Assembly: GCF_009601685.2 (NCBI RefSeq)
Contig: NZ_CP045701.2
Coordinates: 3,162,001-3,226,000, forward strand
DNA from: Pseudomonas brassicacearum
Lineage (GTDB): Bacteria; Pseudomonadota; Gammaproteobacteria; Pseudomonadales; Pseudomonadaceae
Reading direction: 5' to 3'
Length of the DNA: 64,000 bases
The notes beneath the pieces are model-generated. The model had not been told where the DNA came from and did not search any database. It worked only from the letters and a program-made list of their open reading frames with translations. The translations under genes were made by a program, and so were the position numbers. Of the stretch, positions 1-64,000 are shown one piece after another. Each line of letters opens with the position of its first letter. Within the stretch, counting starts at the first letter, position 1.

Positions 1-2
1 GT

Positions 3-2720
3 GGCACTGCAGTGAAGCCTAAATGGCTCGATGACACGAAACCACTCATCCCTGTCATGCTTGCCGGCGCGTGGGCATCTGATGCAGAGGAAGATCAGTC
101 CATTATTTCGTCGCTCAGTCAGCAAAACTATGAGGATGCGGAAGATGAGCTTCGCAAATACCTAGTCATGCCAGATTCACCTATCGAAAACGTTGGCAAT
201 TTATGGGCGACTAGAGCTCCGGTGGATGCATTCCTCTACCTCGCTCCGTATGTCGGCCGCAGGCACCTTCAGCTTTTCAAGGATGCGATTACCACCGTTT
301 TTGCCGCCGCTGTGCGATCGCATAAACCGCCAAGTCCAGATGAGCCGTTCGTCCGTCATGCTCAGCGTGATACGGCCCACAGCGAGCACCTGCGAAATGG
401 TCTGATGACTACGTTGCTGCACATGGCGGTGCTGCACGCTCCGGCTAAATTCACAGTCCTCGGCGGAAGTCCCAAGACCTTCGTTGATGACCTCGTCCGT
501 TCATTGCCGGAGCTGTCATCTGACCATCGGCTTATGGCGAGTTTGGGTCAGGATTTAGCGTTGCTTGCGGAAGCATCCCCTAATTTTTTTCTCGAGGCCC
601 TTGAGCGTCAGCTTGAGGGCGCATCGCCTTCCATCCGCCCGATCTTCGATGAATATCCAGGGATGTTAACCCCTGTTACCTACCACTGCGGCCTACTCTG
701 GGCTCTGGAGGTGTTGGCTTGGATTCCTGAAACATTTGATCGAGCCGTGCGTTGCCTAGCGGAGCTTGCTGCCATTGATCCTGGCGGGAAGATGAGCAAC
801 CGGCCGATTAACAGCCTGCGAGCCATTTTTCTCTCATGGATACCCAGCGCTGGAGTCAACACAACGCGGCGGCTAGCTGCTTTGCAGGCAGTCGTGAAAG
901 ACGTACCCACGATCGCCTGGCCCTTGCTCGAGACACTTCTTCCACGATCTGGCGACAACAGTTCCGCCACTGAAAAGCCAAAATTTCGGGAGTATGAGGA
1001 CGGCGGCGGCGAAACCCTGACTTACGGTTTGGTATGGGAAAGCGAAGGCAAGATTGTCGAGCTCGCGATCATAGAAGCGGGCCATCGTGATGAACGGTGG
1101 AAATCTATTATCGACTCGCTTGAGATGCTTCAAGATTCCGCTTTTGAAGCAGTCGTGAACGGTCTTGATAGCGCTCTGAACTCCGCACCAAAGGAGCCCC
1201 ATACACAGATCTGGAAAACTCTGAATCGGGAGGTGAAGCGTCACCAGAAATTCTCTAGATTCGACTGGGCTATCCCTGAGGAGCGACTGGGGCAACTTGC
1301 AAGCTTGGTGGACAGGTATGAGCCCACAACGTTGTTTGAACACTACAGCTGGCTTTTCGATGATTGGATGCCACCCGTGGAGGGGCAGGCCGATGAGGAT
1401 GTCGACTCAATCAAACTAGTTGAGGATGCTCGCCTGAATGCTTTGCGAGCTATTCGAGAGGCGCACGGCGTGCAAGGGCTCCTTGACCTGATGGCGCGCG
1501 TCAAAATTCCGCGACTTGTTGGCTATGCCTGCCGAGGGCTAGAGTTACCTTACGACGACCTCGTGGAGCTATTCGAAAAGATCGTCACAAGCTCTGTAGC
1601 AGAGCTTGAGCTTATTGCCGGAGCAGTGTTGGCTGATGGCTTTAGCCGTCTGGGCCAGCCTTGGGAAGCAGCTGGCCGATCCTCTGCTCAAAGCTCTGCC
1701 TTGAGCTCGTCTCGTTTAGCGTTGGTACTCGAGTCGCTGCCAGAAAGCGCACGAGCCTGGTCGTATGTTGCATCGTTCGGAGAAGAGGTTGAGAACTCCT
1801 ACTGGGCGCAGAAAACCGCTCATCAGGTAGAAGGTAACGTTCGGGATCTATCGTTTGCTATAGAAAAATATAGATGTGCACGCAGGCCGGCCGCAGCTCT
1901 GAGTGCGGCCTCGCGGCGTCTTTCTGACGTCCCTACTGCTGATCTTGTTTCGCTGCTAAAGAACAGCATCACTGAGCAGAATTCTAAGGGGCCTGCCCAG
2001 GCTGGATTGAGTTCTTATGAGGTCGAAAAAGCCATCTTGAATTTGTCTGCCCGCATGGACATCTCCTTAGCTGAGGTGGCTGCTCTGGAGTTTGCCTACT
2101 TCCCTGTTCTTCGAAATGACCCAAAGGTCTTACACCGGCTTCTTATCGAGCAACCAAGCTTCTTTGTAGAAATGCTTTGCAAGGTGTTTAGGGGTAAGAG
2201 TGAAGAGCCGAGAGAGATTTCCGAGCAAGAGAAAAATTACGCCTCGAATGCCTACCGCTTGCTCAAGAGCTTAAAGACGCTCCCAGGCCAGTCGGAGGAG
2301 GAGGTTGACGAGACGGCATTGCTCGAGTGGTGTCTCGAGGTTCAGAGGTTGTCTAGGGAGCAGGATCGTACAGAGATTACGGATCAACTGATCGGGCAGG
2401 TTCTGGCACACTCCCCACTGAGCACACAAGATGGTGCTTGGCCTCATCAAGCTGTTCGGAATGTGATTGAAACCTTGGCGTCCACCCAGGTCGAGCGCGG
2501 GGTTAGCATCGAGCGCTTCAATATGAGGGGAGTATTTTGCAAGGCGATAGGCGAAGGGGGCGACCAGGAGCGCGCATTGGCTAAGCAAACACGGGAGTGG
2601 GCTGAGGCATCTGCGGGATTTGTTCGGACGAGGGCGATGCTTGAGCAGATTGCCCTATCTTGGGATCGCGATGCGGAGCGCTCTGATACTGACGCCCAGC
2701 AAAACGCTTTGAGATTTTGA
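3..2720 (+). CDS. Large unrecognised accessory protein, 5' end outside window
   Basis: The frame is open to the left edge, so the gene probably begins upstream; a GTG at 12 is only a possible internal start. About 900 residues are visible, soluble, acidic and mostly helical by eye, with no Walker motif, membrane segment or nuclease motif that I recognise. A block near residues 60-80 (NLWATRAPVDAF) and one near 125 (SEHLRNGLMTTLLHMA) resemble the C-terminal regions of very large NTPase proteins found in defence islands. That is from memory and would make this the C-terminal half of a STAND-like protein whose NTPase lies upstream. The stop overlaps the next start in TGATG, so the two are translationally coupled. 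Function unknown. Confidence 0.6.
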   Translation, partial: GTAVKPKWLDDTKPLIPVMLAGAWASDAEEDQSIISSLSQQNYEDAEDELRKYLVMPDSPIENVGNLWATRAPVDAFLYLAPYVGRRHLQLFKDAITTVFAAAVRSHKPPSPDEPFVRHAQRDTAHSEHLRNGLMTTLLHMAVLHAPAKFTVLGGSPKTFVDDLVRSLPELSSDHRLMASLGQDLALLAEASPNFFLEALERQLEGASPSIRPIFDEYPGMLTPVTYHCGLLWALEVLAWIPETFDRAVRCLAELAAIDPGGKMSNRPINSLRAIFLSWIPSAGVNTTRRLAALQAVVKDVPTIAWPLLETLLPRSGDNSSATEKPKFREYEDGGGETLTYGLVWESEGKIVELAIIEAGHRDERWKSIIDSLEMLQDSAFEAVVNGLDSALNSAPKEPHTQIWKTLNREVKRHQKFSRFDWAIPEERLGQLASLVDRYEPTTLFEHYSWLFDDWMPPVEGQADEDVDSIKLVEDARLNALRAIREAHGVQGLLDLMARVKIPRLVGYACRGLELPYDDLVELFEKIVTSSVAELELIAGAVLADGFSRLGQPWEAAGRSSAQSSALSSSRLALVLESLPESARAWSYVASFGEEVENSYWAQKTAHQVEGNVRDLSFAIEKYRCARRPAAALSAASRRLSDVPTADLVSLLKNSITEQNSKGPAQAGLSSYEVEKAILNLSARMDISLAEVAALEFAYFPVLRNDPKVLHRLLIEQPSFFVEMLCKVFRGKSEEPREISEQEKNYASNAYRLLKSLKTLPGQSEEEVDETALLEWCLEVQRLSREQDRTEITDQLIGQVLAHSPLSTQDGAWPHQAVRNVIETLASTQVERGVSIERFNMRGVFCKAIGEGGDQERALAKQTREWAEASAGFVRTRAMLEQIALSWDRDAERSDTDAQQNALRF

Positions 2721-3112
2721 TGGAACCCGAGCTTAACCCAACTCCCCGTGGCAAGCTGGGTCAAGATGGTTATCTTGGTGATTACCAACGGCGCATGATT
2801 GTCGTCCAATCGGAGCCAGAGGAGGGGACAGGGGAGGAGGAGCTCGATGAGAAGCGGGTTTTGACCTCGGTCACCCTGCACGGGCGTGAGATCTTGGTGG
2901 GCGTAGAAGCTGAGAATCATGACTGGTATAGCCGCTATAGATCGGCTAATCGACTCAAAGACCTCTTGGAGGACATCTCGATTAATCTCACAACACCGCT
3001 TTGGGCGTTAGATTTGACCCTTGACCCAGTGGTTAATATTAACGCCCGATTTGCAGTACCTGCGGGTCGTGTGCTGGATCCAGCAGTTGTTCTAACGCCT
3101 GTTGAGGAATGA
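2720..3112 (+). CDS. Small protein coupled to the upstream large gene
   Basis: This 130-residue acidic protein starts at the ATG sharing one base with the upstream stop codon (TGATG), so translation is probably coupled. It has no signal peptide, membrane segment or motif I can name. Residues 45-75 contain a run that looks like a beta-alpha unit (VTLHGREILVGVEAENHDW). The close coupling suggests it is a partner of the large protein, for example a subunit, regulator or antidote. That is inference from arrangement only. A TTG three bases upstream is also in frame, but the ATG is the more likely start. Confidence 0.6.
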   Translation: MEPELNPTPRGKLGQDGYLGDYQRRMIVVQSEPEEGTGEEELDEKRVLTSVTLHGREILVGVEAENHDWYSRYRSANRLKDLLEDISINLTTPLWALDLTLDPVVNINARFAVPAGRVLDPAVVLTPVEE

Positions 3113-3270
3113 TCGATGCGATGTCCGCATAGCGTCCCTGAAAAAGAGGGGAATGCAGGTTGGTGAACCGACATGCTGGCCTGCCAACCCTCAATTTTTT
3201 ACCTGGCAGTTTAGGGCGCCTGACGTTGGCAGTAAGACGAAGATTATATTGAAGCGCGGACTTATATTGA

Positions 3271-3876
3271 ATGGATAAGTGTGTTGAAGTCGTGTATAGA
3301 TGGTTTTTGACGTTGAAAGATCGGGAGGCTATAGTAGTTTCTATTCTTGCCTTGGCGGTTTCCATTTTCGGTATATATTTAAATTTAAGGGTGGTATACG
3401 ATGCCAATATCAGGATTTTAAGCTTTGATGTCAACTTTCAAAGTGAAGAGCAGTTGGCAAATACGAAATTGGCTTTCTTTAACGGTGGAAATGCTCCTTA
3501 TTTAGTAACTGAAATACAATTGCTTGTAGGTCAGGATGATACTGGGGAAGGCTATTTTATACCGGATGATGGTGTTCCGGTGGCGGGGACTTTGCCCTTT
3601 GTCCTTGACAAGGGGAAGATGAAGTTGGTGGAGATGAAAAGGCGCGGAGCAAGTGTTGTTAAAGACGCCGAAGGCGTAGATGAGCAATATTACGGGATGA
3701 AAATATCATCGGTTGATATTGGTGGCGCACCTCATGAATCCATTATTTGGTATGGTCGTGCTTGCAGAAGAGATGGGCGAGTTTTTAGTGCTGAAATTAA
3801 CAGCTACGTAATTTCAATGTCTTCGACAACTACAGAAAAGTTTGAAAGCTTTCGAAAGAAAAATTGCTCTGATTGA
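3271..3876 (+). CDS. Hypothetical protein with one N-terminal membrane anchor
   Basis: The product is 201 residues. Residues about 19-42 (IVVSILALAVSIFGIYLNL) form one strong transmembrane helix. The rest looks like a beta-rich soluble domain with a conserved-looking NGGNAPYLVTEIQLLV stretch near residue 70. The gene is clearly more AT-rich than its neighbours, with many ATA, TTA and AAA codons, which suggests recent transfer. There is no clear ribosome binding site before the ATG. It lies 158 bases after the coupled pair, so it may or may not belong to the same unit. The family is not recognised. Confidence 0.55.
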   Translation: MDKCVEVVYRWFLTLKDREAIVVSILALAVSIFGIYLNLRVVYDANIRILSFDVNFQSEEQLANTKLAFFNGGNAPYLVTEIQLLVGQDDTGEGYFIPDDGVPVAGTLPFVLDKGKMKLVEMKRRGASVVKDAEGVDEQYYGMKISSVDIGGAPHESIIWYGRACRRDGRVFSAEINSYVISMSSTTTEKFESFRKKNCSD

Positions 3877-3990
3877 TCCGAGCATTAGTGAGTTCAATAC
3901 TACCGATCGGAAGAGTGTGTTATCTACCCATTACAGCTTTTCTGGGTAGCCCCAGTGATGCACTCACTCGATCCATTGTGTGAGTCGGTC

Positions 3991-3998
3991 GGTCATTC
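3991..3998. repeat. 8-bp target duplication, left copy, outer IS66
   Basis: GGTCATTC occurs here directly before the left end of the outer IS66 element and again at 8937-8944 directly after its right end. Eight base pairs is the usual IS66 duplication length. Confidence 0.85.
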
Positions 3999-4033
3999 GT
4001 ATGCGATCCATAAACCCCACCTACCCAACAGTG

Positions 4034-4041
4034 GATTAACG
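4034..4041. repeat. 8-bp target duplication, left copy, inner IS66
   Basis: GATTAACG stands immediately before the GTAAG tip at 4042 and recurs at 6918-6925 immediately after the opposite tip. This sets the limits of the inner element at 4042-6917 rather than at the internal end copy at 4536. Confidence 0.9.
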
Positions 4042-4068
4042 GTAAGTGTCCGGCTAACACACCTTGCG
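4042..4068 (+). repeat. Terminal inverted repeat, left end of inner IS66
   Basis: This 27-base end matches the right end at 6891-6917 with only a few mismatches and shares its CACCTT core. It borders the target duplication GATTAACG. Confidence 0.85.
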
Positions 4069-4134
4069 TAGTCGAACGGACGCTAGCCCGGTATCCTTCA
4101 TCCCAATCACGGTTACCGACTCTGAGGGCGCATT

Positions 4135-4521
4135 TTGGCAATATCCATCTATTACACTGCTTGGCGAAAGGCCCCGCTCAGCTCGAACGAGGTAACCGTT
4201 ATTGAGGAGATTGTTCGTCGCTACTGTGTAGACGATCAAATCGAACGATTCTTCTCCCTCGGCTCTGGCCTAAATTGGGAGTCATTCGATTTCTCAACAA
4301 ACCTGGAGCCGAGTCGTTTTCTAAAGAAGGGCCTCGTGTTTTCGGGCGCCACTAAGCTCCCTGATAACCAAGAAGACGCATCATGGGTTGGCATACAACA
4401 TTGGTGTAAGTGCTTATCGGACATTCGTATCGCGGTGTCTGGTTGCGAATGGAATGTTGCGGTCGAAGACCATGAAATGCAGTGGGATGCGGTAGTCAAC
4501 TCGTATGACCCGACACGATAA
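4135..4521 (+). CDS. Passenger gene inside IS66, small soluble protein
   Basis: The predicted product is 128 residues from a TTG start, with a weak GAGGG six bases upstream and no in-frame ATG before residue 115. It is acidic and rich in tryptophan and aromatics (IYYTAWRKAPL at the start, then NWESF, WVGIQHWCK and EWNVAVEDHE). It has no signal peptide, membrane helix or transposase motif. The overall look recalls a widespread family of small unnamed bacterial proteins, some of which resemble immunity proteins; that is a recollection, not evidence. It faces tnpC convergently. Its place between two left-end copies within one pair of target duplications marks it as IS cargo. Confidence 0.6.
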   Translation: MAISIYYTAWRKAPLSSNEVTVIEEIVRRYCVDDQIERFFSLGSGLNWESFDFSTNLEPSRFLKKGLVFSGATKLPDNQEDASWVGIQHWCKCLSDIRIAVSGCEWNVAVEDHEMQWDAVVNSYDPTR

Positions 4522-4535
4522 GAAAGGGGTGTTCC

Positions 4536-4561
4536 GTAAGCGCACGCCAACTCACCTTGCG
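4536..4561 (+). repeat. Internal copy of the IS66 left end
   Basis: GTAAGCGCACGCCAACTCAC is a close, one-base-shorter relative of the outer ends at 4042 and 6917, lying 30 bases beyond the tnpC stop where a standard IS66 would end. The eight bases before it do not match those after 6917. Confidence 0.8.
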
Positions 4562-4565
4562 TAAT

Positions 4566-6101
4566 TCAGGCCGGCACCCACTGATGCGGTAGCAGTTGGC
4601 CGATCTCACTGGCCCGTTGTGTCGGCAGCCGCGTCAGCACATCTTTGAGATAGGCATACGGATCATGCCCATTCATGCGCGCCGACTGGATCAGGCTCAT
4701 GATCACCGCCGCCCGTTTGCCACTGCGCAGCGACCCGGCAAACAACCAGTTCGAGCGTCCGAGTGCCCATGGCCGTATCTGGTTCTCGACCTGGTTGTTG
4801 TCGATGGGCACAGCCCCATCGTCCAGGTAGCGCGTCAGCGCTACCCAGCGTTTCAGGCTGTAGTCGAGGGCTTTGGCCGTGGCTGATCCATTGGGTACCA
4901 GGTCGCGCTGGGCCAACATCCAGTCATGCAGTGTTTTGCTGATCGGTACCGCCATTTCCTGACGTATTCGCCAACGGTCTTCATTGCTCATGTCCCGAGC
5001 CTGGCGTTCAACCTCGTACAAACCGCCAATCGAGTGCAGCGCCTGTTCGGCCAACTGGCTTTTGTTCGCGACATGCAGGTCGAAGAACTTGCGGCGGGCA
5101 TGAGCCATGCAGCCGATCTCAGTGATGCCTTTCTCAAAACCGGCTTTGTAGCCAGCGAAGTCATCGCAGACCAGCTTGCCGTTCCAGTCGCCCAAAAAGT
5201 TGCGTGCGTGTTCGCCGGCACGGCTTGGACTGAAGTCGTAAACCACTGCGTTGAGCGTCGAAAACGGCGTCGTGCTGTAGGCCCAGACGTAGGCCCGGTG
5301 GGTTTTCTTCTCGCCTGGCGCGAGCATTTGTACCGGTGTTTCATCGGCGTGAATCACGCCCTGGTTTAGCACCGCTTCACGCAGTGCATCGACCAGTGGC
5401 TGGAGTCGCACACCGGTTTGTCCGACCCACTGGGCCAGGGTCGAGCGAGCAATTGCCAACCCGGCGCGGGCAAAGATTATCTCCTGCCGGTACAGCGGCA
5501 AGTGATCGGCAAATTTGGCCACCATCACGTGGGCCAGCAAGCCTGCAGTCGGGATACCTTTGTCGATAACCTGGGCCGGCACCGGCGCCTGGATCAGTGT
5601 TTCGCACTGACGACAGGCCCATTTGCCACGCACATGTTGCTCGACGGTAAACACGCCCGGTGTGTAATCCAGCCTCTCGCTGACGTCTTCACCGATGCGT
5701 TGAAGTTTGCAGCCACAGGCACACTGGGTGTTTTCGGGTTCGTGGCGAATCACCGTGCGCGGAAACTGCGGCGGCAATGGTGCACGCTTGGGAGATTGCC
5801 GTGGTTCGGCCGGTGGCGCAGCTGGGAGGAGCTGTTTTAGCTCGGCCTCAATTGCTTCAAGGTCTGTGTCGAGCAGGTCATCTAGCAAGCTGCCTTGCGC
5901 CGGGCTGATTTGCTCGCTGCGCTTGGCGAACTTGTGGCGTTTGAGAAGGGCGATTTCGTAAGTGAGCTGCTCGATGATGCTTCCATCGTTCTGAATCTTC
6001 TTGCTCATCACCTCGATCTGGGACTGCAACTGCAACGCTTGCGCCGCCAAAGCACGTAGCTGTTTCGGGGTCATCTGGTCGAGGTTGGGCGAAGACGTCA
6101 T
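4566..6101 (-). CDS. tnpC: IS66 family transposase TnpC (inner element)
   Basis: This is the DDE transposase of the inner IS66, 511 residues from the ATG at 6101; a TTG at 6140 would add 13. In order there is an N-terminal leucine-rich coiled coil (LRALAAQALQLQSQIEVM), a zinc-binding region with CACGCKL and CRQCE, and the DDE core. The acidic residues are visible in HADETPVQ, VCDDFAGYK and DNNQVENQIRPW. Length is normal for the family, so it is probably active. It is the last gene of the tnpA-tnpB-tnpC operon. Confidence 0.92.
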   Translation of the reverse strand: MTSSPNLDQMTPKQLRALAAQALQLQSQIEVMSKKIQNDGSIIEQLTYEIALLKRHKFAKRSEQISPAQGSLLDDLLDTDLEAIEAELKQLLPAAPPAEPRQSPKRAPLPPQFPRTVIRHEPENTQCACGCKLQRIGEDVSERLDYTPGVFTVEQHVRGKWACRQCETLIQAPVPAQVIDKGIPTAGLLAHVMVAKFADHLPLYRQEIIFARAGLAIARSTLAQWVGQTGVRLQPLVDALREAVLNQGVIHADETPVQMLAPGEKKTHRAYVWAYSTTPFSTLNAVVYDFSPSRAGEHARNFLGDWNGKLVCDDFAGYKAGFEKGITEIGCMAHARRKFFDLHVANKSQLAEQALHSIGGLYEVERQARDMSNEDRWRIRQEMAVPISKTLHDWMLAQRDLVPNGSATAKALDYSLKRWVALTRYLDDGAVPIDNNQVENQIRPWALGRSNWLFAGSLRSGKRAAVIMSLIQSARMNGHDPYAYLKDVLTRLPTQRASEIGQLLPHQWVPA

Positions 6102-6164
6102 GCCGTTGATTGTGCCAGAGCCGGCACGGGACGGCGACAAGTAGACCGGCCAAATGGCCGGCGT

Positions 6165-6500
6165 TTACAGCACAGTAATCGCACCGCCTGCGCCGACACG
6201 CTGCCAGGGCAGGCCCAGTACCAAGGCCTGAAGCTGTTCGCTGTCGAGTTCGACCTCAGCTCCATGGCGAACGCCCGGCCAGTGGAACTTGCCCTGATTC
6301 AGTCGCCGTGCTGCAAGCCAGATACCCACGCCATCATGCACCAGCACCTTCATCCGGTTGGCCCGGCGATTGGCGAAGAGGTAAGCGCAGTGCGGCTTCG
6401 CCGCACCGAACACCGCGATCACCCGGGCCAATGCTGTCTCCGTGCCGGCGCGCATATCCATCGGTTCGGTGGCCAGCCAGATCGCATCAATACGGATCAT
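6165..6500 (-). CDS. tnpB: IS66 accessory protein TnpB (inner element)
   Basis: The 111-residue protein has the typical IS66 Orf2 pattern: PMDMRAG near the start, then a FANRRANRMKVLVHDGVGIW block and a C-terminal region ending in the LDSEQLQALVLGLPW stretch. TnpB is needed for transposition of three-gene IS66 elements, though its biochemical role is not settled. Its start overlaps the tnpA stop by four bases (ATGA). Confidence 0.92.
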   Translation of the reverse strand: MIRIDAIWLATEPMDMRAGTETALARVIAVFGAAKPHCAYLFANRRANRMKVLVHDGVGIWLAARRLNQGKFHWPGVRHGAEVELDSEQLQALVLGLPWQRVGAGGAITVL

Positions 6501-6817
6501 TGAGCGACAGTCCGAATAAACTGCGCGCAGCCCTCAGGATCTGAGGTTGGCCACTTCACCGTGATCACTTGCCCGGCCATGGGTAACTCAATGATCACCA
6601 ACGTTTCCGCTGGCCGTTTAGGAGCAGCCTTCAGCGGGACAAAGGCTGGTAGCGAGTTTGGGGCGAGTTGGTCTCGATAGAGCGGCATCCATTTGCGGAT
6701 GACGTTGGCGTTGATGCCGTGACTGATGGCGACACTGGACACGGTTGCGCCAGGTTGCAGGCATTCCTGAACGACTTGGGCTTTGAATGGTTTCGGATAA
6801 GAGCTTCGTTGGCGCAT
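6497..6817 (-). CDS. tnpA: IS66 accessory protein TnpA (inner element)
   Basis: This 106-residue protein has a helix-turn-helix N-terminus (YPKPFKAQVVQECLQPGATV, then SSVAISHGINANVIRKW) like other IS66 and IS3 first-frame proteins, which bind element ends. It is the first gene of the transposase operon and starts about 100 bases inside the right inverted repeat. Confidence 0.9.
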   Translation of the reverse strand: MRQRSSYPKPFKAQVVQECLQPGATVSSVAISHGINANVIRKWMPLYRDQLAPNSLPAFVPLKAAPKRPAETLVIIELPMAGQVITVKWPTSDPEGCAQFIRTVAQ

Positions 6818-6890
6818 GGAAATCCTGGCGATAAGGGTGATCGCGTCCGCTTAAATAGACGCGGACACCATCGCCCTTAATGCTGGAGTT

Positions 6891-6917
6891 CGGAAGGTGA
6901 CTTGGCCGGACGCTTAC
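6891..6917 (-). repeat. Terminal inverted repeat, right end of inner IS66
   Basis: Read on the minus strand it begins GTAAGCGTCCGGCCAAGTCA and pairs with the end at 4042. The target duplication GATTAACG follows at 6918-6925. Confidence 0.88.
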
Positions 6918-6925
6918 GATTAACG
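6918..6925. repeat. 8-bp target duplication, right copy, inner IS66
   Basis: GATTAACG, identical to 4034-4041. It lies two bases outside the stop codon of the outer element's tnpC. Confidence 0.9.
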
Positions 6926-6927
6926 GT

Positions 6928-8472
6928 TTACCGTGGCATTTCTGGCGAGCAGTTCCACGGCAGCAAGGCTTCATAATCTTCAAGCGACGAAGCCTGAGGC
7001 AGCCGCTCCAGTACGTGGCGCAACCACGTATAGGGCTCTTGGCCGTTGACCTTGGCGGTCTCGACCAGGCTGTAGATCTTTGCGCTGGCAGTGGCGCCGT
7101 TGACGGTATCGCTGAACAGCCAGGCCTTGCGTCCAATGACAAACGGCTTGATCGCTCTTTCGGCCGGGTTGTTGTCGATGGGCAGATAACCCGCTTCGAC
7201 ATAGCGCTCCAGTCGGCTCCAGTTATTCGCCAGATAATGCACCGCCTTGCCTAATGCACTTTGCGGCGTCACCTGGGATTGGGTTTTATCCAGCCAGACT
7301 TTCAGCTGCCCCAAGATCGGCAGGCTCTTTTCCTGGCGAGCGATAAACCGCTGTTCATCACTGGCAACCTTAAGTTCACGCTCGACTCCATACAGTTTGT
7401 TAATCATCGTCAGCGCGATATCCGCACGTCCCGTCTTGCCCTTGGGTTGCACTTTTTGCGCGTCCACGAACTTACGTCGTGCATGGGCCATGCACGCCAA
7501 GCGCTCCACGCCCGGTTGCAACGCCAAGGCGTTATAGCCAGCGTAATCATCGGTCATGACATAGCCACGATAGCTTTCCAGCAAACGCAACGGCACCTCC
7601 TGCGCACGGCTGGACGTGTAATCGAATAGCACGACTTTTCGATCCGACGGACCACTGGCTTGCACCCACATCCAGGATTGACTGGTCGGGTCTCGATCCG
7701 GCTCTTTCAACACTTGGACGCGGGTTTCATCGCAATGGATCACCGGACTTTCCAGTAATCGGTCGCGCATCAAATTCAACAGTGGCTGAAAGTGCTCGCT
7801 GCACTGGATGATCCAGCGCGCGAGAGTCTGGCGCGGAATATCAATGCCATGTCGGCTTAGCACCGTTTCAAACCGGTGCAACGGCAAGCCATCAACATAT
7901 TTGGTGGTCAGCAGCATCGCCAACACGCTAGGGCTGGCCATGCTTTTTTCGATCAACTGGGCCGGTTTGTCGACGGTGACCGGTGCAGTTTCGCAGCCTC
8001 GGCAAGCGTAGATCTTGCGGATATGTTTGATGACGCGGATCTGCATCGGCACGATATCCAACTGCTCGCTGGTTTCCTCACCAATGGCATGTTTGCGGCA
8101 ACCACAGGCACAGGTCAGCTCGTGTTCGGGCAGTTCATGGATAACTTCGATACGTGGCAGCTCAGCCGACAACGGCTTGCGTTTGCCACGGCGAGGTGTC
8201 GGTGCAACGACTTCTTCATCAGCGTCGCCAACTAGCGGCATGGGTTCGCTTTCAGGCTCGTTGAACAAGGCCAATTGCGGCGTGTTGGGCTCAACAGTTT
8301 GCTCGGACTTGCGCCCAAATAGACGGTCGCGCAACAGCTTGATCTGTTCTTTCAGGTCGACAATATGGGTCTGATAAGCTTGCGCCGATTCTTCCTGGCG
8401 ACTGAGTGCCTCAAGCAGCAATTGCTTGAGCAAAACAGGATCATCAGGAAGGTCGTCGGGTAGAGAAATCAT
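6928..8472 (-). CDS. tnpC: IS66 family transposase TnpC (outer element)
   Basis: The 514-residue transposase is full length. It has an N-terminal coiled coil ([19 protein letters not shown]), a zinc region (CACGCRK and CRGCE) and a DDE core with [19 protein letters not shown] and [12 protein letters not shown]. It is clearly a different IS66 lineage from the inner TnpC. It is preceded by tnpB, 18 bases away on the same strand. The inner IS66 is inserted just after its stop codon without damaging it. Confidence 0.93.
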
Positions 8473-8490
8473 GGCCCGGATTATACCGAG

Positions 8491-8850
8491 TCACGCCACG
8501 TAGCGCGGCGTCAAAACTTGATGAGGACGGTTACGCCAGAGATCAAAACCGTCGAGCAGCCAGTTCAGCTCCTGGACGCTGAGGATAATCGCCTCGTCCG
8601 TGGCATCGGGCGACGTTTTGAAGCGCTCGGATTCTAAGCGCTTGAGCCAAAGACAGAAGCCGTTGCGCTCCCAGTACAAGATCTTCACGCGGTTGCGGGA
8701 CTTGTTGAGAAAGACGAAAAGTATTGGATCGAATACCGCCACTTTTATATCCAGTTCGACCAACGCGGCGAGGCCGTCGATAGATTTTCGAAAGTCCACC
8801 GGCTTGGGGTAGAGGTACACTTTTTCGACTTTGGCGTCGGGTCGCATCAT
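8491..8850 (-). CDS. tnpB: IS66 accessory protein TnpB (outer element)
   Basis: The 119-residue TnpB starts at the first of two ATG codons (8850), preceded by TCTGGAG at good distance; a longer reading to 8889 is less likely. The pattern YLYPKPVDFRKSIDGL, then FLNKSRNRVKILYWERNGFC is typical of the family. Only about 85 bases separate it from the right tip of the element, too little for a standard tnpA. Confidence 0.9.
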   Translation of the reverse strand: MMRPDAKVEKVYLYPKPVDFRKSIDGLAALVELDIKVAVFDPILFVFLNKSRNRVKILYWERNGFCLWLKRLESERFKTSPDATDEAIILSVQELNWLLDGFDLWRNRPHQVLTPRYVA

Positions 8851-8936
8851 GGCGGGGCTGGCTCCAGAAAGAGATCGGGAGCGAAGCATCGGGGATCAAA
8901 TGCGGGCTTGGAATGTGGGGGTCATGGATCACTTAC

Positions 8937-8944
8937 GGTCATTC
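8937..8944. repeat. 8-bp target duplication, right copy, outer IS66
   Basis: GGTCATTC, identical to 3991-3998, directly outside the right tip of the outer IS66. Confidence 0.85.
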
Positions 8945-8974
8945 AATAGTCGCCGCTGAGAAACCCATGGAAGA

Positions 8975-9255
8975 GGGGTGATGGAAGGTCGTTTGACGAG
9001 GGCCTTGGCCGAAACGCTAGGCATCGCTGAAAGCCTGCTGGGCAAATGGGCCCCCGGTGCGAGCAGCAAGGTGAAAGTGCGGAGCTCGTCGGCTACGCCA
9101 GCAAACGGCTCAGGTCACCATGGAGAGCGATGTTTAGAAGTCGCTCGTCATCTTCTCGCAACCCACGAAGTAAAGTTCCTCGCCATAGAGGCGTTAAGCG
9201 GTCGCTATTCCTTAGAGCCGATGTGCAGGCTGCTGCGCGTAGCGCAGACCGGTCA
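8975..9255 (+). pseudogene. Decayed IS3-family transposase remnant (orfA end, orfB start)
   Basis: Pieces of an IS3-type transposase appear in different frames. RALAETLGIAESLLGKW is an orfA helix-turn-helix. Another frame then gives QVTMESDV, a stop, and KSLVIFSQPTK, the usual orfA tail. After it comes EVKFLAIEALSGRYSLEPMC, the usual start of orfB. Frameshifts and a stop mean it cannot be functional. The outer IS66 inserted about 30 bases upstream of it. Confidence 0.65.
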
Positions 9256-9262
9256 TGACAGA

Positions 9263-9284
9263 CCCCAGATCCGGTGATCTGGGG
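9263..9284. repeat. Perfect hairpin between IS3 remnant and helicase gene
   Basis: CCCCAGATC and GATCTGGGG form a nine-base stem with a CGGT loop. No T-run follows on either side, so it is not a classical terminator. It could be an IS end or a stop structure for the minus-strand helicase operon, whose last gene ends at 9385. Confidence 0.5.
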
Positions 9285-9384
9285 TGGCGTAGGCTGCAAC
9301 AGTTAGCATACCTAGTATCCCGCTGAATCCGGCCGACTTCATCGTGCAATCGTCAGCTTCAGTGGCTGTAAGCCAGTGCCATTT

Positions 9385-11259
9385 TCAAAGCACGACAATC
9401 TCGTCTGCGTTCAGCCAGCCGGCTTCAATGACGCTTGCTTTGGCAATCTCTGGCTGGGAGCTGTAAATCACGATCGCCAAGCTTTCCTCAGCACGACTGC
9501 AGGTCACATAAAGAAGCCTGCGCGTGCGCGACAAGGAATCATCCTTGCCCGCCCGCTGATTCTTCACGTCGGTTGGCGAAGCAGGCGTAACGCCGAGCAG
9601 CTTCTCATAGCTAAACAGAAAACCGCCTGCTTCTTCATCGTTCAGGATGACCATCACACGCGGAAACTCTAGGCCTTTCACCCCCTGGTGGGTGCCGAAC
9701 GGTGAAAGCCCATTTGCGTAGCCAGCGAACGCCTCCATCTCCGAGTAAGAGCGTCCCAGGACGATTCGATAAGCATGAATCTCCAGCGCTTCGCGATCCG
9801 ATGTTTCCGGAGCATCGTCAGCCGTAGCGCCCAGAGCCATCGCTTCGACGAAGCGGGCAGGCAGCTCAAGCAGCCCAGTCATTTGAAGAACTTGAGCTAC
9901 TTCCCCAATCAACGGATCATTGTCCGTAAGCATCTCACAGAGCGACTGGGTCGCTTTTCCAACAGACTCCAGCACCTCCAGTTGGTTGGTGCCAGCCGAC
10001 TCCAAGTATTTGGGATCAAGCAAGGGAGAGCGCAGCCGCACCGCTTCCATGAGCGTGAAATCATCCGCTCGAGCCGCTTCTACTATTGGGGCTACCCCCT
10101 CAAAGAAAAGCTTGAGTATGGGTAGAGTTCCGTCCAGTAGGCCCGTGTTTAGGTGTTCAACTGCATACAACGGCGTGAATACACCTTCAAACCCCATACG
10201 CCGCCCAGCCATCTTGTGTTCCAGGATAAGCGTCTTGCGGCCTTGCATACCGGTTGCCCACTGAACATCGCCGGTGACGTCAGCCATTTGCCTAGCAATC
10301 TGCTCTTCCAGGCTGAAATCCTGACCCGGTACCTGCCGTGTGCAGAACATTCGTACTGTGCCTCTGGCAGCCCCCGGCTTAGGTATTTGCTGATGACCGT
10401 CAACGCTCGCACGGATCACATTAATTAAGTCGACAACTCGAGTTGGGCAGCGACGGTTCATGCGCTTTTCTGGCTTGGCCCAATCCGCAGGAATGGCATC
10501 ATCCAACCCAACTTTCCCGTCGTTGTAGATGCGTTGCATCGTGTCGCCGAGAAGCCCTAGGCAGAACCTTTCAGGGATTGCAGCTTGAGCTTGCAGAAAG
10601 GTATCCATGAGCGGGCCGTACGTATCCTGACTTTCATCGATCAAGAGCACCGGGTGCCGGTCGGCCATCACATCAAGCAAGGGTGGCTTCGGGATGAACG
10701 CCGCGGCCATCTGGATGACCTCGCTATGGTTCAAAGATTGCCTGCTTCGGTTGTCTCCCGTCGGGCTATAGGTGAAGTCGGTGATTTCATCTAGGCCCGC
10801 GAGGCGACGGGCTTTGCTATCCCGGCTCGCCCGATTAGCACGAGACGTCTTATTCTCTCCTTGCGCCCTACGGAGTTTGTCATCCAGTTCGTCGATGTCG
10901 GCGGCGAGCTTAACGCGCAACCACTCACGAATGTCATCGTTGAAGCCCTTGATCATCCTCCAGGAGAAAGCGTGGATCGTTGAGACTTCAACCAGAGGAT
11001 CGTGCTCGAGTCGGCGTTCGATCTCCTCGCAGGCCGCATTGGTATAGGTGATGATCGCGATCTGCCGGCCTTCAAATGTAAGACGCTGTTGCTCCCGTCC
11101 CTTGAGCGACTTCACTGCTTCTACGAGCGAGTGGGTCTTGCCAGAGCCGGCCCCTGCGTAAAGGAAGAAGCTGCGTGGCTGCTCTAGGTTTAGACATTCC
11201 TTGATAACCTCATCAGCAGTCGGCTTCACTTCATCAACAACCTCGGTAATGGCGCTCAT
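9385..11259 (-). CDS. UvrD/Rep-like helicase of an OLD class 2 (Gabija-like) pair
   Basis: This 624-residue superfamily 1 helicase has Walker A GAGSGKT at residues 36-42, motif Ia-like IITYTNAACEEIERRL near 70, motif II LLIDESQDT near 206, and a late motif VI YVTCSRAEESLAIVIY near residue 600. Its start overlaps the OLD gene's stop by four bases (ATGA). A UvrD/PcrA/Rep-like helicase directly after an OLD nuclease is the defining arrangement of class 2 OLD systems and of Gabija (GajB), where the helicase acts with the nuclease against phage DNA. It is longer than the roughly 500-residue GajB of Bacillus. A DNA-repair helicase role is less likely given the coupling. Confidence 0.85.
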   Translation of the reverse strand: MSAITEVVDEVKPTADEVIKECLNLEQPRSFFLYAGAGSGKTHSLVEAVKSLKGREQQRLTFEGRQIAIITYTNAACEEIERRLEHDPLVEVSTIHAFSWRMIKGFNDDIREWLRVKLAADIDELDDKLRRAQGENKTSRANRASRDSKARRLAGLDEITDFTYSPTGDNRSRQSLNHSEVIQMAAAFIPKPPLLDVMADRHPVLLIDESQDTYGPLMDTFLQAQAAIPERFCLGLLGDTMQRIYNDGKVGLDDAIPADWAKPEKRMNRRCPTRVVDLINVIRASVDGHQQIPKPGAARGTVRMFCTRQVPGQDFSLEEQIARQMADVTGDVQWATGMQGRKTLILEHKMAGRRMGFEGVFTPLYAVEHLNTGLLDGTLPILKLFFEGVAPIVEAARADDFTLMEAVRLRSPLLDPKYLESAGTNQLEVLESVGKATQSLCEMLTDNDPLIGEVAQVLQMTGLLELPARFVEAMALGATADDAPETSDREALEIHAYRIVLGRSYSEMEAFAGYANGLSPFGTHQGVKGLEFPRVMVILNDEEAGGFLFSYEKLLGVTPASPTDVKNQRAGKDDSLSRTRRLLYVTCSRAEESLAIVIYSSQPEIAKASVIEAGWLNADEIVVL

Positions 11260-13565
11260 TGTCCAGTCACCTCGATGCTGGCCGTTGGAATTATCAGAAG
11301 TTCCTTACTCTTTTTTTTGAGCTTGGTCTCTAACCAGGTGAGCCCTTCGCGGATGTACTCGGGAATCGCCACCTTGGCAAAGTTGGGATCCCCCAGTATC
11401 TGTAAAGCGAACTCCGCCTTGTCTCCATTCCTGAGAGCGTCGAACAACGCCTGCCCCAGATCGTCCGCGGTTTCCGACTCACGCAGCGCGTTGGAAACTG
11501 CCTTGGTCAAACCCCGGCCTTGCTTAGTCGCAAAATGCTTCACGTTGCTCAGTACCAGGCTGTCCTCGAAGGTATTGGGCAGGGCCTCTACATCAACTTC
11601 AGTCTTAGGAAGACGGATGGTGATCGGCGTCTGATACGCCACTCTGATAGCAAACAAATCATCGATCTGAACAGCTTTTTGCTCACTATCCAGATCCAGC
11701 AGAGTGTCCACGTCATGACCCAGTTGTCGGGCTGCCACCCAGTGCCGGAGGGTAGGGTTATTGGTTGACTGATCTGCCTGTCGCCGAACCGGTACCGCTG
11801 ATTTCTTGTGGCCAGCGTCCAGATCAGTTATCACCAAGGTCACGATGCCCAATGCGTCTACCAGCGGCCGGAGTCGGTGAGCGTGACTGCCCCCGATATC
11901 CAAGATAGTGATGTAGCATCGATCCAGGAAGGGGAAGTGGTTGCGCAGGAAGTGAGGCAGCATCATTCGCTCTGCAGCACCTTCTACCAGAATGACCGCG
12001 TCGGCGAAGAAGAGATCGGCATGTTGCGCCCTGAGGTAACGGGTCACGAACTCCTTCGTTTGCTTGTGAGGGTTTTTCTGTCCGAAAACAGTGCTTAGGT
12101 TGGAGACGGTGGACACTGGAATAGGTACGTCGGCCATACCCGCGGGCAGCCTACGGAAATACCGAAGATTGGCGTACTCCGTCTCATGCGCGACGTGGCT
12201 CGAATGAGAGCTGACGATCAGTTGGGTTTTGAGCTTCGGATATTTCTTAAGCAGCGGGTCATTACACAGGACGTGATATGCATGCTTGATGAAGGCCTGC
12301 TGCACCTGGACGTGCAGGTGAGCCTCAGGCTCCTCGATCAGCACTAGGTGGATTGGCTCGACACCAGTGTCACACTGCTCCTCCGCGTTCTTGTACTTTC
12401 TCAGCCATTCATCTCGAAACGCCATTAACTGGAAAATCATTGAGATCAGGTTTTGGTAACCCAAACCGTTGGATGTCTCGGGCAAGCGCATGGGAGGGGC
12501 GCCGGGCGCGCCTGCGGCTGAGTCCAGCTCGAATAATACTGCTGCTTCGTGGTTCATCCCGTCTGTAGGAGACAGCCGAGTTTCTACCCTGATAGCAGGG
12601 TCAGAATTGTTGGGGTATCCAAGGCCTGCGACTTCTTCGAGGGCAGGGGCGAAGCTGGAGGTGAGTCGGGAATCGAATGCAGATTGGGCAGCCTGGATGG
12701 CTGTCAGCGCCTCCAGGTCCGAGATGTCTGGACTGTCACCCGGATCCAGATGCCGGTTGTAGTAAGCGCGCAATTGCTCCGTCAACTTTTTCCCCGAACC
12801 ACCTCTGCCTTCGGTGACGGATTCTTCCGCGCTGTCTCCAAAGCCGCGTTGGGCGTTGATTTCGTGAACGCGGATCAGATCGGTCAGGGGGTTGCTTTCC
12901 AGCGGAATAGCGGTCGCGGACAGTCCTTGAAGTTTGGCGTGACGAGTCTTGGGATCTGGTGCGCTGAGTTGCGCAGGGTCGAGACGGTACCAGCGAATCG
13001 CGAACATCGTTCCCAGGCGCCGGTTGAGGTAATCGTGCAAACTTTGGGGCCACAGTGGCAGGGTGAGCGGAGTCTTTCCCACCTCGGTCTGTTTCTCAAT
13101 TTCCTCTAGCAGCAGCTTCACGCGCTTCCGCTCCTTCCGGTAATCAGTAAAGAGCTTGGTCATGTCCTTTGGCTCGAGTCGGAAGCGCATGCCAACGTGG
13201 CCGCCTTTCCAGGCAAAGTTGGGAATCAGATCTCTGATGTGGTGCAGTTCGCCTTGTGAGGCTTCCACCCACAAATCCAGGGTAGGTAACCAGTGCGCCC
13301 ACTCGTTCGCCGCAGGGGCTTCGAGACTTTCATCAGCAGCTTCCCAATCGACGCCAATGGCATCAATAGTTCTGAGATGCGAGAGTGTCATATCTTGGAG
13401 CCGGAACGCGGTCGCTTTAGAAAGCAGGAACTTGCGTAGCGCCAACATCGCGGAGGACTTACCGCTGTTGTTTGCTCCGACCAGAAGGGTAGTGGTGTTG
13501 GCCAGGTCGATTCGAACTGACAGGAGCTTACGAAAGTTCGCGATCTCCAGGTACTGGATTTGCAT
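11256..13565 (-). CDS. OLD-family ATPase with TOPRIM nuclease domain (GajA-like)
   Basis: The 769-residue protein starts with ATG after AAGGAAGAGG. The N-terminal ABC-type ATPase has Walker A GANNSGKSS at residues 30-38, and the Walker B/signature region LVLIEEPEAHLH at about 408-420 is followed by a SSHSSHV switch. A C-terminal TOPRIM domain follows, with the catalytic glutamate in ILVEGAAERMM near 525 and an acidic pair in VITDLDAGH near 581. This is the layout of OLD nucleases and GajA, which cut DNA and are held off by nucleotides in normal cells. It is longer than typical GajA, mainly between the two ATPase halves. The pair is transcribed away from the KAP gene. Confidence 0.87.
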   Translation of the reverse strand: MQIQYLEIANFRKLLSVRIDLANTTTLLVGANNSGKSSAMLALRKFLLSKATAFRLQDMTLSHLRTIDAIGVDWEAADESLEAPAANEWAHWLPTLDLWVEASQGELHHIRDLIPNFAWKGGHVGMRFRLEPKDMTKLFTDYRKERKRVKLLLEEIEKQTEVGKTPLTLPLWPQSLHDYLNRRLGTMFAIRWYRLDPAQLSAPDPKTRHAKLQGLSATAIPLESNPLTDLIRVHEINAQRGFGDSAEESVTEGRGGSGKKLTEQLRAYYNRHLDPGDSPDISDLEALTAIQAAQSAFDSRLTSSFAPALEEVAGLGYPNNSDPAIRVETRLSPTDGMNHEAAVLFELDSAAGAPGAPPMRLPETSNGLGYQNLISMIFQLMAFRDEWLRKYKNAEEQCDTGVEPIHLVLIEEPEAHLHVQVQQAFIKHAYHVLCNDPLLKKYPKLKTQLIVSSHSSHVAHETEYANLRYFRRLPAGMADVPIPVSTVSNLSTVFGQKNPHKQTKEFVTRYLRAQHADLFFADAVILVEGAAERMMLPHFLRNHFPFLDRCYITILDIGGSHAHRLRPLVDALGIVTLVITDLDAGHKKSAVPVRRQADQSTNNPTLRHWVAARQLGHDVDTLLDLDSEQKAVQIDDLFAIRVAYQTPITIRLPKTEVDVEALPNTFEDSLVLSNVKHFATKQGRGLTKAVSNALRESETADDLGQALFDALRNGDKAEFALQILGDPNFAKVAIPEYIREGLTWLETKLKKKSKELLIIPTASIEVTGQ

Positions 13566-13774
13566 AGCCTCTTCCTTGTGATCGCACTATGGCGGCTTGC
13601 CAAGCCGATTGATGTGTAGAAACGACTCTAGCCCAATTACAACAGGACTCCATTAGGAATATCATTTTGCCACTGCAAATTTGTACCAAGGGCAAAGTTG
13701 TGTTGCCCTCCATCCTTCCAGTAGGCTTGACTGATAGTGGCAGCCCGCCAGCAACACGTTGAAGGACGCAACGC
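13566..13774. promoter_or_regulatory. Divergent intergenic region between OLD operon and KAP gene
   Basis: These 209 bases separate two outward-facing units, so promoters for both must lie here. Ribosome sites are clear on each side (AAGGAAGAGG before the OLD gene, GAAGGACG before the KAP gene). I see no operator repeat I can name and no third gene. Confidence 0.5.
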
Positions 13775-16700
13775 ATGCCTGAATCCTACAAGCCGATGCC
13801 GGCAGTGCTCGATCGGCAAATCGAAAACGAAGCTCAGGATGCATTTGGTCACAGGCATTTTTCCCAGGCACTCCAGAGCCTGATTGAGGCCGATCACCAT
13901 AAGCCTCCGTTCAGCATTGGGCTACTCGGCGGATGGGGTACCGGGAAAAGCTCTATCAAAGAGCTTTACACACAAGGCCTCGCCGACGGTGCATCCGACG
14001 GTTCCGGTAAACCCTCACGTAGGTCTAGCATCAAGAGCATCACTTTTAATGCCTGGCGTTTCGGCGGTAAAGATCAGGACATCAAACGCGCGCTTCTGCG
14101 CCACGTTTTTATCGAGCTTGGGGGAGACGAACAGGCACTTCATGACAAGCTCTTCCGCAACATCACACAGGTTGAGCATCAGTGGAAAGGATTTCGAGAG
14201 TACGCCTGTCAGTTGTGGCGCGCGTGGTCGATGCCGTTGCCTGCCTTCCTGGTGGCCATGCTGTTGCTTTTTGGTTTGCTGTGGGGTGGGCTAGCCGTCC
14301 TCCCATGGGGCGACCCCTATGTTCGATCGACCTTCATCTTGGCAATAAGCGGTGCCTACAGCTATTTACTCAAGAACCTGAAGCCCTCAAAGGTCGATAG
14401 CTTCCGGTCGATCACTAAGGTTTCTCTTCCCAGCGCCAGTGCAGAACAATACGAAGAGATGCTCCTCGAACAGTTGAAAGCGTTCAAGGAGCCCTCGGGG
14501 ATGTTTCGAAAAGTAAACCCTTGCGAGCGCCTGGTGATCTTCGTCGATGATCTGGATCGGCTCTCAGCAGAAGAAATGGTTCTCGGCCTCGACGCCGTCC
14601 GGGCGTTCATGGAGATCCCATCTGAAAAGCTTCCACACGGATTGGGCCTAGTGTTTGTGATCTCGTGTGACGAAGCAAAAGTTGCCGATGCGCTGGCGCG
14701 GGGTCGCGGCAAAAACCCTGAGCAGCCAGGTACCGTTTTTACGCACATGGACGCTCGTCGGTACCTTGATCGCATCTTCCAATTTCGACTTGAAATCCCG
14801 CCAGTACCTCGAGGCGACATGAGGCAATTCGCTCTGAAGAATCTCCTGTCATTTACTGAGATTGTCAGTGACCTGAAGACTTCGGGCACCAGCCCGGAAC
14901 AAGTGATTGATCGGATGATTCACGTGAATGTCGCGGATCCTAGGAACGCTCTGCAAATCGTCAACGCTTTTGCACAGTCCTGGTGGTTGGCGAAACGTCG
15001 TGAATACGAGGGCAGCGCAGGGGAGCGGCCAGGCGGTCTGCACGAGGGTGCGGTGACTGCGCACCCGATCTCCTTGGGCGCGCTCAGTGCTGCCCGGGTG
15101 AGTTTCCCGGACTTCTATCGTGATCTTCAGGGTGACCCGTTACTGCTTGGTCGACTAACCCAGTTGTTGGTGAATGAGGGATCGCTTCTGGATCAACCAG
15201 TTGAGGCCCAAGCGTTACTATGTAAGCGTTACGTAACCTTGGACAAGGACAGTAAGACAACGACCATCCGCGACGACTGTAGGGAGCTTCGTCAATTCCT
15301 GTCCAGCCTTGTTGGTATTCGTTGGCCGGACTCTCTTCAGAGTCTGCTTCTGCTGTCTGAAGATCCAATAAGTCGAAAATTTGGTGCTGGTACCAGCGTT
15401 CTCTACAACCTGCTGATGTCTGGCGATACTCGTGGTGTGGTTGAGCAGCTGTCCACGCGCGCTGATAATGCTGCCCTAAGCGATGACCACGCTCACCTGC
15501 TCCACGAACTGGTCAGTGACCTGCACTTGGAGACGACTGCCCGCCGTCATAATGCAATGCGGGTAATCGCCAACCTCCTTGATCGCCTACCACCGCGGAC
15601 AGTGCGTCTGATGCTGGGCAAACTGTGCAACGAGCTCACGGCGTCACTTGACCTCCGGTCAATGATTGGTCTGGACAGAATTGGCAACGTCGTATCAAGT
15701 GCCAATACTCAGGAACAACGCCAAATCGCTGCAGAGTTGATTGACGATCTACTCTCGACCAGCCAGACCATCGAATTTCGCCTTGAAACCATGCAGACTC
15801 CGAGCCTAGACGAAGCCCGGGTGATGGTTAGTAAGGCCTGTGACATCGTGCTCAGCGTCCGCGCAGAGCACGGACTGCCCGCGGCTCAGGAACGCAAGCT
15901 GATCGATTGGCTCAAGGTCAGAGATGTCAATCTCAGTGGTGGCTCTTACCAGTTCGAGTTCCAAGAGCTGGAGCGGTGGCTTGATGATCATGAAGCTATG
16001 CTGCTATCGATGTTGGGTACGGACTACGTGACACTTGTTGCCGACGAATTGGATGCAAACCGTGGCGAAGTGATGAAGTTGCCAGTGGTGGCAGGGCGAG
16101 TGGGTCGTCTGTTTGCCGAGTTGGTGTCCCAAGGTGAAGAGAGCAGATCCATTTTGTGGCCACTCGTGCTGAGATATTTGGCTCTACCGCAAATTGAGCT
16201 GCAGGCCTGCGCACTAACTGTGTTAGAGGCAGCGCATCAAAGGGCAGACGCACAAACGCTTTCGGGATGCGTGATCGCGGTGGCGAAAAACCTTGTGGCT
16301 CATCCAAAACCTGAGATCGATTACCGTCGAGGGTTCCAATGGACAATGGCTGTGGCTTCAGCTCGTTTTGGTGAGCTGACAACGGACGCACAATCGAATC
16401 TTGTTTTACTGTGCAACAACCTATCTACCGGAGAAGACTATCAAGTCGATGCGGTAGCGCTTTTCGAGCTAATCACCCAGCGTGCCCCTGAGCTTGCCGC
16501 CCAGGTCAGCACGAACTGGGTTAAGCGTTTGGCTGACGAACTGCCGATAGACTGCTGTCGCGCCCTGATGAAGGGCTTCGACAAATTGCCGGACGCGGTT
16601 CAAGTTCAGATCACTACTTATTTCGACTCCGGGTTTACCGCTCCGATGCCCGAAGGTTTTGGCGAGATTTACACGATGGCCTCCGAGGAAATTCCGAGTC

Positions 16701-17845
16701 GTTCTTGGACTACCGGGAACCTGCAAGAACATCTTGATAGCGCGCTGAGCCGGCTGCCGTCATTCGTATCACGATCAGCCGATGATCTCGACAGCGTTAT
16801 GGTCGGCCTTTCAAAGATCTACCTCAATGGGTCGCCGGCCACGATCGCAGCCTGTTTGCGAGATACGTTTTCTTCCGCTGGCAGCTACCCCGCTCAGAAT
16901 AATCAGCTCCATCAGCATTTCGCACGGACATGGCCATCGGTCGAGCAGGTACATCCGGGCTACGTGCCCGACACGATTTTCACGGAGGCGATCAGTACCG
17001 GCAGGCGTAACCTCAAAGAAGCGAAGCGCGGTTTGCTGCTCTCACTTGACTCCATGATCACAGCCAAACGGGTACCCGCCGACCGTGAAGCTGAGCTCAT
17101 AGAATTCGCCTGCCAAGTATGGCAAACCCATCCAGTCGAGGCGGAGCATTTCTTCACCGCCGCCGCCAGGCCTCTTTCGCCAAGTCAGATTGTCCTGCTA
17201 CCAACGCCCATCAATTGGGATTCGGAGCAAGAGGTGGCCTGGTTGGCAACAGCGTGGAAAAAGGCGATATCGGTGCTGGATTTGCCGCAAAGCGTCGCAT
17301 CTACATTAGAGGTGCTTGCGCTAGGACATTCCGGCACTGTGGACGCTCCCGATCAGGTGTTGTCGCTATGGTCAAAGTGCTTGGACAAGACGGCTTATCA
17401 AGTATTGACGCAGCCCCTCCTTACCGTCGAAGCTACCGACGATGGGCGACGCCGACTCTGGCGTCAGATCACATCACTTGATCCAATGCCGGCCCCACAA
17501 CAGCTAATCGATCTTGGTATCCGGATCTTGGCACTCGGCTCAGCACCGGAAACTGCCAGCGCGGTTAACGACAATCTGGAGTCTTTCTGCGTCCGCCTGA
17601 CCAACCAAGAGAGCAAACTCGCTACCGCCCATACCTTATTGAGAACACTGCCGCGTTGTTCCTCGATCAAGATCAAAACAAACCTGGCTCGTTTGTCCTA
17701 TAGCCTCGGTACCCATGCAGCGTTAACATCGGTCGACGCATCCGCTCTTAGCGAAGAGGACATGCGGATAATCTCGGACACGTTTGGGAAGGGACGTGAA
17801 TTGACCAAGCTGAAAAGTCGATTCGAAAAAGATTCAGAAAAATGA
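13775..17845 (+). CDS. Very large KAP-family P-loop NTPase with membrane insertion
   Basis: The 1,356-residue protein has the KAP NTPase layout. Walker A GGWGTGKSS is at residues 52-60. Two hydrophobic helices at about 152-176 and 182-198 are inserted between the Walker motifs, and Walker B LVIFVDDLDRL is at about 252-262 with a following DARRYLDRIFQF block. KAP proteins are membrane-associated NTPases of the STAND/AAA group; several sit in phage defence loci. The remaining 900 or so residues are helical and leucine-rich, like HEAT-type repeats, and could be a sensor. No nuclease or TIR effector is visible. It diverges from the OLD/helicase pair and precedes the HEPN gene by 211 bases. Confidence 0.8.
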   Translation: MPESYKPMPAVLDRQIENEAQDAFGHRHFSQALQSLIEADHHKPPFSIGLLGGWGTGKSSIKELYTQGLADGASDGSGKPSRRSSIKSITFNAWRFGGKDQDIKRALLRHVFIELGGDEQALHDKLFRNITQVEHQWKGFREYACQLWRAWSMPLPAFLVAMLLLFGLLWGGLAVLPWGDPYVRSTFILAISGAYSYLLKNLKPSKVDSFRSITKVSLPSASAEQYEEMLLEQLKAFKEPSGMFRKVNPCERLVIFVDDLDRLSAEEMVLGLDAVRAFMEIPSEKLPHGLGLVFVISCDEAKVADALARGRGKNPEQPGTVFTHMDARRYLDRIFQFRLEIPPVPRGDMRQFALKNLLSFTEIVSDLKTSGTSPEQVIDRMIHVNVADPRNALQIVNAFAQSWWLAKRREYEGSAGERPGGLHEGAVTAHPISLGALSAARVSFPDFYRDLQGDPLLLGRLTQLLVNEGSLLDQPVEAQALLCKRYVTLDKDSKTTTIRDDCRELRQFLSSLVGIRWPDSLQSLLLLSEDPISRKFGAGTSVLYNLLMSGDTRGVVEQLSTRADNAALSDDHAHLLHELVSDLHLETTARRHNAMRVIANLLDRLPPRTVRLMLGKLCNELTASLDLRSMIGLDRIGNVVSSANTQEQRQIAAELIDDLLSTSQTIEFRLETMQTPSLDEARVMVSKACDIVLSVRAEHGLPAAQERKLIDWLKVRDVNLSGGSYQFEFQELERWLDDHEAMLLSMLGTDYVTLVADELDANRGEVMKLPVVAGRVGRLFAELVSQGEESRSILWPLVLRYLALPQIELQACALTVLEAAHQRADAQTLSGCVIAVAKNLVAHPKPEIDYRRGFQWTMAVASARFGELTTDAQSNLVLLCNNLSTGEDYQVDAVALFELITQRAPELAAQVSTNWVKRLADELPIDCCRALMKGFDKLPDAVQVQITTYFDSGFTAPMPEGFGEIYTMASEEIPSRSWTTGNLQEHLDSALSRLPSFVSRSADDLDSVMVGLSKIYLNGSPATIAACLRDTFSSAGSYPAQNNQLHQHFARTWPSVEQVHPGYVPDTIFTEAISTGRRNLKEAKRGLLLSLDSMITAKRVPADREAELIEFACQVWQTHPVEAEHFFTAAARPLSPSQIVLLPTPINWDSEQEVAWLATAWKKAISVLDLPQSVASTLEVLALGHSGTVDAPDQVLSLWSKCLDKTAYQVLTQPLLTVEATDDGRRRLWRQITSLDPMPAPQQLIDLGIRILALGSAPETASAVNDNLESFCVRLTNQESKLATAHTLLRTLPRCSSIKIKTNLARLSYSLGTHAALTSVDASALSEEDMRIISDTFGKGRELTKLKSRFEKDSEK

Positions 17846-18056
17846 CGAACAGTTTAATCACCGCTGGGGGTGGCGGACCTAATCGCGGATCCAACCTCTA
17901 ATTCCAAGCACATTTGCCCCCCTTCGCTTGCTGATCGATCAAGGTCGACTGGGTTGACGCTATGGTAGCCGCAGCAGGACAGGCTTACCCTGCACACATA
18001 AGAAAGCCCAGTCAGAGGTCTGACTTTAAAGGTGATTGATCTGCTAGGAGAGCAAT

Positions 18057-19433
18057 GTGCGAGTCCTTGAACCTATCGTTAAGAATGGATTTTTCTTCTC
18101 GCCCGCTGATCCTGAGAAGCGGTATCCCGGGACATTGAAAGTTCTTGATGGGGGACGGATTGAGCTGCATCTCACCGCAGACGAAAACGCATTCGTCTCC
18201 TTGGACGAGATGTTCATAGGTCGGCTAATCGGCAAGATCGAGGGCGGATATATGACGCTTGAGGAGTGCTCCTACGAGAAGATGAATCCCTCCCTCGGTG
18301 GAGGAGCCTCAACATCATTGATTTCCGCCCGGATTGCATTTATCGGCATGGGAATGCCTGAAGAATGCCTGTTCGATGAGCTTGAGTTTGCTGTGGAAGA
18401 GCTCAGTGAGTGGTATGGAAAATCGGTGTTCAAGCCCCGAATTGGTGCTGATCTTTCAGACTGGACGATCGACTTCAAATTGTCCGAGCCATTTGAATGC
18501 AAGCTGCATGACGACTCAAGACTTGAGATTGGAATGAAAGCAACCTTCCCTGGCAGGGTGAACTTTCCGGTCACGGAGCTGCGGCAGCAAGCCTACATGA
18601 CCATCAAGGCCGACTCCCCGAAAGCGCTCAACTTCTTTATCTCTCTTTCGCACAAAATCACTCGATTCCTAGCCCTGTGCGTTGGCCACCCAATCGCCAT
18701 CCACTCGTTACGTGTCAGTTCCACAGGGGAGGACGGCAAGAAAGAAAGGCAAGAAGTCTACTTTCAAAGCTTGAACAGCGGCACGTTGGCTAAAAAAAGA
18801 CCTGGACAGCTGATGCTGCTTCCATACTCACAAATCATCGAACAATTTACTCCCTTGCTGCAGGCATGGCTGGTGGACTACGACACGCTAATGCCGGCGC
18901 TTCACCACTTCTTCGCTGTGCAAGACGAAAGCCTGGCGTACAACGATACAAAATTTTTAGCGATTGCCCAGGCGTTGGAGGCGTTTCACCGAAGAACAAG
19001 GCCTGGCCATCGCTGGCCCCAGGATGAGTTCCGCAAAAAGCTAGATGCCATTGTATCTGGGGCGCCTGAAGCTGATCAGGAGTGGGTAAAGCAGCGACTG
19101 TGCTTTGCCAACGAGCTGACTCTTGGCGATCGTTTGAACACCCTGCTGGAGCCTTTCGTTGATGTCTTCGGTGGAAATGCTGCTATCGGGCAGATGGTGA
19201 AAGACACCAGAAACACGCGTAATTATCATGCCCACTATGACGAGAAAGGTGAAAAAAAGGCGTTGAAGGGCGCCCCGCTTGTGGCCCTGATTCTTCAGCT
19301 ACGAGTGCTGTTTACACTATGCCTGTTGACGCGCTTGGGTATGCCAACTGAGGAGGCGATCAAGCTAGTAAGACAACCGAATCTATCACGATTGATGCGC
19401 TCAGCTAACCATCTGATTGCTAACGCGGAATGA
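18057..19433 (+). CDS. ApeA-like HEPN-domain anti-phage protein
   Basis: The 458-residue protein starts at GTG after TAGGAG; an ATG two bases earlier is out of frame. The N-terminus (EPIVKNGFFF, then RYPGTLKVLDGGRIELHL) matches the pattern of the ApeA N-terminal domain. Near residues 384-392 is the HEPN ribonuclease motif RNTRNYHAH, of the form R-N-X4-6-H. ApeA is a single-gene abortive system in which the HEPN domain is thought to cut RNA on infection. It stands alone on the plus strand. Residues 395-458 are helical, as in HEPN folds. The family call is from motifs, not alignment. Confidence 0.75.
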   Translation: MRVLEPIVKNGFFFSPADPEKRYPGTLKVLDGGRIELHLTADENAFVSLDEMFIGRLIGKIEGGYMTLEECSYEKMNPSLGGGASTSLISARIAFIGMGMPEECLFDELEFAVEELSEWYGKSVFKPRIGADLSDWTIDFKLSEPFECKLHDDSRLEIGMKATFPGRVNFPVTELRQQAYMTIKADSPKALNFFISLSHKITRFLALCVGHPIAIHSLRVSSTGEDGKKERQEVYFQSLNSGTLAKKRPGQLMLLPYSQIIEQFTPLLQAWLVDYDTLMPALHHFFAVQDESLAYNDTKFLAIAQALEAFHRRTRPGHRWPQDEFRKKLDAIVSGAPEADQEWVKQRLCFANELTLGDRLNTLLEPFVDVFGGNAAIGQMVKDTRNTRNYHAHYDEKGEKKALKGAPLVALILQLRVLFTLCLLTRLGMPTEEAIKLVRQPNLSRLMRSANHLIANAE

Positions 19434-19678
19434 CCTTCCGGCGCTCGCCTTGAACGGTCGATCCCGAGAGCGAATTACTTCTTTGGGACCAACTGCGTGG
19501 CTAGCGGTCGGGGCGCTAGCCCGTCAAGGTTAGCCCGTTGATAGAGCCACGGGTAAATGGCGATTCGAATGCTCAGTTCGCCGTTACGCTGGTTTCGTGC
19601 GGATTCCACGACACTTGGACACTTAGCCCACGATCATTTGGACAGGCAGTCGGAGCGCAGCGACGCAGGTTCGCATTG

Positions 19679-20377
19679 TTAGTCTGAAGTCCCGGTTGCA
19701 GTCAATTTCGTTGCGCGCCTGCGCATCGATTCGCCCTTCAGTTCGATGCGGTAAGCGTTGTGCACCAGCCGGTCGAGGATCGCATCGCCCAAGGTCGGAT
19801 CACCGATCAGCGCATGCCACTTATCCACCGGCATCTGGCTGGTCACCAGCGTCGAGCGGTTTCCGTAACGGTCGTCCAGCAGTTCCAGCATGTCGCGCCG
19901 CTGCGCGGCGGTAAACGGTGCAAGGCCCCAGTCGTCCAGGATCAGCAGATCGGTCTTGGCATAACCCGCCATGAGTTTGGCGAAGCGACCGTCGCCGTGG
20001 GCCAGGCCCAGTTCTTCCATCAAGCGAGGCAGACGCAGAGTTTTGCCTACGCCTGTCGGGCCGCCGATGATCAGGTTCAGGCCGTCACGCAGCCATTGGC
20101 CGCTACCGAGTTGCAGGATCAGGGCCTTGTCCAGGCCGCGTGGGCTGCGGTAATCGATATCTTCCAAGCAGGCGTTGTGGCGTAGTCTCGCGGATTTGAG
20201 GCGAGTGGTCAGCCGAGCATCTTCACGCTCGGTCAGTTCGCGGTCGACCATCAGGCCAAGGCGTTCGTCGAAGCTGAGATCGCTGATGTCGGGCGTTGCG
20301 TGCTGCTCGCTCAGCGCTTTGATCATGCCGTGCAGCCGCAGGGTTTGCAGCTTGTCCAGAGTCGGGTTGGGTAGCAT
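19679..20377 (-). pseudogene. istB: IstB ATPase of IS21, with in-frame internal deletion
   Basis: The 232-residue reading frame starts at MLPNPTLDK after AAGGAG. It keeps Walker A GGPTGVGKT and Walker B LLILDDWGL. In intact IstB about 19 residues lie between the GKT and the LPRL motif; here GKT runs directly into LRLPRL. An in-frame loss right after the P-loop should destroy ATP binding or folding. IstB normally stimulates IstA-mediated transposition. The size of the deletion is from memory of the family. Confidence 0.75.
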
Positions 20378-20396
20378 CTTGATGCTCCTTTTCAGG

Positions 20397-21433
20397 TCAG
20401 TGGTAGTAGTCGGGGCCACGCAGGTTGATGTGCTCTTCGGGCAGCAGTGGCAGGTTTTGCTGGGTCAGCGGCAGCCGTTCCAAGCCTTGGCGCAGGATCG
20501 ATTCGAGGCTTTTGTAACTGCATGCGCCCAGCGCCAGCGCACGCTGGCAAGCGGCTTCCAGCCGCTCTTCGCCGTGCTGTTTGCTCAAGCGCAGGATGCC
20601 CAGGCAGGCGCGGAAGCCGTGCTGCGGATGGATTCGGCGTTCGAGGATGTGGGCGATGACGCCAGCCGTGTTCGGGCCGGTCTGCTCGGCCCAGCGGATC
20701 AGCCGTTGCGGTGTCCACTCGGCATGTTCGCGGTGGCTCTTGGGCATGTGCTCGGTTTGGGTGGTGTGGCGGCCTTTATGTGCCGAGCGCAGATGGCTGG
20801 CCACGCGCTGATTGGCGTGGAAGCATTCAACGGTCTGCGCCGTCAACCGCACTTCGAGTTGGTGCTTCACCAGCTGATACGGCACCGAGTAGTAATGGCC
20901 GTCGACCTCGACGTGGTAGTCGATGTGTACTCGTACCTTTTTCCATTCGGCGTAGACGTACGGGTGTTCCGGCAGCGGTTGCAGCGCGGGTTGGTCGATG
21001 GTCTCGAAGACCGACCGGCGTGAGCCGGGCAGCTTCTTGAAGGGTTTCTGATTGAGTCGATCCAGCAGCAGTCCAATTGCCGTGTTGAGTTCGCCCAGCG
21101 AGAAGAACTGGCGGTTGCGCAGCACTGCCAGGATCCAGCGCTCGACCACTTGCACGCCGACTTCGACCTTGGCTTTGTCCCGAGGCTTGCGGGATCTGGC
21201 AGGCAATACGGCCACGCCGTAATGCTCGGCCAGGTCGCGGTAACTGGGATTGATGTCAGGCTCGTAACGATGCGCTTTGGTAACGCCGCTGCGCAGATTG
21301 TCCGGTACCAGGATCTGCGATGTACCGCCGAAAAAGGCGAAGCAGCGCACGTGCGAGCCTAGCCAGTCGGGCAGTTTCTGCGACCAGGTGGCCTCGGCAA
21401 AGGTGTAGCTGGACGCGCCGAAGACGGCGTGGA
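20397..21433 (-). pseudogene. istA: IstA transposase of IS21, 5' truncated
   Basis: Only the C-terminal part of about 345 residues remains, from [15 protein letters not shown] onward, and the frame meets a stop within the end repeats just upstream. The last part of the DDE catalytic core and the C-terminal DNA-binding tail are present (DNLRSGVTK, then [16 protein letters not shown]). The N-terminal helix-turn-helix and first catalytic aspartate are gone. The element cannot transpose by itself. Confidence 0.82.
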
Positions 21434-21488
21434 ATCACTGTCCAAGTGTTCGTGGAGTGGGTGTCCAAGTGCGCGTGGAATCCGCACC

Positions 21489-21651
21489 GTACTTATTAAC
21501 ACTGGCGAAAAACGTCTTACCCAAAGCCGTCGCCAAGAGCAAACGGGGCCCGAAGGTGCCTAAACCCAAAGAGTGGCTGGAAGGCAAAGCCGCGAATGCC
21601 CACGTGTCGACGGATCGGGTGCTCAAGGCCGCTAAAGTCAAAAGACCTTGA
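21489..21651 (+). pseudogene. C-terminal fragment of a gene cut by the IS21 insertion
   Basis: Directly outside the IS21 tip an open frame of about 50 codons runs to a TGA at 21651. Its product is lysine-rich (KSKRGPKVPKPKEW, then STDRVLKAAKVKRP), similar in style to transposase tails. It has no start of its own, since the frame is supplied by IS21 end sequence. I cannot find the matching N-terminal part on the left side of IS21. Family not certain. Confidence 0.4.
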
Positions 21652-22186
21652 AAGGGCTGGTTCTAAGAGAGGGTATGGCGCTGTCTTATCGCCATAACAC
21701 AGCTTCGTTGGTGCTTGTTAGCCATGGCGGGCGTGGAACACCTGCCATGGACTCGAGGGATTCGCTACATTGAGTACGTCTTCGCTCAAATCCCGTTTTT
21801 GGAGTTAAGATCTGTAGGGTGTCAGAGATCTCGTTCGCTTGCGCATTGTCTGGACTTTCAGTGTGGTGACCCGCGGCCTTTTATCCTTAGGTGAGGGAAG
21901 GGCGATAGGGCTTAGGTGATGACGATTTTCATGAGAGAGCGCTCTACATCCTACGCAGATTTTCAGGGAAGCTAGTCGCTGACTGTACGACTACTCCGAG
22001 CTCTGCATCGAACCGGCCATAATCCCCGCTGGTTCAAGCTCCTTCCCCAGCGTCTTCGCTGCTTTCATAAAACGACGCTGATTCGCAGTTATTCTGCCAC
22101 CCAGACGCTTTGCCTCTTCCACGAATTGCTCTTTCTTTGAAATCAAACCGGCACCGTGCGCGCCAGTAGTCTGGTGCTCGGGTGGA
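21652..22186. other. Gene-poor junction, no supported gene
   Basis: No convincing gene is seen. On the minus strand, 21991-22130 or so, a short frame reads SKKEQFVEEAKRLGGRITANQRRF and could be the tail of a lost gene, but it has no start signal. Base composition is mixed and stops are frequent. Confidence 0.4.
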
Positions 22187-22414
22187 ACGCGCACCTGGAC
22201 GAACTTCGAACAGCAACTCAGCGGCAAAGTACTGCCTGCCGGCAGTTACATCATCGCCGCCGATCCGTCGTCACTGGAACGCGCGGCCGAGCTGATGCCG
22301 TAAAACCTGCCGCTGTGCGACTAGAAAGTCGGCCTCTATTACTACCGGTTCTCGAGGATCGGCGCTACAGGTGAATGCCGAGAGCGTATTCGCGAACTGA
22401 CATCTGATTTTTGA
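22187..22414 (+). pseudogene. Fossil of a protein-coding 3' end with two nonsense codons
   Basis: One frame reads TRTWTNFEQQLSGKVLPAG, then SYIIAADPSSLERAAELMP, stop, NLPLCD, stop, then KVGLYYYRFSRIGATGECRE, and ends at TGA 22412-22414. Protein-like composition continues across both stops, so this is a degraded gene end. The parent family is not recognised. It marks the inner boundary of the island next to the arc operon. Confidence 0.5.
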
Positions 22415-22701
22415 TGCGCCTTCTGGAAATCCGATATTTTACTTCACACGTTACCCCCTGAATTAGTTCGGAGAGCTTTAGGTGCCGCTAACTGCGTTAA
22501 GGGCAAGGACTAAACACGTCGTTTAACATAATATACATTATGTGTACTCAAAGAGCAGCTTAGTTGAGACCTTGTGCAGGCTTTTTCACACAGTAATTTC
22601 CGCTTCCGTCATCGAACAGCTACACCCGTCGGCGCCTGCTGAAGAGTCATGCTGATCTTCCCCAACGCTGATTTCAGTCAGTCATGGAATCTGACCATAC
22701 A
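22415..22701. other. Upstream region of the arc operon, no gene seen
   Basis: This stretch has an AT-rich patch (TTTAACATAATATACATTAT near 22523-22542) and no coding frame I would support. It probably contains regulatory sequence for arcD together with the Anr box that follows. Confidence 0.4.
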
Positions 22702-22715
22702 TTGATTTAAATCAG
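22702..22715 (+). promoter_or_regulatory. Anr/FNR box upstream of arcD
   Basis: TTGATTTAAATCAG differs from the FNR/Anr consensus TTGAT-N4-ATCAA at the last base. It lies 61 bases before the arcD ATG, which suits a class II site centred about 41 bases before transcription. Pseudomonas arc operons are known to be switched on by Anr when oxygen is low. Confidence 0.8.
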
Positions 22716-22775
22716 ATGGCTCCACGGTGAACGAATCCAACCTGCCTATCTCTTCTCCTGCATTTGGAGTTATTC

Positions 22776-24203
22776 ATGTCTGAATCCCCCGTAAAGCTAA
22801 AACTCGGTGCACTGGTTGCTCTGGTGGTCGGCTCAATGATCGGCGGTGGAATCTTTTCCTTGCCACAAAACATGGCCGCCAGTGCCGATGTTGGTGCCGT
22901 GCTCATCGGCTGGGCCATCACCGCCGTCGGCATGCTGACCCTGGCCTTCGTATTCCAGACCCTGGCCAACCGCAAACCCGATCTGGACGGCGGTGTGTAT
23001 GCCTACGCCAAGGCTGGGTTCGGCGACTACATGGGGTTCTCGTCCGCTTGGGGCTACTGGATCAGCGCCTGGCTGGGCAACGTCGGTTATTTCGTGTTGT
23101 TGTTCAGCACCTTGGGCTACTTCTTCCCGATTTTTGGCGAGGGCAACACCGTAGCCGCGGTGATTGGCGCCTCGGTATTGTTGTGGGCGGTGCATTGGCT
23201 GGTGCTGCGCGGCATCAAGGAAGCCGCATTCATCAACCTGGTAACCACCGTCGCCAAGGTCGTGCCGCTGGTGCTGTTCGTGCTGATCGCGGTGTTCGCC
23301 TTCAAGCTCGATATCTTCACCGCCGACATCTGGGGCCTGAAGAACCCAGACCTGGGCAGCGTGCTGAACCAGGTGCGCAACATGATGCTGGTCACGGTGT
23401 GGGTGTTCATCGGCATCGAGGGCGCGAGTATTTTTTCCGCCCGCGCCGAGAAACGCACCGACGTGGGCAAGGCAACCGTCATCGGCTTCATCACCGTGCT
23501 GCTGTTCCTGGTGCTGGTGAACGTGCTGTCCCTGGGCATCATGACCCAGCCTGAACTGGCGAAGTTGCAGAACCCATCCATGGCCGCCGTGCTGGAGCAT
23601 GTCGTGGGGCACTGGGGCGCGGTGCTGATCAGCGTCGGCCTGATCATTTCGCTGCTCGGAGCCCTGCTGTCCTGGGTATTGCTGTGTGCCGAGATCATGT
23701 TCGCCGCAGCCAAGGACCACACCATGCCCGAGTTCCTGCGCCGGGAAAACGCCAACCACGTACCGGCCAACGCCCTGTGGCTGACCAACGCGATGGTCCA
23801 GCTGTTTCTGGTCATCACCTTGTTCTCGGCCAGTACCTACCTGTCACTGATCTACCTCGCCACTTCGATGATCCTGGTGCCGTACCTGTGGTCGGCGGCC
23901 TATGCAGTGTTGCTGGCGGTACGCGGTGAAACCTATCAAAACGCCCTGGCCGAGCGCCGCAAGGACCTGGCCATCGGTGCCATCGCCCTGATCTACGCGG
24001 TGTGGCTGCTGTATGCCGGCGGGATCAAGTACCTGCTGCTCTCCGCCCTGCTCTATGCCCCCGGCGCGATCCTGTTCGCCAAGGCCAAGCGCGAGCTGGG
24101 CAAACCGATTTTCACCTCTGTCGAGAAGCTGATTTTCGCCGCAGTGGTCGCAGGCGCCCTGGTGGCGGCCTATGGGCTCTACGACGGCTTCCTGACCTTG
24201 TAG
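22776..24203 (+). CDS. arcD: Arginine/ornithine antiporter ArcD
   Basis: The 475-residue inner-membrane protein is an APC-family exchanger with about 12-13 membrane helices. It brings in arginine and exports ornithine for the arginine deiminase pathway. The N-terminal helix has the family motif [15 protein letters not shown]. The start at 22776 follows TTTGGAG; an upstream TTG at 22764 falls within that ribosome site and is not used. It is the first gene of arcDABC, 31 bases before arcA, under the Anr box. Confidence 0.95.
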
Positions 24204-24234
24204 TTGGCTGATTGTCCTAACTGGAGGATTTGTA

Positions 24235-25491
24235 ATGACCACGGAAAAAGTGAAATACGGCGTGCATTCCGAAGCCGGAAAATTACGTAAAGTCATGGTG
24301 TGTTCCCCAGGCTTGGCCCACCAGCGGCTGACCCCGAACAACTGCGACGAGTTGCTGTTCGACGATGTGATCTGGGTCAACCAGGCCAAGCGCGATCATT
24401 TCGATTTCGTCACCAAGATGCGCGAGCGTGACATCGACGTACTGGAAATGCACAACCTGCTGACCGACATCGTCGCCATCCCCGAAGCCCTGGACTGGAT
24501 CCTGCAGCGCAAGATCACCGCCAACTCGGTGGGCCTGGGCCTGGTGAATGAAGTCGGTTCGTGGCTGCGCAGCCTGGAGCCACGCCATATCGCCGAATTC
24601 CTGATCGGCGGCGTCTCGGCCGATGACCTGCCGGACAGCTTCGGTGGCAAGACCATCCAGATGTTCCGCGACTTCCTCGGGCACTCCAGCTTCATCCTGC
24701 CGCCGCTGCCCAACACCCAGTTCACCCGCGACACCACCTGCTGGATCTACGGCGGCGTGACCCTGAACCCGATGTATTGGCCGGCGCGCCGCCAGGAAAC
24801 CCTGCTGGCCAGCGCCATCTACAAATTCCACCCTGAGTTCACCCAGGCTGACTTCCAGGTCTGGTACGGCGACCCGGACCAGGATCACGGCAACGCCACC
24901 CTCGAGGGTGGTGACGTGATGCCCATCGGCAACGGTGTGGTGCTGATCGGCATGGGCGAACGTTCGTCCCGCCAGGCCATCGGCCAACTGGCGCTGAACC
25001 TGTTCAAGCACAAGGCCGTAGAGCGGGTGATCGTCGCCGGCTTGCCGAAATCCCGCGCCGCCATGCACCTGGACACCGTGTTCAGCTTCTGCGACCGCGA
25101 CCTGGTCACGGTTTTCCCGGAAGTGGTGAGCCAGATCGTCGCCTTCTCCCTGCGCCCTGACGAAAGCAAGCCCGGCGGCATCGATGTGCGCCGCGAGGAA
25201 GGCAGCTTCCTCGATACCGTCGCCGCAGCCCTCAAGCTGCCGGCACTGCGGGTGGTGGAAACCGGTGGCAACAGCTTCGCCGCCGAGCGCGAGCAATGGG
25301 ACGACGGCAACAACGTGGTGGCCATGGAACCAGGTGTGGTGATCGGCTACGACCGCAACACCTACACCAATACCCTGCTGCGCAAGGCCGGTGTGGAAGT
25401 CATCACCATCAGCGCCAGCGAGTTGGGCCGGGGCCGTGGCGGTGGTCACTGCATGACCTGCCCGATCATCCGCGACCCGATCGACTACTGA
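24235..25491 (+). CDS. arcA: Arginine deiminase ArcA
   Basis: This 418-residue cytoplasmic enzyme turns arginine into citrulline and ammonia, the first step of the pathway. The N-terminus [18 protein letters not shown] and the substrate loop [12 protein letters not shown] are typical. The catalytic cysteine lies in the C-terminal [10 protein letters not shown] motif (about residue 406), and the His/Asp pair in [10 protein letters not shown] and MHLDTVF. The length matches Pseudomonas ArcA. The start follows TGGAGGATTT. Confidence 0.97.
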
Positions 25492-25570
25492 CCTTGAGCC
25501 TGGGCCGGCAACGCTCTCCATCCTACGAGACCGGCCCAGGGGATAACCTACACCTGAGGAGTTCCACATC

Positions 25571-26581
25571 ATGGCGTTCAACATGCGCAACCGCAGCCTG
25601 CTGAGTCTGATGCACCATACCAACCGCGAGCTGCACTACTTGCTGGACCTGTCCCGCGACCTCAAGCGTGCCAAATACACCGGCACCGAGCGTCCACACC
25701 TGAAAGGCAAGAACATCGCGCTGATCTTCGAGAAAACCTCGACCCGCACCCGCTGCGCCTTCGAAGTCGCCGCCCACGACCAAGGCGCCCACGTCACCTA
25801 CATCGACCCGGTGTCGTCGCAGATCGGTCACAAGGAAAGCATGAAAGACACCGCCCGGGTCCTGGGGCGGATGTTCGACGCCATCGAATACCGAGGCTTC
25901 GAACAGGAGATCGTCGAGGAACTGGCCAAGTTCGCCGGGGTGCCGGTGTTCAACGGCCTGACCGCCGAGTTCCACCCCACCCAAATGATCGCCGACACCC
26001 TGACCATGCGCGAACACAGCGACAAGCCGCTGCATGACATCAGCTACGCCTACCTGGGCGATGCCCGTTACAACATGGGTAATTCGCTGCTGATGATCGG
26101 CGCCAAGCTGGGCATGGACGTGCGCATCGGCGCACCGAAAGCCTTGTGGCCGCATCAGGACTTCATCGACCAGTGCCAGGCCTTCGCTGCCGAAAGTGGC
26201 GCACGCCTCACCATCACCGAAGACCCGAAAGAAGCCGTCAAGGGCGTGGACTTCATCCACACTGATATCTGGGTGTCCATGGGCGAACCGGTGGAAGCCT
26301 GGGATGAGCGCATCGAGCAATTGCTGCCCTACCAGGTCAACGCGCAGATGATGAAAGCCTCGGGCAATCCCCGGGTGAAATTCATGCACTGCCTGCCGGC
26401 GTTCCATAACAGTGAAACCAAGGTCGGCAAGGACATCGCCGCCCGTTATCCGAACCTGGCCAATGGTGTGGAAGTGACCGAGGAGGTCTTCGAATCGCCG
26501 GCCAACATCGCCTTCGAGCAAGCGGAAAACCGCATGCACACCATCAAGGCGATCCTGGTGTCGGCGTTGGCGGATATCTAG
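25571..26581 (+). CDS. arcB: Catabolic ornithine carbamoyltransferase ArcB
   Basis: The 336-residue enzyme splits citrulline with phosphate into ornithine and carbamoyl phosphate. The carbamoyl-phosphate loop [15 protein letters not shown] is at about residues 55-69, with HPTQ near 138 and the ornithine loop HCLPAFH near 272. The length and start ([13 protein letters not shown]) match the catabolic enzyme rather than ArgF, and the arc context settles it. It lies 79 bases after arcA with TGAGGAG before the ATG. Confidence 0.96.
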
Positions 26582-26591
26582 GCGCTTGAAG

Positions 26592-26629
26592 AATGATCGT
26601 TCCTACGCAGAGCTTGGGAACGATCATCA
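26592..26629. repeat. Stem-loop between arcB and arcC
   Basis: ATGATCGTTCC (26593-26603) and GGAACGATCAT (26617-26627) form an 11-base perfect stem with a 13-base loop. There is no T-run, so transcription probably continues into arcC. It may set mRNA stability or act as a processing site. Similar GATCGTTCC hairpins are common between Pseudomonas genes. Confidence 0.7.
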
Positions 26630-26652
26630 TCCAACTTTGAAAGGACAGCACC

Positions 26653-27582
26653 ATGCGTATCGTCGTCGCCTTGGGCGGTAACGCCCTACTCCGCCGTGGT
26701 GAACCCATGACCGCGGAAAACCAGCGTGCCAACATCCGCGTCGCCACCGAACAAATCGCCAAGATTCACGCCGGCAATGAACTGGTCATCGCGCACGGCA
26801 ACGGCCCCCAAGTGGGCCTGTTGTCGTTGCAAGCCGCCGCCTACACCTCGGTTTCGCCGTATCCGCTGGACGTGCTCGGCGCCGAAACCGAGGGCATGAT
26901 CGGCTACATCATCGAACAGGAACTGGGCAACCTGCTGGACTTCGAAGTGCCCTTCGCCACGCTCCTGACCCAGGTTGAAGTCGATGGCAACGACCCGGCC
27001 TTCCAGAAACCCAGCAAGCCCATCGGCCCGGTCTACAGCAAGAGCGAGGCAGAAAAGCTCGCGGCGCAAAAGGGCTGGTCCATCGCCCCCGACGGCGATA
27101 AGTTCCGCCGCGTGGTCGCAAGCCCCAGGCCCAAGCGCATCTTTGAAATCCGCCCGATCAAATGGCTGCTGGAAAAAGGCAGCATCGTGATCTGTGCCGG
27201 CGGTGGCGGCATCCCGACGATGTACGACGCCAACGGCAAGCTGCAAGGCGTGGAAGCGGTGATCGACAAGGACCTGTGCTCGGCGTTGCTGGCCGAACAG
27301 CTGGAAAGCGATCTGCTGGTGATCGCCACCGACGTCAACGCCGCGTTCATCGACTTCGGCAAGCCGACCCAGAAAGCCATCGCCCAGGCCCACCCCGACG
27401 AGATGGAAAAGCTCGGCTTCGCCGCCGGCTCCATGGGACCGAAGGTCCAGGCCGCCTGCGAATTCGCGCGCAACACTGGCAAGGTCGCGGTGATCGGCTC
27501 CCTTTCGGACATCGAGGCCATCGTCCAGGGCAACGCTGGCACCCGAATCAGTACAGCGAAACCCGGCATCAGCTACCAATAA
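26653..27582 (+). CDS. arcC: Carbamate kinase ArcC
   Basis: The 309-residue enzyme makes ATP from carbamoyl phosphate and ADP, the energy-yielding step. The amino-acid kinase fold is clear from the start [15 protein letters not shown], the [10 protein letters not shown] motif near residue 52 and the [10 protein letters not shown] stretch near 187. The C-terminus GNAGTRI is typical. It is the last enzyme of arcDABC and is preceded by AAAGGACAG. Confidence 0.97.
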
Positions 27583-27644
27583 AAAGAACAGGGAACGGCC
27601 TGAAACCTGCCCTGAAACAATGCTTTATTGCAGGAGAGATCACC

Positions 27645-28007
27645 ATGGCTACTTTTACACCCGGTCATCTGCACATCAAGCGCGACGCGCTGAACAGGAA
27701 CGATGTCAGTTACGACCTAAACATCGACTATGAAGTCCACCAGGACCCCAAGGAAGGCAGGGGCATGCTGTTCACAATGCACGGGAGTATCCAGGGCCGG
27801 GATATGGAAGAAAAATTCTTCCTGCCCAAGGATCAAGCCTACAATTTCGGGAGCAACGTCACCCAGATTGCAGAGATGTACGGCATACCCAAGGTGTACA
27901 GCGCTATCGGTTCAATGCACAAGAACTACGACCTGGTGTTCGAAGATGTCCGGGTACAGTTGGGTATGAAGTCGGGGGACCCGGTCAAGCCAGAGCATCT
28001 TGAATAA
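27645..28007 (+). CDS. Small conserved protein at the end of the arc operon (DUF5064-like)
   Basis: The 120-residue cytoplasmic protein starts at ATG 27645 after CAGGAGAG; a longer upstream reading overlaps arcC in another frame and is not real. The start FTPGHLHIKRDALN resembles the Pseudomonas DUF5064 family, recalled from memory. It has beta-rich content, including GRGMLFTMHGSIQGRD, and no signal peptide. It sits 62 bases after arcC on the same strand, so it is probably co-transcribed. Its role in arginine fermentation is unknown. Confidence 0.65.
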   Translation: MATFTPGHLHIKRDALNRNDVSYDLNIDYEVHQDPKEGRGMLFTMHGSIQGRDMEEKFFLPKDQAYNFGSNVTQIAEMYGIPKVYSAIGSMHKNYDLVFEDVRVQLGMKSGDPVKPEHLE

Positions 28008-28091
28008 CCTGCTGTACAGCGCCTTTAAGCTCCGCGTCGTAATGGCAACGGTGCCATTGCCCTGGCAACAAGCTGGACAAGCAGGTGACCT

Positions 28092-29282
28092 ATGTATCAG
28101 AACTTAGCCCTGCTTGCCGCTTTCCTCCTGAGTTACAGCATATTTGCCGGGCGTTTCGAGTCGCGTCTGCTTAATGGTCCGCTCATGTTCATGCTCGCCG
28201 GTCTGATTCTCGGCCCGGCGTTCCTGGGTATTCTGCAACCTCGGATTGACAAGGACGGTCTGCGGATCCTGGCCGAGCTGACATTGGCTATTGTTCTTTT
28301 CAGCGATGCCGCCAATGCCAACCTCAGGATTCTGAGAGCACACGAAGGGTTGCCGCTACGCTTGTTGCTGTTGGGGCTACCACTGACCATGCTCAGTGGT
28401 TGGCTGGTCGGCATCTGGCTGTTTCCGCAAGTACCGCTGTTGGAGCTGGCAATACTGGCGACCCTCCTGGCGCCCACCGACGCGGCGCTGGGCAAGGCCG
28501 TTGTGAGCAATCCCAAGGTTCCTGCGTCCGTGCGTGAAGGGTTGAACGTAGAGAGCGGGTTGAATGACGGCATCTGTGTTCCGGTGCTGTTGATGTTCTT
28601 GGCCCTGCTGATCGAAGAGCAAACACTGTCTCCCCTCTCGATGGCCGTGGAGTTGGTGGTCGAGGAGCTTGGCATCGGTGCAGCCGCCGGTATCGCTCTT
28701 ACGCTTATCGCCTGGGCATTGCAGCGTTATTCCGCAAAGCACCATTGGCAAACGCCTGTGTGGTCACAACTGACGTTGCCCGGCTTGGCTATTCTTTGCT
28801 TTGCCACAGCGCAAGCATTAGGCGGTAGCGGGTTTATCGCCGCGTTCGTCGGCGGGTTGCTCGCCAGCTATTTGTTTACCCAGCAAAAACACCACCTGCT
28901 CAAGGCCAGCGAAGAATTCGCCAGCCTGTTGTCGGTCGTGACCTGGGTCGTATTTGGCGCGCTGGTGATTCCTCGGGCCTGGAGTAGCCTGACCTTGAAC
29001 GTCTGGCTCTATGCGGTACTCAGCCTGACCGTGATTCGCATACTGCCTGTGTTGATCAGCCTTGCAGGTAGTCGCTTCGATTTCGAAACCCGCCTGTTCA
29101 TCGGCTGGTTCGGCCCACGAGGCCTGGCAAGCATCGTCTTCGCCGTCATGATATTGGACTACCCCCTGCAAGCCAGTCGTACCTTGGTAGCTGCCGCAGT
29201 CTGCACCGTTTTGTTGAGCGTGCTGCTCCATGGCTTGAGTGCCAATCCATGGGTTGCCCGGCTGGCTCGTCGTGTTCATTGA
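28092..29282 (+). CDS. CPA1-family Na+(K+)/H+ antiporter
   Basis: The 396-residue protein has about 12 hydrophobic helices. The transport core has LAPTDAALGKAV near 133, where CPA1 exchangers have the key aspartate region, followed by EGLNVESGLNDGICVP. The C-terminal GWFGPRGLASIVFAV is typical of NhaP-like antiporters. It would exchange Na+ or K+ for protons at the inner membrane. It follows the arc operon by 85 bases, and co-expression with ammonia-producing arginine fermentation would be sensible, but this is inference. Confidence 0.88.
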   Translation: MYQNLALLAAFLLSYSIFAGRFESRLLNGPLMFMLAGLILGPAFLGILQPRIDKDGLRILAELTLAIVLFSDAANANLRILRAHEGLPLRLLLLGLPLTMLSGWLVGIWLFPQVPLLELAILATLLAPTDAALGKAVVSNPKVPASVREGLNVESGLNDGICVPVLLMFLALLIEEQTLSPLSMAVELVVEELGIGAAAGIALTLIAWALQRYSAKHHWQTPVWSQLTLPGLAILCFATAQALGGSGFIAAFVGGLLASYLFTQQKHHLLKASEEFASLLSVVTWVVFGALVIPRAWSSLTLNVWLYAVLSLTVIRILPVLISLAGSRFDFETRLFIGWFGPRGLASIVFAVMILDYPLQASRTLVAAAVCTVLLSVLLHGLSANPWVARLARRVH

Positions 29283-29372
29283 TTTTTGTCAGAAATGCTC
29301 CCGTCTGCGGGTGCTACGTTGTAATCAGCGGGCGGCTACGCGTTTGTTCAAGCAACCTTCACGGGGCAGGAT

Positions 29373-30596
29373 ATGGTCGGGAACATGAACGTTGTCAGAC
29401 AGCTCCTCGGCTTACCCATCGTCGTTATGATAGGGGTTTCAAGCCTGGTTGCCGGTTGCGGGAAAGAGCCTGTCACCCTCGCCCGTCAAGCTCCCGATGT
29501 GACGGTCATGACGGTCACCGCGCGCAACACCCCGGTGACCTTCGAATTCGTTGCCCAAACACAGAGCTCCCGCGAGGTAGAGATCCGCGCACGGGTTGCC
29601 GGCTTCCTGGAGAAGCGGCTTTACACCGAAGGCGATCTGGTCAAAAGCGGGCAAACGCTATTCCAGATGGACCGTAAACCGTTTGAAGCTTCGTTGCTGT
29701 CGGCCCAAGGCCAATTGGCTCAGCAACAGGCTCGCTGGGAAGTGGCCAAAGCCACACTGGCGCGCGTGCGTCCCTTGGCGGCGCAGAATGCGGTCAGCAA
29801 GATGGACCTGGACAACGCCGTCGGCGATGAGCGTCAAACCCGGGCCGCCGTACTTGCCGCCGAGGGTGCGGTTCGGACCGAACAGTTGAATCTGAGCTAC
29901 ACCACCATCGCCTCCCCCCTCACCGGCCTTTCAAGTTTCGCAAAAAAACAGGAAGGCAGTTACGTCACGCCAGGTGAATCCGGGCTATTGACCACCGTCT
30001 CACAAATGGATCCGATCTACGTCAACTTCAGCCTTTCGGAAAACGAGACGCTCAAGTACCGCGACGAGATCGCCTCCGGGCACCTCGTATTCCCTGTGCG
30101 CAGTGAGTTTGTCGTAGAAGTGGTGCTGGCCGACGGCTCAATGGTACCTGACCGCGGTCGCCTGAATTTTGCCGCGCCCTCTTATAGCCAGGACACGGGA
30201 ACCTTCCTGGTCCGCGTCGTGGTGGCCAACCCGAACGGCCAACTGCGCCCCGGCCAGTTCGTACGGGCGCGGGCGATCGGAGCTTCCAGGCCGAATGCCA
30301 TTGTGGTGCCGCAAAAGGCCGTTCTGGAGGGTGCCAAGAGCCACTTCGTCTGGGTGATCAATGCAGAAGGCAAGCCTGAGCAACGCATTGTCGAAGTGGG
30401 TGACTGGCATGGCGATGACTGGTTCATCACCAAAGGGTTGCAAGCGGGGGAACGCATAGTGGTCGACGGTGCGATCAGAGTGACGCCCGGAGGGCCGCTG
30501 AACATCGTCTCCCCCCCTCCCCCCGCGCAGGCAGGTGTGATAACGGCGAAACCGACAACTGCCAAATCGGTGCAAGACGATGGGCATAGCCCATGA
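29373..30596 (+). CDS. RND efflux periplasmic adaptor lipoprotein
   Basis: The 407-residue membrane fusion protein has a lipoprotein signal (MIGVSSLVAGCGKE, lipobox cysteine near 29). Next come a HlyD barrel-hairpin start (VEIRARVAGFLEKRLYTEGD), a lipoyl half near VKSGQTLFQMD, a coiled hairpin (QGQLAQQQARWEVAKATLAR) and a beta-barrel region. It links the inner-membrane pump to the outer-membrane channel. Its stop overlaps the pump gene by four bases. No regulator gene is adjacent. Confidence 0.93.
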   Translation: MVGNMNVVRQLLGLPIVVMIGVSSLVAGCGKEPVTLARQAPDVTVMTVTARNTPVTFEFVAQTQSSREVEIRARVAGFLEKRLYTEGDLVKSGQTLFQMDRKPFEASLLSAQGQLAQQQARWEVAKATLARVRPLAAQNAVSKMDLDNAVGDERQTRAAVLAAEGAVRTEQLNLSYTTIASPLTGLSSFAKKQEGSYVTPGESGLLTTVSQMDPIYVNFSLSENETLKYRDEIASGHLVFPVRSEFVVEVVLADGSMVPDRGRLNFAAPSYSQDTGTFLVRVVVANPNGQLRPGQFVRARAIGASRPNAIVVPQKAVLEGAKSHFVWVINAEGKPEQRIVEVGDWHGDDWFITKGLQAGERIVVDGAIRVTPGGPLNIVSPPPPAQAGVITAKPTTAKSVQDDGHSP

Positions 30597-33500
30597 GCAT
30601 TTCACACTATTGCATTGATCGCCCCATCTTCGCTTCGGTGATCTCGATCATCATCACGCTGGCTGGCGCAGTAGCGATGGCAAAACTGCCGGTCGCCCAG
30701 TACCCGGATATTACACCACCGCAAATTACAGTTTCAGCGACTTACCCCGGTGCCGATGCACAGGTCGTGGCCAATAATGTGGCGGCGCCTATCGAGCAGC
30801 AAGTTAACGGCGCCGACAACATGATCTACATGAACTCGTCGAGCTCTGCGACGGGCAACATGACCCTCAACGTATTCTTCGAGATTGGCACTGATCCTTC
30901 TCTCGCCCAAGTGGATGTGCAGAACCGGGTCAATCTGGCCCTGCCGCAATTACCCTCCGCGGTGCAGAGCCAGGGTATTCAGGTACAGAAGAAATCCTCG
31001 GCGTTCATGATGGTGCTTGCCGTTTATTCGGCCGGCGACCGCTACGACAGCACCTATGTCGCCAACTACGCCAACCTCTACATCCTGGATGCGATCAAGC
31101 GTATTCCGGGGGCCAACCAAGCCAGTATTTTTGGCACGCCGGACTACGCCATGCGGATCTGGCTCAAACCCGATCGAATGGCCCAGTTGGGGATTACAGC
31201 CGCCGACGTACAAAGCGCGGTCACCAATCAGAACCAGCAATTCGCCGTAGGCCGTGTTGGCCAATCCCCGACGGGCCAGGCCGTGGAACAGTCCTTTGCC
31301 GTGACCACTCAGGGACGCCTGACCGAACCTGCGGAGTTCGAGAACATCATCCTGCGCGCTAGCAACGACGGGGCTGCAATCGTTCGCCTCAAAGACATCG
31401 GTCGTGCCGAGCTCGGGCAGAAAGACTACTCGTTGCGCAGCACCTATCAGGGGCGTCCGGCGACGCTGATTGCCGTATACCAACAACCCGGCGCCAACGC
31501 CCTCGATGTCTCCGCAGCGGTCACCAAAACCCTTGCAGACATGAAAATGACCTTTCCCGAGGGCATCGAATACAAGATCGTAATGGACACCACCGCATTT
31601 ACCCGTGCGTCGATTTCCGAAGTGATACATACCTTTTTCGAAGCCCTGGTGCTGGTGGTGGTGGTGGTTTACATCTTCCTGCAGAGCCTGCGTGCCACGC
31701 TGATACCGGTGCTGGCGGTGCCAGTTTCGATTGTTGGTACGTTTATCGGCATGTCGGCCTTGGGGTTCTCCGTAAACATGCTGACCCTGTTCGGTATGGT
31801 ATTGGCCATCGGCATCGTGGTGGACGATGCCATCGTCGTGATCGAAAACGTCGAACGCAACATGCACGTACACAAGATGAACCCCAAAGAGGCGGCCAAA
31901 CGCGCCATGGATGAAGTGGCCGGCCCCGTGGTGGCTATCGTACTGGTGCTGTGCGCGGTGTTCGTCCCGGTGGCCTTCATGGGTGGCATCACTGGCCAGC
32001 TATATAAACAGTTCGCAATCACTATCGCTATTTCCGTGGTGATCTCTGGCTTGGTCGCCCTGACCCTGTCGCCGGCGCTGGCGGCCCTGCTGCTCAAGCC
32101 CCAACACGGAAAAAAGAACGCTTTTTTCCGCTGGTTCGAGCGCAGCTTCGAACGCATGACCGAGGGCTATTCGCGCTCGGTGGCATTCATGATCAAGCGT
32201 TTTGTCCTGGCGTTATTACTCTTTGCCGGCATGATCGCTTTGATTCTGATGATGGCGCAGCGCATTCCCAGTGCATTCCTGCCTCCGGAGGACCAAGGCT
32301 ATCTGCTGGGGGCCGTGATCATGCCAGACGCGGCCAGCCTGGATCGCACCGGCGAGGTGGGCAAAGTCGCCAGTGACTTCTTCATGAACGATGAGGCCGT
32401 CGAGGGCGTCGCCATTGTTAACGGCTACAGCCTCCTCGACGGGCAGAACAAGAACAATGCCGCAGCCTTTTTCGTCGGCTTCAAGGATTTCGAGGAGCGC
32501 TACAAAGACTCGCAAACCGTCCTCGAACAAAGTGCTCCTGCGGTGATAAAGAAAGCTGCCCACGCCTTTTCCACCGTGCAGGGCGGCATCATTCTTCCTG
32601 TCAATCCGCCATCCATCCCTGGCTTGGGCACCACAGGCGGCATGGAGGTATGGGTTCAAAGTAAGGGAGACGCCAGCGTCGAACAGTTGGCTGAAGTGGT
32701 CGACAGCCTTGTTGCAAAAGCCAGGCAGCGCCCGGAACTCGGCGCCATTACTTCCACCTTTAATGCGTTTTCCCGGCAACTGCTGGTCAACGTAGACCGG
32801 GAAAAGGCAGAGACGCTGGGTGTACCGGTGGAAGACGTCTACAGCACCATGCAAACCATGTTCGGCTCGCTCTATGTTTCTCAATTCAACAAATTCAGCC
32901 GCCTATGGCAGGTGATTTTGCAGGCTGAACCGAACTATCGGCTCAAGGCTGAAGACCTGCAGCAGATTTACGTGCGCAGCAAAAACCTTCAGATGGTGCC
33001 GCTCAAAGCGCTGCTGACCACCCGCTACGTCACGGGCCCCGACCTGCTGACCCGTTTCAACAACTTCCCGGCGGTCAAACTCACCGCCAATGCGGCACCG
33101 GGCTACAGTTCCGGCCAGGCGCTCAAGGCCCTGGAAGAAATCAGCGCTGAAATCATGACCAACGACTACGCCCTGGCCTTGAGTGGCGAAGCCTTCGAGG
33201 AGAAAAAAAGTGGGGGGACCTCCTCTCAGGTGTTCATCTTCGGACTGATCATGGTGTTCCTGATCCTGGCGGCTCAGTACGAAAAATGGTCCCTGCCCGT
33301 CGGCGTTTTGCTGGCGGTGCCTTTTGCATTGTTCGGTGCACTGCTTGCCGTTTTGATCCGGGGGTTAAGCAATGACGTCTACTTCCAGATCGGCTTGACC
33401 ATGCTGGTGGCTCTGGCGGCCAAAAACGCCATCCTCATTTTCGAGTTCGCGGTACTGAACCGGGAAAACGGCATGTCCGCCTACGATGCTGCAATGACTG

Positions 33501-33796
33501 CCGCCAAGGAGCGTTTGCGGCCTATCGTGATGACGTCCCTGGCGTTTATTTTGGGTTGCGTTCCGCTGGCCATCGCCGTCGGGGCATCCGAAAACAGTCG
33601 ACACTCCATCGGTACCGGTGTGATCGGCGGGATGCTCGCGGCGACGGTTATCGCCATCTTCTTCATCCCGCTGTTCTACTACCTCGTTGAACGATTGACT
33701 GAGAAAAAAGGCTCGGTCAAACAAGCAACCCCGCCGCCTTCGTCGCCCGGGGAGATTCCCGAGGGCGCCCCCCTGCACAGACACGAGGGGGATTGA
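30593..33796 (+). CDS. RND efflux pump, HAE1 family inner-membrane subunit
   Basis: The 1,067-residue protein has the twofold RND layout: helix 1, a large periplasmic loop, helices 2-6, then the same again. Helix 4 carries the proton-relay aspartates in GIVVDDAIVVIENVERN near residue 407-423. The N-terminus SHYCIDRPIFASVISI and the GSSYEN-type region match hydrophobic and amphiphilic drug pumps such as MexF and AcrB. The tail past residue 1,030 is proline-rich. It exports drugs or solvents with the adaptor before it and the channel after it. Confidence 0.95.
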   Translation: MSISHYCIDRPIFASVISIIITLAGAVAMAKLPVAQYPDITPPQITVSATYPGADAQVVANNVAAPIEQQVNGADNMIYMNSSSSATGNMTLNVFFEIGTDPSLAQVDVQNRVNLALPQLPSAVQSQGIQVQKKSSAFMMVLAVYSAGDRYDSTYVANYANLYILDAIKRIPGANQASIFGTPDYAMRIWLKPDRMAQLGITAADVQSAVTNQNQQFAVGRVGQSPTGQAVEQSFAVTTQGRLTEPAEFENIILRASNDGAAIVRLKDIGRAELGQKDYSLRSTYQGRPATLIAVYQQPGANALDVSAAVTKTLADMKMTFPEGIEYKIVMDTTAFTRASISEVIHTFFEALVLVVVVVYIFLQSLRATLIPVLAVPVSIVGTFIGMSALGFSVNMLTLFGMVLAIGIVVDDAIVVIENVERNMHVHKMNPKEAAKRAMDEVAGPVVAIVLVLCAVFVPVAFMGGITGQLYKQFAITIAISVVISGLVALTLSPALAALLLKPQHGKKNAFFRWFERSFERMTEGYSRSVAFMIKRFVLALLLFAGMIALILMMAQRIPSAFLPPEDQGYLLGAVIMPDAASLDRTGEVGKVASDFFMNDEAVEGVAIVNGYSLLDGQNKNNAAAFFVGFKDFEERYKDSQTVLEQSAPAVIKKAAHAFSTVQGGIILPVNPPSIPGLGTTGGMEVWVQSKGDASVEQLAEVVDSLVAKARQRPELGAITSTFNAFSRQLLVNVDREKAETLGVPVEDVYSTMQTMFGSLYVSQFNKFSRLWQVILQAEPNYRLKAEDLQQIYVRSKNLQMVPLKALLTTRYVTGPDLLTRFNNFPAVKLTANAAPGYSSGQALKALEEISAEIMTNDYALALSGEAFEEKKSGGTSSQVFIFGLIMVFLILAAQYEKWSLPVGVLLAVPFALFGALLAVLIRGLSNDVYFQIGLTMLVALAAKNAILIFEFAVLNRENGMSAYDAAMTAAKERLRPIVMTSLAFILGCVPLAIAVGASENSRHSIGTGVIGGMLAATVIAIFFIPLFYYLVERLTEKKGSVKQATPPPSSPGEIPEGAPLHRHEGD

Positions 33797-33797
33797 G

Positions 33798-35204
33798 ATG
33801 CGCACACTTCATCTGCCGTTGTTGATTTGCCTGGGTCTGACGGGCTGCATGCTCGGCCCGGATTACCAGCGCCCCACCACAGACGCCCCGGCTGCCTATC
33901 GCTATGCGGACCAGGAGGCCAACAATCTGTCCAACACCCTGTGGTGGGAACAGTTCGAGGATCCGGTGCTCAATGACTTGATCCGCAGCGCGCTGGCCGA
34001 GAATAAGGACATCAAGATTGCCGCCGCCCGGGTCGAAGAATTCCAGGGGCGTTATGGCGTGGTGCGCTCGCAGATGTTTCCGCAAATCGGCATCGGGGCG
34101 CAAGGCAGTCGCTCCAGGGCACCGCGCGACAACGGCCCAGTACCATTGGACTCTGGCGTCGATCCGATTTACAAAAACTACCAGGCCACCCTCAATATGA
34201 GCTGGGAGTTGGACGTCTGGGGGCGTCTACGGCGGCTCAATGAGTCGGCGCGTGCGGACTTGCTGGCCTCAGAGGAAGGTCGGCGCACGGTCATTCTGAG
34301 CCTGGTATCGTCGGTGGCATCGAGCTACATAACGCTACGCGATCTTGACCGGCAACTGGAAATTGCCCGCACCACCGCCAAGGCCCGTGGCGACTCCTAC
34401 GAAATTTTTAAATTGCGCTTTGGCGCCGGGACCATTTCCGAAATGGAACTGGCGCAAAACCTCTCCGAGTTCCAGCGCACCCAAGCTTCTATATCGCAAT
34501 TCGAGTCCCAGGTGGCGCAACAGGAAAATAATCTGGCGGTGCTACTTGGGCGTAATCCAGGACCGATCATCAGAGGTCGTGATCTGACGCAACTCACCCT
34601 ACCATCGGTCCCCGCCGGATTGCCTTCGGACCTGCTGGAGCGACGCCCCGATCTACGTCGGGCTGAACTGGACCTGATCTCCGCCAATGCCCGTATCGGT
34701 GCTGCCAAGGCCTTGTATTTTCCGACGATATCCCTGACTGGGCTGTTGGGCTCAGTCAGTAATCAACTTTCGAATTTGTTCACCGGGCCAGCTGCGACCT
34801 GGTCTTACGGCGTCGCCGCGAGCATGCCCATTTTCACCGCCGGAGGGATCGCCGGTGAGGTCCAACAGGCCGAGGCATTTCAACAACAAACCTTGCTGGT
34901 CTACCAACAGTCGATTCAATCAGCCTTCAGGGATGTAGAAAATGCGTTGGTGGCGGCGAGCAGATCCCGCGAGCAGATGGCTTCCCAAGCCAATCAGGTC
35001 GAGGCGTTGCGTACCTACACCCGGTTTGCGCGACTGCGCTACGACAACGGGTACACCAGCTACATAGAAGTCCTGGATGCAGAACGGAGCCTGTTCAATG
35101 CCGAGTTGAATTACACCCAAACCCGGGCGTCGGTGTTTACCGCCATGATCGATATTTACAAGGCGACAGGCGGAGGTTGGGTGACCGAGGCGGACAAACT
35201 TTAA
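33798..35204 (+). CDS. Outer-membrane efflux channel, NodT/OprM family lipoprotein
   Basis: The 468-residue TolC-like protein has a short lipoprotein signal (LLICLGLTGCMLGPDY; cysteine near residue 17). Two OEP repeats follow, with the usual LWWEQFEDPVLNDLIRSAL and LLERRPDLRRAELDLISANA motifs. It forms the outer-membrane exit duct of the pump. It starts one base after the pump's stop, so the three genes form one operon. Confidence 0.94.
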   Translation: MRTLHLPLLICLGLTGCMLGPDYQRPTTDAPAAYRYADQEANNLSNTLWWEQFEDPVLNDLIRSALAENKDIKIAAARVEEFQGRYGVVRSQMFPQIGIGAQGSRSRAPRDNGPVPLDSGVDPIYKNYQATLNMSWELDVWGRLRRLNESARADLLASEEGRRTVILSLVSSVASSYITLRDLDRQLEIARTTAKARGDSYEIFKLRFGAGTISEMELAQNLSEFQRTQASISQFESQVAQQENNLAVLLGRNPGPIIRGRDLTQLTLPSVPAGLPSDLLERRPDLRRAELDLISANARIGAAKALYFPTISLTGLLGSVSNQLSNLFTGPAATWSYGVAASMPIFTAGGIAGEVQQAEAFQQQTLLVYQQSIQSAFRDVENALVAASRSREQMASQANQVEALRTYTRFARLRYDNGYTSYIEVLDAERSLFNAELNYTQTRASVFTAMIDIYKATGGGWVTEADKL

Positions 35205-35259
35205 ACGCTAGCCGCGAACCTACTGCATACCTCTGCAGCCCTCTGCAAGGAGACAATCA

Positions 35260-36336
35260 ATGGAGCCTTCACCGGTCGTTGAGAAAACGTTTTCTCGTAG
35301 TCTGCTCGACGTGCTGATTCGTGCCGGGCTGATTGCCGTTCTGGTGATTTTTTGCTTCCAGATATTCAGCCCGTTTCGGGATCTGATGCTTTGGTCACTG
35401 ATTCTGGCGATCACACTCTATCCTTTGCAATGCCGACTGAAGGACATGCTGGGGCAAAAGGACGGGTACATCTCGACGCTGATCGTGTTCAGTACCATCA
35501 GTATTCTCATGGTACCGATCTATCTGTTGGGCACCTCCATCGCCGACTCGGTGAACAGTGTCATGGGGCTGCTCAAGAGCGGCAATTTACACGTTCCACC
35601 TCCGACCGATTCAGTCGCCGCGTGGCCACTTGTGGGCAAGCCGCTGTATGACCTCTGGCTGCAGGCCGCCTCCGACCTGCCCGAACTTATGTACAAGCTC
35701 GTACCGCAGATCAAAGGGGTCAGCCTGACACTGTTGAGCAAGCTCGCCGGGGTCAGCATGGGTTTGATCAGCTTCATCTTCGCCCTGGTCATCGCCGGAA
35801 TAATCATGGCCCATGGGGAAAACGGCAGTCGTAGCGCGGTGCAGATCGCTTCGCGCTTAAGCGGTCCGATCAGGGGGCCGAAAATTGCTGCACTGTGCAC
35901 GGCCACCATCCGTGCCGTGGCAATGGGGGTGGTCGGCATTGCCTTCATCCAGATGATGCTCATTGGTGTCGGCTTTGTGGTCATGGGTATCCCCGGCGCA
36001 GGTCTGTTGGCCCTGGCGGTGCTGCTGATCGGCATCATTCAGCTGCCGGCGACACTGATTACCGTTCCGGTGATCGTCTTCGTTTTCGTTACCGAGGGTG
36101 CCAGCACGGCGACCATCGTGTTCTCCCTCTATGTCTTCGTCGCCGGCCTGGTGGACAACGTACTCAAGCCACTGCTGTTGGGACGCGGTGTCGATGTGCC
36201 GATGCCGGTGGTACTGATCGGTGCTTTGGGGGGCATGGTCACCAGCGGCATCATCGGGTTGTTCATCGGCCCGGTGGTGCTTGCTGTCGGTTATCAACTG
36301 TTCTGGCAGTGGGTACGTGCCTCGCCAGAGGACTAG
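35260..36336 (+). CDS. AI-2E family (PerM-like) transporter
   Basis: The 358-residue membrane protein has about eight helices in the AI-2E/PerM pattern: two helices at the start (LIAVLVIFCFQIF, then LMLWSLILAITLYPLQ), a soluble segment at about 100-155 and a C-terminal block ending GGMVTSGIIGLFIGPVVLAVGYQLFWQW. Members are proposed exporters or Na+/H+ antiporters, so the substrate is open. It starts after CAAGGAGAC, 55 bases downstream of the efflux operon. Confidence 0.88.
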   Translation: MEPSPVVEKTFSRSLLDVLIRAGLIAVLVIFCFQIFSPFRDLMLWSLILAITLYPLQCRLKDMLGQKDGYISTLIVFSTISILMVPIYLLGTSIADSVNSVMGLLKSGNLHVPPPTDSVAAWPLVGKPLYDLWLQAASDLPELMYKLVPQIKGVSLTLLSKLAGVSMGLISFIFALVIAGIIMAHGENGSRSAVQIASRLSGPIRGPKIAALCTATIRAVAMGVVGIAFIQMMLIGVGFVVMGIPGAGLLALAVLLIGIIQLPATLITVPVIVFVFVTEGASTATIVFSLYVFVAGLVDNVLKPLLLGRGVDVPMPVVLIGALGGMVTSGIIGLFIGPVVLAVGYQLFWQWVRASPED

Positions 36337-36353
36337 CGGCAGAACCAAACGCT

Positions 36354-36695
36354 CTACTTTTCCGAATCTACCGTTCGTACTGCGATTTCGATGGCTCGGA
36401 TACTGATCGATGCAAATATTGCAGTCATCAGAATGCCGTTAAAACCGAGCAGGATCGCAAGTACGCGAGAGATGGCCAACTTCGGCGCGAAGTCCCCGTA
36501 ACCGATGGTCAAACCCGTCACGAAGGCAAAATAGATGCCGTCAAGAGGATGCCATGTTTCCAGATAGCTGATAATGAGACCGAATAGCACAATTAAAAAA
36601 ATGAGTAGAGACAAAATCGGCCAGACCACATGAAAGTAGAACCACACTGCTTTGTAGAACTCCCGACGGACGTGCGTTGCATGGGTGACGTTCAT
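36354..36695 (-). CDS. Small two-helix potassium channel-like protein
   Basis: The chosen start (ATG at 36695 after CAGGAAG) gives 113 residues: helix 1 (PILSLLIFLIVLFGLIIS), a pore loop with the potassium selectivity filter TIGYGD near residue 63, and helix 2 (ISRVLAILLGFNGILMTAIF). This matches the Ion_trans_2 / KcsA-type minimal pore. No RCK regulatory domain is attached. It would form a tetrameric cation channel in the inner membrane. A much longer reading to 37154 has no coding character upstream. Confidence 0.85.
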   Translation of the reverse strand: MNVTHATHVRREFYKAVWFYFHVVWPILSLLIFLIVLFGLIISYLETWHPLDGIYFAFVTGLTIGYGDFAPKLAISRVLAILLGFNGILMTAIFASISIRAIEIAVRTVDSEK

Positions 36696-37033
36696 CTCAT
36701 GGGCTTCCTGATGTTTACTTTGCTGGCATTTGAATGCCGCGACCTTGATCAACATCCTTGAGCTTGGCACAAGATTCTCGAGTCTGATGACAAAGTCTGA
36801 TCGTGTACGCGCAGAACAGGTATTGAGCAAGCATATTAGTGTCCGATGTATGGTATTGGACGATGGATAGAAAGGTGAGCAATGTTGATCCTGATCAATA
36901 GTTTTCCGGTTGATCGAGTACACGCTGACAGTAACGCAAGGCCATGGATTGCTCACCGTCGGCGTACTCAGAAGACGGAGGATGACTCTGCATAGGTCGG
37001 GATGATTCAACCCTGCATTGCCGAAGCGCCATA
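36696..37033. other. Intergenic stretch, no gene seen
   Basis: A 338-base gap between the leftward channel gene and the rightward small gene. It is moderately AT-rich and must hold promoters for both. No conserved site was recognised. Confidence 0.4.
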
Positions 37034-37270
37034 ATGAACATCTATATTGAAAAAGATCCTGCACAAAATCGCTGGTGGGTTCACATGGATCTGTGGGCCG
37101 TAAGTTTCCATAGTCGTGAGGGAGCGGTATCTTTTGTCGAGCGATTGAACGCACGAATTAATGCGCCGCACTCTCTGATACCGGAGGTGAAGACCCAAGA
37201 GTTTTCCAAAGGCCCACCGCTCGTTCAGAACGAATTACCTCAATCGATAAAGCAACTTTCTCAAGCCTGA
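37034..37270 (+). CDS. Small hypothetical protein (78 residues)
   Basis: The product begins MNIYIEKDPAQNRWWVHMDL and has a compact beta-beta-alpha look (YIEKDPAQNRWWVHM, VSFHSREGAVSFVERLNARI) followed by a loose tail. It resembles short stand-alone proteins with a DUF2188-like fold, but I cannot place it firmly. The ribosome site is weak. It lies 296 bases upstream of the decarboxylase on the same strand. Confidence 0.45.
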   Translation: MNIYIEKDPAQNRWWVHMDLWAVSFHSREGAVSFVERLNARINAPHSLIPEVKTQEFSKGPPLVQNELPQSIKQLSQA

Positions 37271-37566
37271 TACACATGTTTTTTTTGGGGAAAGGTAAAG
37301 TGAAAATACCGACTACCTGAAATGGGCATCCGCACAATTGTGCCTATTGGGAGCTAGATTTGTGAACGACTTAAAGATCGCCACCAGCAAGTCGGTTCGT
37401 AATGGCCTCCCTATTACCCGCAAAATTGTTTCCTTTAACAACACTGTTCCGCGCAAACATGTGCAGCACCAACAAGACCCATGCCGGCATCCTGGCGAGC
37501 CTCCTGTGGCAGAAAGGCATCGCCCCTGATAAATGCGATTTCAACTCGATTCCAAGGGAGGCGCCC

Positions 37567-39867
37567 ATGAGTCGCTCGCAAACACGGTTACCCGCCGACT
37601 TGGCGCAGCGCTTCCCCGTATTGATCGTGGCCAATGCTCTGGAAACCGACGACAACATTCTGGTGCGCAGTGTCAAATCCATCGCCACAGCGCTGCACGA
37701 GAATGAAATGGCAGTTGAATGGGTAAGATCTCTTGAAGAGGCCCTAATCGCCATCAAGGCAAACTCGACCTACTGCTGCGCGATCATTGGCTGGGGGCTG
37801 TGTGAGAACGCGCCTGATCAGGCTCTGCAACTTATCCAGCTGATGCGCCGGCGAACGGCTCATCTACCGATCATGCTGGGGATGAGCCACGCCCATCAGA
37901 GCCGGGTACCGTTGGCATTTATCGAATGCATTGACGGGTTTATCTGGCAGCCTGAAGACAGCACCGAGTTCATTGCCGGGCGCATAGAAGCGGCAGCCCG
38001 CCGCTACCTGGATACTATCCTGCCGCCGTTCTTCGGCGCATTGGTCAACTTTGCCGATACGCACGAGTATTCCTGGCATACCCCTGGCCATACCGGCGGC
38101 ACCGCATTTATGAAAACTGCTGTCGGACGTACGTTCCTCGATTTCTATGGTGAGCAGATGCTTCGCTCCGACCTCAGTGTATCGGTCGGTCCATTGGGGT
38201 CGCTGAATGACCACTCAGGCCCCATAGATGAAGCGGAGAAGTATGCTGCTCGGGTGTTCGGTGCCGACTTCACCTTTTTCTCGGTCGGAGGCAGTTCGGC
38301 GAGTAACGAGATCGTCCTGCATTCGGCAGTGACCGACGGCGACACCGTGCTGGTCGATCGCAATTGTCACAAGTCTTTGAACTATGCGTTGAACATGTCC
38401 GGGGCGGTGCCGCTGTACTTGCGTCCAAGACGCAATGCTCGGGGTCTGATTGGTCCGGTCCCGTTTATGGAACTGACGCCGGCTGCAGTTGCCCGAAAAA
38501 TCGCCGACAGCCCGCTGGTGACCGATAAACAAGCGCGCCCCGTGCTCGCGGTCCTGACCAACTCGACCTACGATGGCCTCTGCTATAACGTGCAAACCAC
38601 CACTCGCGAGCTGAGCCAGAGCGTTGACCGTATCCACTACGACGAAGCCTGGTATGCCTATGCGCGCTTCAACCCGCTTTACGAAGGCCGGTATGGCATG
38701 CACCGTGGCGAACGCTATCCTGACGATGCCACCGTCACAGTCACTCACTCCACCCACAAGTTACTGGCAGCGCTTTCACAGGCTTCGATGATCCATGTCC
38801 GATCGGGAAAGGTTGAAGTCAAGCCGGCCCTGTTCAACGAAGCTTTCATGATGCACACCTCGACGTCCCCGCAATACAGCCTCATCGCCTCGATTGATGT
38901 CTCGTCAAAAATGATGGATGACGCAGGGACCTACCTGACCGATGAGTCCATCGACGAGGCGATCGCCTTCCGCCTGGCCATGGCCCGCCTGAGCAATGAG
39001 ATACGAGAGCGAGATGGCAGTGATTGGTGGTTTGGTGTCTGGCAACCCGATGAAGTCAATGGTGTTTCTTTTGCTGAACTCAACCCTGAAGTTCTGCACC
39101 ACGGCGATGCCTGGGTACTCAAACCGGAGGCCAGTTGGCATGGCTTCGGTGACTTGGGCACTGATTACTGCATGCTCGACCCGATCAAGGTCACGGTGCT
39201 GACGCCTGGCCAGACGGTCGAGGGCCGGATGGAGGACAGCGGTATCCCCGCACCGCTAGTGTCGTCCTTCCTCTCCAGTCGCGGCATCGTGGTCGAGAAA
39301 ACCGAGCCGTATTCAATTCTCGTGCTGTTCAGCCTAGGCGTGACCAAAGGTAAATGGGGCTCGCTGATCGCCGGTTTGATGGAGTTCAAGAAACACTATG
39401 AGAGCAACACGCCGCTGGAGCAGGTCCTGCCCGAGTTGGTCCACAACCACGCCGAGCGCTATAGCGATATGGGGCTCAAGGACCTGGCCGAAGCCATGCA
39501 CCAGGACATGATCAGCTCACAGATGCTGCGCAACATGGATGCGGCCTACACCTTGCTGCCGGACCCGGTCGCTTCGCCTCGGGCCACCTACGCCAGATTG
39601 GTAAAAGGCGATATTGAGCAGATCGCAGTGTGCGACATGCTGGATCGCACCGTGGCCGTGCAGATCGTGCCTTATCCGCCGGGCATTCCATTGATGATGC
39701 CCGGAGAAAAAGCGGGGGCCGATAAAAAGGCCATCGTCGATTACTTGTTGGCGATGGAGCTGTTCGATGGCCATTTCCCAGGCTTCGAACATGACAATCA
39801 TGGTGTGGAGATCGAGCGTGACAGCTCGGGTCGGCCAACCTACAAGGTCTATGTGGTCAAAAACTGA
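37567..39867 (+). CDS. PLP-dependent Orn/Lys/Arg decarboxylase
   Basis: The 766-residue fold type I decarboxylase has the start chosen at ATG 37567 after AAGGGAGG. In order there is an N-terminal receiver-like wing domain (residues 1-130), a linker, the PLP core with HTPGHTGGTAFMKTAVG near 178, IHYDEAWYAY near 358 and the PLP lysine in THSTHKLLAAL near 395, then the C-terminal domain. This is the inducible acid-stress type (SpeF, CadA or AdiA). The neighbour resembles PotE, which favours ornithine, but substrate choice is not settled by sequence alone. Confidence 0.9.
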   Translation: MSRSQTRLPADLAQRFPVLIVANALETDDNILVRSVKSIATALHENEMAVEWVRSLEEALIAIKANSTYCCAIIGWGLCENAPDQALQLIQLMRRRTAHLPIMLGMSHAHQSRVPLAFIECIDGFIWQPEDSTEFIAGRIEAAARRYLDTILPPFFGALVNFADTHEYSWHTPGHTGGTAFMKTAVGRTFLDFYGEQMLRSDLSVSVGPLGSLNDHSGPIDEAEKYAARVFGADFTFFSVGGSSASNEIVLHSAVTDGDTVLVDRNCHKSLNYALNMSGAVPLYLRPRRNARGLIGPVPFMELTPAAVARKIADSPLVTDKQARPVLAVLTNSTYDGLCYNVQTTTRELSQSVDRIHYDEAWYAYARFNPLYEGRYGMHRGERYPDDATVTVTHSTHKLLAALSQASMIHVRSGKVEVKPALFNEAFMMHTSTSPQYSLIASIDVSSKMMDDAGTYLTDESIDEAIAFRLAMARLSNEIRERDGSDWWFGVWQPDEVNGVSFAELNPEVLHHGDAWVLKPEASWHGFGDLGTDYCMLDPIKVTVLTPGQTVEGRMEDSGIPAPLVSSFLSSRGIVVEKTEPYSILVLFSLGVTKGKWGSLIAGLMEFKKHYESNTPLEQVLPELVHNHAERYSDMGLKDLAEAMHQDMISSQMLRNMDAAYTLLPDPVASPRATYARLVKGDIEQIAVCDMLDRTVAVQIVPYPPGIPLMMPGEKAGADKKAIVDYLLAMELFDGHFPGFEHDNHGVEIERDSSGRPTYKVYVVKN

Positions 39868-39943
39868 GGTTCAGCCCTTTCCCCGACGAGTCGTCAAGCG
39901 CCGGACTCAGGGTCAATGCGTTGCACAGATCAAGGAGTTTCCG

Positions 39944-41284
39944 ATGGCCGACTCAAACAAGAAAATGAGCCTCATGGGGCTCACTACATTGGTGACGGTG
40001 AACATGATGGGGTCGGGCATCATCATGTTACCGACGAGCATGGCGCAACTCGGTGCCGTTTCATTGCTGTCATGGATCGTCACCGCCATAGGTTCCATGG
40101 CCATCGCTTACTGTTTTTCCCAGTGCGGCATCTACTGTCCGCGCTCAGGCGGTTTGTCCGCCTATACCGAAGAGGCGCATGCCAAATCAGGCTTCTTTCT
40201 CTGCTCGTACTTGTACTTCCTTTCGCTGGCCATCGCCAACGTGGCGGTCGCCATCTCTGCGGTGGGGTACATGACATCGTTCCTGCCCTGGTTGGGCAGT
40301 GGTGCCATTCCGCTGTTCATAGGAACCGTCGGCTTGCTCTGGCTGACCACCGTGGCCAACTTTGGTGGCCCCGCAATCACCGGCAAAATCGGTGCGATTA
40401 CCGTATGGGGCGTGATCATTCCGGTGGCAGGCTTGAGCATCATCGGTTGGTTCTGGTTCAAACCCGAAGTGCTGGCTGAAGCCTGGAACCCGAACAACCT
40501 GCCAATCTCCGAAGCCATTGGCAAAGCTATTCCCCTGACCCTGTGGGCCTTCCTCGGCATGGAGTCAGCCGCGCAAGCCTCCGATGCGGTAGAAGATCCC
40601 AAGCGTACTGTGCCGCTGGCCTGCCTGTTAGGCACGCTGGGAGCGGCAGTGGTCTATGTGCTGTCGACCACGGTCATCCAGGGCATCATACCCAACGCCG
40701 AACTGGCCAATTCATCGGCCCCTTTTGCGCTGGTCTATGCGCAAATGTTCAACCCTCTCGTGGGCAATATCATCATGGCGCTGGCGGTGATAGCTTGTGT
40801 CGGCTCGCTGCTTGGCTGGCAGTTCACCTTGGCGCAAACGGCCAAGATGACGGCTGACCAGGGCATGTTTCTAAAACTGTTCAGCAAGGTCAGCGCACGG
40901 AACGCACCCATTGTCGGCATGCTCGTCTGCGGGGTGTTGCAGACCTTGTTGGCGCTGTCGACCATTTCGCCCAATGCCAGTGCGCAATTCGGAAAGCTGG
41001 TGAGCCTGGCGGCTGTGACGAACTTGATCCCCTACGTGACGGCGGCCACTGGCCTGCTGGTCATGATGTACAAAGCCAAAGTCAGTACAAGCGTATACAC
41101 CCGCAACACGGCGCTGTTACTGATAGCCGTGGCCTATTCGTTGTACGCCCTCTATTCCTGCGGCAAGGATGCGGTATTCGGTGGCACCCTGGTCCTTGCG
41201 TTCGGCTACTTGCTCTATGGCTTTCTCGCCAAACGTTTTGTCGAGACACCGCCAACCGTTCAGACCCGGGCCGACAACCCTTGA
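39944..41284 (+). CDS. PotE-like amino acid/polyamine antiporter
   Basis: The 446-residue APC transporter starts at ATG 39944 after AAGGAGT. The N-terminus VNMMGSGIIMLPTSMAQLG, the ITVWGVIIPVAGLSIIGWFW block and WAFLGMESAAQASDAVEDP follow PotE and CadB closely. It would exchange the amino-acid substrate for its amine product and remove protons with the decarboxylase upstream. The 76-base gap and shared strand suggest one operon. Confidence 0.9.
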   Translation: MADSNKKMSLMGLTTLVTVNMMGSGIIMLPTSMAQLGAVSLLSWIVTAIGSMAIAYCFSQCGIYCPRSGGLSAYTEEAHAKSGFFLCSYLYFLSLAIANVAVAISAVGYMTSFLPWLGSGAIPLFIGTVGLLWLTTVANFGGPAITGKIGAITVWGVIIPVAGLSIIGWFWFKPEVLAEAWNPNNLPISEAIGKAIPLTLWAFLGMESAAQASDAVEDPKRTVPLACLLGTLGAAVVYVLSTTVIQGIIPNAELANSSAPFALVYAQMFNPLVGNIIMALAVIACVGSLLGWQFTLAQTAKMTADQGMFLKLFSKVSARNAPIVGMLVCGVLQTLLALSTISPNASAQFGKLVSLAAVTNLIPYVTAATGLLVMMYKAKVSTSVYTRNTALLLIAVAYSLYALYSCGKDAVFGGTLVLAFGYLLYGFLAKRFVETPPTVQTRADNP

Positions 41285-41332
41285 CCGTTGATTTCAGGAC
41301 AGCACTTTCATCTGAATTCGGGGAACCAGAAT

Positions 41333-42238
41333 ATGAACGCGAAACTGACCAAAGCCAATGACCTGCTGCTTGTGTGCCTGCTCACGCTGGCACCGGTACT
41401 CGCTACTGCCAATACCCTTGAGCGCGTGCGGGCAAGCAATACTTTCACCCTCGGTTATCGGCCGGACTTCGCCCCTTTTAGCGTCCAGGCGGAGGATAAA
41501 GCCAAGGGTTATGCCATAGATATCTGCCTGAGAATCGCCGACAAGGTCAAGACCGAGCTGGGTTTGCCCGGGCTGGAGATACGTTACCAGCCCGTCACGG
41601 TCACCGACGAGATGAGCGCCGTCAGCTCGGGCAAGATCGACATTCTCTGTACGCCGACCCCTCCCACACTGGAGCGGCGCAAGGCTGTGAGCTACTCGGT
41701 ACCGATCTATACCGCCGGCCTCTCGGTCGTGGTGCGCCAGGATGCATCCGAGGCGTTGCTCAATGTGCTTAATGGCAAGGTGGCTCGTACCGGGCCAACC
41801 TGGCGAGCGACTGTCAACCGTGGGTTGTCCAACCAGACCTATGCCACCCTCGCCGGCGGAGTCTCCGAGACATGGCTCCACCAGCAAATGCGATTGCTGG
41901 GTGTGGTGGCCACTCTGGTCACCGTAGAGAACACCGACACAGGCCTTAAACAGGTTTCCGAAGGCAAGGCCGACGCCTTCTTCGCTGAACGCATGATGCT
42001 CGAGAACCTGCTCAATACAAATTATGCCGCCGGGAATCTGGTTCTACTGGATCGTATTTTTGAATACGCACCGACAGCAATGGCGGTGGATCGAGACGAT
42101 GAAAATTTCCGCTTGCTGGTCGACACGACGCTGAGTGAAATGTATCGCTCCGGCGAGATTGAGCAGGCATTCGACAAGTATTTGGGTGGCGCCAGCAGCA
42201 CCGCCAAAAAGCTGTTCAAGGTTTATGCAATACCGTAG
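41333..42238 (+). CDS. Periplasmic amino-acid binding protein
   Basis: The 301-residue protein starts at ATG 41333. A Sec signal peptide (LLLVCLLTLAPVLATANT) precedes a class 3 solute-binding domain with TFTLGYRPDFAPFSV and KGYAIDICLRIADKV, close to the GltI/ArtJ group. No permease or ATPase gene is adjacent, so it may serve an ABC system elsewhere or a sensor. Its place after the decarboxylase and antiporter suggests a link to the same amino acid. Confidence 0.85.
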   Translation: MNAKLTKANDLLLVCLLTLAPVLATANTLERVRASNTFTLGYRPDFAPFSVQAEDKAKGYAIDICLRIADKVKTELGLPGLEIRYQPVTVTDEMSAVSSGKIDILCTPTPPTLERRKAVSYSVPIYTAGLSVVVRQDASEALLNVLNGKVARTGPTWRATVNRGLSNQTYATLAGGVSETWLHQQMRLLGVVATLVTVENTDTGLKQVSEGKADAFFAERMMLENLLNTNYAAGNLVLLDRIFEYAPTAMAVDRDDENFRLLVDTTLSEMYRSGEIEQAFDKYLGGASSTAKKLFKVYAIP

Positions 42239-42317
42239 CGACAAGCCAGAGATATCGGGACCAATCAACACGCATCGGCGGGTCCGTATAAAGCGAGCTG
42301 ACCTCACGGGCGCCGCC

Positions 42318-42376
42318 TGCATGCTCTCCGTCACGGCTGGGGCTGAAGTCATAGACCACCGCTGCCAACGCCGTGG
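42318..42376 (-). pseudogene. Short fossil of an IS66 tnpC
   Basis: Read on the minus strand it gives VVYDFSPSRDGEHA, almost the AVVYDFSPSRAGEHA of the inner IS66 TnpC (about 5210-5260), and the DNA agrees over about 55 bases. Nothing else of the element remains. Confidence 0.6.
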
Positions 42377-42388
42377 TGCGAGATCAAG

Positions 42389-42416
42389 AAAAGAGGCGCG
42401 AATGCGGCCCTCTTTT
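42389..42416 (+). terminator. Probable rho-independent terminator after the binding-protein gene
   Basis: AAAAGAGG and CCTCTTTT form a perfect eight-base stem around a GC-rich loop, with the T-run inside the stem end. It lies 150 bases after the preceding stop. The remainder of 42239-42670 holds the IS66 fossil and the TerC gene leader; I see no yybP-ykoY-type riboswitch there. Confidence 0.5.
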
Positions 42417-42670
42417 CCGGAGCAGATACAACGCGCAGCTTTCTCATCAATCACTGCCCTGTCAGATCCTGTAATAAATCGTCTCGTATGAAGTATTGGA
42501 AACCGTTGTAGGATTTCTTCCCCTATTATTTCCAGGTCTGTATGAACACCCTCCAGGAACCTCCCAGTCGCCTTTCGAAGAACCGTTTTCCCTCCGTCGC
42601 CCCTGCGCCCCACATACGCTCGTTGCAGCACCCTTCCCTCACATTGATCATCCGAGGGAGCGAATAACCC

Positions 42671-44218
42671 ATGGAATGGATCGTCGACCCCACGGCATGG
42701 CTGGGCCTGCTGACTTTGATCGTGTTGGAGCTGGTGCTCGGCATCGATAACCTCGTATTCATCGCCATCCTCGCGGACAAACTTCCGCCCGAGCAGCGCG
42801 ACCGTGCCCGTATCATCGGCCTGTCCCTGGCGTTGCTGATGCGCCTTGGCCTCCTCGCCAGCATCTCCTGGATGGTGACGTTGACCAACCCGCTGTTCGA
42901 GATATTCGGCAAGACATTCTCGGGACGGGACTTGATCATGCTGTTCGGCGGCGTGTTCCTGTTGTTCAAGGCAACCATGGAGTTGCATGAGCGACTCGAG
43001 GGCCACGTGGCGCAACGTTCCAGCAATGCCGCCTATGCGATGTTCTGGCCTATCGTTGCGCAGATTGTGGTACTGGACGCGGTTTTTTCCCTGGATGCGG
43101 TGATCACCGCCGTGGGTATGGTGGAGCACCTGTCGATCATGATGATCGCAGTGATGTTCTCTATCGGCTTGATGATGATCGCGAGTAAACCGCTGACAAA
43201 ATTCGTCAACGGCCACCCTACCGTCATTATGCTGTGCCTGGGTTTCCTGATGATGATCGGATTCAGCCTCACCGCTGAGGGCCTTGGTTTTCACATCCCG
43301 AAAGGCTACTTGTACGCCGCGATTGGTTTCTCGATCCTGATTGAATTGTTCAACCAGCTGGCGCGCTCGCGTCGCAAGAAAAGCCTGCAAGGTCTACGGC
43401 CGATGCGCGAGCGTACCGCTCATGCGGTGTTGCGCCTGCTGGGCGGTCAAAAGCTGGGGGCCGATGAAGTCGGCGAGGAAATCGCCGACATGCTGGAAGG
43501 CGACGAACCGGAGCAGGTTTTCCATCGGCGCGAACGGGTCATGATCAGTGGCGTGCTGCAATTGGCCGAGCGCCCGATACGCAGTGTGATGACGCCTCGT
43601 GCGCAAATCGACTACCTCGACTTGGCAGATGCTGCGCAAGAAATCCGTACGGCGCTGATGCACTCTTCTTACTCCCGCTTGCCGTTGATTCGGGATGGAC
43701 GCGTGGATGAGCCACTAGGCTTTGTCCATAAGAAGGAACTGCTTAAGGAAATACTGGCAGGCAATCAGCCGAATCTGGAAGTCATGGCGCGCAAAGTCGT
43801 CAACCTGCTCGACAGCTTCACGATCCTTAATGCACTGGAGCAAATGCGTAAGGAGTCGACCCACATCGCGTTCGTGGTGAACGAGTTCGGTGACTTCGTG
43901 GGGCTTCTCACGATGACTGACATCCTGGAATCCATTGCAGGTGAACTGCCGGATGCCAGTGAAATCGAAGGCCCGAACATTGTTCCCCAGCAAGAGGGTT
44001 TTCTCGTCAGCGGTGCCCTGAATCTCAGCCAAGTTCGCGAACACATCGGCTTCCAGGCGAAAGCAACGGAAAATTACCAGACGCTTGCCGGGTTAGTGAT
44101 GAGCCTGCTGGATCGCTTGCCAATCATTGGAGACACGCTCAACTGGCAAGGGTGGAGCATGACCGTGATGGAGGTTGAAGAACGTCGGGTGACCAGGGTG
44201 CTGTTGCGCAAGGAATAA
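42671..44218 (+). CDS. TerC-family membrane protein with CBS and CorC_HlyC domains
   Basis: The 515-residue protein has seven hydrophobic helices at 1-235, with acidic motifs [18 protein letters not shown] near 23 and [12 protein letters not shown] near 140, as in TerC. A CBS pair at about 300-420 ([13 protein letters not shown]) and a CorC_HlyC domain at 430-515 ([12 protein letters not shown], then [14 protein letters not shown]) follow. The layout equals YoaE/YegH. It probably acts in metal (Mn2+) export or protein metalation; substrate uncertain. The start follows CGAGGGAGCG. Confidence 0.9.
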
Positions 44219-44273
44219 GCCTGGAAGGAGGCGATTGGCCTATGCTTAGCCAATCCATTGCGGAGCTGGATCA

Positions 44274-44954
44274 ATGTCGTCCTCGGAAGCCACCCTCCTC
44301 CAAAGCTGGCACCACAACGCCCAGTCCTGGATCGAAGCCATCCGCACGGGGGCTATCGAAAGCCGGCTGACGGTCACGGACCAGGCCATGCTACTGGCGG
44401 TGCAGAGCCGCCAGCCCGAGCGCGTGCTCGATCTGGGCTGCGGCGAAGGCTGGCTGTTGCGGGCGCTGGCTGAACGGGGCATCGAAGCGGTTGGTGTGGA
44501 TGGTGACGCGACGCTGGTCGATGCGGCGCGGGCGGCGGGTTCCTCGTCGGTGCATCTGGCAAGCTATGACGCGCTGGTGGAGGCGAAGGTGGACGTCGGC
44601 AGCGGCTACGACCTGATCTGCGCCAATTTCGCCCTGCTGCACCAGGACATCATCCCATTGCTCACCGCGATGAACGCCCTGCTCTGCCCAGGCGGCGCGC
44701 TGGTGGTTCAGACGCTGCATCCATGGACCATGGCCGCAGGCGATTATCAGGACGGTTGGCGAGAAGAAACCTTCGATGGGTTCAAGGGCCAATGGCAACC
44801 CATGCCGTGGTATTTCCGGACGTTGTCCAGTTGGCTCAATGCACTGGACATGGCCGGCTTTCGACTGGTCGGCCTGCAGGAACCGCAGCACCCACAAAGC
44901 CCGATGCCGCAGTCATTGCTGCTGGTGGCCGAGCAATCCCCGTCATGGCGTTAG
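44274..44954 (+). CDS. Class I SAM-dependent methyltransferase
   Basis: The 226-residue cytoplasmic protein has the SAM motif I VLDLGCGEGWLLRAL at about 49-63, an acidic motif II (VGVDGDATLVDAAR) and motif IV ICANFALLH. Substrate is not evident. It starts after CGGAGCTGG, and its 3' end overlaps the tail of the opposing phosphatase gene by 12 bases. Confidence 0.87.
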   Translation: MSSSEATLLQSWHHNAQSWIEAIRTGAIESRLTVTDQAMLLAVQSRQPERVLDLGCGEGWLLRALAERGIEAVGVDGDATLVDAARAAGSSSVHLASYDALVEAKVDVGSGYDLICANFALLHQDIIPLLTAMNALLCPGGALVVQTLHPWTMAAGDYQDGWREETFDGFKGQWQPMPWYFRTLSSWLNALDMAGFRLVGLQEPQHPQSPMPQSLLLVAEQSPSWR

Positions 44955-45515
44955 CAACTCGACGGTAAAACACCCCGAGCGATAAACCCTGCGCGCCTGC
45001 AGTCCGCGCTTTTGCAGGGTTTTCCTGACGGTTCTGAGAAACATGCCGTGAGAGACAACGATCGTGGTCTTCCCTGATTCGCCGCAGCTTTTGTAAAGCT
45101 CATCGGCGACACCGAGCGCCCGCTGGTGTTCGGCTTTTAGGCTGGCGGCCCCCATTGAAATCCCCAGCAACCACAGGATCCTGTGCAACGCGAACCAACG
45201 CCTCAAACCCATTTTCAAGACGGGAATGCTGCTCAGCCGCAGGTCGTACTCGCGTAATCGAACATCCTGTTGGATACGTGTGGCATCGAATAGCTGGCAT
45301 GCCGTCGCGTAGGCTCTGTTTACGGGCGAGGAAATGATGTTGGCTTCGGTCGCCAAAAGCACTTGAGACAAGTCCGGTTGTCTCAGGAATGCGGCAATTT
45401 CGTCTTCGTCGATGGATGAGGTCTGATTGTATTCATCCAGAAGCAGCTTGGCTGAATGCGCATTGCAGGGCTTGTAATCGATCAACGGCGTGGCATGACG
45501 TATCAGGTAAATCAC
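44943..45515 (-). CDS. Histidine phosphatase (phosphoglycerate-mutase-like) family protein
   Basis: The 190-residue protein starts at GTG 45515 with AAGGAG eight bases upstream; longer readings run into repeats. The N-terminal RHG-like motif is LIRHATP (residues 4-10), with the second histidine in VVSHGMFLRT near 164. These give the two-histidine phosphatase core. The substrate is unknown. It lies directly after a tandem-repeat array that may hold its promoter. Confidence 0.85.
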   Translation of the reverse strand: MIYLIRHATPLIDYKPCNAHSAKLLLDEYNQTSSIDEDEIAAFLRQPDLSQVLLATEANIISSPVNRAYATACQLFDATRIQQDVRLREYDLRLSSIPVLKMGLRRWFALHRILWLLGISMGAASLKAEHQRALGVADELYKSCGESGKTTIVVSHGMFLRTVRKTLQKRGLQARRVYRSGCFTVELLTP

Positions 45516-45638
45516 AACAACAGCTCCTTTGTTTCCGGTAAATCCCTTTCGAAGAGCACCTGTATACCCGTAACGACGCCATTGATCGAGTTCGGTAAAG
45601 ATGACACGTGCGCCCGCTCGGCTGAAAGGACTGTGCAC

Positions 45639-45820
45639 GAGCTGTGTAGGAGCTGTGCAGGAGCTGGTAGGAGCTGTGTGGAGCTGTGTAGGAGCTGTGT
45701 AGGAGCTGTCGAGTGCAACGAGGCTGCGATCTTTCCCCTGACACTTGAATCTCAAGCGAAAGATCAAGATCAAGATCAAGATCAAGATCAAAAGATCGCA
45801 GGCTTCGCCAGCTCCTACAG
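45639..45820. repeat. Tandem-repeat array within a REP-like inverted repeat
   Basis: Seven imperfect copies of GAGCTGTGTAG (45639-45710) lead into GAGGCTGCGATCTTT. After a spacer come five perfect copies of AGATCA (45761-45790) and then AAAAGATCGCAGGCTTCGCC, AGCTCCTACAG. The outer arms match the inverted repeat at 56586-56681, so this is the same repeat type with both arms amplified. It fills most of the 347-base gap 45516-45862. Confidence 0.8.
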
Positions 45821-45862
45821 AGCCCAGCGGGGGCAAGCTTTGGCCAAAATTTTGTCGGGAGC

Positions 45863-47104
45863 TTACCAAAGCGCCATCGTGTAGCTGACGATCAACCGGT
45901 TTTCATCCAGGTCGTTGCCAAAATTCGAGCGCACCGTCGCGTTGCGCCATTTCAAGCCCAGCCCCTTCAACGTGCCGTCCTGCACGACATAGGCGATATC
46001 CGTGTTGCGCTCCCATTCCTTGCCTTCGCCCGGTGCGCTGCGCTGGACGTTGTCGCCAGTGATGTAGCGGGTCATAAAGGTCAACCCAGGTACGCCAATG
46101 GCGGCAAAGTTGTAGTCATAACGCGCTTGCCAGGAGCGCTCGTCGATGTTGGCGAAGTCGCCGATCTGCACAAAGTTGACCAGGTAGGGATCGCTGCGTC
46201 CGATGTACGGGAACGGATCGTCGCCGCTCATGCGCTGGTAGCCCAGGCCCAACGCATGCCCCGCCAGGCTGTAGGTAAACAGGGCGCCGAAGGCCTGGTT
46301 GTCGAGTTCGCGAAAACTGCCGTCTTCGGTGCTGCGCGAATAGCGCACGTCACTCTTGAACGACTGGCCTGCGCCCAGGTCCAGGGTGTGGACGAAGCCG
46401 AGGTAGTTTTGCTGGTAGATGTCTTCCAACAGGCTATAGCGGTATTGCGCCGTGAGGTTCGGCAGGAACTGATAGTCCGCTCCGGCGAACTGGAACTTGT
46501 CGCTGCTGCCGCCGATGCGGTTGGCGGTCATGTCTTGGTAGTCGGTGGAGTCGACAAAGTTGATCTGCGTGAGTTGCCCGGCGGTCAGCTTCAAGCGATC
46601 GATTTGCTGCACGCTCAGCAAGCCGCCCTTGAAGGTTCCCGGCAACAGGCGCGTGTCGTTGGAACTCACCGCCGGGTCCTTGATCTGCAAGGTTCCCAGC
46701 TTCAAGGTGCTGTTGGAAACGCGGACTTTGGCGGTCAGGCCCAGTTCGCCATAGCGGTCTTGTGAGCCGCCAGACAAATCCGCCGGCAACAGGTTGGTGC
46801 CCGCTGTACCGCCCCCAGAGTCCAGTTTGAAGCCGGCCATGCCCAAGGCATCGAGGCCCAAACCCACGGTTCCGGCGGTGTATCCCGACTCCATCCGCAG
46901 CAAAAAGCCCTGCGCCCATTCTTCGGCCTTATCCCGTGCTCCCTTCTGGCGGAAGTCGCGGTTGAAATAGAAGTTGCGGGCCTCCAGGCTGCCTTTGCTG
47001 TCGGCGATGAAGTCGGCCTGGGCGTTCGGCACGCCAATCAGACTCAGGCCGAGCAAGGTGCTCGCCGAAGTGCAGGTCCAACGAAGGAATGTGGCGTGTT
47101 GCAT
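45863..47104 (-). CDS. OprD-family outer-membrane porin
   Basis: The 413-residue protein has a signal peptide (STLLGLSLIGVPNAQA) and the OprD start DFIADSKGSLEARNFYFNRD. Alternating beta strands and the final aromatic residue (YTMALW) fit an 18-stranded barrel. OprD porins take up specific amino acids or small carboxylates. It diverges from a LysR gene, which is the likely regulator; a dicarboxylate or hydroxy acid would fit the nearby hydro-lyase, but that is inference. Confidence 0.92.
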   Translation of the reverse strand: MQHATFLRWTCTSASTLLGLSLIGVPNAQADFIADSKGSLEARNFYFNRDFRQKGARDKAEEWAQGFLLRMESGYTAGTVGLGLDALGMAGFKLDSGGGTAGTNLLPADLSGGSQDRYGELGLTAKVRVSNSTLKLGTLQIKDPAVSSNDTRLLPGTFKGGLLSVQQIDRLKLTAGQLTQINFVDSTDYQDMTANRIGGSSDKFQFAGADYQFLPNLTAQYRYSLLEDIYQQNYLGFVHTLDLGAGQSFKSDVRYSRSTEDGSFRELDNQAFGALFTYSLAGHALGLGYQRMSGDDPFPYIGRSDPYLVNFVQIGDFANIDERSWQARYDYNFAAIGVPGLTFMTRYITGDNVQRSAPGEGKEWERNTDIAYVVQDGTLKGLGLKWRNATVRSNFGNDLDENRLIVSYTMALW

Positions 47105-47304
47105 GGCGCGCTCCTTTTATGGGCGCGAGCGAACCCTCCAGGGCTGTGCGCACGCCTCGTTATTGTTGTCATGGGATGCCGACGCAGTGGGCCTGGGTCG
47201 TGGAGCGGATTCTTTGCGGCGAATCGGCACAACGTCAAACGGGAAAAAAGCCGGATCGGACATAAGAAAATTTGATGCGCCCGTTGGCCCGATGTGGAGT
47301 AACA

Positions 47305-47323
47305 ATTGCAAAATAATTGCAAT
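47305..47323. promoter_or_regulatory. Candidate LysR operator
   Basis: ATTGCAAAATAATTGCAAT is a perfect dyad (ATTGC and GCAAT) of the T-N11-A form used by LysR proteins. It lies 32 bases before the LysR start and in the region that must drive the divergent porin gene. Confidence 0.6.
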
Positions 47324-47354
47324 CATAAGAACCACACGCACCCAGAGAGCCTCC

Positions 47355-48302
47355 ATGAACCTCAAATTCCTCGAAACCTTTGTCTGGGTCGCCCGGCTAC
47401 AGAGTTTCAGCCTCACCGCCGAGAAGATGTTCAGCACCCAGGCGGCGATCTCCAGCAGGATCGCTTCGCTGGAAGAGGAGTTGGGCCTGCGCCTGTTCGT
47501 ACGGGACTCACGCGGGGTTTCGCTGACACCCGAAGGCCTCAAGGTGCTCGACTACGCCGAACAGATGCTCGACGTGCAGCGGGCGTTGAAGCAGTCACTG
47601 GACACCACCAGCCCGCAACAAGGCCTGGTGCGCATCGGCGTGATGGACACGGTGATTCACACCTGGCTCAGCCCCTTGATGTCGATGCTGATGCAAGCCT
47701 TCCCCGCCGTGGAAATCGAAATCACCGCCGATGCCGCGCGCAATCTCTGTGAGCAATTGCAGAAAGGCTACCTGGACATCGTGTTCCAGACCGATCTGGT
47801 CCGCCATGAAAGCGTGCGCAACCTGGAACTGGGTCACTACCCCATGCACTGGATCGCTGCCAGCCAGTCGATCTACGCCCGCCCCTATGCGTCGCTGGTG
47901 GAGATGGCCGGCGAGCGCATCATCACCTTCGTCAAGCATTCGCGACCGCATCAGGATGTACTCAATTTGTTGTACGCCCATGGCGTGAGTGCGCCGCGGG
48001 TCAGTTGCGTCAACTCGGTGTCGGCCATGACCCGATTGATTCGCGACGGATTCGGCATCGGCGCCTTGCCCGCCGCGCTGGTGGCCAAGCCCCTGTCCAG
48101 CGGCGAATTGATCCAGCTCGAACCCGGCACCGCCCTGCCCCAACTCGACGTCGTTGCCTCGTGGCGCGCGGGTGTCGGCCTGGAACTGATCGAGAACATC
48201 GTCCAGATGAGTCGCCAGGTGGTCAGCCAGTACGCCGTTGATGTCGGGCCGCAACGCATGGTGGTGGCTCCCGGGCTGAACAGCCAGCCACCTCTTGAAT
48301 AA
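47355..48302 (+). CDS. LysR-family regulator (first of two paralogues)
   Basis: The 315-residue protein has an N-terminal winged helix-turn-helix (FLETFVWVARLQSFSLTAEK, then TQAAISSRIASLEEELG) and a LysR substrate-binding domain with VRIGVMDTVIHTWLSP. The start at 47355 is chosen from alignment with the paralogue at 49818; a longer upstream frame crosses the promoter. It probably controls the porin and the hydro-lyase gene downstream. Confidence 0.92.
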   Translation: MNLKFLETFVWVARLQSFSLTAEKMFSTQAAISSRIASLEEELGLRLFVRDSRGVSLTPEGLKVLDYAEQMLDVQRALKQSLDTTSPQQGLVRIGVMDTVIHTWLSPLMSMLMQAFPAVEIEITADAARNLCEQLQKGYLDIVFQTDLVRHESVRNLELGHYPMHWIAASQSIYARPYASLVEMAGERIITFVKHSRPHQDVLNLLYAHGVSAPRVSCVNSVSAMTRLIRDGFGIGALPAALVAKPLSSGELIQLEPGTALPQLDVVASWRAGVGLELIENIVQMSRQVVSQYAVDVGPQRMVVAPGLNSQPPLE

Positions 48303-48394
48303 CTTTTTGTTGTCACGGGGTACCAATATTCCTTGTTGGACGCCATCGCCACGGTGTTCTCAAAGTAGCGAACGACCGCTTGGAGAGCCCCGTA

Positions 48395-49186
48395 ATGATG
48401 TCCTTCGAACAACTGCAGCAATGCACGCCCCTGGCCCTGCGCCAAAACATCGCCGCCGGCCAATACCAGGGCCATACCAGCGGCCTGGGCCAGGGCCGCG
48501 TGCAAGCCAATATCGTGATCCTGCCCGGCGACTGGGCCAATGAATTCCTGCGCTACTGCACCCTCAACCGCCAGGCCTGCCCGGTACTCGACGTGACCGA
48601 GCCAGGCGATCCGTTCTTGCGCAACCTGGGTCCCGCCATCGATATCCGCCACGAGGTGCCTCAATACCGGGTCTACCGCCACGGCGAGTTGAGCGAAGCG
48701 CCGCTGGACATCGCACACCTGTGGCAGGACGACCTGGTGGCCTTCGCCCTCGGTTGCTCGTTCTCGTTCGAACAACCCCTGCTGGAGGCCGGCATCCGTT
48801 TGCGACACATTGAGTTGGGGCGCAATGTCGCGATGTTCCAGACCAACATCGACACCCGTCCGACCGCCCGCCTGTCTGGCAAAATGGTGGTGACCATGCG
48901 GCCGATGAAAGCCGCCGCAGCGATCCAGGCGATCCAGATTACCGGGCGCATGCCCAACGTCCACGGTGCCCCGGTGCACATCGGCGATCCGTCACTGATC
49001 GGCATTCAATCCCTGGACTCGCCGGATTACGGCGATGCCGTGCCGGTGGAAGCGGATGAGATCCCGGTGTTCTGGGCCTGCGGCGTAACGCCTCAATCGG
49101 TGGTCCAGGCCTCACGTCCACCGCTGTGCATCACCCACGCCCCGGGCTGCATGCTGGTGACGGACTTATGGAACAGTGACTTGTAA
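48395..49186 (+). CDS. Putative hydro-lyase, D-glutamate cyclase family (DUF1445)
   Basis: The 263-residue cytoplasmic protein starts at ATG 48395 after TTGGAGAG. The blocks ANIVILPGDWANEFLRYC, GCSFSFEQPLLEAGI and PIHIGDP-like VHIGDPSLIGI are typical of the DUF1445 family. Members include mitochondrial D-glutamate cyclase and uncharacterised bacterial proteins often beside lactam or hydroxy-acid genes. It lies between two LysR regulators and precedes a SnoaL-like gene by 40 bases, so the two are probably co-transcribed. Confidence 0.85.
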   Translation: MMSFEQLQQCTPLALRQNIAAGQYQGHTSGLGQGRVQANIVILPGDWANEFLRYCTLNRQACPVLDVTEPGDPFLRNLGPAIDIRHEVPQYRVYRHGELSEAPLDIAHLWQDDLVAFALGCSFSFEQPLLEAGIRLRHIELGRNVAMFQTNIDTRPTARLSGKMVVTMRPMKAAAAIQAIQITGRMPNVHGAPVHIGDPSLIGIQSLDSPDYGDAVPVEADEIPVFWACGVTPQSVVQASRPPLCITHAPGCMLVTDLWNSDL

Positions 49187-49226
49187 GCCTCGAACGAGGC
49201 TGTTTTTCAACTTGACGGGACACACG

Positions 49227-49760
49227 ATGAACACCGCTCAGCGATCGATTCAACAGTACATCAGCGCCAAGGACGGCAACCGCCCTCACCTGCTGGACCA
49301 GGCTTTCACGCCGACTGCTATTTTGCACATGGTCGTGCGCACCGGTTCCATCACGTTTCCCGACCATGTCGAAGGCCGTACCGCCATCGGCGACGTGCTG
49401 GTCAGTCGCTTTGGCCAGACCTTCGAAAACGTCTACACGTTCTGCCTGGCCGCCCCGCCACCGGCAAATGCCGAGGCGTTCCAGTGCAAATGGCTGGTGG
49501 CGATGTCCGACAAGAACAGTGGCCAGGCACGCGTCGGTTGTGGCCTGTATGACTGGCAGTTCGATCCAGTGTTGAGCCTGGCCGAGCGACTGACCATCAC
49601 CATCGAACACATGAAGACCCTGTCGGCGACCGATCTGCCGATGATCATGGCCTGGGCATCGCGGCTGGAGTACCCATGGTGCCGGCCTGAAGCGATTATC
49701 GATAACGTGCCGGATTCAGGTGCGCTTCAGGACGTTATCCGGTACCTGGAAGATCTTTGA
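49227..49760 (+). CDS. SnoaL/NTF2-like protein
   Basis: The 177-residue protein starts at ATG 49227. It has the alpha-beta cone pattern of NTF2-like proteins: helix AQRSIQQYISAKDGN, then FTPTAILHMVVRTG and HVEGRTAIGDVLVSRFG, then a long sheet with WLVAMSDKN and GCGLYDWQFD. The fold is used by small enzymes and binding proteins, so the substrate is not predictable. Its place in the DUF1445 unit suggests the same pathway. Confidence 0.75.
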   Translation: MNTAQRSIQQYISAKDGNRPHLLDQAFTPTAILHMVVRTGSITFPDHVEGRTAIGDVLVSRFGQTFENVYTFCLAAPPPANAEAFQCKWLVAMSDKNSGQARVGCGLYDWQFDPVLSLAERLTITIEHMKTLSATDLPMIMAWASRLEYPWCRPEAIIDNVPDSGALQDVIRYLEDL

Positions 49761-49817
49761 TCAGGCCGCCCGTGCGCTTTCAGAAATCTGCATGACTGTT
49801 TCAAGGAATCGCCCCAA

Positions 49818-50756
49818 ATGAACATCAAGTTTCTCGAAACCTTCGTCTGGGTCGCCCGCCTGAAGAGCTTTCGCCTTACCGCGGAAAAGCTGTTCACCAC
49901 CCAGGCGTCCATTTCCAGTCGGATCGCCGCCCTGGAGGACGAAATGGGCGTGCGCCTGTTCGTGCGCGATTCCAAAGGTGTGTCGCTGACCTCCGAAGGC
50001 CAGCGCGTGCTGGAGTACGCCGAGCGCATCATGGACACCATGCAAAGCATGAAAGCCGTGATCAAGGACCCACGCCAGGTGCGCGGCCGGATCCGCATCG
50101 GTGCGATGGATACGGTGATCCACACTTGGCTCAGCCCCTTGGTGACACGCCTGATGGAATGTTACCCGGCCCTGGAAATCGAACTGTCGGCCGACACCGC
50201 GAGCAACCTGTGCTCGCAACTGGAGAAAGGCTACCAGGACATCATTTTCCAGACCGACATCCTGCGCCTGGACAGCGTGCGCAACGCCCTGCTGACCCGT
50301 TACCCGATGCACTGGGTGGTGCGCACCGGCTCGGCCTATGACCGGTCCTATGCATCGCTGGAAGACTTGTCCCAGGAACGCATCGTGACGTTCTCGCGCA
50401 ACTCACGCCCCCACCAGGACATTCTCAACCTGCTGCATTCGGCCAACATCGTCTCGCCACGCATCAACTGTGTGAACTCGGCCTCGGCCATCACCCGCCT
50501 GGTTCGCGACGGTTTTGGCATTGGTGCCATGCCGGCCGCGCTGGTTGTCGGCGAACTGGCCCAAGGCACATTGACGTTAGTGGACGGTGTGCCGCTGCCA
50601 TCGGTCATGGACATCGTGGCCAGTTGGCGGACCGGCGCGGGAATGGAACGGGTGGAAGACATCGTCAGCCTGACCCGGGAAGTGGTGGGCGAGTTCGTCG
50701 CGCAGTTGCCGGCAGCGTACCGATTGGCGACCAAGATTTCAGCGGGCTGTAAGTGA
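49818..50756 (+). CDS. LysR-family regulator (second paralogue)
   Basis: The 312-residue protein is a close copy of the regulator at 47355: FLETFVWVARLKSFRLTAEK against FLETFVWVARLQSFSLTAEK, and IRIGAMDTVIHTWLSPLV against VRIGVMDTVIHTWLSPLM. It follows the SnoaL-like gene by 57 bases and could be in the same transcript. The two flank the enzyme pair and may sense related ligands. Confidence 0.92.
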   Translation: MNIKFLETFVWVARLKSFRLTAEKLFTTQASISSRIAALEDEMGVRLFVRDSKGVSLTSEGQRVLEYAERIMDTMQSMKAVIKDPRQVRGRIRIGAMDTVIHTWLSPLVTRLMECYPALEIELSADTASNLCSQLEKGYQDIIFQTDILRLDSVRNALLTRYPMHWVVRTGSAYDRSYASLEDLSQERIVTFSRNSRPHQDILNLLHSANIVSPRINCVNSASAITRLVRDGFGIGAMPAALVVGELAQGTLTLVDGVPLPSVMDIVASWRTGAGMERVEDIVSLTREVVGEFVAQLPAAYRLATKISAGCK

Positions 50757-50849
50757 ACTGCAACATCCCCGACTTATTCTGGGCCGAGCGCACAGCGGCG
50801 AACGCCGGCTGTGAATGTCGCTCGCACGGAATGACCCAGGGAGTCCGCC

Positions 50850-52229
50850 ATGAAAATCAGTGTATTCGGAAGTGGCTACGTGGGCTTGGTACAAGCCGCG
50901 GTGTTGGCCGAAGTGGGCCATGACGTGGTGTGCATGGACATCGACGAGCGCAAGGTCGACAGCCTGCGCCAAGGCCAGGTGAGTATTTTCGAGCCCGGCC
51001 TGGCCACGCTGGTGCGTGAAGGCCTGGAGGCCGGTCGCTTGCACTTTACCAGTGACGAACAGCTTGCCGTGCAGCACGGCCAGGTGCTGTTTATCGCGGT
51101 GGGCACGCCTTCCAGGGACGATGGCAGTGCCGATTTGGCCCAGGTCCTGGCCGTCGGCGAGGCTGTCGCCCGCCACCGCGAGCAACCGCTCATCGTGGTG
51201 GAGAAGTCCACCGTGCCGGTGGGCACCGGCGATGTTCTGCGGGCGCACATCGACAAATGCCTGCTCAAGGCCAGTCGCTTGCTGCAGTTCGATATCGTCT
51301 CCAACCCCGAATTTCTCAAGGAAGGCTCGGCGGTCGCCGATTGCCGTCGTCCGGATCGCATCGTGATCGGCTGCGAGCGCGATGAAGTGCGCGAAACCAT
51401 GCGCGACCTGTACGCCCCGTTCAACCGCAACCACGACCGGGTTCTGTTCATGGACCTGCGCAGCGCCGAGCTGACCAAATACGCCGCCAACGGCATGCTG
51501 GCGACCAAGATCAGTTTTATCAACCAGATCGCCGAACTGGCCGAACACCTGGGAGCCGACATCGAGTCGGTGCGCCTGGGCATCGGCGCCGACTCGCGCA
51601 TCGGTTATCACTTCATTTACCCGGGATGCGGCTACGGCGGCTCGTGCTTTCCCAAAGACATGCGTGCCCTGATCCACACCGCCGAACAGGCTCATTGCTC
51701 CAGCGACCTGCTGCAAGCAGTGGAAGCCATCAACGGCCGGCAGAAACACAAGCTGTTCGAGCGGATCAACGCGTTCTACCAGGGCGACCTGCGCGGCAAG
51801 ACTTTCGCCCTGTGGGGCCTGGCCTTCAAGCCCAACACCGACGACATGCGCGACGCACCGAGTCGCACCTTGCTGGAATCGCTTTGGGCCGCGGGTGCCA
51901 GCGTCCGCGCGTTTGACCCGGAAGCCATGCAGCAAACGCAGTTGCTCTACCCCGACGAGCCCAAACTGATGCTGATGGGCACGCCGGAATCGGTGTTGCC
52001 GGGGGCCGACGCGCTGGTCATCTGCACCGAATGGCAGCCCTTCAAGGCACCGGACTTCGACCTGATCCAGCAACGGCTCAAGGCCCCGGTGATATTCGAC
52101 GGCCGTAACCTGTTCGACCCCGAGCGCATGGCCGACAAGGGCTTCACCTATTTCCCGATGGGTCGCGGGCAATCGCGAAACCTGCCTGTTGCCCAGCAAA
52201 CGTGGTTCCCCGCTTCGAGAAGCGCATGA
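50850..52229 (+). CDS. ugd: UDP-glucose 6-dehydrogenase
   Basis: The 459-residue enzyme makes UDP-glucuronate from UDP-glucose with two NAD+. The Rossmann motif FGSGYVGLVQAAVLAE is at the N-terminus, NPEFLKEGSAVAD near 152 and the catalytic cysteine in YGGSCFPKDMRA near 264. UDP-glucuronate feeds exopolysaccharide and, through ArnA, aminoarabinose for lipid A, which fits the glycosyl genes at the right end of the window. It starts after CAGGGAGTC. Confidence 0.95.
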   Translation: MKISVFGSGYVGLVQAAVLAEVGHDVVCMDIDERKVDSLRQGQVSIFEPGLATLVREGLEAGRLHFTSDEQLAVQHGQVLFIAVGTPSRDDGSADLAQVLAVGEAVARHREQPLIVVEKSTVPVGTGDVLRAHIDKCLLKASRLLQFDIVSNPEFLKEGSAVADCRRPDRIVIGCERDEVRETMRDLYAPFNRNHDRVLFMDLRSAELTKYAANGMLATKISFINQIAELAEHLGADIESVRLGIGADSRIGYHFIYPGCGYGGSCFPKDMRALIHTAEQAHCSSDLLQAVEAINGRQKHKLFERINAFYQGDLRGKTFALWGLAFKPNTDDMRDAPSRTLLESLWAAGASVRAFDPEAMQQTQLLYPDEPKLMLMGTPESVLPGADALVICTEWQPFKAPDFDLIQQRLKAPVIFDGRNLFDPERMADKGFTYFPMGRGQSRNLPVAQQTWFPASRSA

Positions 52230-52342
52230 GCGGTGGCCTTACCTCAAAATTAATGCACTCAACCAGCATTAATATGAATTTGTAAGCAAGGGGCGGGATC
52301 GGCACACTGTGCCCCGTTCCTCCCCCAACTGTTGGAACACTT

Positions 52343-52381
52343 AAAGGGCTTTCTGGGATTCTCCCGTAAGCCCCTTTTTTT
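52343..52381 (+). terminator. Terminator-like hairpin in the leader of the HPP gene
   Basis: AAAGGGCTTTCTGGG and CCCGTAAGCCCCTTT pair with a short loop and are followed by seven T residues. A second hairpin, GGCACACTGTGCC, lies at 52301-52313. It can serve as the ugd terminator, but it ends only 26 bases before the HPP start and could act as an attenuator. Confidence 0.75.
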
Positions 52382-52407
52382 GTTCGTTTTTTTTGGATTT
52401 TCACTTA

Positions 52408-53115
52408 ATGCTCTCTCGCTGGTTCCCCGCTGCTATCAACACCCGTCCCACCGAATGGAGCCGCGCCGCCATCGGCATGGCGCTGGGAACGATGTTCAGT
52501 GTCTGGCTTTGCGGGCAAGTATTTGGCCTCGAGGTAGCGCAACACCTGATCGGCCCCCTCGGCGCCTCGGCCGTGCTGTTGTTTGCGGTGTCATCGGGCG
52601 CCCTCGCCCAGCCCTGGTCGATCGTCGGCGGTTACCTGTGTGCGTCGGTCGTGGCGCTGCTGGTGGCCCATGTATTGGGCCGCACGTTGGGTAGCGCCTG
52701 CCTGGCGGCTGGCATGGCACTGGTATTGATGTGCTGGCTGCGTTGCTTGCATCCGCCGGCAGGCGCCCTGGCGGCGACGTTGGTCCTGGCCGCCCCTTCT
52801 ATCATCGCGTTGGACTGGCAGGCCGTCGGTGCGGCCATGCTGGCCGGTTCCGGGCTGCTGGCCTTTGCGCTGGCCTACAACAACCTGACGCGGGTGCGCT
52901 ATCCCAAGCGTGCCAACGAACCGGTGGCCGTCATACCGGCTGACCACCCTCCCGTCGACCGCCAGGCCATTACGGCCGAAGACCTGAAACTGGCCTTGGC
53001 GCAAATGGAAGCATTCTTTGACGTCACGCCGGAAGATCTTGAGCAATTGATCCACGCCAGCGAGCGAAATGCCAAGCGCCGTAGCATCGCGGAGGTTCTC
53101 TCTAGTCGCGGTTGA
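52408..53115 (+). CDS. HPP-family membrane protein
   Basis: The 235-residue protein has four to five hydrophobic helices in the first 165 residues. They carry the HPP family marks PLGASAVLLFAVSSGALAQP and, near 111, CLHPPAGALAA, the motif that names the family. The C-terminal 70 residues are soluble. The role is not established; plant and cyanobacterial relatives take part in nitrite transport. The ribosome site before ATG 52408 is poor and lies close to the hairpin described at 52343. Confidence 0.85.
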   Translation: MLSRWFPAAINTRPTEWSRAAIGMALGTMFSVWLCGQVFGLEVAQHLIGPLGASAVLLFAVSSGALAQPWSIVGGYLCASVVALLVAHVLGRTLGSACLAAGMALVLMCWLRCLHPPAGALAATLVLAAPSIIALDWQAVGAAMLAGSGLLAFALAYNNLTRVRYPKRANEPVAVIPADHPPVDRQAITAEDLKLALAQMEAFFDVTPEDLEQLIHASERNAKRRSIAEVLSSRG

Positions 53116-53249
53116 GCCTTTGGCTGCTATAAATATGCAGGAAGGACCTGCACGTATCCCGGTTGTGCAATGCAAATTTGCACTGGTACGATCCTGAATG
53201 GATACGCGCGACACAATTCATAAAGAAGAATAAAAGCAGGGAGTTAGCG

Positions 53250-54356
53250 ATGACAGCTCAGGTTTCATCACAAGCTGCGGAAACCCTCGAAACTGCGGCC
53301 TCTGAGGTGCTGGTCGAAGTTCGCAATCACATTGGCCATTTGACCCTGAACCGCCCCGCCGGCCTCAATGCCCTTACCTTGGGCATGGTGCGCAGCTTGC
53401 AACAACAACTCGATACCTGGGCTCTCGACCCACAGATCCGCGCCGTGGTACTGCGTGGCGCAGGCGAGAAGGCGTTTTGCGCTGGCGGTGATATCCGTTC
53501 CTTGTACGACAGCCACAAGCAGGGCGACACCCTGCATGAGGATTTCTTCGTCGAGGAGTACGCTCTCGACCTGACAATTCATCACTACCGCAAACCGATC
53601 CTCGCCTTCATGGACGGCTTCGTGCTGGGCGGCGGCATGGGGCTGGCACAAGGAGCCGACCTGCGGGTGGTGACCGAACGTAGCCGCCTGGGCATGCCGG
53701 AAGTCGGCATCGGTTACTTCCCGGATGTGGGCGGCAGCTACTTCCTGCCGCGCATTCCTGGCGAACTGGGCATCTACCTGGGCGTCAGCGGCGTGCAGAT
53801 CCGTGCGGCTGACGCCTTGTATTGCGGGCTGGCCGACTGGTATCTGGACAGTCGCAAGCTTGAACAACTCGACGCGCGCCTCGATCGCCTGGAATGGGGT
53901 GATACACCACTCAAGGACCTGCAAAGCCTGCTGGCCAAACTCGGTGTGCAACAACTGCCTGCCCCACCCCTGGCCGACTTGCGGCCAGCCATCGACCATT
54001 TCTTTAGCCTGCCCGACGTGCCGAGCATGGTCGAGCAGTTGCGGCAGGTCACCGTCGCCAACAGCCACGAATGGGCGACAAAGACTGCCGACCTGCTGGA
54101 CACCCGCTCCCCCTTGGCCATGGCCGTGACCCTGGAAATGCTGCGGCGCGGTCGGCATTTGAGCCTGGAAGACTGTTTTTCCTTGGAACTGCATCTGGAC
54201 CAACAATGGTTCGAGCGCGGTGACCTGATCGAAGGCGTGCGCGCCTTGCTGATCGACAAAGACAAGAACCCGCGTTGGAACCCGCCGACCCTGGAGGCGC
54301 TGGACGCCGACCATGTGGCGAGTTTCTTCGACGGCTTCGACGACCACGGGAACTGA
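53250..54356 (+). CDS. 3-Hydroxyisobutyryl-CoA hydrolase-like enoyl-CoA hydratase/isomerase
   Basis: The 368-residue crotonase-family protein starts at ATG 53250 after CAGGGAG. It has the oxyanion motif AFCAGGDIRSLY, then GFVLGGGMGLAQGADLRV and MPEVGIGYFPDVGGSYFLPR, the form found in 3-hydroxyisobutyryl-CoA hydrolases of valine breakdown. It is about 100 residues longer than simple hydratases, as expected. The following acyl-CoA dehydrogenase begins three bases later. Confidence 0.88.
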   Translation: MTAQVSSQAAETLETAASEVLVEVRNHIGHLTLNRPAGLNALTLGMVRSLQQQLDTWALDPQIRAVVLRGAGEKAFCAGGDIRSLYDSHKQGDTLHEDFFVEEYALDLTIHHYRKPILAFMDGFVLGGGMGLAQGADLRVVTERSRLGMPEVGIGYFPDVGGSYFLPRIPGELGIYLGVSGVQIRAADALYCGLADWYLDSRKLEQLDARLDRLEWGDTPLKDLQSLLAKLGVQQLPAPPLADLRPAIDHFFSLPDVPSMVEQLRQVTVANSHEWATKTADLLDTRSPLAMAVTLEMLRRGRHLSLEDCFSLELHLDQQWFERGDLIEGVRALLIDKDKNPRWNPPTLEALDADHVASFFDGFDDHGN

Positions 54357-54359
54357 GCC

Positions 54360-55511
54360 ATGCATGACCTCGAACTGACCGAAGAACAAGTGATGATCCG
54401 CGACATGGCCCGGGACTTCGCCCGTGGTGAAATCGCCCCTCACGCCCAGGCGTGGGAAAAGGCCGGCTGGATTGACGATGGCCTGGTGGCGAAGATGGGT
54501 GAACTGGGCCTGTTGGGGATGGTGGTGCCGGAAGAATGGGGCGGTACCTACGTCGATTATGTGGCCTATGCCCTGGCCGTGGAGGAGATCTCCGCGGGCG
54601 ACGGTGCCACCGGCGCACTGATGAGCATCCACAACTCGGTGGGTTGCGGGCCGGTGCTGAATTTCGGCACCGACGAACAAAAGCAGACATGGCTGGCCGA
54701 TCTCGCCAGTGGCCAGGCCATTGGCTGCTTCTGCCTGACCGAGCCCCAGGCCGGCTCCGAAGCCCACAACCTGCGTACCCGGGCCGAATTGCGCGATGGT
54801 CAGTGGGTCATCAACGGCGCCAAGCAGTTCGTCAGCAATGGCAAGCGAGCGAAATTGGCGATTGTGTTTGCCGTGACGGACCCGGATCTAGGCAAAAAAG
54901 GCATTTCGGCGTTCCTGGTGCCCACCGATACGCCGGGTTTCATCGTCGATCGCACTGAACACAAAATGGGCATCCGCGCCTCGGATACCTGCGCAGTCAC
55001 CTTGAGCAATTGCACCATCCCCGAGGCCAACCTGTTGGGGGCTCGCGGTAAAGGCCTGGCCATCGCCCTCTCCAACCTGGAAGGCGGCCGCATCGGTATC
55101 GCTGCGCAAGCCTTGGGCATTGCCCGGGCCGCCTTTGAAGCGGCGCTGGCTTACGCGCGCGATCGCGTACAGTTCGACAAGCCGATCATCGAGCACCAGA
55201 GCATCGCCAACCTGCTGGCCGACATGCATACCCGCATCAACGCCACCCGCCTGCTCATCCTCCACGCCGCCCGCCTGCGCAGCGCCGGCAAGCCGTGCCT
55301 GTCGGAAGCCTCCCAGGCCAAGCTGTTCGCCTCGGAAATGGCTGAGAAAGTCTGCTCCTCGGCCATACAGATTCATGGTGGGTACGGGTATCTCGAGGAT
55401 TATCCGGTAGAGCGCTACTACCGCGATGCACGGATTACCCAGATTTATGAAGGGTCGAGCGAAATACAGCGGATGGTGATTGCCCGGGAGCTGAAGCACT
55501 ACCTGGTGTGA
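54360..55511 (+). CDS. Acyl-CoA dehydrogenase (isobutyryl-CoA type)
   Basis: The 383-residue FAD enzyme has an N-terminal helical domain ([18 protein letters not shown]), the middle sheet with [18 protein letters not shown], and a C-terminal helical domain ending [20 protein letters not shown]. Pairing with a 3-hydroxyisobutyryl-CoA hydrolase suggests isobutyryl-CoA as substrate in valine catabolism. It removes hydrogen from the alpha-beta carbons and passes electrons to ETF. Confidence 0.9.
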
Positions 55512-55524
55512 TGGTAAGAAAAGC

Positions 55525-55752
55525 ATCGCGGGCAAGCCTTGCTCCCACTGAATCTGCGCTGCACACAGAATACTGTGTCAGGTCACGGACCTGTGGGAGC
55601 AAAGCTTGCCCGCGATAGTGGTGTATCAGTCATTTATAGGCTGAATGTGCCGCCGCCATCGCGGGCAAGCCCAGCTCCCACAGGGTTTAGCGGTGTACAC
55701 AAATGCTGCGTACACTCCAGACCCACTGTGGGAGCAAGGCTTGCCCGCGATA
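55525..55752. repeat. Four REP units in two inverted pairs
   Basis: Units lie at 55525-55548, 55591-55616, 55658-55684 and 55726-55752. They alternate between ATCGCGGGCAAGC orientation and CTGTGGGAGCAAGCTTGCC orientation. They fill the space between two converging gene ends and may protect or terminate both transcripts. Confidence 0.85.
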
Positions 55753-55772
55753 GCGTCAGTGAGAACGCCGCG

Positions 55773-56546
55773 TTACTTGTCCTGAAACTCCGCCGCCCGC
55801 TTGGCCACGAACGCCGCCATGCCTTCTTTCTGATCCTGCGTCGCAAACGCTGCGTGGAATACCCGGCGCTCGAAACGCACGCCTTCGGACAGGCTGACTT
55901 CAAAGGCACGGTTGACGCTTTCCTTGACCATCATGCTGATGGGCACCGACTTGGAGGCGATCAACGCCGCCGTTTTCAATGCCTCGTCCAGCAGCTCATC
56001 AGCCGGCACGATCCGCGCGACGATGCCGCAGCGCTCGGCTTCCACCGCATCGATAAAGCGCCCGGTCAGGCACATTTCCATGGCCTTGGCCTTGCCCACT
56101 GCGCGGGTCAGGCGCTGGGTGCCGCCCATGCCCGGCAGCACGCCGAGGTTGATTTCCGGCTGGCCGAACTTGGCGTTGTCGCCGGCCAGGATGAAATCGC
56201 ACATCAATGCCAGCTCACAACCACCGCCCAAGGCGAAGCCGTTCACCGCCGCGATGATCGGCTTGCGGCGGTTGGCCACGCGGTCGCTGTCGCTGAACAG
56301 GTCGTCCAGGTAGATCTGCGGGTAGGTCAGCTCGGCCATTTCCTTGATGTCGGCACCGGCGGCAAAGGCTTTTTTTGAGCCGGTCAGCACGATGCAGCCA
56401 ATCTTCGGATCCGCCTCCAGGCCGTCCAACGCCTGGTTCAGTTCGCTGACGATCTGCGCATTCAAGGCGTTCAATGCCTGGGGACGGTTGAGGGTGATCA
56501 GGCCGACGCGGTCCTTGATCTCCAATAAAATCGTTTCGTAGCTCAT
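55773..56546 (-). CDS. Enoyl-CoA hydratase
   Basis: The 257-residue crotonase-fold enzyme hydrates 2-enoyl-CoA. The oxyanion motif is [16 protein letters not shown], and both catalytic glutamates are seen in [11 protein letters not shown] and [15 protein letters not shown]. It is the last gene of a five-gene minus-strand operon and probably acts on tiglyl-CoA or a similar branched substrate, judged from its neighbours. Confidence 0.92.
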
Positions 56547-56585
56547 GTATGACTCCTGTTAAGCACTGTATTTGGCTCGATGCCC

Positions 56586-56681
56586 TGTAGGAGCTGCCGA
56601 AGGCTGCGATCTTTTGACGTTGTTCTTTCGTTCAAGACTCAATTGACAGGAAAAGATCGCAGCCTGCGGCAGCTCCTACAG
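56586..56681. repeat. Long inverted repeat between hydratase and dehydrogenase genes
   Basis: GTAGGAGCTGCCGAAGGCTG, then CGATCTTTT (56587-56615), and AAAAGATCGCAGCCTGCGGC, then AGCTCCTAC (56651-56679) are arms of 29 bases. The right arm reads through the stop codon of the dehydrogenase at 56676-56678. The same repeat type occurs at 45639-45820. Confidence 0.85.
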
Positions 56682-57803
56682 ATTGCGCGAAATGACCATG
56701 CGCTGAATGTCGCTGGTGCCTTCGTAGATCTGGCAGACCCGCACGTCGCGATAGATCCGCTCCAGCGGGAAGTCGTTGAGGTAACCGTAACCGCCCAGGG
56801 TTTGCAACGCCATGGAGCAGACTTTTTCAGCCATTTCCGAGGCGAACAGCTTGGCCATGGAAGCCTCCACCAGTGCCGGCTGACCGCTGTCTCGCAGGGC
56901 GGCGGCGTAGTGCACCATTTGCCGGGCCACGGCGATCTGGGTCGCCATGTCTGCCAGGCGGAACGCCACGGCCTGGTGCTCGATGATCGGCTTGCCGAAA
57001 CTTGCGCGTTCCCGGGCATAGTCCCGAGCCGCCTCGAACGCGGCGCGGGCCATGCCCACCGCCTGCGCCGCGATGCCCACCCGTCCGCCTTCCAGGTTCG
57101 CCAGGGCGATCTTGTAGCCCTCGCCCTCCTCCCCCAGGCGATTGCCCACCGGCACCTTCACCTCCTCAAAGAGGATCTGGCAGGTGTCGGACGCGTGCTG
57201 GCCAAGTTTGTCTTCGACCCGCGCCACACTGTAGCCCGGCGAATCGGTCGGCACGATGAACGCACTGATGCCACGCTTGCCGGCGCTCGGATCGGTCACC
57301 GCGAACACAATCACCACCCCGGCGTTCTGCCCGGACGTGATGAACTGCTTGCAACCGTTGAGCACGTAATGATCGCCCTCCAGGCGCGCCCGCGTCTTGA
57401 GGCTGCTGGCGTCCGAACCGGCCTGTGGCTCGGTCAGGGCGAACGCGCCGAGCATCGCGCCACTGGCCAGGGGCGTGAGGAATTTTGCCTTCTGCTCATC
57501 GTTGCCGAACTTGAGGATCGGCACGCAGCCCACCGAGTTGTGCACGCTCATGATGGTCGAGCACGCGCCGTCGCCGGCGGCGATTTCCTCCAGGGTCATC
57601 GCGTAGGCCAGGTAACCGGTGTCACAGCCACCCCACTGCTCCGGCACCAGCATGCCGAAAAAGCCCAGTTCGGCCATTTCATCGATGGCTTCCCGGGGGA
57701 AACGATGCTCGCGGTCCCATTCGGCGGCGAACGGCTTCAAGCGTTCCTGGGCGAACTGCCGGGCCATGTCGCGGATTTGTGTCTGTTCTTCAGTCGGGAG
57801 CAT
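56676..57803 (-). CDS. Acyl-CoA dehydrogenase (short/branched-chain type)
   Basis: The 375-residue FAD enzyme starts [20 protein letters not shown]. It has [18 protein letters not shown] in the middle domain and ends [16 protein letters not shown]. It lies between the thiolase (upstream) and hydratase, so a 2-methylbutyryl-CoA role in isoleucine catabolism is likely but not proved. The stop codon is within an inverted repeat. Confidence 0.92.
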
Positions 57804-57812
57804 GGTGATTCC

Positions 57813-59003
57813 TTAATACAGGCATTCGACGGCCATGGCCGTGGCTTCGCCGCCACCAATGCAGATCGCCGCAACGCCGCGCTTGAGACCCTTCTGGCGC
57901 AGGGCCGAGAGCAGGGTCACCAGGATCCGTGCGCCAGACGCGCCAATCGGGTGGCCCAGCGCACAGGCGCCGCCGTGGACGTTGACCTTGTCATGGGCAA
58001 TCTCCAGCTTGTCCATGGTCACCAGTCCCACCACGGCAAAGGCTTCGTTGACTTCGAACAGGTCGACTTGATCCAGCGACCAACCGGTTTTCTGCATCAG
58101 TTTCTTCACGGCGCCAATCGGTGCGGTGGGAAACAGGCCCGGGGTATCGGCAAACGCCGCATGACCGTGGATCACCGCCAGGGGCTTGAGACCACGCTGG
58201 GCCGCCTGGCTCTGGCGCATCAGCACCAGCGCCGCGGCGCCATCGGAAATGGAACTGGAATTGGCCGCCGTCACTGTGCCGCCCTCGCGGAACGCCGGCT
58301 TGAGGGAGGCGATCTTGTCGATCCGGGCCTTGGGTGGCTGCTCGTCGTGGCGCACGGTCACTTGTTCCTTGCCGACCATGACCTGCAACGGCACGATCTC
58401 GGCGTCGAAACTGCCGTCCTTGATCGCCTGCTGGGCGCGGGTGGTGGATGCAATGGCGAACGCATCCTGGGCCTCGCGACTCAAGCCATTGGCCTCGGCG
58501 CAGTCTTCGGCGAAGGTGCCCATCAGCCGACCTTTGTCGTAGGCGTCTTCCAGACCGTCGAGGAACATGTGGTCCAGCACCCGGCCATGGCCCATCCGGT
58601 AACCGCTGCGCGCACGATCGAGCAGGTACGGGGCGTTGGACATGCTTTCCATGCCGCCGGCCACAACCACTTCGGCGCTGCCGGCGATGAGCATGTCATG
58701 GGCGAGGATCGCCGCTTCCATGCCCGAGCCACACATCTTGTTGAGCGTGGTGCAGCGGGTCGATTTGTCGAGCCCGGCGCCCAGCGCGGCCTGACGCGCC
58801 GGTGCCTGGCCCTGGCCGGCGGCGAGTACGCAACCGAACAGCACTTCTTCAACCGCGTCAGGTGCGATGCCGGCTCGCTCCACGGCGGCCTTGATGGCGG
58901 CGGCACCCAGCTGGGGGGCGCTGAGGCTTTTCAGCTCGCCCTGGAAACCGCCCATGGGGGTACGGACGGCACTGACGATGACAATAGGATCGTTGGACAT
59001 CAT
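57813..59003 (-). CDS. Acetyl-CoA C-acyltransferase (thiolase)
   Basis: The 396-residue thiolase (start ATG 59003, or ATG 59000) has the acyl-binding cysteine in LNKMCGSGMEAA near 92, the catalytic histidine in GACALGHPIGASGARI near 350 and CIGGGEATAMAVE at the end. It splits 3-ketoacyl-CoA with CoA; with its neighbours the product would be acetyl-CoA plus propionyl-CoA. Confidence 0.94.
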   Translation of the reverse strand: MMSNDPIVIVSAVRTPMGGFQGELKSLSAPQLGAAAIKAAVERAGIAPDAVEEVLFGCVLAAGQGQAPARQAALGAGLDKSTRCTTLNKMCGSGMEAAILAHDMLIAGSAEVVVAGGMESMSNAPYLLDRARSGYRMGHGRVLDHMFLDGLEDAYDKGRLMGTFAEDCAEANGLSREAQDAFAIASTTRAQQAIKDGSFDAEIVPLQVMVGKEQVTVRHDEQPPKARIDKIASLKPAFREGGTVTAANSSSISDGAAALVLMRQSQAAQRGLKPLAVIHGHAAFADTPGLFPTAPIGAVKKLMQKTGWSLDQVDLFEVNEAFAVVGLVTMDKLEIAHDKVNVHGGACALGHPIGASGARILVTLLSALRQKGLKRGVAAICIGGGEATAMAVECLY

Positions 59004-59015
59004 GAATCCTCCTGA

Positions 59016-59780
59016 TTATTTGGCTGCCATGCGCAAGGCGCCGTCGAGACGGATCACCTCGCCGTTGAGCATGCTGTTCTCAATGATATGCCTGACCAGC
59101 GCCGCGTACTCGCAAGGTTTCCCAAGGCGTGGCGGAAACGGCACGCCGGCGGCCAGGGAATCGCGCACTTCCGGGCTCATGCCGGCCATCATCGGGGTCT
59201 CGAAGATCCCTGGCGCAATGGTCATCACCCGGATACCGAAGCGCGCCAGCTCACGGGCGGCCGGCAATGTCAGGCTGGCGATGGCGCCTTTGGAGGCGGC
59301 GTAAGCCGCCTGGCCGATCTGACCATCGAAAGCCGCCACCGACGCCGTATTGATGATCACCCCGCGCTCGCCGTCAGCGTTGGCCTCGGTTTCGGCAATG
59401 GCCGCAGCTGCCAGGCGCAGCAGGTTGAAGCTGCCGATCAGGTTGACGTTGATCACCTGGCTGAAACTGGCCAGCGCGTGGGGACCGTTCTTGCCGAGGA
59501 TCTTCTCGCCACGCACGATACCGGCGCAGTTCACCAGGCCATTGAGGCCACCGAACGCATCGACCGTGGCCTTCACCGCCGCTTCAGCCGCCGCTTCGCT
59601 GCTGATGTCGGCCACCACGCTTTGGCAACCCAGCTTTTGCGCCTGGGCGGCCACGGCGTCGGCGTTGAGGTCCACCAGCATCACCTTGGCGCCGGCCTTG
59701 ACCAGCATCTCGCCGGTGGCCGCGCCGAGGCCGGAAGCGCCGCCGCTGACGAGAAAAATCTTGTTGTCGATCTGCATCAT
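59016..59780 (-). CDS. SDR-family 3-hydroxyacyl-CoA dehydrogenase (HSD10-like)
   Basis: The 254-residue oxidoreductase starts at ATG 59780 after AAGGAAA. The NAD motif is [16 protein letters not shown], followed by NCAGIV, the catalytic serine in [11 protein letters not shown] and YAASKGAI with the Tyr-Lys pair. This type oxidises 2-methyl-3-hydroxybutyryl-CoA in isoleucine breakdown. It is 12 bases upstream of the thiolase. Confidence 0.9.
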
Positions 59781-59793
59781 GGTTTCCTTGGAT

Positions 59794-61458
59794 TCAAGCT
59801 GAAACGTTCTGCGCCGCGGCCTCTTGGGCTTTGGCGATCTCCTGGTTGCGCAAGATAAAGCGCTGCAACTTGCCGCTTGGGGTTTTCGGCAAGTCGCTGA
59901 CAAATTCGATTTCACGGGGATACGCATGGGCCGCCAGGCGCTTGCGCACGTGCAGGCGCAATTCTTCGGCCAGCTCCGATGAGGCACGGAACTGCGCGCT
60001 GAGCACCACGAAGGCCTTCACCAACTCGGTGCGTTCCGGATCAGGCTTGCCGATCACCGCCGCTTCCACCACGGCCGGGTGTTCGATCAGCGCGCTTTCG
60101 ACGTCGAACGGACCGACCCGGTAGCCGGAGGTGGTAATCACGTCATCGCTGCGGCCCACGAAACTGATGCTGCCGTCCGGGTTCAGCTCCACGGTGTCGC
60201 CGCTCAAGTAGTAGTCACCGACGAAGGCCTTGGTCGGCCCGCCTTCGTAACCGGCGAACCAGCACATGGGCGACTGGCTGCGGTCCAGCGCGAGAATGCC
60301 CGGCTGGCCCACGCCCAGCTCGCGCTGATTTTCATCCAACACCACGATCCGATGACCCGGCGAGGCGAAACCGGCCGCGCCCAGGTGCACCGGGTGTTCC
60401 AGCCCATGGTGGTTGCACAGCACCATGCCCAGTTCGGTCTGGCCGTAATGGTCGTGAATCACCACTTCCAGGTTATCGGCGAACCAACGGATCACTTCCG
60501 GGTTCAACGGCTCACCGGCGCTGCTGACGATGCGCAGCTTGCCCTTGATCGAGCGGGCAAACTGCTCGCCACCGGCAATCAACAGGCGATAGGCCGTGGG
60601 CGAGCCGGTCAGGTTGGTGATGCCGTATTTGTTGATGACCCGGCAGGTGCTTTCCAGGGTAAACGGGCCATCGTAGAAGGTAATCGGATGCCCCATGGCC
60701 AACGGCCCGGTCACGCCGAAATAGATGCCGTAGGCCCAACCCGGGTCGGCGACGTTCCAGAAGGCGTCTTCAGGGCGCAGGTCTACCGCGTCACGGGTAT
60801 AGCTCTGGAACGCAACGATGGCTTTGAGCGGTACCGACAGCGCCTTGGCAGGTCCCGTGGTGCCGGAGGTGAACATCAGCAGGAACGGGTCTTCGCCGGT
60901 GAGCATCAGCGGTTCGCACTGGCTGGAGTGGTTCGCCACCTCGGCCCAGAAACTGTAGTCGCCGCGCACGATGCCCTGGCCCTTTTCGCCGCCGACCGTG
61001 ACGATGGTGGGGCAATCGGCGACTTCGTCGAGCTTGGGGCGGTTGACCGCATCGGTGACGACCACGCGTGCCCCCGAGCTGCCCAGGCGGTGCTCGATGG
61101 CCTTGGGCCCGAACGCGGTGAACAGCGGCTGATACACCGCCCCAATGCGCCAGGTGGCGAGCACCACGATCAACAGTTCAGCGGTGCGCGGCAGCAGGCC
61201 GGCCACTTTGTCGCCCTTGCCGACGCCTTGGGCGCGCAGGAAATTGGCGAACCGCGCGGCGTTGTCCTGCAGGTCACGGTAAGTCCAGGTTGCCTCGCTG
61301 CCGTCACGGCCCTCCCAGAACAAGGCGATGCGGCCCGGCAATGCATGCCGGTCGCAACACTCGACACAGGCATTGAGCGCCTCGAGCGAGCCGTGCAGCG
61401 CGGCGTTGACGGTGTGTTGGTAATCGAACTGTGACGTGGCGGACGAATAATCGCGCAT
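59794..61458 (-). CDS. AMP-binding acyl-CoA synthetase
   Basis: The 554-residue ligase starts at ATG 61458. The ATP loop is [18 protein letters not shown] near 192, with the middle motif YGQTELGM near 345, [20 protein letters not shown] near 448 and the C-terminal catalytic lysine in [10 protein letters not shown] near 527. It is the first gene of the operon and activates a short or branched acid to its CoA ester. Context suggests branched-chain acids. Confidence 0.92.
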
Positions 61459-61611
61459 GACCAGAATCCCTCTGTACTTTTTATTGGTTGGGGGAACCGT
61501 GAATAGCAGGCAAATACTCGCGCCGAAGGGTTGTGGCGGCAATGGTCAAAGCTTTCAAGTTGCTTGACTGGTTTGGCCATGGTTTAGGGATGTGGTGTTC
61601 TTTTAGCGCTT

Positions 61612-61703
61612 ATCGCGAGCAAGCCCGCTCCCACAGGGGATTTGTGGCGGACTTCGACTTTGTGATCGTCCAAGCCTCTGTGGGCGCGAACTTGCTCGCG
61701 ATG
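61612..61703. repeat. REP pair upstream of the acyl-CoA synthetase operon
   Basis: ATCGCGAGCAAGCCCGCTCC (61612-61636) and CTCTGTGGGCGCGAACTTGC, then TCGCGAT (61677-61703) are opposite-facing REP units. They sit between the synthetase start and the end of the glycosyltransferase gene; 61459-61718 otherwise shows no gene. Confidence 0.75.
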
Positions 61704-61718
61704 GCGGTGGTTCAGCCG

Positions 61719-63281
61719 CTACAAGGGCTGCTTCCAGGCAAATGAATAAACCTTCTCCGGCACCGGCGACTGGCAGCGCTGGTTATCCGCGTCAGCCCCC
61801 ACGAGGAACCACTCGGCCCTTGAGGTATTGCCGACCCGGCGCGCTTTTTGTGGGTCGTAACAGCGGGCCAGGTCCCGGGAGGGCACCAAGGCGAAGGCCT
61901 GCGGGTGGCTGCGCAGCCAAGTGGCGGATTGTTCCAGGGTGTTGCCGTTATGAAAGCCGAAATGCACGATCGGTTGCTGGGCGAACAGCCAATGGCCCTC
62001 ACGCCACCCCACGAGCACCAACTCGGCATTTGAAGTCAGCCGCGCGACATCACGCATCAAGGTCTGGTGAGGGTTGACGCCTTCCCGGTGGGGCTCGACG
62101 AAGCCGCGTACCAGCCAGGCGCACAACCACACGGACGTCAATGTCGCGAATACCACCCTGCCCTTCGGCCGCCGGCCAAACCAGCGGCGCAGCATCCACG
62201 GCACAAGCGGCGCCACCAGCAGAATCAACGCGGGTAACGCGGGAAAGATGTACAGCTTGCGCTTGCCGCTGCTCAGGCTAAAGAACACCAACACCAACAG
62301 CACCCAACCGAGCAGTACCAACACCCGACCGTCGTGCTTGAGCAGTTGTTTGCGCCAGGCCGGCACCAGCCAGGGAAGCATGAACACAATCGGCAGCCAG
62401 TACTTGGGAATCACCTGGACGAAGAAATACCAGAAAGGTTCGCGGTGTTCCCATGCGTTGGCATAACGCCCGGCCGTCTGCTTGAACAGGATTTCCTGGG
62501 CGTATGCCAGGCTGTCGGGGCTGCCCTGCCAGACAATCACCAGCAAAGGCCCCAGCCATAACGCGATGGCGGCCAACGCGACAACCAGGCCCAGCCACCA
62601 GCGTCCTGCCTGGCCAGGCATTGCCACCACCCCTTTCCAACCTTTGCGCAGCGCATAGGCGTAGGGAATGAGCAGTAGCACCGGCAGAAAACCCACGCCT
62701 TTGCTGATGATCCCCAACCCCATCGCCGCACAAGCCACGTAGTACCAACGCCAGGCCGGGCCGAGCAACACGTGCCGGCACAAGCCATAGATTCCCAGGA
62801 TGGTCCAGAGCGCAAGGAAACCATCGATCTGCCCGGTACGCAGGATGCTGTAGGTCTGGTAGGTGGCGAGAAACAACAGCGCCGCGATCACCCCCACGCG
62901 CCGTCCCCACAAGCGTCGGCCCAGGTCATACAAACACGCAGTGGTGACGGCACCGGCCAGCAGCGCGGGCAAGTACAGGGCAACTTTGGGCAGGTGGGTC
63001 AGTTGCACGAACAGGGCCACGGTCCACATGAACAGCGGTGGTTTGTCGGCGTAGATTTCACCGGCGCGATGGGGAATGAACCATGAGCCGTTCTGCAGCA
63101 TCTCCAGGGCAACGCCGAGGAAACGCTCCTCATCGACGTTCATCGGTTGGCGCCAGCCAAGGCCGGCACCGACCATGATCAAGGCCAATACCACAAACGC
63201 CAGGAGCTCGAGCCGCGAGGAAGATAATCGTATCCGCACCGTCTCAGCCCTTCTCTGCCAGTTCGCGTTTTTGCTGCTCAT
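61719..63281 (-). CDS. ArnT-like lipid-linked sugar glycosyltransferase (GT39/83)
   Basis: The 520-residue membrane protein has about 12 helices. The first periplasmic loop carries NVDEERFLGVALEML, the conserved acidic pair of PMT/ArnT enzymes, and YADKPPLFMW follows. It would move a sugar from a polyprenyl carrier to lipid A or another acceptor in the periplasm. Start ATG 63281 overlaps the upstream gene by 38 bases; a GTG at 63239 removes the overlap and is possible. Confidence 0.88.
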   Translation of the reverse strand: MSSKNANWQRRAETVRIRLSSSRLELLAFVVLALIMVGAGLGWRQPMNVDEERFLGVALEMLQNGSWFIPHRAGEIYADKPPLFMWTVALFVQLTHLPKVALYLPALLAGAVTTACLYDLGRRLWGRRVGVIAALLFLATYQTYSILRTGQIDGFLALWTILGIYGLCRHVLLGPAWRWYYVACAAMGLGIISKGVGFLPVLLLIPYAYALRKGWKGVVAMPGQAGRWWLGLVVALAAIALWLGPLLVIVWQGSPDSLAYAQEILFKQTAGRYANAWEHREPFWYFFVQVIPKYWLPIVFMLPWLVPAWRKQLLKHDGRVLVLLGWVLLVLVFFSLSSGKRKLYIFPALPALILLVAPLVPWMLRRWFGRRPKGRVVFATLTSVWLCAWLVRGFVEPHREGVNPHQTLMRDVARLTSNAELVLVGWREGHWLFAQQPIVHFGFHNGNTLEQSATWLRSHPQAFALVPSRDLARCYDPQKARRVGNTSRAEWFLVGADADNQRCQSPVPEKVYSFAWKQPL

Positions 63282-63537
63282 GATGCTTGGCGATCAACTG
63301 CAAGTTGCGCAGGTAAACGATAAAACCGAAGGACTGGCCGACGATGAACACAGGGTCTTCGCGGTAGATGGCATAGGCCAGCAACAGCGAGCTACCGATG
63401 ATGCTCAGGTACCAGAAGCCAACGGGAATCATGCTGCGCTTCTTGTACTCGCTATACAGCCATTGCAGGGCAAAACGCCCGGTGAACGCCAATTGCCCCG
63501 CGAAACCAACGACCAGCCACAACGTTTCTCTGCCCAT
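63244..63537 (-). CDS. Lipid A biosynthesis N-terminal domain protein
   Basis: The 97-residue protein has three hydrophobic helices with the LAB_N pattern: FAGQLAFTGRFALQWLYSEY, then MIPVGFWYLSIIGSSLLLAY and FGFIVYLRNLQL. These stand-alone proteins occur with GT2 and ArnT-like enzymes in lipid modification operons and may help flip or handle lipid-linked sugars. It is placed between those two genes here. Confidence 0.9.
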   Translation of the reverse strand: MGRETLWLVVGFAGQLAFTGRFALQWLYSEYKKRSMIPVGFWYLSIIGSSLLLAYAIYREDPVFIVGQSFGFIVYLRNLQLIAKHHEQQKRELAEKG

Positions 63538-63538
63538 C

Positions 63539-64000
63539 TCAGACCTCGGTTTCTTGTGCGTTGACGTCCAGGCGGGTGCGCTTGATCAGCCACCACACCC
63601 CGAATAGATCGACAATGCCCACCAGCGCCCGGTCCAGGTTGCCGTAGTTGGACACCCCGGCCCCGCGCTCACGGTGATTGACCGGCTGAACCAGCATCCG
63701 GCCGTTGTGACGACGGATCAGCGCCGGAATGAAACGATGCATATGATCGAAATACGGCAGGCGCAGAAACGCCTCGCGCTCGATCAATTTGATGCCGCAG
63801 CCGGTATCGGGCGTCTGGTCCTTGAGCAGGCTGGCGCGCAGTTTGTTGGCAAATCGCGAGGCCCAACGCTTGCTCGCCGTGTCCCGGCGATTGACGCGAT
63901 GCCCCGCCACCAGCTTGACGCCTGCGGGTGTGCCTTCGGAGCCACGCACCAGGTCGAGCATTTTCGGCAAGTCGGCCGGGTCGTTCTGACCGTCGCCGTC
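63539..64000 (-). CDS. Family 2 glycosyltransferase (polyprenyl-phosphate sugar transferase), 5' end outside window
   Basis: The gene is open at the right edge; the edge sequence reads DGDGQNDPADLPKML, the acidic DGDXQ-type motif of dolichol-phosphate mannose synthases. The visible 153 residues include TPDTGCGIKLIEREAF, then HRFIPALIRRHNG and NHRERGAGVSNYG. It would load a sugar on a polyprenyl carrier for the ArnT-like enzyme. Only one base separates its stop from the LAB_N start. Confidence 0.9.
   Translation of the reverse strand, partial: DGDGQNDPADLPKMLDLVRGSEGTPAGVKLVAGHRVNRRDTASKRWASRFANKLRASLLKDQTPDTGCGIKLIEREAFLRLPYFDHMHRFIPALIRRHNGRMLVQPVNHRERGAGVSNYGNLDRALVGIVDLFGVWWLIKRTRLDVNAQETEV

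Follow-up and report, generated by a model that had tools for sequence, protein, structure and literature searches.

Positions 4042-6917 of the window, the 64,000-nucleotide stretch of Pseudomonas brassicacearum DNA that was analysed here, very probably hold a passenger-carrying insertion sequence of the IS66 family (a tIS66), in which the outer of two left ends is in use, the inner one is a relic, and the cargo is carried with each move. These 2,876 bp form one unit flanked by the 8-bp target-site duplication GATTAACG, with copies at 4034-4041 and 6918-6925, directly outside the outer left end (GTAAGTGTCCGGCTAACACACC..., from 4042) and the right end (...GGCCGGACGCTTAC, up to 6917). From left to right, the unit consists of the outer left terminal inverted repeat (4042-4069), which is of IS66 type and begins GTAAGTGTCCGGCTAACACACCTTGCGTA..., a passenger gene of 128 codons on the plus strand (4135-4521; the start codon is TTG, preceded at six bases by GAGGG), an inner left-type end (4536-4563), the minus-strand genes tnpC (4566-6140), tnpB (6165-6500) and tnpA (6497-6817), and the right terminal inverted repeat (6890-6917).

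The IS66 family is characterized by an 8-bp target duplication and by terminal inverted repeats of the GTAAGCG type. Both are present here, together with the TnpA (PF01527; NF047595), TnpB (PF05717; NF033819) and DDE transposase TnpC (PF03050 at 4.8e-106; NF033517) of the family, as identified with Pfam and NCBIfam. As the first-pass annotation had described, the duplication belongs to 4042-6917 and not to 4536-6917, with GATTAACG abutting the outer ends only and the inner end lacking it. A scan of 3880-4700 for promoters and terminators returned none, where shuffled sequences lead one to expect 0.5 and 0.6.

The inner end scores 15 against the 24-nt left repeat, where the 95th percentile of shuffled sequence is 8, and a common 18-nt stretch of the outer and inner left ends (4053-4070 and 4546-4563) is 89% identical. 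The inner end is probably the former left end of a cargo-free ancestor, now vestigial, because eight cargo-free relatives (L038, L042, L044, L055, L058, L071, L090 and L101) have their duplication-flanked left ends no more than six bases from the equivalent of 4536; the core of the first five of these is about 80-90% like that of the window. Other cargo-bearing elements with an inner-end score clearly above background are L059, which has the same cargo (12), L081 (14), L083 (14) and L094 (12), and the remaining ones score at most 1 above background. The inner end has indels in L013 and L014 and has diverged in L017. The cargo-free elements ISPpu14 and ISPsko1 have ends of the same type, and over the stretch from 4536 to the right end the unit shares 89.9% identity with plasmid copies whose annotation is ISPpu14 family; these elements differ in having no passenger and in placing their left end at the equivalent of 4536.

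Taken as a mechanism, the transposition proteins would work on the right end and on the outer of the two left ends, and the 128-aa gene, lying between that outer end and tnpC, would therefore be carried at every move. The capture most likely began when an IS66 core became placed next to a module consisting of the gene and a left end of IS66 type, after which the distal left end would have been the one in use. We infer this order of events at capture, including the acquisition of the outer end, as well as the present activity of the transposition proteins, from the sequences compared.

Copies of the unit and its insertion site

A second copy of the unit, identical over 2,876 bp, lies in the same genome (G000:C1:2684159-2687034) with a duplication of its own, ATTCATTT, on both sides. 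When genome contigs were scanned for the passenger gene, 15 loci were found, among them three in other Pseudomonas (L013, L014 and L017) with diverged units that have the same outer ends and perfect 8-bp duplications, ATCGAACC, GGTAATCC and CCAGAACA, respectively. In total, then, the outer ends are bordered by perfect 8-bp duplications at five loci, and no two of these duplications are alike. The unit thus has a non-transposition gene inside its terminal repeats that moves with the IS, as in a tIS66. The other 12 of the 15 gene loci are without an intact unit. Several of the copies are damaged: tnpA and most of tnpB are deleted in L014, tnpC of L017 has a stop and gaps, and L035, whose core is 99% like that of the window, is missing its left part. 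Within the genus, the passenger gene was found in 8 of 398 genomes, its own included; the copy in G414 has one in-frame TAG, with the right end of its element (L036) not aligned, and that in G294 is partial, with a TGA.

The site itself is another IS66 element (3999-8936), IS684-like, which is flanked by its own duplication GGTCATTC (3991-3998 and 8937-8944) and contains a tnpC (6928-8472; Pfam) and a tnpB-like ORF (8491-8889), the names IS684 and tnpB being taken from the annotation of a plasmid relative. When the flanks of the unit are joined, they match an uninterrupted IS684-like element, with 81% identity to the named plasmid copy, and three uninterrupted copies in the same genome, 99.9-100% identical, have a single GATTAACG at the insertion place; the unit is therefore nested in another IS66. 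Host and unit are alike in family, orientation and 8-bp duplication; the host differs in belonging to another subgroup and, as the insertion host, lies outside the unit. The insertion place is the gap between the left end and tnpC of the host element, the same type of gap that the unit's own passenger occupies.

The proposal that cargo and IS move together is borne out by these five loci with distinct duplications and by the empty sites. The comparison that the first-pass annotation had called for, with other Pseudomonas sites, yielded passenger-bearing copies with fresh duplications; the opposite pattern, copies ending at 4536 with the passenger resident at the locus, was not encountered, since none of the five loci ends at 4536, the relatives that do end there have no cargo, and the empty sites have no gene. 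A duplication arising by chance was rejected on account of the other copies, with duplications of their own, and the empty sites. That the passenger is a host gene beside which an ordinary IS66 inserted at 4536, with the duplication at 4034 a coincidence, has a negligible probability. In its favour, L016, L018 and Pectobacterium have the gene with no IS66 core next to it, but this is outweighed by the outer-end duplications at five loci and by the empty sites without the gene, which rule out the host-gene reading for this site.

Relatives of the gene occur without an IS66 core alongside in L015 and L019, which have degenerate left ends, and in L016 and L018, which have none, so the gene is independent of the IS. 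In L015:9908-11216, the relative has a degenerate outer left end and no core, with sequence resembling a right end about 0.8 kb downstream; this may be a core-less remnant. At the start of a P. poae contig (L019:118-720), inner-end-like and then right-end-like sequence follows the passenger, as judged by eye, an arrangement that deletion of the core would produce. Next to a plasmid IS66 (H11), GATTAACG had seemed to be present, but on re-inspection the sequence there reads TATTATCG. Directly past the nested IS66 elements, window positions 9385-13565 hold a Gabija-type pair, GajB (PADLOC, 1.6e-266) and GajA (E 0, 1108 bits).

Cargo in related IS66 elements

IS66 elements are often treated as carrying their own genes only, and the first-pass annotation had likewise regarded tnpA, tnpB and tnpC as the usual complement. 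This does not hold for the IS66 clade of the unit, in which cargo is not unusual, being present in 30 of 38 checkable duplication-flanked relatives. A search with the core gave a match in 309 of 398 genomes, and 60 loci were examined (30 first returned and 40 with longer flank, the latter replacing 10); the sample is not random, because loci were chosen from the best-scoring matches. Exclusion of three loci without a right end, 16 without a left duplication partner and two weak candidates (L066 and L099) left 39, of which L092, lacking a right flank, was kept for the comparisons of ends, cores and trees, leaving 38 checkable. All 30 duplications around cargo-bearing elements match at 8 of 8 positions and all are different; seven of the eight cargo-free elements have exact duplications and L090 has one mismatch. 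The proportion of 30 in 38 is not a population frequency, since the sample favours full-length, high-scoring copies, and each repeat copy of a given cargo enters the count on its own.

The cargo, 467-4,667 bp long, lies between the outer left end and tnpC, and cargo above about 6 kb would escape the survey. About 20 kinds can be distinguished, a count that rests on labels given partly by eye. A Pfam match was obtained for 16 of 18 cargo proteins submitted: three GNAT acetyltransferases, a nucleotidyltransferase, NUDIX, SnoaL-like, deaminase, AAA_33, GFA, a partial carbamoyltransferase domain, HxlR, NmrA, Darcynin, an MmyB-like regulator, an EamA transporter and an IS256-type transposase. Named by eye were a chemoreceptor, an MFS pump with a TetR regulator and a hydrolase, a sensor kinase with response regulators, and a 4.7-kb set. 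In L091, an element of the GNATc type, the slot holds an IS256/Mutator-type transposase gene and only about 250 bp are in common with the usual cargo. A plasmid IS66 relative (L107, pNY11382-IMP) has a GNAT gene annotated beside tnpC.

The class of passenger-carrying IS66 elements has already been described with ISPa75-fosZ, passengers being given for 7 of 25 Pseudomonas IS66 entries of ISfinder, and capture has been proposed to proceed via IS66 ends related to two different elements, the left side of ISPa75 being 91-93% like ISPpu14 and ISPsko1 (passages of PMC12888890). According to the same passages, ISPa75-fosZ resembles the unit in having one passenger, located downstream of the transposase, besides TnpA, TnpB and a DDE transposase; it differs in its length of 2,996 bp and in its cargo, which is fosfomycin resistance (PMC12888890). 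The unit of the window, in turn, keeps a visible inner left end and has an identical second copy in its genome. The element is a further example of this known class. A composite transposon likewise carries a gene between IS-type ends; the unit has instead one IS core and a single extra end, and no second such core flanks the gene at the locus. Passengers of Tn3-family transposons are the subject of a further paper, as seen from part of its text (PMC7371123). Among the matches listed, titles and abstract openings point to no further paper about IS66 cargo, and the passages and abstract openings of that literature hold no description of core exchange, although one may already be in print elsewhere.

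Probable exchange of cargo and core

Where cargo is shared, it can be more similar than the cores that carry it. Between the window and L059 the cargo is 91.6% identical and the core 80.0%; between the window and L013 these values are 95.6% and 89.7%. Two further shared-cargo comparisons gave 96.2 for cargo against 91.2 for core and 99.2 against 94.0. L065 and L103 share a 4.1-kb cargo at 92.1% with cores at 76.9%; by eye, this cargo comprises an MFS-like pump, a TetR-like regulator and a hydrolase, and the two cores are clearly different. As cargo is shared between clearly different cores, the outer left end with its gene seems to be an exchangeable module. The window, L013, L014 and L017 have almost the same outer left end, so this end was inherited together with the gene.

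We regard it as rather probable that such a module has been united with different IS66 cores on several occasions. Either recombination in tnpC or next to it could have achieved this, or a core could have inserted alongside the module and taken over its end. This extends, and does not oppose, the explanation of the unit as a passenger-carrying IS66; the mosaic of cargo and core deserves follow-up and is compatible with recombination as well as with end-switching. In addition to the identities, the repeated joining of module and core is favoured by synonymous divergence: dS between the window and L013 is 0.10 for the passenger against 0.39 for tnpC, 0.64 for tnpB and 0.53 for tnpA, and between the window and L017 it is 0.175 against 0.94, 1.29 and 1.51, respectively, although part of this gap would also arise if synonymous sites of the passenger evolved more slowly. 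In L013, identity broadly declines with distance from the cargo, except in the last 100 bp. On a quick core tree, in which the passenger-gene cores entered were those of the window, L013 and L059, with L014 left out, these three are scattered, each having as its closest neighbour an element whose cargo is different or absent; a single clade for them is rejected (p-AU 6e-18), as is one for the cores of the 4.1-kb MFS cargo (AU p 1.7e-5), these p-values being a guide only, since the group was picked after the table of nearest cores and recombination violates the one-tree model. Against repeated joining stand the GNATa cores, for which one clade is not rejected (p 0.158), and the GNATc copies and near-identical MCP, AAA33 and GFA pairs, which have no gap between cargo and core.

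For the Pseudomonas IS66 clade as a whole, the chances appear evenly balanced that outer left ends and cargo act as plug-in modules repeatedly joining different cores, a shared two-part transport platform with a general slot between left end and tnpC, as opposed to separate one-off captures. If modules swap cores, many related transposases could disseminate a gene that was caught once, and this would help to explain the travel of passenger genes in Pseudomonas. The region from left end to tnpC can be tested as a capture slot; in the window it holds one IS66 nested in another.

The passenger protein

The passenger is tentatively regarded as a small conserved accessory protein, for which the role of an enzyme or binder is likelier than that of an immunity factor. 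In line with the first-pass annotation, which had noted the lack of transposase features, it gave no family match at E 0.1 when compared with Pfam, NCBIfam, PADLOC and PHROGs; one relative in Pectobacterium gave a PHROGs helicase row at 0.07, and a profile search of the PDB with the passenger gave one row at E 0.92. Its AlphaFold2 model is a ferredoxin-like alpha/beta fold (pLDDT 86, pTM 0.82; 69 to 86 over five models), for which Foldseek returned no neighbour at E 0.001 or better, the best being 4e-3, and the structural neighbours are generic; these comparisons are not taken to mean that any fold family is absent. Homologues number 33 proteins, including those of Pseudomonas, Pectobacterium, Samsonia and Vibrio. 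Relatives at 45% identity occur in two Variovorax plasmid records, one of which was inspected and has no annotated features near the relative, and one viral contig stretch was reported to encode a relative, with no locus returned. Among Pseudomonas copies, dN/dS is 0.10-0.34 where computable and the reading frame is conserved, the former indicating purifying selection.

A role in general metabolism or in the stress response, as a small enzyme or a binder of ligands, is a reasonable possibility, somewhat short of an even chance. It appears unlikely that the passenger acts as an immunity protein, protecting against a toxin that rival bacteria deliver. SUKH proteins are often immunity proteins, and two small proteins of the SUKH/SMI1_KNR4 family are neighbours in L006 (the same place as L016), with DUF7079 in L019 and DUF596 in Pectobacterium (L022). 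The suggestion of the first-pass annotation that the protein might be immunity- or toxin-related thus retains a weak hint from these neighbourhoods; the protein itself has no match at E 0.1 to SUKH or other Pfam immunity families, nor to any PADLOC model of anti-phage defence (0 families), and visual inspection of the neighbours, over their first 60 residues and mostly without database search, revealed no toxin gene. Also speaking against an immunity role, the neighbourhood is similar, by eye, at 6 of 6 Pectobacterium loci, and the cargo of the slot is mostly enzyme-, regulator- or transporter-like.
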